In this document: in pieces, positions 1 to 33,959 of the stretch | How positions within the stretch are numbered: position 1 is the stretch's first letter | Layout of the letters: every line of letters begins with the position of its first letter | Assembly (NCBI GenBank): GCA_030835825.1 | Contig: JAURRA010000011.1 | Location: 1 to 33,959, forward strand | Origin: Flavobacteriaceae bacterium | GTDB lineage: Bacteria > Bacteroidota > Bacteroidia > Flavobacteriales > Flavobacteriaceae | DNA: 33,959 nucleotides | Direction: 5' to 3' | Notes under the pieces: model-generated | Seen by the model: the letters and a program-made list of their open reading frames with translations, nothing else | The model's database searches: none | Told to the model about the DNA's origin: nothing | Translations under genes and position numbers: made by a program

Positions 1-134
1 TACAAATATCACCTCAACAAGGCGGATGGAATGGCAATTACAATGGTTATAAAATGCCAGCAGCCGACTACTGGTTTCATGCAACACTACAAGATGGCAG
101 ATCCTTTAAAGGCCATTTTACGCTGAAAAGATAA
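1..134 (+). CDS. C-terminus of a T9SS type B sorting-domain secreted protein (partial)
   Basis: Only the last 43 codons are present; the gene begins upstream of the window. The frame starting at base 3 reads through GGWNGNYNGYKMPAADYW and ends with an FKGHFTLKR-type terminus before a TAA at 132-134. That pattern (GWNG.YNG..M...DYW, then DGR.FKGHFTLKR) is the end of the gliding-motility-associated / type B C-terminal domain that directs proteins to the type IX secretion system of Bacteroidota, so the protein is expected to be exported across the outer membrane. The functional part of the protein lies outside the window and cannot be judged. Confidence 0.85.
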   Translation, partial: QISPQQGGWNGNYNGYKMPAADYWFHATLQDGRSFKGHFTLKR

Positions 135-147
135 AGTTTGAGGACTA

Positions 148-164
148 TTTTAGATGATCTAAAA
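148..164. other. short AT-rich hairpin between genes
   Basis: A 7-bp perfect stem (ttttaga / tctaaaa) with a 3-base loop sits between the stop of the secreted-protein gene at 134 and the next promoter box at 174. It has no downstream T tract, so it is at best a weak terminator. Its presence argues that the next gene starts after it. Confidence 0.35.
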
Positions 165-173
165 ACATTACCC

Positions 174-181
174 TATTTTTG
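174..181 (+). promoter_or_regulatory. Bacteroidota -7 box for the nucleotidyltransferase gene
   Basis: TATTTTTG matches the TAnnTTTG -7 element exactly and ends 16 bases before the ATG at 198. No clear -33 TTTG is visible at 19-21 bp upstream. Confidence 0.55.
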
Positions 182-197
182 CATCAAATTATTTAGA

Positions 198-1082
198 ATG
201 ACATTATTATTGATGGCCGCAGGTAGTGGCAGCAGATACGGAAAACTCAAACAGTTTGACGGATTAGGAGTTAATGAAGAATTTTTAATGGAGTTCAGTA
301 TTTTCGATGCTATAGAAAATGGCTTTGACCATATTGTCGTCATCACGAAATCTGAAAACCAATCTTTTTTACAAAATTATTTAAATGAGCGCTTACCACA
401 AGGGGTCAATGTCGATGTTATAGTCCAATCGATCGATGACCTGCCGGAAGGCACAAGCCATGAGAAAATAAGAGAAAAGCCCTGGGGTACAGCACACGCC
501 GTATGGTCAGCACGGAATTTCATCAAAGGAGATTTTGTAATTATTAATGCCGATGATTACTATGGCAAGCCAGCGTTTTCGGCAGCAGCTGATTTTATAA
601 AAGAAAATAAACAAAGTCATTTTGGCTTGGTCACTTATAAACTAAGCGATACGCTTTCAAATCATGGCTCTGTATCTCGCGGCGTATGCAAAGTAGATGG
701 AGATAAACTTGTTTCTATTGAAGAATTTACCAAAATAGAAGCCATTGAAGGAGAAATAATAGATCAAACTTCGGGTATTAATTTACAACCCCATGACCTG
801 GTATCCATGAATTTTTGGGTATGTAATGACAAAATTTTTGACTATATCGGCACTTATTTTAAGTCCTTTTTGGCTATCGAAGACAACCTAGAAAAATCAG
901 AAATATATCTCCCGTTTGTCATTCAAGAAATGATGATTCAAGGGGTTGTTGAAGTTGGAGCCATTCAAGTTAAAAGCCCTTGGTTTGGAGTGACCTATTA
1001 CAACGATAAACTAAGTGCACAATCAGCGATTAAGGGGTTTACGGAACAGGGGCTTTATCCATCGCCCATGTGGCATAATTAA
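198..1082 (+). CDS. NTP transferase family nucleotidyltransferase (sugar-nucleotide type)
   Basis: This 294-residue protein has the GT-A-like nucleotidyltransferase fold signature. The N-terminus carries AAGSGSRYG (residues 7-15), the nucleotide-binding loop, and INADDYYG in the middle supplies the paired Asp expected to hold Mg2+. It should transfer a nucleotidyl group from an NTP to a phosphorylated sugar or similar substrate in the cytosol, but the substrate cannot be read from sequence. The ATG at 198 is preferred over a TTG at 138 because residues encoded before 198 resemble nothing, and a hairpin and a -7 box occupy that stretch. Its stop codon directly abuts the stop of the convergent rhodanese gene, with no bases between. 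Confidence 0.8.
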   Translation: MTLLLMAAGSGSRYGKLKQFDGLGVNEEFLMEFSIFDAIENGFDHIVVITKSENQSFLQNYLNERLPQGVNVDVIVQSIDDLPEGTSHEKIREKPWGTAHAVWSARNFIKGDFVIINADDYYGKPAFSAAADFIKENKQSHFGLVTYKLSDTLSNHGSVSRGVCKVDGDKLVSIEEFTKIEAIEGEIIDQTSGINLQPHDLVSMNFWVCNDKIFDYIGTYFKSFLAIEDNLEKSEIYLPFVIQEMMIQGVVEVGAIQVKSPWFGVTYYNDKLSAQSAIKGFTEQGLYPSPMWHN

Positions 1083-1484
1083 TCAATCGGGTGAGACTAC
1101 TGGAAGTCCCAAATTGGTCCATTGAGAGATTCCTCCTTCAAGGTTATACACTTTGACAAAGCCATTTTTTTCAAGAAATTCAGCGCAAGTACTACTTCTT
1201 CCTCCAGACTTACAATAAACGATAATGGGTTCAGAGGGATCAAGAGTCTTAATTTGAATGTTAAAGGCATCCGATAAATAGTCCATATTCACAGCATTTT
1301 CAATGGCTCCTGTCTGAAACTCAGCTGGAGTTCGCACGTCTAATAACTTAAAATTATTTTGGTCGAGGAGATCGGACATTTCTTCAGCCGTTACCATTTC
1401 AATTACAGAATTATCTTGATCTCTACAACTCCAGTAAAGGAACATCGATGTCATAGCAAAAAAGACAATAAAATACTTTTTCAT
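1083..1484 (-). CDS. rhodanese-like domain lipoprotein
   Basis: The 133-residue product begins MKKYFIVFFAM, a short basic start plus hydrophobic stretch ending at Cys20 (YWSC). This looks like a loose Bacteroidota lipoprotein signal, so the protein is probably anchored in the cell envelope. The rest is a single rhodanese domain with the conserved LLDVRTPAEF segment and the active-site loop CKSGGRSS, whose Cys would carry the persulfide. It lies 11 bases downstream of a second, cytosolic rhodanese gene and is presumably cotranscribed. The ATG at 1484 is chosen because it starts the signal sequence; the longer in-frame start at 1517 would overlap the upstream gene. Confidence 0.82.
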   Translation of the reverse strand: MKKYFIVFFAMTSMFLYWSCRDQDNSVIEMVTAEEMSDLLDQNNFKLLDVRTPAEFQTGAIENAVNMDYLSDAFNIQIKTLDPSEPIIVYCKSGGRSSTCAEFLEKNGFVKVYNLEGGISQWTNLGLPVVSPD

Positions 1485-1495
1485 AACATATGTTG

Positions 1496-1804
1496 TTACA
1501 CTACAGCACCCTGCCATTCTAGGATGCCACCCAGCAAATTTCTAGTGTCTTTAAATCCCATTTGATTCATTACGGCACATGCTTGGGCACTTCGTGCGCC
1601 AGAACGACAATAAACAAAATACCTAACTGACTGGTCTAAAGTCTGCAATTTTTCCATAAAACCATGAGGGTCAGATATATTTATATTGACAGCATTGGGA
1701 ATCATTCCCTCGGCTACTTCTTCAGGTGTTCGGACATCCAAAATTACCGAATCTTGATCGACAAGAGCCTGATCGGACCATTCCTGTTGCGATAAATCTG
1801 TCAT
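1496..1804 (-). CDS. cytosolic single-domain rhodanese
   Basis: A 102-residue, single-domain rhodanese without signal peptide. It has ILDVRTPEEVAEG near residues 21-33 and the active-site loop CRSGARSA near residue 69, with Cys as the expected sulfur carrier. It is first in a two-gene minus-strand unit with the rhodanese lipoprotein, so the pair may act on either side of the inner membrane. The two domains are divergent from each other, so this is not a recent tandem copy. The physiological sulfur acceptor is unknown. A 7/8 match to the -7 box (TATTATTG, minus strand, 1826-1833) is the only promoter candidate. Confidence 0.85.
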   Translation of the reverse strand: MTDLSQQEWSDQALVDQDSVILDVRTPEEVAEGMIPNAVNINISDPHGFMEKLQTLDQSVRYFVYCRSGARSAQACAVMNQMGFKDTRNLLGGILEWQGAVV

Positions 1805-1878
1805 AAATATTGATTTAAGAGATTACAATAATACTAAATTTTAGGGCTGTAACGTGGATTTGTGGTAATTTAAAATTA

Positions 1879-1890
1879 ACAAATATTTGT
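1879..1890. promoter_or_regulatory. 12-bp perfect palindrome in a divergent intergenic region
   Basis: ACAAATATTTGT reads the same on both strands and lies in the 146-base gap between the divergent rhodanese and YceI genes, upstream of both. It has the form of a dimeric regulator operator, but in AT-rich DNA a chance palindrome of this length is possible and no known regulator site is matched. Confidence 0.3.
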
Positions 1891-1923
1891 GAAATTTGAG
1901 TAAAAGAACCCGTCGAATAATGA

Positions 1924-1931
1924 TAATTTTG
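1924..1931 (+). promoter_or_regulatory. Bacteroidota -7 box for the yceI-like gene
   Basis: TAATTTTG matches TAnnTTTG exactly and ends 19 bases before the ATG at 1951. TTTG at 1895-1898 is 25 bp upstream, a little far for a standard -33 element. Confidence 0.55.
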
Positions 1932-1950
1932 ACCATCTAAAAAAAAGACT

Positions 1951-2514
1951 ATGAAAAGCTATTTACTATCCCTATTTGCCCTTGCATCCTTTACCTACGG
2001 ATTCTCCAATACGATCAAACCTGTACCTGTCAAACTTTCTGAAAGTAAAGTTTCTTGGAAAGGCTATAAGGTAACTGGATCTCACAGAGGAGAAATTGCA
2101 CTGACTTTTGGGGAATTGGTCATTGAAGATGGCGTCCTTAAGGGAGGGAAATTTTTGATTGATATGGCTTCAATAAACTGCACAGACCTTTCAGGTGACA
2201 GCAAAGGCAAATTGGAGGGACATTTGAAATCTGAAGATTTTTTCTCTGTAGAGGAATTCCCGGAGTCTTCAATGGTTTTCACCTCAATAAGTGGAACAGG
2301 ATCATATTACGATGTGGTTGCCGACTTAACCATTAAAGGAAATACCAAATCCATTGCATTCAATGTGACCCTAACTAAGGACAAGGCTTATGCCCGATTA
2401 AAAATTGATCGATCTGAATTTGATGTACGCTACGGATCAAACAGTTTTTTTGAAAATTTAGCCGACAGAGCTATTTATGACGAATTTGACCTCGATGTAG
2501 AGTTGACCTATTAG
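1951..2514 (+). CDS. secreted YceI family protein
   Basis: The 187-residue product starts MKSYLLSLFALASFTYGFSN, a clear Sec signal peptide, and continues with a YceI-like lipocalin-fold beta-barrel. Recognisable family segments are SKVSWKGYKVTGSHRG, the FLIDMASI strand, GHLKSEDFFSVEEFP (the L.S.DFFd...P signature) and VADLTIKGNTKSI. YceI proteins bind isoprenoid-type lipids in an internal cavity, usually in the periplasm; the ligand here is unknown. The gene stands alone between a -7 box and a strong terminator, and is transcribed divergently from the rhodanese pair. Confidence 0.88.
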   Translation: MKSYLLSLFALASFTYGFSNTIKPVPVKLSESKVSWKGYKVTGSHRGEIALTFGELVIEDGVLKGGKFLIDMASINCTDLSGDSKGKLEGHLKSEDFFSVEEFPESSMVFTSISGTGSYYDVVADLTIKGNTKSIAFNVTLTKDKAYARLKIDRSEFDVRYGSNSFFENLADRAIYDEFDLDVELTY

Positions 2515-2532
2515 TACGATCGCAACACCTTT

Positions 2533-2564
2533 ATAAATCCCGTTTCGACGGGATTTATTTTTTT
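2533..2564 (+). terminator. Rho-independent terminator of the yceI-like gene
   Basis: An 11-bp perfect stem (2533-2543 with 2548-2558) closes a TTCG loop and is followed by a T run to 2564. The 3' arm includes the stop codon of the convergent yaaA gene (2555-2557), so the two genes share this sequence. There is no T run in the other direction, so it should act mainly on the plus strand. Confidence 0.9.
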
Positions 2565-3316
2565 ACAAAAACTGGTTCTGTTAGCGATGATTCAGAAGCT
2601 AAAAATCGATAGCCATCAACTTGAAAATCTTGCAACCCTTCGGCAGTTCTTATATCGTTTTCAATGATATATCGCGCCATCAAACCTCGTGCTTGTTTTG
2701 CGAAAATCGCGATGGTTTTTAAAGTCCCATTTTTCACAACTTTGAATTGTGGTGAAACCACCGTACAATCTAATGTTTTGATGTCTATTGCCTTGAAATA
2801 CTCATTGCTTGCTAAATTAATTAACAATTTATCCTCTTCCAATTCATTTTGAAGCGCCTGAGTAATCTTAGCTTTCCAAAAAGCGTAGAGATTTGCATTT
2901 TTTCCAGCCGGAAATTTTGTTTTCATCTCCAATCTATAGGGCTGAATCAAATCGAAAGGTTTGAGCAAACCATAAAGTCCCGAAATAATACGCAACGAAT
3001 TCTCAAGTCTTGGAAGTAAACTGGTGTTTAGACTATAGACATCCAATCCTTTATAAACATCTCCATCGAAAGCAAAAACTGCCTGACGGGCGTTTGATTC
3101 AGTGAAAGGCAGCCTCCAATTTTGGTTTCTTTCGTAATTGAGTTGACCAAGGGAAGGAGAAATATCCATTAATTTAGACAATTGATTGGCCGATTTTTTC
3201 TTGAGCGCTCTATTAATTATTTCAGACTCAGCTAAAAAAGCACTTTGAGTACTGTGATCAGTAGTTACTTTTCTGTCAAAATCTAAGGACTTGGCTGGAG
3301 AGATAACTATTTTCAT
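2555..3316 (-). CDS. yaaA: peroxide stress protein YaaA (DUF328/UPF0246)
   Basis: At 253 residues this matches the usual length of YaaA. It starts with the family signature MKIVISPAKSLDF and contains FDGDVYKGLD, GLYGLLKPFDLIQPYRLEM and FAKQARGLMARYII, all hallmarks of the family. E. coli YaaA lowers intracellular free iron during hydrogen peroxide stress and binds DNA; a similar cytosolic protective role is inferred here. It lies 51 bases downstream of rluD on the same strand but has its own well-formed promoter, so it may be expressed separately. Confidence 0.93.
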   Translation of the reverse strand: MKIVISPAKSLDFDRKVTTDHSTQSAFLAESEIINRALKKKSANQLSKLMDISPSLGQLNYERNQNWRLPFTESNARQAVFAFDGDVYKGLDVYSLNTSLLPRLENSLRIISGLYGLLKPFDLIQPYRLEMKTKFPAGKNANLYAFWKAKITQALQNELEEDKLLINLASNEYFKAIDIKTLDCTVVSPQFKVVKNGTLKTIAIFAKQARGLMARYIIENDIRTAEGLQDFQVDGYRFLASESSLTEPVFVKK

Positions 3317-3330
3317 ATTATATGTTTTTT

Positions 3331-3362
3331 CAAAAATAAAGAATAAGTGAGACTAGTTCAAA
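3331..3362 (-). promoter_or_regulatory. Bacteroidota -33/-7 promoter of yaaA
   Basis: On the minus strand TTTG (3362-3359) and TATTTTTG (3338-3331) are separated by 20 bp, the spacing expected for the Bacteroidota primary sigma factor. The -7 box ends 14 bases before the yaaA ATG. This is the best-formed promoter in the window. Confidence 0.75.
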
Positions 3363-3367
3363 CGGAA

Positions 3368-4405
3368 TTACATTTGGGCGTGACTGGCATAATTGCGCCA
3401 TTTTTCAATACATAGTTGCATATCATTAGGCAAAGGAGTGGTAAAGGAAAGCCGTTTTCCAGTCACTGGGTGCTCAAATCCCAAGGATTGCGCATGCAGA
3501 CCTTGTCTTGGCAATACAGAAAAGCAGTTTTGAACAAATTGCTTGTACTTCGTAAAAGTAGTCCCCTTTAAAACAGCATCACCGCCATATCTCGCATCAT
3601 TGAACAAGGTGTGACCAATATGTTTCATGTGAACTCTAATTTGATGCGTTCTTCCTGTTTCTAGTCGACATGTCAAAAGCGTCACGTATCCCAACCGCTC
3701 TTGAATTTCGTAATGGGTAATCGCTGGTTTTCCTTTATATTCATCATCCCCCAAAAAGATCGTGTTTTGCAATCTGTTTTTAGGGTGACGACCAATATTG
3801 CCTTCTACCGTCCCTTTATCGTGCTCTACAGATCCCCAAACTAAGGCAGCATATGATCTTTCGGAGGTTTTGTCAAAAAACTGTCTTGCCAAATGCGTCA
3901 TAGCCTGCTCTGTCTTTGCTACCACCAATAATCCGCTGGTATCTTTATCAATTCTATGAACCAAACCAGGTCGATTATCCGAATTAAGTGGAAGACCATT
4001 AAAATGATGGAGCAAGGCATTGATTAGAGTTCCAGAATAGTTGCCATGCCCGGGATGTACAACCATTCCCGCAGCTTTATTGACAACCATTAAATCATCG
4101 TCTTCAAAGACAATATCCAATGGAATATCCTCAGGGGTAAGCAAATTCTCATATGGCGGATGGGCAAACATGACCTGAACCTTATCGCCAGGTTTTACCT
4201 TATAATTAGATTTAACGGTCATGTTATTGACAAAAATAGCTCCGTCTTTTGCTGCAGCTTGAATTTTATTTCGAGAGGCATTTTCAACAAAATTCATGAT
4301 AAATTTATCCACCCTCAAAGGCGATTGACTAGGCGCTGCAATAAAGGAGTGATGCTCAAACAAATTGTCGTCATCTTCTTGATAGTCGTCGTTATTTAGT
4401 ATCAT
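3368..4405 (-). CDS. rluD: RluD-type 23S rRNA pseudouridine synthase (RluA family)
   Basis: The 345-residue protein has an N-terminal S4 RNA-binding domain (about residues 29-80, SPLRVDKFIMNFV...) followed by the RluA catalytic domain. The signature HRIDKDTSGLLVVAK begins at residue 150, with Asp153 as the catalytic residue, and RTHQIRVHMKHIGH lies further on. RluD isomerises uridines in helix 69 of 23S rRNA; which positions are modified here is inferred from the family. An acidic N-terminal tail (DDYQEDDD) precedes the S4 domain. Its ATG overlaps the stop of the PASTA gene by 4 bases (ATGA), indicating translational coupling. Confidence 0.88.
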   Translation of the reverse strand: MILNNDDYQEDDDNLFEHHSFIAAPSQSPLRVDKFIMNFVENASRNKIQAAAKDGAIFVNNMTVKSNYKVKPGDKVQVMFAHPPYENLLTPEDIPLDIVFEDDDLMVVNKAAGMVVHPGHGNYSGTLINALLHHFNGLPLNSDNRPGLVHRIDKDTSGLLVVAKTEQAMTHLARQFFDKTSERSYAALVWGSVEHDKGTVEGNIGRHPKNRLQNTIFLGDDEYKGKPAITHYEIQERLGYVTLLTCRLETGRTHQIRVHMKHIGHTLFNDARYGGDAVLKGTTFTKYKQFVQNCFSVLPRQGLHAQSLGFEHPVTGKRLSFTTPLPNDMQLCIEKWRNYASHAQM

Positions 4406-4971
4406 GGTATATATTGTCCTCCTTTACCATTGCCTAAAATCAATACAATTTTAGAATTTTCTTCTAGCAATTCTCCAGGCTCAATGGGTTGATTGTTGGC
4501 GATTAATGAAATAACCTCATCGCGTCCAATGTCATTTTTATATATGGTATCCCCTATTTGAAAGCCCGCTGAAAGGAGGGACTTCTCGGCCTGCCGGTAG
4601 GTCTGCCTTACAATTCTAGGAACTCTAATTTTTTTATAATCAGATAAGTTTACCATCAAATAGATCTTGCGATCTACTTTTACTTGTGAGGCTGCTGCTG
4701 GTGTTTGTTCTAAAACCGAACGTTTTGGAAAATTCGGATTATAACGGGTTGAATCTTGAATTAAAAAAACCAAATCACTGGATTCGATAGCCTGTCTCGC
4801 CTCATCCAAACTCATTCCCACCACATCGGGAACAACAACAAATTCATTGTGACGGGTGTAATGTCTTAGCCATTGCGTGGCCAAGACAATTAAAACAATC
4901 ACCGCCAAGGCCATCATTATAACATGTCTTGCGATTGGTTTCTTTAAAATTTGACGTAAAAAAGAGATCAT
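4402..4971 (-). CDS. membrane-anchored protein with two PASTA domains
   Basis: This 189-residue protein has one transmembrane segment (about residues 16-34) and then two PASTA repeats, starting near VVVPDVVGMSLDEAR and RVPRIVRQTYRQAEK. PASTA domains in Firmicutes and Actinobacteria bind peptidoglycan fragments or beta-lactams on Ser/Thr kinases and PBPs. Here there is no kinase or transferase domain, so it is a stand-alone envelope sensor or scaffold. Its 4-base overlap with rluD and the divergent ddl (D-Ala-D-Ala ligase) 86 bases away hint at a cell-wall link; the gene set is common in flavobacteria. Confidence 0.88.
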   Translation of the reverse strand: MISFLRQILKKPIARHVIMMALAVIVLIVLATQWLRHYTRHNEFVVVPDVVGMSLDEARQAIESSDLVFLIQDSTRYNPNFPKRSVLEQTPAAASQVKVDRKIYLMVNLSDYKKIRVPRIVRQTYRQAEKSLLSAGFQIGDTIYKNDIGRDEVISLIANNQPIEPGELLEENSKIVLILGNGKGGQYIP

Positions 4972-5025
4972 GGAGAGTCATTTGTAAACCTGATTCTAAC
5001 AGCACGAACTTAATAAAAATATTGG

Positions 5026-5033
5026 TACTTTTA
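5026..5033 (+). promoter_or_regulatory. probable -7 box for ddl-coaD
   Basis: TACTTTTA matches TAnnTTTG at 7 of 8 positions and ends 24 bases before the ddl ATG at 5058. Confidence 0.35.
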
Positions 5034-5057
5034 CCATGAAAAGACATACTATTAGGC

Positions 5058-6044
5058 ATGAAACAAACGATTGTTATTTTTATGGGCGGGTTTTCTAGCG
5101 AGCGCTCCATCTCTATAAAGAGTGGCAATGTAGTTTTCGATGCCCTCGATCCCAATAAGTATGACAAATATAGAATTGTCGTTTCAGACAATCAATGGCA
5201 ATGTTTTGACGCATCGGGCGAAGAATGTCAGTTAGACAAGGGTAGTTTAAGTATTCGGTCTAAATCTAATTGGGTCAAAGCGGATTGTGCCATAATAGCT
5301 ATTCATGGTAGTCCAGGGGAAAATGGCCAGTTACAATCCTATCTAGATATGATTGGAATTCCCTACACAGGTTCTGGTGCCTATCCATCCGCTTTAACTT
5401 TTAACAAAAGGGATTGTCTGAGTGTTTTAAAAGAGATTGGAGTCCCATGTGCCACTTCTTATTTATTGAACCTTGGTGACCCTATAGACGCCGAAGCTAT
5501 TATCGCTAAGGTTGGGCTGCCTTGCTTTGTCAAGGCTAACTGTGCAGGTAGCAGCTATGGCATAACCAAAGTAAATATTGCATCCGAGCTGATGGGGGCC
5601 ATTGATGTAGCCTTCAGAGAAGGCAACGACCTATTGATCGAGTCCTGTCTCGAAGGTATTGAAGTTTCAGTTGGCGTCATTACTTATCGGGGTGAAACCG
5701 TGGCTTTACCCGTAACTGAGATTGTGACAAGTAATGCCTTTTTTGACTACGAGGCCAAATATTTAGGAAAATCACAGGAAATTACACCTGCCCGGATTTC
5801 AATTGAAATGACTAATGAGGTTCAAGCACTTGCGTTGAAAATTTTCAAACATTTGAACTTGTCAGGTTATTCTCGTAGCGAATTTATTTTTGTTGATCAA
5901 TTACCGCATCTTCTTGAAGTAAATACTATTCCTGGATTAACCAAAGAAAGTATTTTACCCAAACAAGCCGAGTCTGCAGGGATAAGTTTGAATCAATTAT
6001 TTGACAATGCCATTCAAGAGGCTTTAAAAAATAGCAAATTATAA
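5058..6044 (+). CDS. ddl: D-alanine--D-alanine ligase
   Basis: The 328-residue ATP-grasp enzyme joins two D-alanines for peptidoglycan precursor synthesis. The N-terminal domain has FMGGFSSERSISIKSG and the IHGSPGENGQLQ loop with YTGSGAYPSALTFNK. The central domain shows LPCFVKANCAGSSYGITK, and the C-terminal metal/phosphate region carries GYSRSEFI and LLEVNTIPGLTKES (normally LEVNT.PG.T..S), all positioned as in Ddl. It is followed after 4 bases by coaD and is transcribed away from the PASTA/rluD unit. Confidence 0.95.
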   Translation: MKQTIVIFMGGFSSERSISIKSGNVVFDALDPNKYDKYRIVVSDNQWQCFDASGEECQLDKGSLSIRSKSNWVKADCAIIAIHGSPGENGQLQSYLDMIGIPYTGSGAYPSALTFNKRDCLSVLKEIGVPCATSYLLNLGDPIDAEAIIAKVGLPCFVKANCAGSSYGITKVNIASELMGAIDVAFREGNDLLIESCLEGIEVSVGVITYRGETVALPVTEIVTSNAFFDYEAKYLGKSQEITPARISIEMTNEVQALALKIFKHLNLSGYSRSEFIFVDQLPHLLEVNTIPGLTKESILPKQAESAGISLNQLFDNAIQEALKNSKL

Positions 6045-6048
6045 AAGC

Positions 6049-6504
6049 ATGGAAAAAGCCCTATTTCCGGGATCATTTGACCCAATCACTCTAGGACATA
6101 TAGATATTGTAACACAAGGCCTGTTGTTGTTTGACGAAATTATTATCGCTGTTGGAGAAAATTCTAGTAAAAACAATCTGTTCACAATGGATCAGAGACT
6201 AGCGTTTATCACGGAGGTTTTCGAAAATAATCCTAAAATATCTGTCATTTCCTATAAAGGTATGACAGTCGATTTATGCCAAAAAATAGATGTTAATTTT
6301 ATTTTAAGAGGGTTGCGCAATTCTGTAGATTTTGAATTCGAAAAATCCATTGCACAAGTGAATCGGGACATGGCATCTGTAGAAACCGTATTTTTACTCG
6401 CATCAAGCACTACCGCTCACATTTCATCTACCATTGTGCGTGAGGTAATCAAAAATAATGGGGCATATCAGAAATTTGTTCCAAGTGCAGTAACAATCAA
6501 CTGA
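6049..6504 (+). CDS. coaD: phosphopantetheine adenylyltransferase
   Basis: CoaD (151 residues, near the family's usual 150-160) makes dephospho-CoA from 4'-phosphopantetheine and ATP, the penultimate step of CoA synthesis. The nucleotidyltransferase motif GSFDPITLGH occupies residues 8-17, LRGLRNSVDFEFE lies mid-protein, and the C-terminal ISSTIVRE is at residues 125-132. It follows ddl by 4 bases and is probably cotranscribed. Its last 8 bases overlap the 3' end of the convergent Nudix gene. Confidence 0.95.
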   Translation: MEKALFPGSFDPITLGHIDIVTQGLLLFDEIIIAVGENSSKNNLFTMDQRLAFITEVFENNPKISVISYKGMTVDLCQKIDVNFILRGLRNSVDFEFEKSIAQVNRDMASVETVFLLASSTTAHISSTIVREVIKNNGAYQKFVPSAVTIN

Positions 6505-7102
6505 CTTTGGTTTTGACATTTAATACACTAGCAATATTAGCATAGGCTTTTTGAGCGGCTTTTTGAGCTTGGTCTGAACCAAGCCATTCTGCTTTGGTTA
6601 TCCCCTCCGATTGCTCTGGACTCAGGGGACCGCTGTAGGTGGTTGTCATATCGAACCAATGGGTGATTTTTAGCTTGGTTTCACCATTGCGTTTAAACAA
6701 ATGATAAGTTGGCCCAATTGGACCAACCATTTTCAATTTTTTTACCCCTGTTTCTTCTTTAACCTCCCTCAAGGAACCTTCCTCTAGCGTCTCTTTTTTT
6801 TCTATCCTTCCTTTGGGTAAATCCCATTTATCATTCCTGAAAATAAAAAGGGTCTCTCCCAAAAGATTTGTGACCCGACCGCCGCCCGCGACAACTGTTT
6901 TTATTTTCTTCTGAAAATTTATTAAAAGCTTGTCGGAATTATGGTGGTACAAAAACAATTCTTGAATCTGCTTTTTTTTAAGATGGCGTAAAATCTCTTT
7001 GAGCGAAAATTTCTTGAGAGGAAAACTGTTTTCTGCGTCTGACTGAAATGATTCATCAGTCAAGAAAATAATTTTTGAATCCACATAAATAGGTATTCTC
7101 AT
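6497..7102 (-). CDS. Nudix hydrolase
   Basis: A 201-residue protein with a perfect Nudix box at residues 98-120 (G, five residues, E104, seven residues, REVKEETGV), the metal-binding signature for hydrolysis of nucleoside diphosphate-linked compounds. About 65 residues precede the Nudix domain and include a Lys-rich segment (LRHLKKKQIQ) without a recognised domain. The substrate is not predictable. It is divergent from pyrE, as in many flavobacteria. A 7/8 -7 box (TAGATTTA, minus strand, 7122-7129) may drive it. Confidence 0.88.
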   Translation of the reverse strand: MRIPIYVDSKIIFLTDESFQSDAENSFPLKKFSLKEILRHLKKKQIQELFLYHHNSDKLLINFQKKIKTVVAGGGRVTNLLGETLFIFRNDKWDLPKGRIEKKETLEEGSLREVKEETGVKKLKMVGPIGPTYHLFKRNGETKLKITHWFDMTTTYSGPLSPEQSEGITKAEWLGSDQAQKAAQKAYANIASVLNVKTKVS

Positions 7103-7141
7103 GCCACAATTTTGGAATGATTAAATCTATAAAATTTTATC

Positions 7142-7149
7142 TACTTTTG
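7142..7149 (+). promoter_or_regulatory. Bacteroidota -7 box for pyrE
   Basis: TACTTTTG matches TAnnTTTG exactly. Only 4 bases separate it from the pyrE ATG at 7154, so the transcript should be leaderless or nearly so. Confidence 0.6.
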
Positions 7150-7153
7150 CGCA

Positions 7154-7804
7154 ATGATTTTTGACAAAAAAACAGCGGAACAAATAGCACAAGAACTTCT
7201 GGCTATTAAGGCAATTCAATTGAATGCTGAAAAACCCTTTCAATGGGCCTCTGGATGGAAGTCGCCAATTTATTGCGACAACCGATTGATACTGTCATTC
7301 CCTAGTATGAGACAGTTGGTTTGTCAAGCTATGGCAGATGTCATTAAAATAAAATACCCCAAAACGGAATATGTTGCTGGCGTAGCAACTGGAGCCATTG
7401 GCTTTGCCACCATGGTGGCCGAATCGTTAGGTTTGCCAATGGTTTACGTTCGGCCAGAACCTAAAAAACATGGCCGTCAAAATCAAATTGAAGGAGTAAC
7501 ACCTGTTCATAAAAATGTAATAGTGGTTGAAGATTTAATCAGTTCAGGCAGTAGTAGTCTGAATGCTGTGAAAGCACTCAAAGAGGCCGAAGCAAATGTT
7601 CTTGGTATGGTTGCGGTTTTCACTTACAACTTTCCTATTGCACGGGCTAATTTTGAAAAACATCAATTGGATCTCTGGACCTTAAGCGATTATCCCACCT
7701 TGATTGCATTCGCAAAAAAATCTAATTACATAACAAGCCAACAAGAAGAAATGCTCTTGACTTGGAATAATGCCCCGAATACTTGGACACCTCATTCAAA
7801 CTAA
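7154..7804 (+). CDS. pyrE: orotate phosphoribosyltransferase
   Basis: PyrE (216 residues) converts orotate and PRPP into OMP in pyrimidine synthesis. The PRPP-binding motif VIVVEDLISSGSSS is at residues 122-135, and YVRPEPKKHGRQNQIEG gives the conserved catalytic Lys/His loop. Near the N-terminus, FQWASGWKSPIYCDNR is the typical substrate-contact segment. It is followed after 4 bases by an SRPBCC gene, and the two probably form one transcript from the -7 box just before the start. Confidence 0.95.
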   Translation: MIFDKKTAEQIAQELLAIKAIQLNAEKPFQWASGWKSPIYCDNRLILSFPSMRQLVCQAMADVIKIKYPKTEYVAGVATGAIGFATMVAESLGLPMVYVRPEPKKHGRQNQIEGVTPVHKNVIVVEDLISSGSSSLNAVKALKEAEANVLGMVAVFTYNFPIARANFEKHQLDLWTLSDYPTLIAFAKKSNYITSQQEEMLLTWNNAPNTWTPHSN

Positions 7805-7808
7805 ACAG

Positions 7809-8207
7809 ATGAAAATAGAAGCAAAGAAGGTTGTTGTTAACCGTTCAGCAGAACACGTTTTTGATTTTTTTAATGACTTGTCGAATTTCAAAAAACTCAT
7901 GCCCAGTAACTTATCCAAGTTTCAAGTTATTGACCAAGACACCTTCGTTTTTGGCCTGCAAGGTATGCCCGAAATTACTTTAAAAAAGAAAGCCTCCGTT
8001 GCTCCCAATAAAATTGTTTTTGGAGCAGCCAACAGTCCTATTGACTTTGACCTAACTGGAAACATATCAGCCGTTAGCCAGGACAGTGCCGAAGTGCAAC
8101 TGTCTTTTGAAGGCAAACTGAATCCAATGATGTCGATGATGGTCAAAGGTCCATTAACCAAGCTCTTAGCTCAATTTTCTGAGGGATTGTCTCATTTGTT
8201 TCAATAA
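7809..8207 (+). CDS. SRPBCC (START-like) family protein
   Basis: The 132-residue protein has the polyketide cyclase/START-like hydrophobic-pocket pattern: a first strand MKIEAKKVVVNRSAEHVFDFFNDLSNFKKLMP-type start (here residues 1 to about 32), a central beta-sheet and a C-terminal helix (LTKLLAQFSEGLSHLF). Such proteins bind small hydrophobic ligands; none is predictable here. The ATG at 8 bases into the gap after pyrE is chosen because homology starts there; a longer in-frame start at 7770 would overlap pyrE. The last 7 bases overlap the convergent birA. Confidence 0.78.
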   Translation: MKIEAKKVVVNRSAEHVFDFFNDLSNFKKLMPSNLSKFQVIDQDTFVFGLQGMPEITLKKKASVAPNKIVFGAANSPIDFDLTGNISAVSQDSAEVQLSFEGKLNPMMSMMVKGPLTKLLAQFSEGLSHLFQ

Positions 8208-8929
8208 ATCATCTTTAGCGTTTTTAAATCATAACTCTTGATTTTACCCGAAGTACTAAGCACTAATTGTCCATCTGGCGTCAAATCGGTTATCACGGCT
8301 TCGAATAACTTACCCTCTGTAGTCTCAAATTTTGATGAGAGGTTAAACCGGTATAGTTTCTTTACATAAGATGATTTGATAAGGCCAAATGATTTAACCT
8401 TGTCCGCGGTCAATTGTTCTTCGACCGATAAACGGAACTGATCTAAAAGCTGCTCTTTGTCAATCATTTTTCCATTACCCATAGCCAAGGATGTAGCCTT
8501 TGGCAAAAGACTGAAATCGGTTTGGTTAACATTAATACCGATGCCTATAATTGCGTATTTCCACAATTGTCCTTGGACGATATTCTCTATGAGAATACCC
8601 CCTATTTTTTTATCGCCTAGCATGATATCATTAGGCCATTTAATCGACAAGCCTTGGGGCACCCATAGGCTTAGGGCTTCTAATACTCCCAGACTTACTG
8701 CCATGCTCAAATGGAATTGCTCCCTCAATGGCATCTGATCCGTATGTTTTAAAATTGAAAAGGTCAAATTTTTCCGAGGTTCAGAGTACCAATGACTGCC
8801 CCTCTGTCCCTTTCCTTTAGTTTGGATTTTTGCCACAACAGTGGTGAAATCAAGACAATTTTTAACCTGACATAGGGTCTTCAGATATGTATTTGTAGAA
8901 TCAACAGAGTCGAGATTAATTAAAGTCAT
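8201..8929 (-). CDS. birA: biotin--[acetyl-CoA-carboxylase] ligase (single-function BirA)
   Basis: This 242-residue enzyme activates biotin to biotinyl-5'-AMP and attaches it to the acceptor lysine of carboxylases. GKGQRGSHW at residues 39-47 is the biotinyl-AMP binding loop, followed by KWPNDI (97-102) and GGILIE (110-115). There is no N-terminal helix-turn-helix, so it is the non-repressor class of ligase, usual in Bacteroidota. A short C-terminal domain (GQLVLSTSGKIKSYD) completes it. It is divergent from rsfS. Confidence 0.93.
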   Translation of the reverse strand: MTLINLDSVDSTNTYLKTLCQVKNCLDFTTVVAKIQTKGKGQRGSHWYSEPRKNLTFSILKHTDQMPLREQFHLSMAVSLGVLEALSLWVPQGLSIKWPNDIMLGDKKIGGILIENIVQGQLWKYAIIGIGINVNQTDFSLLPKATSLAMGNGKMIDKEQLLDQFRLSVEEQLTADKVKSFGLIKSSYVKKLYRFNLSSKFETTEGKLFEAVITDLTPDGQLVLSTSGKIKSYDLKTLKMIY

Positions 8930-8993
8930 TTGAGCACGTTTAATATTAAGGTTTTCTTATGGTTTTGACGATGTTAAACAGGCAAAAAAGTGA

Positions 8994-9001
8994 TACATTT
9001 G
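8994..9001 (+). promoter_or_regulatory. Bacteroidota -7 box for the rsfS operon
   Basis: TACATTTG matches TAnnTTTG exactly and ends 19 bases before the rsfS ATG at 9021. It is the likely promoter for rsfS-ftsH-cdsA-psd-ACBP. Confidence 0.55.
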
Positions 9002-9020
9002 TGCAAAGTAAATCAATTAA

Positions 9021-9392
9021 ATGACGCAGACCAATCAGAGTGCTGACTTGTTAATCACGAATATCATTCACGGTATAGAAGAACTGAAAGGACAAGAAGC
9101 TGTTTTACTGGACCTCAGAAAGATAGATAATACAGTTTGCGATTATTTTGTGATCTGCGAGGGCACGTCAAATACCCAAGTAGGCGCCATTGTGAACTCC
9201 ATTCGCAAACAAGTGAGTAAAGCCATTCAGGACAAACCTATACACATTGAAGGAACTGGAAATTCAGAATGGGTACTTATGGATTATGGCAATGTAGTGG
9301 TTCATGTTTTTCAAAAACATATTCGGGACTACTATGATATTGAAGGCCTTTGGGGTGACGCCATTACTACAGAATTAACATCAAAAAATTAA
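9021..9392 (+). CDS. rsfS: ribosome silencing factor RsfS
   Basis: The 123-residue protein binds ribosomal protein L14 and blocks subunit joining in slow growth or stationary phase. Family hallmarks are VLLDLRKIDNTVCDYFVICEGTS near residues 28-50 and the C-terminal WVLMDYGNVVVHVF around residues 83-96. It is first in a plus-strand operon with ftsH 8 bases downstream, an arrangement conserved across flavobacteria. Confidence 0.95.
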   Translation: MTQTNQSADLLITNIIHGIEELKGQEAVLLDLRKIDNTVCDYFVICEGTSNTQVGAIVNSIRKQVSKAIQDKPIHIEGTGNSEWVLMDYGNVVVHVFQKHIRDYYDIEGLWGDAITTELTSKN

Positions 9393-9400
9393 GACTATTA

Positions 9401-11362
9401 ATGACAAGCGATAAAAAACCTGCTGCTAAAAAGCCTAAATTTAGTCCTTATTGGATCTATGCCATTGCTATAGGTCTAATGATTGTTTTTAATATTTTTT
9501 CGGGTGGTCTCGGGGGTAGCAAAGGCGCACCGACAACCCCCAATCAGTTTTTTGAATTTCTAGGAGAAGGAGATGTAGAAAAACTTGAAATCATAAGAAA
9601 CACGCACATTGCCAAGGTCTTTCTGACCGAGGAGGCCAAAGCCAAAGATACCCACAAAGATGCGATCACATCTAACTTGTTTCCAGGATCTGATGGACCC
9701 AATTATGAGTTCGAGTTTGGCGATTTACAGAACTTCGAAAATCAAACCAACCTGATTATCGCTGAAAAGAATTTAGAAATCACACCAAAATTCGCCACAG
9801 AATCGAACGTTTGGGGAGACCTGTTAGTGTCATTCCTACCCTTCATACTACTTATTGGTGTTTGGATTTTCATCATGCGACGTATGTCCTCTGGCGCAGG
9901 TGGTGGCGCAGGTGGTCAGATATTTAGTATTGGTAAGTCACGTGCCAAATTATTTGACGAGAACACCGATGTAAAAACCACTTTTAAAGATGTCGCCGGC
10001 CTTGAAGGTGCCAAGGAGGAAGTTCAAGAAATTGTTGATTTTCTTAAAAATCCCGGAAAATATACGGCCTTAGGTGGTAAAATTCCGAAGGGAGCCCTAC
10101 TAGTTGGCCCTCCCGGTACAGGTAAAACCTTGTTAGCTAAAGCAGTAGCTGGAGAAGCCAAAGTTCCTTTCTTTTCACTTTCTGGCTCCGATTTCGTTGA
10201 GATGTTTGTAGGTGTAGGAGCTTCGCGAGTTAGAGATCTTTTTAAACAAGCCAAAGACAAATCCCCTGCCATCATTTTTATCGATGAAATAGATGCCATC
10301 GGACGGGCGCGTGGTAAAAGTAATTTCTCTGGATCTAACGATGAAAGAGAAAACACCTTGAATCAACTACTTACAGAAATGGATGGTTTTGGAACCAACA
10401 CCAATGTCATTGTGGTAGCTGCTACCAACAGAGCTGATGTCCTAGATACGGCGCTTATGAGAGCTGGAAGATTTGATCGTCAAATATATGTTGACCTGCC
10501 GGACATCAGAGAGCGTAAAGAAATTTTCGAGGTTCACTTGAGACCGCTCAAAATAGACAAAGAGTTGGATGTAGACTTTCTATCGAAGCAAACCCCTGGT
10601 TTTTCGGGAGCTGACATCGCCAACGTGTGTAACGAAGCCGCCTTAGTGGCCGCAAGAAAAGGACATAAAAAAGTTGGAAAACAAGATTTTTTAGATGCTG
10701 TTGATAGAATTGTTGGTGGTCTAGAAAAGAAAAATAAAATTGTGACCGCCTCAGAGAAAAAGGCTGTTGCTTATCACGAAGCAGGCCATGCTGTAGTCAG
10801 TTGGATGCTGGAGTATGCAGCACCACTGGTGAAAGTCACAATAGTCCCACGAGGACGCTCACTTGGTGCAGCTTGGTATCTGCCTGAAGAAAGGTTAATT
10901 GTCAGACCAAATCAAATGCTAGATGAGATGTGCGCTACACTCGGAGGAAGGGCAGCTGAAAAGGTAATATTTAATGAAATTTCCACAGGCGCTTTAAGCG
11001 ATCTGGAAAAAGTGACTAAACAGGCTCGCGCCATGGTAACCGTTTATGGTTTGAATGATAAAGTCGGCAATCTGACATTTTACGACTCATCGGGGCAGAC
11101 AGAGTATGGATTTACCAAACCTTACAGTGAGCAAACTGCAGAACTCATTGACAAAGAAATTTCGAATATAATAGAGGCTCAATATCAAAGAGCCATTAAC
11201 ATACTAGAGGAAAATAAAGAAAAATTGATTCTTCTAGCCGAAGAGCTTTTGGAGAAAGAGGTTATTTTCAAGGACAATTTAGAAACCATTTTTGGCAAAA
11301 GACCTTTCGAAGTAGAACCTCCTATCGACCAAACCCAAAAGGATAACACGGAAGAGGAATAA
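9401..11362 (+). CDS. ftsH: ATP-dependent zinc metalloprotease FtsH
   Basis: FtsH (653 residues) degrades membrane and some soluble proteins. Two transmembrane segments (about 17-34 and 141-159) flank the periplasmic domain. The AAA+ module has Walker A GPPGTGKT (236-243), Walker B IIFIDEID (291-298), the [11 protein letters not shown] pore/substrate segment just before it, and the second region of homology [21 protein letters not shown]. The Zn2+ motif HEAGH is at 459-463. A Gly-rich linker ([11 protein letters not shown]) follows TM2. The LUD-domain gene often found between ftsH and cdsA in flavobacteria is absent here; cdsA follows after 10 bases. Confidence 0.97.
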
Positions 11363-11372
11363 CTAATACGCC

Positions 11373-12179
11373 ATGCAGCAATTTGTACAAAGAGTAGTTT
11401 ATGGATTATTGTATGTACTGTTGGTATTTGGATCCATACAATTTGATTATTCGTTTGCCGCTCTTGTCGCTGTTTTAGGTGTAATATTGATTTATGAGTA
11501 CACCATAATCACTAAAATCAAGTTTTACGCGCCTCTGTTATACTTTGTTTTTGCCTTACTGATTTTAGTTTTTTTATACTATTTAAGAGACAGCAGTGCA
11601 TCTCCAATCCTTTTGTTAGTCGTTAGTAGCGCTGCCATTCTTTCTCAATTGTTTTTGCTTCTCAAGTTTTTTCAAGGGAAAGATTTTACCCATCCTAACA
11701 CTCAAGGTTTTTTTTACATAGGTCATGGCCTATTAAGTTTATTGTGTTTAGCGGTGATTCAAGGTATATTTGATGCTGATTTACTTCTTTATTTTTTTAT
11801 TGTAATCTGGCTATGTGATAGCGGTGCCTATGCCGTTGGAAATCTGATTCGAGGTAAAAAATTAATGCCTTCAGTTTCTCCAAACAAAACCATTTCAGGA
11901 TTCGCTGGGGGAGTTATTTTGGCCGGTATTTTCGGATGGATTGCAAGTTCCTATTTACCCGTGTTCAATAGTTTTCAATCGATTATTTTCAGTACTTTAA
12001 TAGCGGTAATTGCCGCTGTAGGAGATCTGATAGAATCGAAGTACAAAAGATCGAGTGGCGTGAAAGATAGCGGAAAAATTTTACCTGGACATGGAGGAGT
12101 ATATGATCGACTAGATGGTGTTATATTTGCCGCGCCATGGGCGGTTATCATTTTTAAAATTGTTAAAGATGTTTCATAA
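11373..12179 (+). CDS. cdsA: phosphatidate cytidylyltransferase
   Basis: CdsA (268 residues) makes CDP-diacylglycerol from phosphatidate and CTP, the branch point of phospholipid synthesis. The sequence is strongly hydrophobic with about 6-8 membrane helices. The C-terminal signature is visible as SPNKTISGFAGG, GDLIESKYKRSSGVKDSG and GHGGVYDRLDG. Its end overlaps the start of psd by 11 bases, which places two consecutive steps of phosphatidylethanolamine synthesis in one operon; the intermediate phosphatidylserine synthase is not in the window. Confidence 0.93.
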   Translation: MQQFVQRVVYGLLYVLLVFGSIQFDYSFAALVAVLGVILIYEYTIITKIKFYAPLLYFVFALLILVFLYYLRDSSASPILLLVVSSAAILSQLFLLLKFFQGKDFTHPNTQGFFYIGHGLLSLLCLAVIQGIFDADLLLYFFIVIWLCDSGAYAVGNLIRGKKLMPSVSPNKTISGFAGGVILAGIFGWIASSYLPVFNSFQSIIFSTLIAVIAAVGDLIESKYKRSSGVKDSGKILPGHGGVYDRLDGVIFAAPWAVIIFKIVKDVS

Positions 12180-12834
12180 AGAAGGTTACAAGATTATCAC
12201 AATTGCAATGGTTATTGCAATTGCATCCATAATAGCATTGGATTATTATGTCGTTGACGACCTTATTAAATTATTCACCCAGTTGGGTGTCATTGCCTTT
12301 TTAATTCTCATTCTGCAATTTTTCCGGAATCCAAAAAGAGAGATTACTTGGGATGTAAATAAAGTTTTCGCACCTGTTGACGGCAAAGTAGTTGTCATTG
12401 AAACCGTTTTTGAAGATGAATTTTTTCGCGCAAAAAGAAAGCAAATTAGTATTTTTATGTCGCCACTGAATGTTCATGTAACCCGATATCCAGTCAGTGG
12501 AGAGGTGGTTTACAGCAAATACCATCCCGGGAAATATTTGGTCGCATGGCACCCAAAATCAAGTACGCTAAACGAGCGCACCACCGTGGTGGTGAAATCG
12601 CCTAAGTTTGGACCTGTTTTGTTCCGACAAATCGCCGGAGCGTTAGCCAGACGTATTGTAAACTATGCCAAAGTAGGTGACATAGGCCAACAAGGCAGTG
12701 ACAGTGGTTTTATCAAATTCGGATCTAGAGTAGATGTTTTTTTGCCTCTAGATGCAGTCATTACGGTTAAGCCTAATCAAAAAGTTGTTGGTGCCAAAAC
12801 AGTCATAGCAGAATACCATGAACCCGAAGAATGA
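12169..12834 (+). CDS. psd: phosphatidylserine decarboxylase (archaetidylserine-type, short form)
   Basis: The 221-residue proenzyme decarboxylates phosphatidylserine to phosphatidylethanolamine. The start MFHKEGYKII is the usual one in the family; an in-frame ATG at 12115 lies deep inside cdsA and is unlikely. Two N-terminal membrane helices are followed by FAPVDGKVVVIE, SPLNVHVTRYPVSGEV and SDSGFIKFGSRVDVFLP. Self-cleavage is expected between Gly185 and Ser186 in FGSR, making the pyruvoyl group. The gene overlaps both cdsA (11 bases) and the ACBP gene (17 bases). A 10-bp inverted repeat lies within its first 20 codons. Confidence 0.92.
   Translation: MFHKEGYKIITIAMVIAIASIIALDYYVVDDLIKLFTQLGVIAFLILILQFFRNPKREITWDVNKVFAPVDGKVVVIETVFEDEFFRAKRKQISIFMSPLNVHVTRYPVSGEVVYSKYHPGKYLVAWHPKSSTLNERTTVVVKSPKFGPVLFRQIAGALARRIVNYAKVGDIGQQGSDSGFIKFGSRVDVFLPLDAVITVKPNQKVVGAKTVIAEYHEPEE
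12200..12223. repeat. 10-bp perfect inverted repeat within psd coding sequence
   Basis: CAATTGCAAT and its complement flank a GGTT loop, about 30-55 bases after the psd start codon. The same bases encode the Ile/Ala-rich first membrane helix. It could form an mRNA hairpin near the translation start, or simply reflect repeated ATT/GCA codons. Confidence 0.6.
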
Positions 12835-13087
12835 TTTAGACAAGGTGTTTTTAGAAGCGGTAGAAAAGGTCAACAACCATACTCAGCCATTTCCAGCAGA
12901 TTTTTTGCTCAGACTTTACGCGTTTTATAAACGCGCAACCAATGACGAAAGCAGACCCAGTAGTAAGAATAACCTCATCAATGCGTTCAAAACTAACGCC
13001 TTATTCCAAGCCAGAGAAGTGAACACAGGTGTGGCTAAGCAAAATTATATCGAATTAGTCCATTCGTACTTCAACAAGGAGGAATAA
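12818..13087 (+). CDS. acyl-CoA-binding protein (ACBP)
   Basis: The 89-residue, soluble, helical protein follows the ACBP pattern: LDKVFLEAVEKVNNH, a Pro-containing turn, LLRLYAFYKRAT (normally LxLYgLYKQAT), then a Lys/Asn-rich segment and YIELV at the end (normally Y...V). It binds long-chain acyl-CoA and may supply acyl groups to lipid synthesis. It overlaps psd by 17 bases and closes the phospholipid operon. The GDxxxxRPG loop typical of ACBPs is degenerate (NDESRPSS), which keeps the call short of certain. Confidence 0.8.
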   Translation: MNPKNDLDKVFLEAVEKVNNHTQPFPADFLLRLYAFYKRATNDESRPSSKNNLINAFKTNALFQAREVNTGVAKQNYIELVHSYFNKEE

Positions 13088-13093
13088 AATACG

Positions 13094-15727
13094 CTATGCG
13101 CCTAAGGAGGCAATTCTGTTTTGAAGCATTTGAATTTTATCCATAGCATCGGATTCCTTTTGTTTCTCAATGGCGACCACTGATTCAGGAGCATTTGATA
13201 CAAATCTTTCGTTTTTCAATTTACCTTGAACAGACTTCAAAAATCCCTGAGTGTATTTCAATTCTTCCGTCAACTGAATCAATTCTCCTTCGGTATCAAC
13301 AGGTCCAACTATTGGTACAAAATATTCAGTACTTCCGATTCTAAACGACAGAGCTCCATCTTGTTTTTCATCGACCTTACGCATATCAGATAAATTAGTC
13401 AATTTCTTAATGAGTCCTATAAGATTCGGATTCCAATCCATTGTTCCATAAACCAAAACTTCCAATTGATCCTTGAAGGCGATTTGCTGTGACTTTCTGA
13501 GCGAACGCAATTGGCTTATCACTTCCTTGACAGATTCAAAATCTGTAATTAAAGCCTGATCATAATCCTTACTCGCTGGCCAATCGGAAACAATAAGTGC
13601 CTGATTTGAATCTCGAGTTGCATTTTGTTGCCAAATTTCTTCGGTTAAAAAAGGCATAAACGGATGCAATATTTTCAAATTTTGCTCAAACAATGCTATA
13701 ACTTGGTCATAAGTCTTTTTATCTATAGGCGAACCGTAGTCTGGCTTTACAGCCTCGAGCAACCAAGAGCAAAAATCATCCCATATAAGCTTGTAAGTGG
13801 TCATTAAGGCATCACTTAAGCGATACTTGTCAAAATGGTCATTGATTTCTGCCAAGGCCAGATCAAATTTGTTCGCATACCAGTCGAGAGCTAAGGTGTT
13901 TTCTACCGGCGTATCTTTATCGCTAACTTCCCAGCCCTTGACCAAGCGAAAGGCGTTCCATATTTTGTTAGCAAACCCTTTTCCTTGTTGGCACAAGGCG
14001 TCATCGAACAACAAATCGTTCCCTGCCGCTGCACTAAGAAGCAAACCTACTCTAACACCATCAGCACCAAAATCTTCAATCAGTTTCAAAGCATCAGGGG
14101 AGTTTCCAAGAGATTTGCTCATTTTTCTGCGTTGCTTGTCCCTGACAAGACCAGTGAAATACACATTTGAAAAGGGCTTTTGGTCAGAGAATTTGTGACC
14201 CGCCATAATCATTCTTGCTACCCAGAAAAATAGGATATCCGGCCCAGTGACCAAATCATTAGTTGGGTAATAATATTTAAACTCTTCGTTTTCAGGATTA
14301 TTGATACCATCAAAAACACTCATTGGCCACAGCCAAGATGAAAACCAAGTATCGAGAACATCTGGGTCTTGGCGTAAATCTGTCATTTTCAGGTGCTGTT
14401 GTCCCGAAACCGATTGTGCCATTTCCAAAGCCTCTTCCTTAGTCGCTGCAACTACAAAATCGTTGTTTCCCTCTCCGTAATAGTAGGCTGGAATTTGCTG
14501 ACCCCACCACAATTGTCTGGAGATATTCCAATCGCGTATATTGATCATCCAATGGCGGTATGTGTTTTCAAATTTCTTTGGAAAAAATTTAATTTCATCG
14601 GTATTCAAAACAGCATCAATGGCAGGTTGTGACAATTCATCCATCCTCAAAAACCATTGATCTGAAAGTCTTGGTTCTATAACTGCTTTTGTTCTTTCGC
14701 TGGTGCCTACTTTATGAGTTATGGATTCTGTTTTTATGAGAACACCCGAAGACTGCAATTCTTTGGCTATGGCCTTGCGAGCAACTGATCTATCTTGACC
14801 TTCATAGTGCAGACCATGATGATTTAAAGTGCCATCAGGATTTAATATATCTATTACATCCAGATCATGCTTCTCCCCCAACATTTTGTCATTCATATCA
14901 TGGGCAGGAGTCACTTTTAAACAACCTGTACCAAACTCTATATCCACATAATCGTCTGCGATAATAGGAATTTTTCTGCCACAAACTGGCACAACTGCGT
15001 ACTTGCCAACCAAAGTAGAATACCGATCATCATGGGGGTTTACACAAATAGCTGTATCTCCAAGAATAGTCTCTGGTCGTGTTGTGGCGATAGTCACTGA
15101 ACCCGAACCATCCTTAAGTTGATATTCTAGGTAATACAGTAAATCCTGTTTTTCTTCGTAAATCACTTCCTCATCCGACAGGGTGGTCTGGGCTTCAGGA
15201 TCCCAGTTTACCATGCGAAAACCACGATATATTTTTCCTTCACGATATAACTCCACAAAAGTTTTTATAACTGCTGCATTCATATCCTCATCCATGGTGA
15301 ATTTGGTGCGCTGCCAGTCGCAAGAGCAGCCCAATTTCTTCAGCTGTTCTAAAATGACACCGCCGTATTCGTGAGTCCAATCCCAAGCGTGATTAAGAAA
15401 TTCTTCTCTGGAAATATCCTTTTTGTCAATACCATTCTCTTTTAACTTGGCAACCACTTTTGCTTCAGTAGCTATACTCGCATGATCTGTTCCGGGCACC
15501 CAACAGGCGTTGTAACCTCGCAAACGAGCCCGTCTAATCAAAATATCTTGAATGGTATTATTGAGCATATGCCCCATATGCAAAATGCCAGTCACATTGG
15601 GAGGAGGAATAACTATGGAAAATGCCGGACGCTCATCTGGTTTCGAGTAGAAATAGCCATGTTCCATCCAATAGGCGTACCATTTTTTTTCAATCTCTGA
15701 CGGATCATACTTCGAGGAAATAGCCAT
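13094..15727 (-). CDS. valS: valyl-tRNA synthetase
   Basis: ValRS (877 residues) charges tRNA-Val. The class I motifs are PPPNVTGILHMGH (residues 41-53, HIGH-type) and KMSKS (535-539). The editing domain contains TTRPETILGDTAICVNP, and the anticodon-binding and C-terminal coiled-coil regions are intact (end near KIQMLQNRIASLGA). The start at 15727 gives MAISSKYDPSEIE and is preferred because the longer start at 15763 would lie upstream of a -7 box at 15751-15758. It is convergent with the ACBP gene, with only 6 bases between stops. Confidence 0.96.
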   Translation of the reverse strand: MAISSKYDPSEIEKKWYAYWMEHGYFYSKPDERPAFSIVIPPPNVTGILHMGHMLNNTIQDILIRRARLRGYNACWVPGTDHASIATEAKVVAKLKENGIDKKDISREEFLNHAWDWTHEYGGVILEQLKKLGCSCDWQRTKFTMDEDMNAAVIKTFVELYREGKIYRGFRMVNWDPEAQTTLSDEEVIYEEKQDLLYYLEYQLKDGSGSVTIATTRPETILGDTAICVNPHDDRYSTLVGKYAVVPVCGRKIPIIADDYVDIEFGTGCLKVTPAHDMNDKMLGEKHDLDVIDILNPDGTLNHHGLHYEGQDRSVARKAIAKELQSSGVLIKTESITHKVGTSERTKAVIEPRLSDQWFLRMDELSQPAIDAVLNTDEIKFFPKKFENTYRHWMINIRDWNISRQLWWGQQIPAYYYGEGNNDFVVAATKEEALEMAQSVSGQQHLKMTDLRQDPDVLDTWFSSWLWPMSVFDGINNPENEEFKYYYPTNDLVTGPDILFFWVARMIMAGHKFSDQKPFSNVYFTGLVRDKQRRKMSKSLGNSPDALKLIEDFGADGVRVGLLLSAAAGNDLLFDDALCQQGKGFANKIWNAFRLVKGWEVSDKDTPVENTLALDWYANKFDLALAEINDHFDKYRLSDALMTTYKLIWDDFCSWLLEAVKPDYGSPIDKKTYDQVIALFEQNLKILHPFMPFLTEEIWQQNATRDSNQALIVSDWPASKDYDQALITDFESVKEVISQLRSLRKSQQIAFKDQLEVLVYGTMDWNPNLIGLIKKLTNLSDMRKVDEKQDGALSFRIGSTEYFVPIVGPVDTEGELIQLTEELKYTQGFLKSVQGKLKNERFVSNAPESVVAIEKQKESDAMDKIQMLQNRIASLGA

Positions 15728-15750
15728 TGTGCTCTTCGTTTTAAAAAAAG

Positions 15751-15758
15751 CAAAATTA
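15751..15758 (-). promoter_or_regulatory. Bacteroidota -7 box for valS
   Basis: The minus strand reads TAATTTTG, an exact TAnnTTTG match, ending 23 bases before the chosen ATG. Its position excludes the upstream in-frame start at 15763. Confidence 0.55.
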
Positions 15759-15815
15759 GACAATATTTCAGCGTTGGAAAAACTTATCGCGCTTAGAAAA
15801 CAATATTGGGTTAGG

Positions 15816-15845
15816 CATGAAAGTTGATATAATTTTTTACCTTTA
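15816..15845 (+). promoter_or_regulatory. probable -33/-7 promoter of the DUF1573 gene
   Basis: TTG (15816-15818) and TACCTTTA (15838-15845, 7/8 match) are 19 bp apart, the expected spacing. The box ends 23 bases before the ATG. Confidence 0.5.
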
Positions 15846-15868
15846 CTTACTTATTTAATTTTTAACCT

Positions 15869-16300
15869 ATGAAAAATATTTTTGCTCTCTTATTAGCAGT
15901 CTCTTTTGGATTTGTTTCATTAGCTCAAGAAAGCCAAGCTAAGATCACCTTCAAAACAGAAACAATTGACTTCGGCACTATTGAAAAGTCTTCGAATGGT
16001 GTACGCGTTTTTGAATTTACCAACACTGGAAATGCCCCTTTAGTCATCACGGACGTCAAATCATCTTGTGGTTGCACCATTCCAAAGAAGCCTGAAAAAC
16101 CAATCATGCCCGGAGAAAATGGTGTTATCGAAGTAAAATACGACACCAAACGTGTTGCGCCATTCAGAAAAACGATCACAGTAACCTCCAATGCAGAGCG
16201 CTCAACGGTAGCTCTTAAAATTAAAGGAACTGTAGTAGATTCAGAGGCTGGTGACGGTATCATGGATAAGAAAAAAACAAGTGTTATAAAAAATAATTGA
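15869..16300 (+). CDS. secreted DUF1573 domain protein
   Basis: The 143-residue product starts with a Sec signal peptide (MKNIFALLLAVSFGFVSLAQ) and then a single DUF1573 Ig-like domain. Family features are IDFGTIEKSSNGVRVFEFTN, the TNTGNAPL strand, SSCGCTIPK with two close cysteines, and PGENGVIEVKYDT. These small beta-sandwich proteins are abundant in Bacteroidota envelopes and their function is unknown; the CGC pair may be structural or bind metal. The gene stands alone with its own promoter and terminator, so it is probably well expressed. Confidence 0.88.
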   Translation: MKNIFALLLAVSFGFVSLAQESQAKITFKTETIDFGTIEKSSNGVRVFEFTNTGNAPLVITDVKSSCGCTIPKKPEKPIMPGENGVIEVKYDTKRVAPFRKTITVTSNAERSTVALKIKGTVVDSEAGDGIMDKKKTSVIKNN

Positions 16301-16322
16301 TCTATCATTTTTAAAGATTTGC

Positions 16323-16353
16323 AAAAGCGCATCAAAAAAATGCGCTTTTTTTT
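16323..16353 (+). terminator. Rho-independent terminator of the DUF1573 gene
   Basis: A 9-bp perfect stem (aaaagcgca at 16323-16331 with tgcgctttt at 16341-16349), a 9-base A-rich loop and a run of eight T. It begins 22 bases after the stop. Confidence 0.88.
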
Positions 16354-16396
16354 ATGGCCTCTAAAATCAACTGGTCAAGGATTCAATTAAATTTCG

Positions 16397-16404
16397 CAAT
16401 TTTG
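16397..16404 (+). promoter_or_regulatory. possible -7 box for aminotransferase-murB
   Basis: CAATTTTG matches TAnnTTTG at 7 of 8 positions and ends 15 bases before the ATG at 16420. No clear -33 element. Confidence 0.3.
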
Positions 16405-16419
16405 TGAAAAATATGACGC

Positions 16420-17613
16420 ATGCCATCAATCTCTATCAAAGGGCAATCCATGCCAGAGTCACCGATTCGCAAACTAGTGCCTTATGCCAATGAAGCCAAA
16501 AAGAAAGGGGTGCACGTTTTCCATCTCAATATTGGTCAACCCGACATCAAAACCCCTGTAATTGCCCTAAAAGCCGTGAAAAGTTCCAATTTAGAAGTGC
16601 TGGCCTACAGTCAATCTGAAGGGACAGAGGCGTATCGTACAAAATTAGCAAACTATTATCTTGACAAAAATGTGGAGGTTAGCCATCAAAATATTATTGT
16701 CACTACTGGTGGCAGCGAGGCGTTAATTTTTGCATTTGGCAGTATTATGGACCCAGGCGATGAAGTCATTATTCCAGAACCGTTTTATGCCAATTACAGT
16801 GGATTTACGACAGCATCTGGAGCCACTATTACGCCCATTGTATCGCGTTTAGAAGATAATTTCGCCTTACCTCCTATTGCCGATTTCGAAAAACTCATTT
16901 CTCCTAAGACCAAAGCTATTCTAATTTGTAATCCCGGTAATCCCACAGGTTATCTCTACAGCAAAACAGAGTTGGAACAATTATCTGAACTGGTGAAGAA
17001 ACACGATTTGTTTCTAATAGCGGATGAAGTTTATCGTGAGTTTTGTTACGACGGTGAAGTCCATCATTCAATCATGTCTGACGATTCTTTACACCAGCAT
17101 GCCATTATGATTGATTCTGTATCCAAACGTTACAGTATGTGCGGCGCTCGAGTAGGGTGTTTGGTCTCGAGAAACAAAGAGGTCATCAATACAGCACTCA
17201 AATTCGCACAAGCCAGACTTTCCCCCCCTACTTTTGCTCAAATTGCCAGTGAGGCAGCGCTAGAAACTCCAACAACATACTTTACCGAAGTTATCGATGA
17301 ATATGTTTTACGCAGAGATGTTTTAGTCAATGGTCTTGAAACCATTCCCGGTGTAAAAGTAGCCAAACCAAAAGGCGCTTTTTATTGCGTAGTTGAACTA
17401 CCTGTTGAGGATACTGATCATTTTGCGCAATGGCTTTTATCTGATTTCGATTTCAATGGACAAACCGTAATGGTGGCGCCAGCAGCAGGCTTTTATGTGA
17501 CACCAGGATTGGGAAAAAACCAAGTTAGAATGGCCTATGTTTTGAACTGTGAGCACCTCAAAAGTTGTGTTCAAATACTCGCCGAAGCTCTTAAAGTCTA
17601 CCTCGCTAGATGA
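16420..17613 (+). CDS. pyridoxal phosphate-dependent aminotransferase (class I/II)
   Basis: The 397-residue fold-type I enzyme shows LNIGQPDI near the start, TTGGSEALIFAFGSIMDPGDEV, NPGNPTGYLYS and ADEVYREF. The PLP-binding lysine is Lys236 in SVSKRYSMCGARVG, and the C-terminal VRMAY supplies the substrate carboxylate-binding Arg. It resembles aspartate/aromatic aminotransferases of subgroup I-gamma; the exact amino-acid specificity is not predictable. It shares a 4-base overlap (ATGA) with murB. A role with the kynurenine operon 7 kb away cannot be inferred from this. Confidence 0.9.
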   Translation: MPSISIKGQSMPESPIRKLVPYANEAKKKGVHVFHLNIGQPDIKTPVIALKAVKSSNLEVLAYSQSEGTEAYRTKLANYYLDKNVEVSHQNIIVTTGGSEALIFAFGSIMDPGDEVIIPEPFYANYSGFTTASGATITPIVSRLEDNFALPPIADFEKLISPKTKAILICNPGNPTGYLYSKTELEQLSELVKKHDLFLIADEVYREFCYDGEVHHSIMSDDSLHQHAIMIDSVSKRYSMCGARVGCLVSRNKEVINTALKFAQARLSPPTFAQIASEAALETPTTYFTEVIDEYVLRRDVLVNGLETIPGVKVAKPKGAFYCVVELPVEDTDHFAQWLLSDFDFNGQTVMVAPAAGFYVTPGLGKNQVRMAYVLNCEHLKSCVQILAEALKVYLAR

Positions 17614-18623
17614 AATTAATCAATCACGTTTCGCTCAAAGATTTCAACACTTTTGGTGTTGAGGCAATAGCCAAACAATTTGTCAATGTCAATACTGAAC
17701 AAGAATTAGAAGTAGTTCTTCGTGAAAACAAAGACGCAGCGATATTAATTCTTGGAGGAGGTAGCAATATGTTACTCACAGGTGATTTAGATCAATTGGT
17801 TATTTTAAATAATCTCAAAGGTATAGAGGTGGTCACTGAAAATGATGACCATGTTCAAGTTAAGGCGGCAGCAGGAGAAGATTGGCACCAGTTGGTTCTG
17901 TGGTGTTTAGATCACGATTATGGAGGTATAGAAAACTTAGCACTTATACCAGGCAGTGTTGGGGCCGCACCAATTCAAAATATCGGGGCATACGGCGTTG
18001 AACTTCAGGATGTATTTATTTCGTGTCGCGCCATAAACATAAATACTGGAGAGAGTCATCGCTTCGATAGAAATGCTTGTGATTTTGGTTATCGTCATTC
18101 GGTATTCAAATCAAAAGAGAAAGGCCAATGGGTTATCACATCTGTAACTTTAGAATTATCTAAAAGTCAACACACACTCAAAACCTCCTATGGTGCGATC
18201 CAGAAACATTTAGACCAGCTGTCCATTAAGAATCCTGGTATTCGAGATATAGCTCAAGCAGTCATTGAAATCAGATCTTCAAAACTCCCCGATCCAAAAG
18301 TTTTGGGTAACAGTGGTAGCTTTTTTAAGAATCCAATAGTCGATCAAAAGGTAGTCGATGATTTACTACAAAAAAACAAAGACATGCCTTTTTATAAGCT
18401 GTCGGATCAAAACTCTAAGATTCCAGCTGCATGGCTTATCGAACAGGCTGGATTTAAGGGTAAGCGTGTCGGATCTTGTGGTGTCCATGATAAGCAAGCA
18501 TTGGTATTAGTAAATTATGGCGGTGCTTCTGGACAAGATATTTTAAGTTTGGCTTCAAGTATCCAAAATGATGTAGAGAATAAATTTGGAGTTAGGTTAG
18601 AAATGGAAGTTAATATTTTATAA
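17610..18623 (+). CDS. murB: UDP-N-acetylmuramate dehydrogenase
   Basis: MurB (337 residues) reduces UDP-GlcNAc-enolpyruvate to UDP-MurNAc with NADPH in peptidoglycan synthesis. The FAD-binding region includes ILGGGSNMLLTGD and IPGSVGAAPIQNIGAYGVEL. The catalytic Ser237 sits in GNSGSFFKNP, and the length and C-terminal domain fit the E. coli-like type I enzyme. Its start overlaps the aminotransferase stop by 4 bases, so translation is coupled. Confidence 0.95.
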   Translation: MKLINHVSLKDFNTFGVEAIAKQFVNVNTEQELEVVLRENKDAAILILGGGSNMLLTGDLDQLVILNNLKGIEVVTENDDHVQVKAAAGEDWHQLVLWCLDHDYGGIENLALIPGSVGAAPIQNIGAYGVELQDVFISCRAININTGESHRFDRNACDFGYRHSVFKSKEKGQWVITSVTLELSKSQHTLKTSYGAIQKHLDQLSIKNPGIRDIAQAVIEIRSSKLPDPKVLGNSGSFFKNPIVDQKVVDDLLQKNKDMPFYKLSDQNSKIPAAWLIEQAGFKGKRVGSCGVHDKQALVLVNYGGASGQDILSLASSIQNDVENKFGVRLEMEVNIL

Positions 18624-18649
18624 TTATTTTGGTGTCCTTCTGACCTTCG

Positions 18650-18657
18650 TATCTTTG
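18650..18657 (+). promoter_or_regulatory. Bacteroidota promoter for the Cys-rich protein/sigma factor unit
   Basis: TATCTTTG is an exact -7 box, ending 14 bases before the ATG at 18672. TTTG at 18628-18631 lies 18 bp upstream, close to the standard spacing. Confidence 0.65.
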
Positions 18658-18671
18658 CAAAAACAAAAATC

Positions 18672-18872
18672 ATGTTGTTAGTACTTACTTTAGGTCTTTT
18701 AGGTTTGGGAATTGCAGGAATAGCTATAAAGATTTGGGCGAAAAAAGACGGGAAATTTGCAGGAACTTGCGCCAGTCAAAACCCGATGCTGAATTCAACT
18801 GGAGAAGCTTGTGGCATGTGTGGCAAGACACCCGAGCAATTTGGTGACTGCACCCCGGAAGAAACGCTTTAA
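18672..18872 (+). CDS. small Cys-rich single-pass membrane protein
   Basis: This 66-residue protein has one hydrophobic segment (about residues 2-22) followed by a soluble tail with four cysteines (33, 47, 50 and 60), including a CGMC pair in GEACGMCGKTPEQFGDC. The cysteine spacing could bind a metal or Fe-S centre, or take part in thiol exchange; no function is established. Proteins like this are common in Bacteroidota, and I recall them near lipA as here. It has a good promoter and leads directly into the sigma-factor gene. Confidence 0.8.
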   Translation: MLLVLTLGLLGLGIAGIAIKIWAKKDGKFAGTCASQNPMLNSTGEACGMCGKTPEQFGDCTPEETL

Positions 18873-18885
18873 AAGAACTCAATTT

Positions 18886-19440
18886 TTGGATTTAGACAAA
18901 TATATCTTCGCGGCAAAGTCCAATGATCAAAAAGCATTCAATTATATTTTAAATATTTGTTGGAATGAAGTTTACGGATTCATTTTAAAAAGGACACAGA
19001 ATGAAAATGACGCAGAGGATATCACCATTCAAACCTTTGCCCGTGCCTTTGATAAAATTGATTCTTTCAACGCCGAATTTCAATTCAAAACATGGTTGAT
19101 TACCATAGCCAAAAACATTCATATTGATACATTACGCCGGTCAAAGAGTCATCTTATGGAAGAATCCGAGCAATCTCACCAATCGGTAATGGCGACCTTG
19201 GCCGATATAAATCCGACTCCAGAAGATGCTTTGATTACTGCACAAAAGCTAAGCGAACTTCGCGATAATATCAAAAAGCTTAAACCACATTATCAAGAGG
19301 TCATTCAATTGTTCTATTTCCAAGAGTTAAGTTATGCAGAAATGGCCGAAAAACTTCAAGAGCCGCTAAGCAGAATCAAAGTCAAATTGTTAAGAGCACG
19401 GCAACTATTAGCTTCAATAATTAGTGCATCTGGTCAATAA
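18886..19440 (+). CDS. sigma-70 family (ECF-like) RNA polymerase sigma factor
   Basis: From the TTG at 18886 the product is 184 residues. Region 2 is clear (NDAEDITIQTFARAFDKI, FKTWLITIAKNIHIDTLRR), and region 4 follows (LKPHYQEVIQLFYFQELSYAEMA, RIKVKLLRARQLL). No anti-sigma gene is adjacent. Start choice is uncertain: an in-frame ATG at 18811 would add 25 residues with no family resemblance and overlap the preceding gene by 62 bases, whereas the TTG leaves a 13-base gap and begins where sigma homology begins. Coexpression with the Cys-rich membrane protein is likely; targets are unknown. Confidence 0.85.
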   Translation: MDLDKYIFAAKSNDQKAFNYILNICWNEVYGFILKRTQNENDAEDITIQTFARAFDKIDSFNAEFQFKTWLITIAKNIHIDTLRRSKSHLMEESEQSHQSVMATLADINPTPEDALITAQKLSELRDNIKKLKPHYQEVIQLFYFQELSYAEMAEKLQEPLSRIKVKLLRARQLLASIISASGQ

Positions 19441-19455
19441 TTCCTCAAAGCTACC

Positions 19456-19463
19456 TATCTTTG
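19456..19463 (+). promoter_or_regulatory. Bacteroidota -7 box for lipA
   Basis: TATCTTTG is an exact match, with only 7 bases between it and the lipA ATG at 19471. It implies a leaderless or very short-leader transcript, separate from the sigma-factor gene that ends at 19440. Confidence 0.65.
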
Positions 19464-19470
19464 CATCGCA

Positions 19471-20349
19471 ATGGATACGACAATAGAACCAAATATTTTA
19501 CCCGAAAGACAAGCAAAGCCGAAATGGCTGCGAGTAAAGTTGCCTACTGGCGAAAAGTACACCGAACTTCGCGGCTTGGTAGACAAGTATAAATTGAACA
19601 CCATTTGCACCTCAGGAAGCTGTCCAAATATGGGCGAATGCTGGGGTGAAGGTACAGCCACTTTCATGATATTGGGAAATATTTGCACCAGGTCTTGTGG
19701 ATTTTGTGGTGTCAAAACAGGAAGACCGGAAGACGTGAATTGGGACGAGCCAGAAAAAGTAGCACGCTCCATAAAGATAATGAAAATCAAGCACGCTGTT
19801 ATCACAAGTGTTGACCGCGATGACCTCAAAGATATGGGCAGCATCATTTGGGCTGAGACTGTAAAGGCCATTCGCAGAATGAATCCTGAAACAACACTCG
19901 AGACTCTGATTCCTGATTTCCAAGGTGTTAAAAGAAATATCGATCGCATATTAGCTGTTCATCCAGAGGTTATTTCCCACAATATAGAGACGGTTAGACG
20001 CCTAACCCGAGAGGTTAGAATTCAGGCAAAATACGACCAAAGTATGGATGTTTTAAGTTATATGAAATCGCAAGGACAACGCCGTACAAAGTCAGGAATC
20101 ATGTTAGGTCTTGGAGAAACCAGAGAAGAAGTTATTGAAACTTTGCATGATCTAAGGGCTGCTGAAGTTGATGTTGTAACTATCGGTCAATACCTACAAC
20201 CAAGCAAAAAACATTTGCCCGTCAAACAATTTATTACCCCCGATCAATTTGCAGAGTATAAGACCATAGGACTGAATCTTGGGTTCCGTCACGTCGAAAG
20301 CAGTGCGCTAGTTAGATCGTCCTACAAAGCACAAAAACACATCAATTAA
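19471..20349 (+). CDS. lipA: lipoyl synthase
   Basis: LipA (292 residues) is a radical SAM enzyme that inserts two sulfurs into protein-bound octanoyl groups. The auxiliary cluster cysteines are C46, C51 and C57 (TICTSGSCPNMGEC), the SAM cluster is CTRSCGFC (C72, C76, C79), and the terminal RSSY serine ligand is at residues 282-285. All ligands are intact. It has its own -7 box and ends 2 bases before the stop of the convergent lpxK. Confidence 0.97.
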   Translation: MDTTIEPNILPERQAKPKWLRVKLPTGEKYTELRGLVDKYKLNTICTSGSCPNMGECWGEGTATFMILGNICTRSCGFCGVKTGRPEDVNWDEPEKVARSIKIMKIKHAVITSVDRDDLKDMGSIIWAETVKAIRRMNPETTLETLIPDFQGVKRNIDRILAVHPEVISHNIETVRRLTREVRIQAKYDQSMDVLSYMKSQGQRRTKSGIMLGLGETREEVIETLHDLRAAEVDVVTIGQYLQPSKKHLPVKQFITPDQFAEYKTIGLNLGFRHVESSALVRSSYKAQKHIN

Positions 20350-20365
20350 TTTCAAACTTTGAAAT
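20349..20365. repeat. 17-base inverted repeat across the lipA/lpxK convergent junction
   Basis: atttcaaa, a central c, then tttgaaat form a near-perfect palindrome covering the lpxK stop and following the lipA stop. On the plus strand it is followed shortly by five T, so it could be a weak terminator for lipA inside the lpxK 3' end. The stem is A/T-rich. Confidence 0.35.
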
Positions 20366-21356
20366 AGCTTTTTAGAGTTGCCTTGAAGTTGTCTTGATCA
20401 AACATTTTCGTTTTGATAGGCAGATAATAGCACTGTGAGGTATTGGATAGCCCTCGAAGTCTGACAAAATCTTTTTCTGTAGTTAAAATCTTTTCCATTG
20501 AGGCTATATAGTCAAGTTCCTCAGAAGAAAACTGATGGTGATCAGCAAATTTTAAATGTTCGAATTTGGCACCCAATTCTTCGAGAAATTTAACCAAAGG
20601 AGCTGGCTGAGCTATACCCGTCACAAGGGTGAAAGGGGCTTTGATAAATTCTTCCAGGGCCATTGAATTGACAAAACTAAAAACTTCTGACGAATAAGCT
20701 ATGGCAGAAAACCAGACCGATTGATGAGACATTGGTTTTAATTTTAGAAGAAATTCATCCTTTTCTTTTTGACTGAGACCTTGAGGGCATTTGGTGACAA
20801 CGATCAAGTCAGCGCGATGTGCGCCTTGTCGTGGTTCTCTGAGATCTCCTATGGGTAAAATATAATCCTTAAAGTAGGGCTGATTATAGGTAGTAAGTAG
20901 GATTTTCACGTCCGTTGAAATAGACCTATGCTGCAAAACATCGTCTAAAACAATTAAATCGGGCGGATGATTGAGCTCAAGTAATTTAGTTACACCCCGA
21001 CAACGATTACCATCAACGGCAACAATTGAATCCGAGAACTTCTGCTTGATTTGAAGTGGCTCATCACCGATATCAGAGGCATGAGAATCTTCATCTGCCA
21101 TTACAAAACCTTTTGTCCGCCGACCATAACCCCTGCTTAAGAGGGCCATATTGAAATCATCAGAGCACAAGGCAATAATGTATTCTGCCATAGGGGTTTT
21201 GCCCGTCCCTCCCAAGGTCAAATTGCCAACGCCAATTGTAAAAACAGGAAAACGTGAAGAGTGCAATAGCCCCGATTCGAAACAAAGATTACGAATCGAT
21301 GTAAACAGATAATACAGCGGGGCCAACGGGAACAATAACAGCCTTAATAACTTCAT
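20352..21356 (-). CDS. lpxK: tetraacyldisaccharide 4'-kinase
   Basis: LpxK (334 residues) phosphorylates the 4' position of the lipid A disaccharide, forming lipid IVA at the inner membrane. The N-terminus is hydrophobic (membrane-associating), and the P-loop GGTGKTP is at residues 49-55. SRGYGRRTKGF, GDEPLQI and DDVLQHR (usually DDAFQHR) follow as in the family, and the C-terminal TTEKDFVRL is intact. It shows that this organism makes lipid A. No clear promoter box is visible upstream; 89 bases separate it from the divergent Nif3-like gene. Confidence 0.94.
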   Translation of the reverse strand: MKLLRLLLFPLAPLYYLFTSIRNLCFESGLLHSSRFPVFTIGVGNLTLGGTGKTPMAEYIIALCSDDFNMALLSRGYGRRTKGFVMADEDSHASDIGDEPLQIKQKFSDSIVAVDGNRCRGVTKLLELNHPPDLIVLDDVLQHRSISTDVKILLTTYNQPYFKDYILPIGDLREPRQGAHRADLIVVTKCPQGLSQKEKDEFLLKLKPMSHQSVWFSAIAYSSEVFSFVNSMALEEFIKAPFTLVTGIAQPAPLVKFLEELGAKFEHLKFADHHQFSSEELDYIASMEKILTTEKDFVRLRGLSNTSQCYYLPIKTKMFDQDNFKATLKSYFKV

Positions 21357-21445
21357 CGGAGCGAATTTAAGGGATTTAAGATTAACGGCAAGGTTTCGTA
21401 AATTAAAACGTTTTGATTAAGTTCGTTGCATATAAATGAAAACAC

Positions 21446-22555
21446 ATGTCTCATAAAATACAAGACGTCGTCAATTTACTCGAAGATTGGGCGCCTTCAT
21501 ACTATGCCGAAGAGTTCGACAATATGGGGCTACTGGTTGGTAATAAAGCCAAATCTTTGACTGGAGTGCTAGTTACTCTCGATACCACCGAAGCCATTGT
21601 AGATGAAGCAGTAAAGAACAACTGCAACCTCATTGTTAGTTTTCATCCAATTATTTTCAAAGGATTGAAACAACTTACAGGCTCCAATTACGTCGAAAGA
21701 ACTGTTTTAAAAGCGATCACACACGACATAGCCATATATGCTATTCACACCGCCTTGGACAATTCAATGACAGGCGTGAATGCTGCCATTTGCCATCAAT
21801 TAGGTTTGTCCGACCTACGAGTATTAATTCCCAAAACCAATGTGCTAAAAAAACTAATCACCTACGCACCAACTAAAAATGCCGAGAACATAAGAGAAGC
21901 CCTACTTGATGCAGGTGCAGGCCAAATAGGTCACTATGACAAATGTAGTTTTAGCAGCTCGGGCACGGGAACATTTAGAGCCGCACAACAGACCAATCCT
22001 AGCATTGGAGAAATTGGCGTAGAACATAAAGAGTTAGAAACAAAAATAGAAGTATTAGTCCCGGCGCATTTGCAAACCAAAATAACAAAGGTTTTAAACG
22101 CGGTTCACCCCTACGAAGAAGTGGCCTATGATTTCATTAGCCTAGACAATAAGAGAAAAGATATTGGCATGGGAATGGTGGGCAAGCTATCAAAACCACT
22201 GAGTCAAAAAAAATTTTTGGGACGGCTCAATGAAAAATTTCACTCACCACAAATACGCTACACAGATTGTGAAAAAAAAGACATTTCAACGGTTGCTGTC
22301 TTGGGTGGCTCGGGGAGTTTTGCAATAGCAGCAGCAAAGGCCATTGGAGCCGATGCTTTTGTCACTTCTGACCTCAAATATCACGATTTTTTTCAGGCTG
22401 AAAATAGGATTTTATTGGCTGATATTGGTCACTATGAAAGCGAACAGTTTACAAAAAATTTGATTGCTGATTATCTTAAGGAAAAAATGCCTAATTTTGC
22501 AATCCTTTTAACAGCAATTAACACGAATCCCGTAAGGTATTATAAGCATGGCTAA
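21446..22555 (+). CDS. Nif3-like dinuclear metal centre hexameric protein
   Basis: The 369-residue product is the long form of the NIF3/YbgI family, with an inserted PII-like domain in the middle (about residues 125-225, ending near AVHPYEEVAYDF). Metal-binding segments include AEEFDNMGLLVG, SFHPIIF (His67), HTALDN and, near the end, GHYESEQF (His and Glu). The family assembles into hexamers with a two-metal site; a GTP cyclohydrolase 1 type 2 label is often applied but the role is unproven. The first His of the usual HHP motif is Phe here, which I believe is common in Bacteroidota. It overlaps the next gene by 8 bases. Confidence 0.9.
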   Translation: MSHKIQDVVNLLEDWAPSYYAEEFDNMGLLVGNKAKSLTGVLVTLDTTEAIVDEAVKNNCNLIVSFHPIIFKGLKQLTGSNYVERTVLKAITHDIAIYAIHTALDNSMTGVNAAICHQLGLSDLRVLIPKTNVLKKLITYAPTKNAENIREALLDAGAGQIGHYDKCSFSSSGTGTFRAAQQTNPSIGEIGVEHKELETKIEVLVPAHLQTKITKVLNAVHPYEEVAYDFISLDNKRKDIGMGMVGKLSKPLSQKKFLGRLNEKFHSPQIRYTDCEKKDISTVAVLGGSGSFAIAAAKAIGADAFVTSDLKYHDFFQAENRILLADIGHYESEQFTKNLIADYLKEKMPNFAILLTAINTNPVRYYKHG

Positions 22556-23327
22556 AACAAAAGAAATTTCAATAGAAGAGCGTCTAAGAGCCCTCTATGA
22601 CTTGCAATTAATCGACTCAAGAGTTGACGAAATACGAAATGTACGAGGAGAATTACCACTAGAGGTTCAGGACTTAGAAGATGAAATTCAAGGCTTGACG
22701 ACTCGACTCGAAAAGCTTGAAACAGTTATTGTTGAGCTAAACGACCAGATTAAAGCCAAGAAAAATTTAATCGAAGAGGCCAAGTTGCTAGTAAAAAAAT
22801 ATGCCGAACAGCAGAAAAATGTTCGTAATAACAGAGAATTCAACTCATTATCTAAAGAAATCGAATTTCAGGAATTAGAAATGGAGTTAGCCGAAAAACA
22901 CATCAACGAGTTTTACGCCTCAATTGAGCAAAAAAATGAAGTGATTAGTGGCACCAAAGAACAAATCGAAGAGCGCTCAAATCATTTAAAGCATAAAAAA
23001 AATGAATTGGGTGACATCATGGCTGAAACAGAAAAAGAAGAGGCCGCCTTGCTGAAAAAGTCTAAAGAATATCAAAGTTTAATAGAAGATCGATTGATTG
23101 CCGCTTACAATCGCATTAGAGGAAATGTGAAAAACGGGTTGGCTGTTGTTGCTATCGAAAGAGGGGCTTCTGGCGGGTCATTTTTCACGATTCCACCGCA
23201 AGTCCAATATGAAATTGCGGCACGCAAACGCATCATCATTGACGAACACAGTGGCCGTATATTGGTTGATTCGGAATTGGCCGAAGAGCAAAAAAATAAG
23301 ATGGCTGCGCTTTTAGCTTCGCTATAA
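22548..23327 (+). CDS. coiled-coil protein with degenerate C4 zinc-ribbon domain (DUF164-like)
   Basis: The 259-residue protein has a long antiparallel coiled coil (about residues 10-190, Glu/Lys-rich heptads) and a C-terminal ribbon region around 195-240. The layout (coiled coil, NREF segment, then ...IPPQ... and EH.GRILV) is that of the Bacteroidota C4-type zinc ribbon/DUF164 family. All four ligand positions are non-cysteine: Ser208 and Ser211 in GASGGSFF, and Asp232 and Ser235 in DEHSGRILV. The fold may therefore persist without zinc. It is translationally coupled to the Nif3-like gene (8-base overlap), a pairing also seen in relatives. Function is unknown. Confidence 0.82.
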   Translation: MAKTKEISIEERLRALYDLQLIDSRVDEIRNVRGELPLEVQDLEDEIQGLTTRLEKLETVIVELNDQIKAKKNLIEEAKLLVKKYAEQQKNVRNNREFNSLSKEIEFQELEMELAEKHINEFYASIEQKNEVISGTKEQIEERSNHLKHKKNELGDIMAETEKEEAALLKKSKEYQSLIEDRLIAAYNRIRGNVKNGLAVVAIERGASGGSFFTIPPQVQYEIAARKRIIIDEHSGRILVDSELAEEQKNKMAALLASL

Positions 23328-23373
23328 GTCTTCCCGTTGGTTCAATTTTATTACGGTTCCCTTCAGCAGACAA

Positions 23374-23381
23374 TACCCTTG
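23374..23381 (+). promoter_or_regulatory. possible -7 box for msrA
   Basis: TACCCTTG matches TAnnTTTG at 7 of 8 positions and ends 4 bases before the ATG at 23386. Confidence 0.35.
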
Positions 23382-23385
23382 TGAT

Positions 23386-24033
23386 ATGAAAATTTTTTGC
23401 TACGCCTTTTGTTTCGTTTTACTGAGCTGTAATCAACAGGCTCGTGCTAATAAACAAACAGATGGGTCAAACCAACCTCCAGTTGAGGTTCCGATGGAAA
23501 ACGGCTTGGCGAAAGCCTATTTCGCAAGTGGTTGTTTTTGGTGTGTCGAAGCAGTTTACGAAAGCTTATCAGGAGTTCAAGAAGTTATCAACGGTTATGC
23601 TGGCGGCACCACATCCACCATCAATTATGAAATGAGCAATACAGGCAGAACTGGACATGCCGAAGCGGTGGAGGTCATTTACGACCCCAAGACAATTAGC
23701 TTTTCAACTTTAGTTGATGTTTATTTTGGTTCTCAAGACCCTCTGCAGGTCAATGGCCAAGGACCTGATCGGGGCTCTCAATACAGATCCATTATCTTCT
23801 ATCAAAATGATACTCAGAAAAAGATAATTCTTCAAAAGAAAGCAGCGTTAGCTAAAGAATTAAACGCATCTGTTGCCGCGGAGGTATCACCCTTTCAAAA
23901 GTTTTTTAGAGGTGAAGAGTATCATCAAAATTATGAAAAGAAACACCCTAACAACTCCTATATTCAAAACATTTCAATCCCAAGATTGAACCGTTTTAAG
24001 AAAAAATTTCCTGAATTATTGAAGGATCACTAA
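23386..24033 (+). CDS. msrA: lipoprotein peptide-methionine (S)-S-oxide reductase
   Basis: MsrA repairs methionine-S-sulfoxide in proteins. The 215-residue precursor begins with a lipoprotein signal ending in the lipobox LLSC (Cys15), so repair should take place in the envelope, not the cytosol. The catalytic domain starts near residue 43: the active site is GCFWC (Cys50 catalytic, Cys53), followed by GYAGG, GHAEAVEV and DRGSQYRS, all typical. Resolving cysteines of other MsrA types are not evident near the C-terminus, so Cys53 or a thioredoxin-like partner may resolve the sulfenate. It lies just upstream of the kynurenine operon but has a separate promoter candidate. Confidence 0.93.
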   Translation: MKIFCYAFCFVLLSCNQQARANKQTDGSNQPPVEVPMENGLAKAYFASGCFWCVEAVYESLSGVQEVINGYAGGTTSTINYEMSNTGRTGHAEAVEVIYDPKTISFSTLVDVYFGSQDPLQVNGQGPDRGSQYRSIIFYQNDTQKKIILQKKAALAKELNASVAAEVSPFQKFFRGEEYHQNYEKKHPNNSYIQNISIPRLNRFKKKFPELLKDH

Positions 24034-24059
24034 CCACTTCTTGAGCTGAGTATATTTTG

Positions 24060-24067
24060 TACCTTTG
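24060..24067 (+). promoter_or_regulatory. Bacteroidota -7 box for the kynurenine operon
   Basis: TACCTTTG matches TAnnTTTG exactly and ends 22 bases before the kynU ATG. The leader also holds AAGGAG at 24069-24074, a Shine-Dalgarno-like sequence that is rare in Bacteroidota, at 15 bases from the start. Confidence 0.6.
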
Positions 24068-24089
24068 TAAGGAGAGGTAACGAAATAAA

Positions 24090-25358
24090 ATGAATTTTCA
24101 ATCAAATTTAGAGTACGCAAAACAATTGGACAAACTCGACCAATTGGGTGGATTCAGATCTCAATTTCATCTTCCCACTGATCAGTTTGGAAAACCACAT
24201 TTGTATTTCTGTGGAAATTCATTGGGCCTGCAAACAAAAAACACCAAGTCCTATATCGAAATTGAATTAGAGGACTGGGCTAAATTGGGTGTTGAGGGTC
24301 ATACGGAAGGCACCTTTCCTTGGTTGCATTATCACGAATTTTTAACGGAAGGCATGGCCCAAATTGTTGGAGCAAAGAATCATGAAGTAGTCGTAATGAA
24401 TTCACTCACAGTGAATTTACATCTCATGATGGCCTCTTTTTATCAGCCTACAAAATCTCGATTTAAAATTTTGATCGAAAGTGATGCCTTTCCTTCAGAT
24501 AAATATGCTGTAGAGTCTCAGCTCCGCCATCACCACTTTGACCCCGAAAGTAGTTTGATTCTTTGGTCTCCTAGAGCCGGAGAAGAACTGTTAAATTATG
24601 AGGATTTGGAGCAAATCATGGCCGAGCATGGAGAGGAAATCGCCCTCATTATGATAGGCGGTGTGAATTACTACACTGGACAATATTTTGATCTTAAGAG
24701 AATTAGCACTCTTGGCCACCACTACGGCTGCACTGTAGGATTCGATTGTGCTCATGGCGCTGGAAACGTCGCCCTTAACCTGCACGATAGTGGTGCAGAT
24801 TTTGCCATTTGGTGTACCTATAAATACCTTAACTCTGGACCTGGAAGCTTGAGCGGTTGTTTTGTTCATGAAAGGCACGCCAACAAGCCAAACCTCAATC
24901 GTTTTGCTGGATGGTGGAATCACAACAAAGAGACCCGGTTTAATATGCGTCAACCCTTCGATCAACTCTATGGGGCCGAAGGATGGCAACTGAGCAATCC
25001 TCCCATTCTTTCCATGGCAGCCATTCGCGCTTCTTTGGATATTTTCAAGGCCGCTGGTATGCCAGCTTTAATTGAAAAGTCAAACAAAATGACTGATTAT
25101 TTCGAATTTCTACTCTCGGACTTCAAAGAAGATCGTCTTAAAGTTATTACTCCTAAAAATCAAGATGAAAGAGGATGTCAACTCAGCATTCAAATTAAGA
25201 ACGCCGACAAAACAATTCATGAAAAATTGACTCAAGCTGGCGTGATTTCTGACTGGCGAGAACCCGATGTCATTAGAGTTGCACCAGTACCACTTTACAA
25301 TCGATTCGAAGATATTTATTTAATGGTCGAACTATTAAAACATCTACCCCATGACTAA
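24090..25358 (+). CDS. kynU: kynureninase
   Basis: KynU (422 residues) is a PLP enzyme that cleaves 3-hydroxykynurenine to 3-hydroxyanthranilate and alanine (or kynurenine to anthranilate). Family segments are YFCGNSLGLQ, the substrate region TEGTFPWLHYHE, and GFDCAHGAGNV. The PLP lysine is Lys245 in CTYKYLNSGPG, followed by FAGWWNHN and the C-terminal RVAPVPLYN. With kmo next to it (8-base overlap), 3-hydroxykynurenine is the likely substrate. It is the first gene of the operon. Confidence 0.96.
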   Translation: MNFQSNLEYAKQLDKLDQLGGFRSQFHLPTDQFGKPHLYFCGNSLGLQTKNTKSYIEIELEDWAKLGVEGHTEGTFPWLHYHEFLTEGMAQIVGAKNHEVVVMNSLTVNLHLMMASFYQPTKSRFKILIESDAFPSDKYAVESQLRHHHFDPESSLILWSPRAGEELLNYEDLEQIMAEHGEEIALIMIGGVNYYTGQYFDLKRISTLGHHYGCTVGFDCAHGAGNVALNLHDSGADFAIWCTYKYLNSGPGSLSGCFVHERHANKPNLNRFAGWWNHNKETRFNMRQPFDQLYGAEGWQLSNPPILSMAAIRASLDIFKAAGMPALIEKSNKMTDYFEFLLSDFKEDRLKVITPKNQDERGCQLSIQIKNADKTIHEKLTQAGVISDWREPDVIRVAPVPLYNRFEDIYLMVELLKHLPHD

Positions 25359-26721
25359 ACCTGTGATTATTTTAGGAGCTGGCCTTTGCGGGTCGCTTCT
25401 TGCCGTGAGACTTGCACAAAGAGGACATCAAGTCGAAGTTTATGAGAAACGCGAAGATTTGAGAAAAGTACATTCCGGAGGCGGGAGGTCTATAAACTTA
25501 GCCTTTTCAGATCGCGGCATGAAAGGAATGAAACTTGTGGGACTCGACAATAAAGCTGAGGCCCTGTGTATTCCCATGAATGGTCGCATGCTGCATTCCA
25601 TAAACAACGAGCAGCAGCTAGCACCCTACAGCGGCCGGTCGCACGAATACATCAACTCCATATCCAGAGAGGGCTTAACAGCCTTACTTTTAGATGAGGC
25701 GGAGGCCATGCCCAATGTGCGCCTTTTCTTTAATCACCAATGTGTGTCTGTAGACATTGATAATAAAATAGCCACTTTTGTTGATGACCATTCGAAGGGC
25801 GAAGTTCGCATTGAAGGTGAAGTTATTTTTGGCACAGACGGCGCAGGATCTTCTTTGAGAAAAAGCTATGAAGCTCATCATGACTGCGACATCAAAGTGA
25901 ATCAAGATTTTCTGTCTCATGGTTACAAGGAATTGCACATCCCTCCTACTTCTAACGGCGGATTTAGAACTCATAAAAACGCTTTACATATTTGGCCCAG
26001 AGGAGCCTATATGTGTATTGCCTTACCCAATCTTGACGGCAGCTTTACAGTCACCCTATTTTTGGACCACAATGAGGGTGAATATAATTTTTCTATGCTC
26101 AAAGATCCGGAAGCAATCACACATTTTTTTGAAACAGAATTCAAAGATTTATTTGACTTGATGCCAAATTTGGTTGAAGACTTTTTTCAAAATCCAACAT
26201 CTAATCTAGGAACTATCAAATGTGATCGGTGGTATTACAAAGGAAATACCCTTTTGATGGGCGATGCTGCTCATGCCATTGTTCCTTTCTACGGTCAAGG
26301 CATGAACGCTTCCTTCGAGGATGTTGTAGTCCTCGACGAGGCTTTAGAGTCCTTTGGCGATGACTGGATTAAGGTTTTTGAAAAATATCAAAAAGACCGA
26401 AAAAAAGACACCGATGCCATTGCCGATCTGGCTATTGATAACTTTCATGAAATGAAGGATCATGTTGCCAATCCTATTTTCCGTGAGAAAAGACGAATTG
26501 AAATACAGTTAGAACAAGATTTTCCAGATTTGTATTTTTCAAAATACGCCTTAGTGACCTTCAACGAAAATCTAGGCTATCGAGAAGCCATGCTTCGCGG
26601 CAGAGCTCAAGACAACTTTTTACTAAAAAAAATAGCTGAAAACAGCACCTTGCTCAAAGGAGATAGTAAAGAACTCTTACATGCCGTCAACCAAGCAGGA
26701 ATGCAAGCAATAAACATTTAA
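25351..26721 (+). CDS. kmo: kynurenine 3-monooxygenase
   Basis: This 456-residue FAD monooxygenase hydroxylates kynurenine to 3-hydroxykynurenine with NADPH and O2. The dinucleotide-binding motif GAGLCG is at residues 9-14, [16 protein letters not shown] is the KMO-specific FAD loop, and [21 protein letters not shown] is the second FAD motif. There is no C-terminal membrane helix such as the eukaryotic enzyme has, in line with soluble bacterial KMOs. The C-terminal domain includes [16 protein letters not shown]. Overlap with kynU points to coupled translation. Confidence 0.95.
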
Positions 26722-26735
26722 CTATCTTTAGGACT

Positions 26736-27158
26736 ATGGCAGAGGGAAAAATCATATCAGGTAAGGCTACTCCGAGGGGCGCATATCCACATATCAAGCG
26801 CGTTGGAGATTTTCTATTTGTTTCGGGAACCAGTTCCAGAAAAGCCGATAATACAATAGACGGTGTCGAAATTATTGATGCCATGGGTACCAAGCATTTG
26901 GATATCAAAGCTCAAACCAGAGCAGTTTTAGAAAACATCAAAGACTTTTTATCAGAAGAAGACGCTTCGCTCAGTGATGTGGTGGATGTCACCACCTTTT
27001 TAGTTAACATGAATGATTTCGCTGGATACAACGAAGTTTATGCCTCCTATTTTGACAAAAAAAATGGACCCGCTAGAACAACTGTAGCTGTTCATCAACT
27101 ACCCCATCCCGACTTGGTAATTGAAATTAAAGTTACAGCCTTTAAAAAACAATCCTGA
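26736..27158 (+). CDS. RidA family protein, probable 2-aminomuconate deaminase
   Basis: A 140-residue RidA/YjgF-fold protein with [18 protein letters not shown] near the start, a [12 protein letters not shown] helix and the C-terminal [12 protein letters not shown]. RidA proteins form trimers and hydrolyse imines/enamines. Homologues in 2-nitrobenzoate and tryptophan degradation (NbaF/AmnD type) are 2-aminomuconate deaminases, giving 4-oxalocrotonate and ammonia. Position just before the gene for the enzyme that makes 2-aminomuconate supports that role. The catalytic assignment is by context; generic enamine deaminase activity is the alternative. Confidence 0.82.
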
Positions 27159-28603
27159 TGCGCATTCAAAATCTCATTAATGGTCATTTGGTCGATCCAA
27201 TTGCTGGTCAATGGCTGGACGTCCGCGCTCCTGCCAATGGACAAGTTTATGCAAGTTTGGCCAATTCGGACAAATCGGATGTTGTGCGAGCCGTATCGGC
27301 TGCTGAAAACGCTTTCCCTCAATGGTCAAACACTACCATCACAGAACGCAGTGCCATCTTGATGAAGATAGCCGAAGCCATTGAAGAGAAGCAAGACACC
27401 TTGGCAACAGCAGAGAGCACAGACAACGGCAAACCCTTAACACTTGCAAAGAAAGTCGACATCCCTCGAGCTGCAGAGAACTTTAGGTTTTTTGCGCATG
27501 CCATTACTCAATTTTCAAGTGAAAGCCACGAGAGTATAGGGCTCCATACCATTAACTATACCTTGAGACAACCCATCGGCGTTGTTGGCTGTATTTCACC
27601 ATGGAATTTGCCACTTTATCTTTTTACATGGAAAATCGCCCCTGCACTGGCTGCAGGTAATTGTGTTATTGCAAAGCCAAGTGAAATAACACCAGTTACG
27701 GCCAATATACTGGGGGAGTTGTGTTTAAAAGCAGGACTGCCTAAAGGCGTTTTGAACATTATCAACGGTCGAGGAGACAGCGCTGGACAAGCTATCATAT
27801 CTCACCCGAAAATTAAAGCAATTTCGTTTACTGGAGGCAGCAAAACAGGGGCTCAAATCGCCACCACGGCGGCTCCCATGTTTAAGAAATTATCTCTTGA
27901 ATTGGGTGGTAAAAATCCAAATATCATTTTTGCAGACTGTGACTACAGCACTATGCTAAAAACCACCCTTCGGTCATCGTTTTCAAACCAAGGTCAAATT
28001 TGTCTATGTGGTAGCAGAATTTTTGTTGAACGCACCATTTATGACCAATTTAAAAAGGACTTTGTAAAGGCGGTGACATCGCTGAAAGTGGGAAATCCAG
28101 CAGACTCGGAGACTGATATTGGGGCCTTGGTCAGTCTATCACATTTGAATAAAGTAAAAAGCTATATCGACACAACACCCCAAGAAGGAGGTACCATTCT
28201 TTGTGGAGGGGACGTGTTGAAAATTCCCCATTTGGAAAGTGGTTATTACATCAGTCCGTGCGTGATTGAAGTGACAAGTAATACATGTCGTCTAAATCAA
28301 GAGGAAATTTTTGGCCCCGTGGTTACCCTCATGCCTTTTGACACAGAAGCGGAAGCTCTTGCTATGGCTAACGACGTGCCCTATGGTCTATCTGCTACTG
28401 TTTGGACCAATGATCTGAAACGAAGTATGCGGATGTCGGAAAAACTTGAAAGCGGGATTGTTTGGGTAAATACCTGGATGCAAAGGGATTTGAGAACACC
28501 TTTTGGAGGGGTTAAGGATTCGGGAGTAGGAAGAGAAGGTGGCACAGAAGCCCTTCGTTTTTTCACCGAAGCTAAAAATGTTTGTATAAATTATTCGGAA
28601 TAA
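27158..28603 (+). CDS. 2-aminomuconate 6-semialdehyde dehydrogenase (ALDH superfamily)
   Basis: The 481-residue NAD+-dependent dehydrogenase oxidises 2-aminomuconate semialdehyde to 2-aminomuconate. ALDH features are SPWNLPLYLFTWKIAPALAA (with the conserved Asn), FTGGSKTG for NAD+, LELGGKNPNI (catalytic Glu), the nucleophile Cys282 in GQICLCGSR, and EEIFGPVVT. The PWNLPLY and ICLCGSR variants fit the AMSDH/hydroxymuconic-semialdehyde dehydrogenase group (human ALDH8A1-like), as does the operon. Its ATG overlaps the RidA stop by one base (TGATG), and its stop overlaps the SDR start (TAATG). Confidence 0.92.
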   Translation: MRIQNLINGHLVDPIAGQWLDVRAPANGQVYASLANSDKSDVVRAVSAAENAFPQWSNTTITERSAILMKIAEAIEEKQDTLATAESTDNGKPLTLAKKVDIPRAAENFRFFAHAITQFSSESHESIGLHTINYTLRQPIGVVGCISPWNLPLYLFTWKIAPALAAGNCVIAKPSEITPVTANILGELCLKAGLPKGVLNIINGRGDSAGQAIISHPKIKAISFTGGSKTGAQIATTAAPMFKKLSLELGGKNPNIIFADCDYSTMLKTTLRSSFSNQGQICLCGSRIFVERTIYDQFKKDFVKAVTSLKVGNPADSETDIGALVSLSHLNKVKSYIDTTPQEGGTILCGGDVLKIPHLESGYYISPCVIEVTSNTCRLNQEEIFGPVVTLMPFDTEAEALAMANDVPYGLSATVWTNDLKRSMRMSEKLESGIVWVNTWMQRDLRTPFGGVKDSGVGREGGTEALRFFTEAKNVCINYSE

Positions 28604-29385
28604 TGGACTTAGGATTAAAAGATAAAAGAGCTTTGGTTTGTGGAAGCTCTCAAGGAATTGGCAAAGCCACAGCAATGGCCTTAGCAGCAGAAGGAGTGCG
28701 CGTCACTTTGTTGGCAAGGAATGAGAGCAGTCTGAAGTCTGTAATTGAGGAATTGCCCAACAGCAGTCGCCACAATTATTTGATAGCTGACTTCTCTAAT
28801 CCTGAAGAAGTTAGTCATATTGTGCGACAATATATTGCAGCTCAGGGTGGATTTCACATTCTGGTCAATAATACAGGAGGACCTAAAAGTGGTGCCTTGG
28901 CAGATGCCGAATCAAAGGAGCTAGAAATCGCTTTCAAAATGCATGTGATATGTAATCAAATTTTAGTTCAAGCACTACTTCCATTCATGAAAGAAGCTTG
29001 TTTTGGTAGAATAATCAATATTATTTCTACTTCAGTAAAAGAGCCCATAGAAGGCTTAGGCGTGAGTAACACCATTCGCAACGCAGTAGCCAATTGGAGC
29101 AAGTCGCTGGCTACAGAATTGGCAGTCTTTGGCGTCACAGTGAACAATGTTTTACCGGGCTTTACAGAAACAAAACGTCTGGATAGCATCATTACTGTCA
29201 AAGCCAAAAAAGCCCAAGTAACAGAAGCCGAAATGGCACAAATTATGCGTCACTATGTGCCAGCAAAAAGATTTGGTCGAGCCGAGGAAGTGGCAAGCGC
29301 CATCGCATTTCTATCGAGCGAATCTGCCGCATATATCACTGGAATTAATTTACCCGTTGATGGCGGACGAACAAAAAGTTTGTAA
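28603..29385 (+). CDS. atypical SDR, exact coding extent
   Basis: This entry gives the correct span (ATG 28603 to TAA 29385, 260 residues) for the atypical short-chain dehydrogenase of the kynurenine operon and replaces the longer entry above, whose end runs into the intergenic gap. The start overlaps the stop of the aldehyde dehydrogenase by one base (TAATG); an in-frame start at 28582 would add seven residues and overlap more. Residues 5-40 form the first Rossmann unit, Ser155/Arg159 stand where Tyr/Lys would be, and the C-terminus (GINLPVDGGRTKSL) is the normal SDR end. Confidence 0.9.
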   Translation: MDLGLKDKRALVCGSSQGIGKATAMALAAEGVRVTLLARNESSLKSVIEELPNSSRHNYLIADFSNPEEVSHIVRQYIAAQGGFHILVNNTGGPKSGALADAESKELEIAFKMHVICNQILVQALLPFMKEACFGRIINIISTSVKEPIEGLGVSNTIRNAVANWSKSLATELAVFGVTVNNVLPGFTETKRLDSIITVKAKKAQVTEAEMAQIMRHYVPAKRFGRAEEVASAIAFLSSESAAYITGINLPVDGGRTKSL

Positions 29386-29406
29386 CTTTATCAGAATTCC
29401 AAAATT
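28603..29406 (+). CDS. atypical short-chain dehydrogenase/reductase (placeholder end, see evidence)
   Basis: The coding sequence ends at the TAA at 29383-29385; bases after that are intergenic. The 260-residue SDR begins at the ATG overlapping the ALDH stop. It has a Rossmann start GSSQGIG (residues 14-20, imperfect TGxxxGIG) and NNTGGPKSG in place of NNAG. The catalytic YxxxK pair is replaced by Ser155 and Arg159 (GLGVSNTIRNAV), though Ser residues at 142-144 and NNVLPGFTET are present. This matches the BKR-like SDR subgroup I recall as lacking the standard tetrad. Its reaction is unknown; within the operon an ene-reduction of 4-oxalocrotonate or 2-aminomuconate is possible. Confidence 0.85.
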
Positions 29407-29414
29407 ATTTAGCC

Positions 29415-29939
29415 ATGAGTCAACTCGTAAGTCCTTTAAATTTCAAGCAGTGGATTGAAGAAAACCGTCATTTATTAAAGCCGCCTGTCGGTAACAAATG
29501 CGTTTGGCCAAACAGAGATTATATAGTTATGGTCGTCGGAGGCCCCAACAGTCGCAAAGACTATCATTACAATGAAACGCCCGAGTTCTTTTACCAAATT
29601 GAGGGTGATATGGTTTTAAAAATCATGAACCAAGGTGTGCCAGAGGAAATTCATATTAAAGAAGGAGATATTTATTTGCTTCCGCCCAAAGTGCCACATT
29701 CTCCCCAACGAGGGGTGGACACCATTGGCTTGGTGATTGAATACCCGAGACTTCACAACGAATTAGATGCGCTAGAATGGTATTGTGAACAATGTCACGA
29801 ACCCCTCTATCGAGAATCTTTCGAATTGAATAATATTGAAAAAGATATGCCTGTAATTTTTGATAAATTTTATTCCGATGCTGATAAACGAAGTTGCAAA
29901 AACTGCCACAGCATCATGGAACCACCAAAAAAATTATAA
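29415..29939 (+). CDS. 3-hydroxyanthranilate 3,4-dioxygenase
   Basis: This 174-residue cupin opens the ring of 3-hydroxyanthranilate to give 2-amino-3-carboxymuconate semialdehyde. The Fe(II) ligands are His51, Glu57 and His95 (YHYNETPEFF, PHSPQRG). Substrate-binding Arg47, Arg99 and Glu110 sit at the same positions as in the characterised bacterial enzyme. The C-terminus has the rubredoxin-like iron site with Cys124/Cys127 and Cys161/Cys164, the prokaryotic form. All key residues are present, so it should be active. It lies 29 bases after the SDR stop and 3 bases before the ACMSD gene. Confidence 0.96.
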   Translation: MSQLVSPLNFKQWIEENRHLLKPPVGNKCVWPNRDYIVMVVGGPNSRKDYHYNETPEFFYQIEGDMVLKIMNQGVPEEIHIKEGDIYLLPPKVPHSPQRGVDTIGLVIEYPRLHNELDALEWYCEQCHEPLYRESFELNNIEKDMPVIFDKFYSDADKRSCKNCHSIMEPPKKL

Positions 29940-29942
29940 TCG

Positions 29943-31025
29943 ATGCATCGCCCTCTGAGAATTAATGGTCATTCCCACCTTTTACCTTACCCCGAAGAAA
30001 TTCCAGACTTTTTAAAGGAGAGGGAGATTTTTTCTGTTGACTCAGATAAAAAATTTATGCTTCAAAAAGACTGGAAAAGACCAGTTACAGACTCCAGTTT
30101 TTTTCTCAATGAAAAGCTGGAATGGATGGATAAATATAAAATCGATCACGCTGTTGTATTAAATTTATCGCAGTTGTATGGCAATGGCCTGACTCTGGAA
30201 GAAATGAAAAAGGCCTTGCGTTTTCAAAACGACTTCAACGCTGGAATACAGGAAAAACACCCCAACAAGTTTACAAGTGGCTTTGTCGTTCACCCAGGGT
30301 ATGTCGATGGGGCATTGTGGGAAATAGAAAGATGTGTGGTGGAAAAAGGCATGCGTTTATTGTGCCTTCCGACTCACTACATGAATACCATTGGTAAATG
30401 GCGCTGCATTTTTGATCCAGAAAATGAGCCGATTTTTGAGTTGGCCAACAAATATAATTTGGCTTTGGAAATTCACCCCTATGATGGAGAAAAATTTATC
30501 CTTCTTGAAAATACATCATGGCGATTCCATTTGATTTGGATGTTGGCGCAATGCGCTGATTCTTATCACTTTTTCACTCTCAATGGCTATCAAGATAAAT
30601 ATCCCAACATGAGGGTGTGCTTTGCGCATGGCGGGCAGCTTGCTCAAATTAATTTGGGCCGGAGAATCCAAGGGTTTGATGGGCGTCCCGATCTATTCGA
30701 AGGCAAGCACCACCCACGACACGCTGTTGGCCATAAAAACATCTTTTTTGATACGCTGGTCCACGACACCGGATCCCTTAAACTGCTTCTTGATAATGCC
30801 TCCTCCAAGCAAGTAGTTATGGGATTAGACGACCCCTATCCCCTAGGTGAAATGGAAAGCGAGTCACAATCTTCTTATCCTGGCAAAATTTTAGATTTAG
30901 CCGTCGAAAGACAACTTGTAACTCCTCAAGAAGTAGATAGTATTTGGAGTGACAATATTCTTCAATGGCTATGCGGTGATGATGAACAGATGAAAAATGC
31001 CATGATCAATAGAATTTTGGGTTAA
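29943..31025 (+). CDS. 2-amino-3-carboxymuconate-6-semialdehyde decarboxylase (ACMSD)
   Basis: The 360-residue amidohydrolase-superfamily enzyme decarboxylates ACMS to 2-aminomuconate semialdehyde, so directing carbon away from quinolinate and NAD. Zn2+ ligands are His10 and His12 (NGHSHLLP), His178 (EIHPYD) and Asp296 (MGLDDPYPLGE); His229 in FAHGG is the expected catalytic base. It is slightly longer than the Pseudomonas enzyme, with an extension after residue 15 that includes the segment around KEREIFSVDSD. Its stop overlaps the O-methyltransferase start by one base (TAATG). Confidence 0.94.
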   Translation: MHRPLRINGHSHLLPYPEEIPDFLKEREIFSVDSDKKFMLQKDWKRPVTDSSFFLNEKLEWMDKYKIDHAVVLNLSQLYGNGLTLEEMKKALRFQNDFNAGIQEKHPNKFTSGFVVHPGYVDGALWEIERCVVEKGMRLLCLPTHYMNTIGKWRCIFDPENEPIFELANKYNLALEIHPYDGEKFILLENTSWRFHLIWMLAQCADSYHFFTLNGYQDKYPNMRVCFAHGGQLAQINLGRRIQGFDGRPDLFEGKHHPRHAVGHKNIFFDTLVHDTGSLKLLLDNASSKQVVMGLDDPYPLGEMESESQSSYPGKILDLAVERQLVTPQEVDSIWSDNILQWLCGDDEQMKNAMINRILG

Positions 31026-31666
31026 TGGATTTCATATCAGAAGAACTGGAGCACTATGCCCTTAGGCATTCACAACAAGAGCCAAAACTTTTAAAAGAAT
31101 TGAGCACTGCTACATTTCAAAAAGTTTTACAACCTAGAATGCTGAGTGGTCATTTACAAGGTCGTTTTCTGAGTATGTTGTCAAAAATGATCAAGCCACA
31201 AAGTATATTAGAAATTGGAACTTTTACGGGTTATTCTGCGCTCTGCCTTGCTGAAGGCCTCCCACAGGATGGCCTGATTCATACCATCGATTGTAACGAA
31301 GAACTTGTAGATTTTCAAAAGTATTATTTTGATAAATCTGACTATAAAGATCAAATAAAACAATATTTGGGGGACGCCAAAGACATCATACCGACCATAG
31401 ATACGCCATTCGATTTGATTTTTATTGATGCTGACAAAAGCAGTTATCCGAGCTATTTTGACCTAGTTATTGACAAACTGAATTCCGGAGGGCTAATCAT
31501 TTCTGATAACGTGCTATGGAGCGGTAAAGTTTTGACGAAAGCCGCGGTGAATGATGAAGACACCAAAGCACTTCAATATTATAATACCATGATTAATGAG
31601 GATTCGAGGGTTGAAGTCGTTTTACTACCTCTGCGAGACGGTTTGTCTATTTGTAGAAAAAAGTGA
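31025..31666 (+). CDS. class I SAM-dependent O-methyltransferase (family 3, COMT/CCoAOMT-like)
   Basis: The 213-residue enzyme has the Rossmann motif LEIGTFTGYSALCLAEGL near residue 61, FIDADKSSY with metal-ligand Asp, and a second metal/acid segment SDNVLWSG. This is the Mg2+-dependent catechol/caffeoyl-CoA methyltransferase family, which methylates vicinal phenolic oxygens. Its one-base start/stop overlap with ACMSD makes it the last gene of the kynurenine operon by layout. In other flavobacteria I recall this gene next to tatA without the kynurenine genes, so it may be an older neighbour. Substrate is unknown. Confidence 0.88.
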   Translation: MDFISEELEHYALRHSQQEPKLLKELSTATFQKVLQPRMLSGHLQGRFLSMLSKMIKPQSILEIGTFTGYSALCLAEGLPQDGLIHTIDCNEELVDFQKYYFDKSDYKDQIKQYLGDAKDIIPTIDTPFDLIFIDADKSSYPSYFDLVIDKLNSGGLIISDNVLWSGKVLTKAAVNDEDTKALQYYNTMINEDSRVEVVLLPLRDGLSICRKK

Positions 31667-31683
31667 CGTTGTTATTGTCGCTT
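31657..31683 (-). terminator. Rho-independent terminator of tatA
   Basis: On the minus strand a 7-bp stem with one G-T pair (31683-31677 with 31667-31661), a 9-base loop and six T (31662-31657). The tatA stop codon lies in the loop, so the hairpin begins in coding sequence; the 3' part overlaps the end of the convergent methyltransferase gene. Confidence 0.6.
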
Positions 31684-31947
31684 GATAACTCCCGTCACAT
31701 CCTCTATTTCTTTTTTAACTTCTTCTAAATCTTGCGAAATAGCTTTAGTTACAGCATTATCGATACCATTTTTACTTGCACTTTTAGTGACCTCTGTTTT
31801 GATTTCTTCAGTCGCATGCCTAATGGCTTTCATTCCTTTTCCCATGCCCCTAGCGATGTCAGGAATCTTATCAGCACCAAAGACCATAACCGCCACAAAC
31901 ATGATAAAGGCAATTTCAACAGCACTGATAAATAAAAAATTTTGCAT
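31672..31947 (-). CDS. tatA: Sec-independent protein translocase TatA/TatE subunit
   Basis: The 91-residue product has an N-terminal membrane helix (about residues 4-20), the hinge FGADKIPDIARGMGKGM (normally FG..KLPE..R..G) and an amphipathic helix, then a charged tail. It forms the pore part of the twin-arginine translocase, exporting folded proteins; tatC is not in the window. The ATG at 31947 is preferred over a TTG at 31953 because the exact -7 box occupies 31951-31958. The transcript is therefore nearly leaderless. Confidence 0.92.
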   Translation of the reverse strand: MQNFLFISAVEIAFIMFVAVMVFGADKIPDIARGMGKGMKAIRHATEEIKTEVTKSASKNGIDNAVTKAISQDLEEVKKEIEDVTGVIKRQ

Positions 31948-31950
31948 AAT

Positions 31951-31958
31951 CAAAGATA
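31951..31958 (-). promoter_or_regulatory. Bacteroidota -7 box for tatA
   Basis: The minus strand reads TATCTTTG, an exact match, 3 bases from the ATG. TTG at 31979-31977 (minus strand) lies 18 bp upstream, near the -33 spacing. Confidence 0.65.
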
Positions 31959-32055
31959 GGAATTTTTGATCTATAGCAATTCATTTCTTTACACTGCTTA
32001 TAAAATATACATGATAAAATGAGTACCTTCCCGTCCAACAAATTAAAATAATATC

Positions 32056-32775
32056 ATGCTTAATTGTGTTTTAGCAAGTACGTCAACAGTTTATGGCAAA
32101 CCCTTTTTAAGTTACCTTTTGCCTGAAATTTCGGAGCTGTTTAATACAAGTCGAGAGATTATATTTATTCCTTATGCCCAACCAGGCGGCATTTCCTATA
32201 CCGATTATACTGAAAAAGTTAGCCTTGCTTTTAGAACTTTAAATATTACAGTGAAAGGTCTTCATGAATTTGAAAATCCAAACGAGGCTATTTCACAAGC
32301 TCAGGGCCTTTTTATCGGGGGAGGAAACACCTTTGTTCTGCTTAAAACCATTTATGATCTGGGGTTAATACAATCATTAAAAAAAGCGGTGACCAATGGG
32401 ACACCCTATTTAGGCACTAGTGCCGGAACCAATATATGTGGACCAACTATTTGCACCACCAATGACATGCCAATAGTTTATCCGCCCAGTTTTGATTCAT
32501 TAAATATAGTACCATTCCAAATTAATCCTCATTTTATTGATGCTGATCAAAATAGTAGACACATGGGAGAAACCAGAGCAACTCGAATTGCCGAGTACCA
32601 CCATCACCATAAAACACCGGTATTAGGGCTTCGAGAAGGTAGTTATGTTGAGTTAAAAAACGGCATGATCAAGCTCAAGGGATCACTATCCGCGCCATTA
32701 TTTCAGGCGGAAAATGAAACACAAGAACTTCTTTCGGGTAGCGACTTGAGTTGGATAAAATCAAACTATCGATAG
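32056..32775 (+). CDS. pepE: dipeptidase E (alpha-aspartyl dipeptidase, peptidase family S51)
   Basis: PepE (239 residues) hydrolyses dipeptides with N-terminal Asp in the cytosol. GLFIGGGNTFVLL is the family signature, the nucleophile is Ser122 in YLGTSAGTNI (E. coli Ser120), and NPHFIDADQNSRHMGETR and YHHHHKTPVLGLREG give the catalytic and substrate region. Length is about that of E. coli PepE. It is monocistronic; only a weak upstream box (TACCTTCC at 32024) is visible. No terminator is seen in the 117 bases after it. Confidence 0.94.
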   Translation: MLNCVLASTSTVYGKPFLSYLLPEISELFNTSREIIFIPYAQPGGISYTDYTEKVSLAFRTLNITVKGLHEFENPNEAISQAQGLFIGGGNTFVLLKTIYDLGLIQSLKKAVTNGTPYLGTSAGTNICGPTICTTNDMPIVYPPSFDSLNIVPFQINPHFIDADQNSRHMGETRATRIAEYHHHHKTPVLGLREGSYVELKNGMIKLKGSLSAPLFQAENETQELLSGSDLSWIKSNYR

Positions 32776-32870
32776 ATACTGTAGGCCTTTCCTTGTTATA
32801 TGGCGGGTTTATGGTGTAAAATAAAATACACTAAGCCAGCTAATCGAGCTTTCATGTCTCCTTCGTTTGT

Positions 32871-32878
32871 TATCTTTG
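32871..32878 (+). promoter_or_regulatory. Bacteroidota -7 box for gpmI
   Basis: TATCTTTG is an exact match, ending 14 bases before the ATG at 32893. Confidence 0.6.
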
Positions 32879-32892
32879 GCTAAAAATTTTTG

Positions 32893-33959
32893 ATGTCCAA
32901 AAAGGTACTTTTAATGATATTAGACGGCTGGGGTCATAGCAGTAATCCAAAAGTTTCAGCCATTGAACAGGCCAACACCCCATTTATTGATAGTCTTTAT
33001 AAAAATTACCCGAATGCCACTTTGCGAACCGATGGATTGTATGTAGGTCTCCCAGAAGGTCAAATGGGAAACAGCGAAGTCGGTCACATGAATTTGGGAG
33101 CTGGACGGATTGTCTACCAAGATTTGGCTAAGATCAATTTGGCCACCCGTGATGGCAGCCTAGGCAATAATATTATGCTTAAAAAGGGCTTTGAAGTGGC
33201 CAAGAAAAATGGTGTCAATGTCCATTTTTTGGGTTTAGTTAGCGACGGCGGTGTTCACGCTCATATCGAGCATCTTTTTGGGCTAATTGATGCAGCAGAG
33301 GACGCTCAAATTCCCAATTATTTTATTCACGCCTTTACAGATGGCAGAGATGTTGATCCCAAATCTGGTTTAGGTTTTATAAGAGATTTAGAACAAAAAC
33401 TCCATGCAACATCGGGACAATTGGCAAGTGTTACTGGTCGTTATTACGCTATGGATAGAGATCAAAGGTGGGAAAGGGTTCAATTGGCCTATAACGCTTT
33501 GGTGCATGGCCGAGGCACCATGGTTACAGACGTTCCATCGGCCATTCAAAAATCGTATGATGAAGGCGTAACAGATGAATTCATCAAACCTATTTTGGCT
33601 GAAACTAATGGCGCACCTCTCACTACCATCAAAGATGGTGATGTGGTAGTTTTCTTTAATTTTAGAACTGATAGAGGACGACAATTGACCCAAGTGATTT
33701 CGCAGCAAGACATGCACGAGATGAATATGAAAGCGCTCAAACTACATTATATTACCATGACTAATTACGACGAAGGTTTTAAAAACGTTGAGGTGATGTT
33801 CGAAAAAGATAATCTCTCGGCGACCTTGGGTGAAGTGCTTGAAAAACACAACAAAACACAAATTCGTATTGCCGAGACTGAGAAATATCCTCACGTCACC
33901 TTCTTCTTTTCTGGCGGTAGAGAAAAACCGTTCGACGGAGAAAAGAGAATATTAAGAAA
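32893..33959 (+). CDS. gpmI: 2,3-bisphosphoglycerate-independent phosphoglycerate mutase (3' end beyond window)
   Basis: About 355 codons are visible with no stop before the window edge; the family is about 510 residues, so roughly two thirds is present. It interconverts 3- and 2-phosphoglycerate in glycolysis using two Mn2+ ions. The start MSKKVLLMILDGWG holds metal ligand Asp11, and the phosphoserine intermediate is Ser61 in GQMGNSEVGHMNLGAGR. LGLVSDGGVHAH, FTDGRDVDP, GRYYAMDRDQRWER and FNFRTDRGRQ are all as in iPGM. Confidence 0.95.
   Translation, partial: MSKKVLLMILDGWGHSSNPKVSAIEQANTPFIDSLYKNYPNATLRTDGLYVGLPEGQMGNSEVGHMNLGAGRIVYQDLAKINLATRDGSLGNNIMLKKGFEVAKKNGVNVHFLGLVSDGGVHAHIEHLFGLIDAAEDAQIPNYFIHAFTDGRDVDPKSGLGFIRDLEQKLHATSGQLASVTGRYYAMDRDQRWERVQLAYNALVHGRGTMVTDVPSAIQKSYDEGVTDEFIKPILAETNGAPLTTIKDGDVVVFFNFRTDRGRQLTQVISQQDMHEMNMKALKLHYITMTNYDEGFKNVEVMFEKDNLSATLGEVLEKHNKTQIRIAETEKYPHVTFFFSGGREKPFDGEKRILR

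Follow-up and report, generated by a model that had tools for sequence, protein, structure and literature searches.

An SDR without the Tyr/Lys pair in a flavobacterial kynurenine operon: a candidate 2-oxo-3-hexenedioate reductase

In ordinary SDRs, a Tyr/Lys pair serves the carbonyl oxygen of the substrate as a proton relay. This raises the question of which reaction might be carried out by an SDR that lacks this pair and is encoded among the genes of kynurenine degradation. The gene in question lies in a stretch of 33,959 nucleotides from a Flavobacteriaceae bacterium (contig JAURRA010000011.1 of assembly GCA_030835825.1), referred to as the window, whose genome (G000; 1.62 Mb, 30 contigs) is about 95% complete. 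A first-pass annotation had assigned the protein to a “BKR-like subgroup,” which is a CDD label, and had speculated that it reduces 2-aminomuconate or 4-oxalocrotonate toward 2-oxoadipate, a reductive step known in mammals. The operon spans positions 24090-31666 of the plus strand and is organized as follows:

24090..25358, plus strand: kynureninase (TIGR01814, 449.7 bits, above the cut-off)
25351..26721, plus strand: kynurenine 3-monooxygenase (KMO), matching FAD monooxygenase families and named from context
26736..27158, plus strand: RidA/YjgF family protein (PF01042, 5.3e-28), likely a 2-aminomuconate deaminase, the role taken from context
27158..28603, plus strand: 2-aminomuconate semialdehyde dehydrogenase (AMSDH; Aldedh, 1.7e-170), named from operon context
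28603..29385, plus strand: SDR of 260 amino acids with an ATG start, a candidate 2-oxo-3-hexenedioate (4-oxalocrotonate) reductase
29415..29939, plus strand: 3-hydroxyanthranilate 3,4-dioxygenase (3HAO; NF009763, 261.6 bits, above the cut-off; PF06052)
29943..31025, plus strand: ACMS decarboxylase (ACMSD)-like amidohydrolase (PF04909, 4.6e-10), named from context
31025..31666, plus strand: O-methyltransferase (PF01596, 2.7e-54), the last gene of the operon

Several of these names depend on the gene neighborhood. The best NCBIfam match of AMSDH is 2-hydroxymuconic semialdehyde dehydrogenase, under its cut-off; KMO reached no family cut-off among its best 25 NCBIfam rows, and the NCBIfam search with the ACMSD-like amidohydrolase returned no match. 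The SDR matches the Pfam families adh_short_C2 (1.2e-41) and adh_short (1.1e-35) and stays under every curated NCBIfam cut-off among the best 25 of 220 matches, the closest being PRK07231 with 171 bits against the 215 required, so that an ordinary annotation was dropped. It is the single copy of its kind found in G000, the next SDR being 30% identical. The stop codon TAA of AMSDH (28601-28603) and the ATG of the SDR (28603-28605) have one base in common in the junction TAATG; this overlap makes the translational coupling claimed in the first-pass annotation plausible at the sequence level.

Alignment with the G000 paralogue L002, an SDR with the canonical Tyr and Lys, places Ser155 and Arg159 at these two positions, while Asn90 and Ser142 are retained. 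The claimed loss of the catalytic pair was thereby confirmed, and it extends to the relatives: S155, R159, R192, N90, and S142 are found in 119 of 119 distinct relatives, K146 and H114 in 118 each, and H57 in 115, where the distinct relatives are those outside the 11 SDR genomes without AMSDH and include some taken from named contigs. Such invariance of S155 and R159 excludes a chance mutation. The NAD motif had also been called imperfect, a description that was not borne out: the change amounts to Thr to Cys13 alone, G14, G18, and G20 are present in 119/119, and by its residues the coenzyme motif is nearly normal. An arginine at the end of the second SDR strand favors NADPH, and Arg39 occupies this place in 119/119 relatives; several solved relatives among the Foldseek matches are NADP(H) complexes. 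Judged as a classical SDR, the protein has the Rossmann fold and the glycine-rich motif, all 15 members that were aligned matching Pfam adh_short, and it lacks YxxxK, which is replaced by S155/R159 in all 119 relatives.

To examine the association of the SDR with the pathway, 247 evenly sampled genomes of the class, each at least 90% complete, were searched for five genes. ACMSD was dropped as a pathway marker because the window type was found in only 16 of the 247 genomes at 1e-60, and AMSDH was chosen instead. At 1e-40, 175 genomes contained an SDR match; six of these matches were weak (E 7e-57 to 1e-40) and came from genomes with neither 3HAO nor AMSDH, and they were dropped, leaving 169. 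3HAO was present in 182 genomes and AMSDH, at a threshold of 1e-140, in 171. Co-occurrence of the SDR with AMSDH beyond chance, set beforehand as a test, was clearly observed: 158 genomes had both genes, 11 the SDR alone, 13 AMSDH alone, and 65 neither. Glutaryl-CoA dehydrogenase, searched at 1e-110 with the G000 protein, whose best PDB matches are glutaryl-CoA dehydrogenases, was found in all 169 SDR genomes versus 62 of the 78 others; as it occurs in 231/247 genomes overall, it is a weak discriminator.

The alternative fate of the same intermediate is represented by TIGR03218, the 2-oxo-3-hexenedioate decarboxylase family. It was found in 10 of the 247 genomes, with all matches under the curated cut-off and with a search that also matches related hydratases. 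None of these ten genomes has the SDR, and all ten have glutaryl-CoA dehydrogenase. Among the 169 genomes with both AMSDH and 3HAO, 158 carry the SDR, nine the TIGR03218 family, none both, and two neither, the latter being drafts of 180 and 250 contigs (G115 and G234). Two further genomes (G093, G194) have AMSDH but no match for 3HAO, SDR, or TIGR03218. Of 13 genomes with 3HAO and without AMSDH, two have the SDR, one has TIGR03218, and ten have neither, one of these ten (G017) containing an SDR fragment that runs into a contig end. The sampled genomes are related and genome-level p-values overstate their independence; counted by genus (n = 102), 94 genera have only the SDR, seven only TIGR03218, none is mixed, and one has neither (Fisher p 4e-10). 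Two families, f3 and f6, each contain both kinds in different genomes, suggesting more than one swap.

Gene order in the TIGR03218 genomes indicates where the two endings diverge. In G223 (L081), kynureninase (cut by the end of the fetched stretch), KMO, four lower meta-cleavage genes, RidA, AMSDH, 3HAO, and ACMSD follow each other on one strand. The four genes encode relatives of 2-oxopent-4-enoate hydratase and 2-oxo-3-hexenedioate decarboxylase, an acylating acetaldehyde dehydrogenase, and a 4-hydroxy-2-oxovalerate aldolase, and they follow KMO and precede RidA instead of occupying the exact place of the SDR. Together they make up the established pathway that converts 2-oxo-3-hexenedioate into pyruvate and acetyl-CoA. 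The genome search of G223 (92% complete, 4% contamination) gave no SDR match; the other nine genomes are 99-100% complete, and the absence of the SDR there is consequently not an assembly gap. In G081 (L075), which belongs to a different family from G223, a decarboxylase-family gene lies within the kynurenine cluster; in the remaining eight, the genes of this family are not close to kynurenine genes, 18 of the 19 places with a family match having been inspected in total. Taken by itself, an AMSDH match might in such genomes represent a 2-hydroxymuconate semialdehyde dehydrogenase instead. The window-type ACMSD is present in five of the nine TIGR03218 genomes with AMSDH, and in two more AMSDH and 3HAO share one 16-kb stretch (L084, L085), so that these genomes are likely to have a kynurenine branch. 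Since RidA is retained both in G223, whose operon has no SDR, and in the G081 cluster, the branch point appears to lie after RidA. If a single SDR stands in for these four genes downstream of a shared RidA reaction, 2-oxo-3-hexenedioate must be put to a different use, and the obvious one is a mammalian-style reduction to 2-oxoadipate.

It is therefore rather likely that the SDR is an NADPH-dependent ene-reductase converting 2-oxo-3-hexenedioate (4-oxalocrotonate) into 2-oxoadipate. The gene, its conserved motif, the operon, the co-occurrence, the exclusion, and the presence of the downstream genes are observed; substrate, cofactor, chemistry, product, and the order relative to RidA are inferred. 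In this scheme, KMO, kynureninase, 3HAO, ACMSD, AMSDH, and RidA would lead from kynurenine to 2-oxo-3-hexenedioate, a hydride would be placed onto its conjugated carbon, and the enolate would collapse to the 2-oxo acid. The resulting 2-oxoadipate would be converted to glutaryl-CoA by a 2-oxoacid dehydrogenase and then to crotonyl-CoA by glutaryl-CoA dehydrogenase; G000 also encodes glutaryl-CoA dehydrogenase and the E1 component of 2-oxoglutarate dehydrogenase (OGDH). The reduction of a C=C bond requires no Tyr/Lys relay to a carbonyl oxygen, and the Ser155/Arg159 motif fits such a reaction. Through co-occurrence and exclusion with TIGR03218, the reductive role first put forward as speculation gains support by inference and has become the explanation that is best supported. 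The accompanying remark that the operon offers no alternative holds for the genome as well: a TIGR03218 search at E 0.001 found no match in G000, at about 95% completeness, and a decarboxylase route was rejected for this organism.

The same co-occurrence and exclusion data would fit a different order of steps, in which the SDR first reduces 2-aminomuconate or its imine tautomer, and 2-oxoadipate is formed when RidA deaminates the resulting enamine, the net conversion being identical. Of 80 named loci, which are the top-ranking ones among 587 confirmed matches, 66 have RidA at a distance of at most 10 kb from the SDR, and either order is genetically possible. RidA is, however, kept in the SDR-less G223 and in G081, where the decarboxylase needs 2-oxo-3-hexenedioate as its substrate, and a common RidA step is the simpler assumption; we regard the reversed order as possible but unlikely. 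Gene linkage alone would also fit an auxiliary enzyme that carries no carbon flux and repairs a reactive by-product such as a semialdehyde or a quinone imine formed from 3-hydroxyanthranilate. The intermediates upstream are the same in both kinds of genome, however, and it would be left unexplained why precisely the genomes with the decarboxylase/hydratase family lack the SDR, making such a role very improbable. The presence of S155/R159 in place of Tyr/Lys might finally be read as the mark of a catalytically dead protein with a structural or regulatory function. This is hardly to be expected of a group in which the coenzyme glycines, N90, S142, S155, and R159 are conserved in 119/119 relatives and K146 in 118/119, and AerF, in which Ser likewise replaces the Tyr and the Lys is missing, has been described as a reductase; on the conservation across these 119 relatives, a pseudo-enzyme was rejected.

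The genes of the pathway are also physically associated with the SDR. In the same 80 loci, mostly labelled Flavobacteriaceae and close kin of each other, ACMSD was found within 10 kb in 76, AMSDH in 71, KMO in 68, kynureninase in 67, the O-methyltransferase in 65, and 3HAO in 55. Leaving out the window itself, the 29 top matches in the class sample include 12 that have a pathway gene within 1.5 kb of the SDR. Among 39 genomes compared by eye (ranks 31-70 of the SDR matches; one without 3HAO and two whose 3HAO position was not printed), the SDR and 3HAO lie at most 5 kb apart in 18. In the remaining genomes the pathway genes are scattered, and co-occurrence is consequently not just operon hitch-hiking. 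The SDR is thus both genetically linked to and co-occurrent with the 3HAO-AMSDH branch.

Nine of the 169 SDR genomes contain neither 3HAO nor AMSDH (15 of 175 with the weak matches included), and they can be explained only in part. At E 1e-40, KMO was not found in any of the seven tested; it was found in G072, G090, and G171, which were searched alongside. In G096, which lacks 3HAO, AMSDH, and KMO, the SDR frame is open, the coenzyme motif is broken, and N90H and R159K substitutions are present. A member of the same genus with the pathway, G021, has an intact SDR; the two are neighbors in the tree, with end branches of 0.8 for G096 and 0.022 for G021. To judge from these residues, the SDR of G096 looks like a gene in decay after loss of the pathway. 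Its dN/dS against the congener is 0.13 compared to 0.02-0.11 for six other computable pairs, at sites near saturation; as the value is only mildly raised, the argument for decay rests on the motif residues that were lost and on the length of the G096 branch. Three genomes of one genus (G058, G092, G121) have K146Y, N118F, and H57G in common, perhaps pointing to an altered function of their SDRs. In G102 and G243, kynureninase adjoins the SDR, and the checked signature residues are kept except for position 117 in G102. The draft genome G171, which has 3HAO and KMO, carries Gln114, Ala117, and Ala118, indicating that these positions are no essential markers. The tree comprised 76 of 136 rows, including a quarter of the named loci, and has long outgroup branches, so that the order among the exceptions is not firm; its group statistics, which pass over ungrouped rows, were set aside.

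Beyond the class, an SDR match at 1e-58 was obtained in 38 of 198 genomes of a phylum sample, 14 of them outside the class; this threshold draws no clean line around orthologues, as two same-family genomes, G353 and G398, pass it at 42-43% identity. A threshold of 1e-30 is passed by 220 plasmid records from outside Bacteroidota, with at most 45% identity among the 25 listed. Five of these records were inspected, and in the four that are annotated no kynurenine genes were seen near the SDR relative. Five distant plasmid-borne relatives have Arg159 in all cases and Ser155 in four, and H114, H57, and R256 in none. Since there are Ser/Arg relatives without kynurenine neighbors, Ser/Arg marks a group wider than this pathway; on the residues compared, the pathway-linked clade is a part of this subgroup that adds residues of its own.

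In the literature, it was stated that 2-oxo-3-hexenedioate may be reduced to 2-oxoadipate, a step given there without a named gene, and a figure legend of the same article lists an SDR among syntenic Aspergillus genes (PMC7842363). Another figure legend includes “oxalocrotonate reductase” among the steps of the human pathway (PMC12899273), and 2-aminomuconate deaminases were reported to occur in the RidA/YjgF family (PMC4433059). The term “aminomuconate reductase” did not occur in PMC papers, most subscription literature being outside this scope, and within the parts of the PMC literature covered no gene was found named for the mammalian step, which does not imply its absence in print. We consider it quite probable that with the SDR clade a gene family can for the first time be assigned to the reductive 3-hydroxyanthranilate branch, from 2-oxo-3-hexenedioate or 2-aminomuconate to 2-oxoadipate, that most kynurenine-degrading Bacteroidota of the class end the pathway as mammals do, via glutaryl-CoA, with meta-cleavage being rarer, and that SDRs lacking YxxxK are a place to look for the mammalian enzyme. 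If correct, this would attach a concrete gene to a reductive step of tryptophan catabolism that is an orphan (oxalocrotonate reductase/2-aminomuconate reductase), fix the end of the pathway for a large share of the class (SDR, AMSDH, and 3HAO in 158 of 247 sampled genomes), and offer a chemical reason for the existence of strictly conserved SDR enzymes without the Tyr/Lys pair.

The AF2 model of the window SDR has a normal SDR fold (pLDDT 88.6, pTM 0.89; below 50 in loop 144-146) and a TM of about 0.9 to known SDRs. AerF ranked first in a profile search of the PDB (E 1.1e-61), followed by Burkholderia and Aeropyrum SDRs, TM1169, and YwfH/BacG (2.7e-47); it was also first in Foldseek (TM 0.93), where YwfH was tenth (TM 0.91). 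In a single-sequence phmmer search, 1o5i, 5va8, and AerF were level. VIA-align Z-scores failed to separate ene-reductases from ketoreductases, as AerF (34.4) and the FabG ketoreductases (33.6) were tied; with this tie, and with the model least certain at 144-146 beside the active site, structure alone is indecisive.

Among known systems, AerF and YwfH/BacG resemble the SDR in the proposed chemistry: both presumably reduce C=C bonds joined to a 2-oxo acid, and we take the YwfH/BacG reaction to be a conjugate hydride addition. AerF has the SDR fold, Ser at the Tyr position, and, in the alignment, no YxxxK; it is 35% identical to the window SDR, has Asn instead of Arg at the Lys position, and belongs to secondary metabolism, whereas dicarboxylate catabolism is proposed here. 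It has been described as an NADPH-dependent C=C reductase (PMC10143770). YwfH/BacG of Bacillus subtilis (PDB 3u4c/3u49), a reductase of bacilysin biosynthesis reported to turn an H2HPP into an H4HPP form (PMC9147277), shares the fold but is only 31% identical and acts in another pathway. The DmpH/DmpE branch (4-oxalocrotonate decarboxylase/2-oxopent-4-enoate hydratase) starts from the same intermediate after RidA but differs in protein family and chemistry, and it never occurs alongside the SDR in the 247 genomes. The mammalian oxalocrotonate/2-aminomuconate reductase, in turn, performs the same net reaction to 2-oxoadipate as the one proposed for the SDR.

Among the SDR clusters, the genes for kynureninase, KMO, RidA, AMSDH, the SDR and ACMSD remain grouped together in a set of loci (L148, L156, L157, L159, L161, L162, L165, L168, L170, L185-L187, L190 and others) in which no 3HAO match was found within 10 kb. 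The window operon ends with two genes:

29943-31025, plus strand, ACMSD of the operon
31025-31666, plus strand, O-methyltransferase (PF01596), directly after ACMSD

Of the 80 named loci, which represent the best 80 of 587 confirmed SDR matches, 65 have an O-methyltransferase gene no more than 10 kb from the SDR. The window-type ACMSD was identified in just 16 of the 247 class genomes at a threshold of 1e-60, and the amidohydrolase encoded near 3HAO in several other pathway genomes shares only 24-28% identity with it. A single pathway may therefore employ two ACMSD lineages.

In G151, a genome of the same family as that of the window, kynureninase, KMO, a window-type ACMSD (80%) and an O-methyltransferase form a single cluster (L072), and both AMSDH and the SDR are absent from this genome. 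The SDR gene immediately adjoins that of kynureninase in L109 (genome G243) and L203 (genome G102), and KMO, 3HAO and AMSDH were not detected in either genome.

A contig labelled Planctomycetaceae (L188) carries a Flavobacteria-like SDR/AMSDH/ACMSD/RidA cluster and is probably misbinned. On the Priestia aryabhattai plasmid p-LAD2, an SDR relative (L229, 5001-5786) has a gene of the fumarylacetoacetate hydrolase family on one side and one of a dicarboxylate symporter family on the other, and these neighbors hint at a further role of the SDR subgroup in dicarboxylate use.
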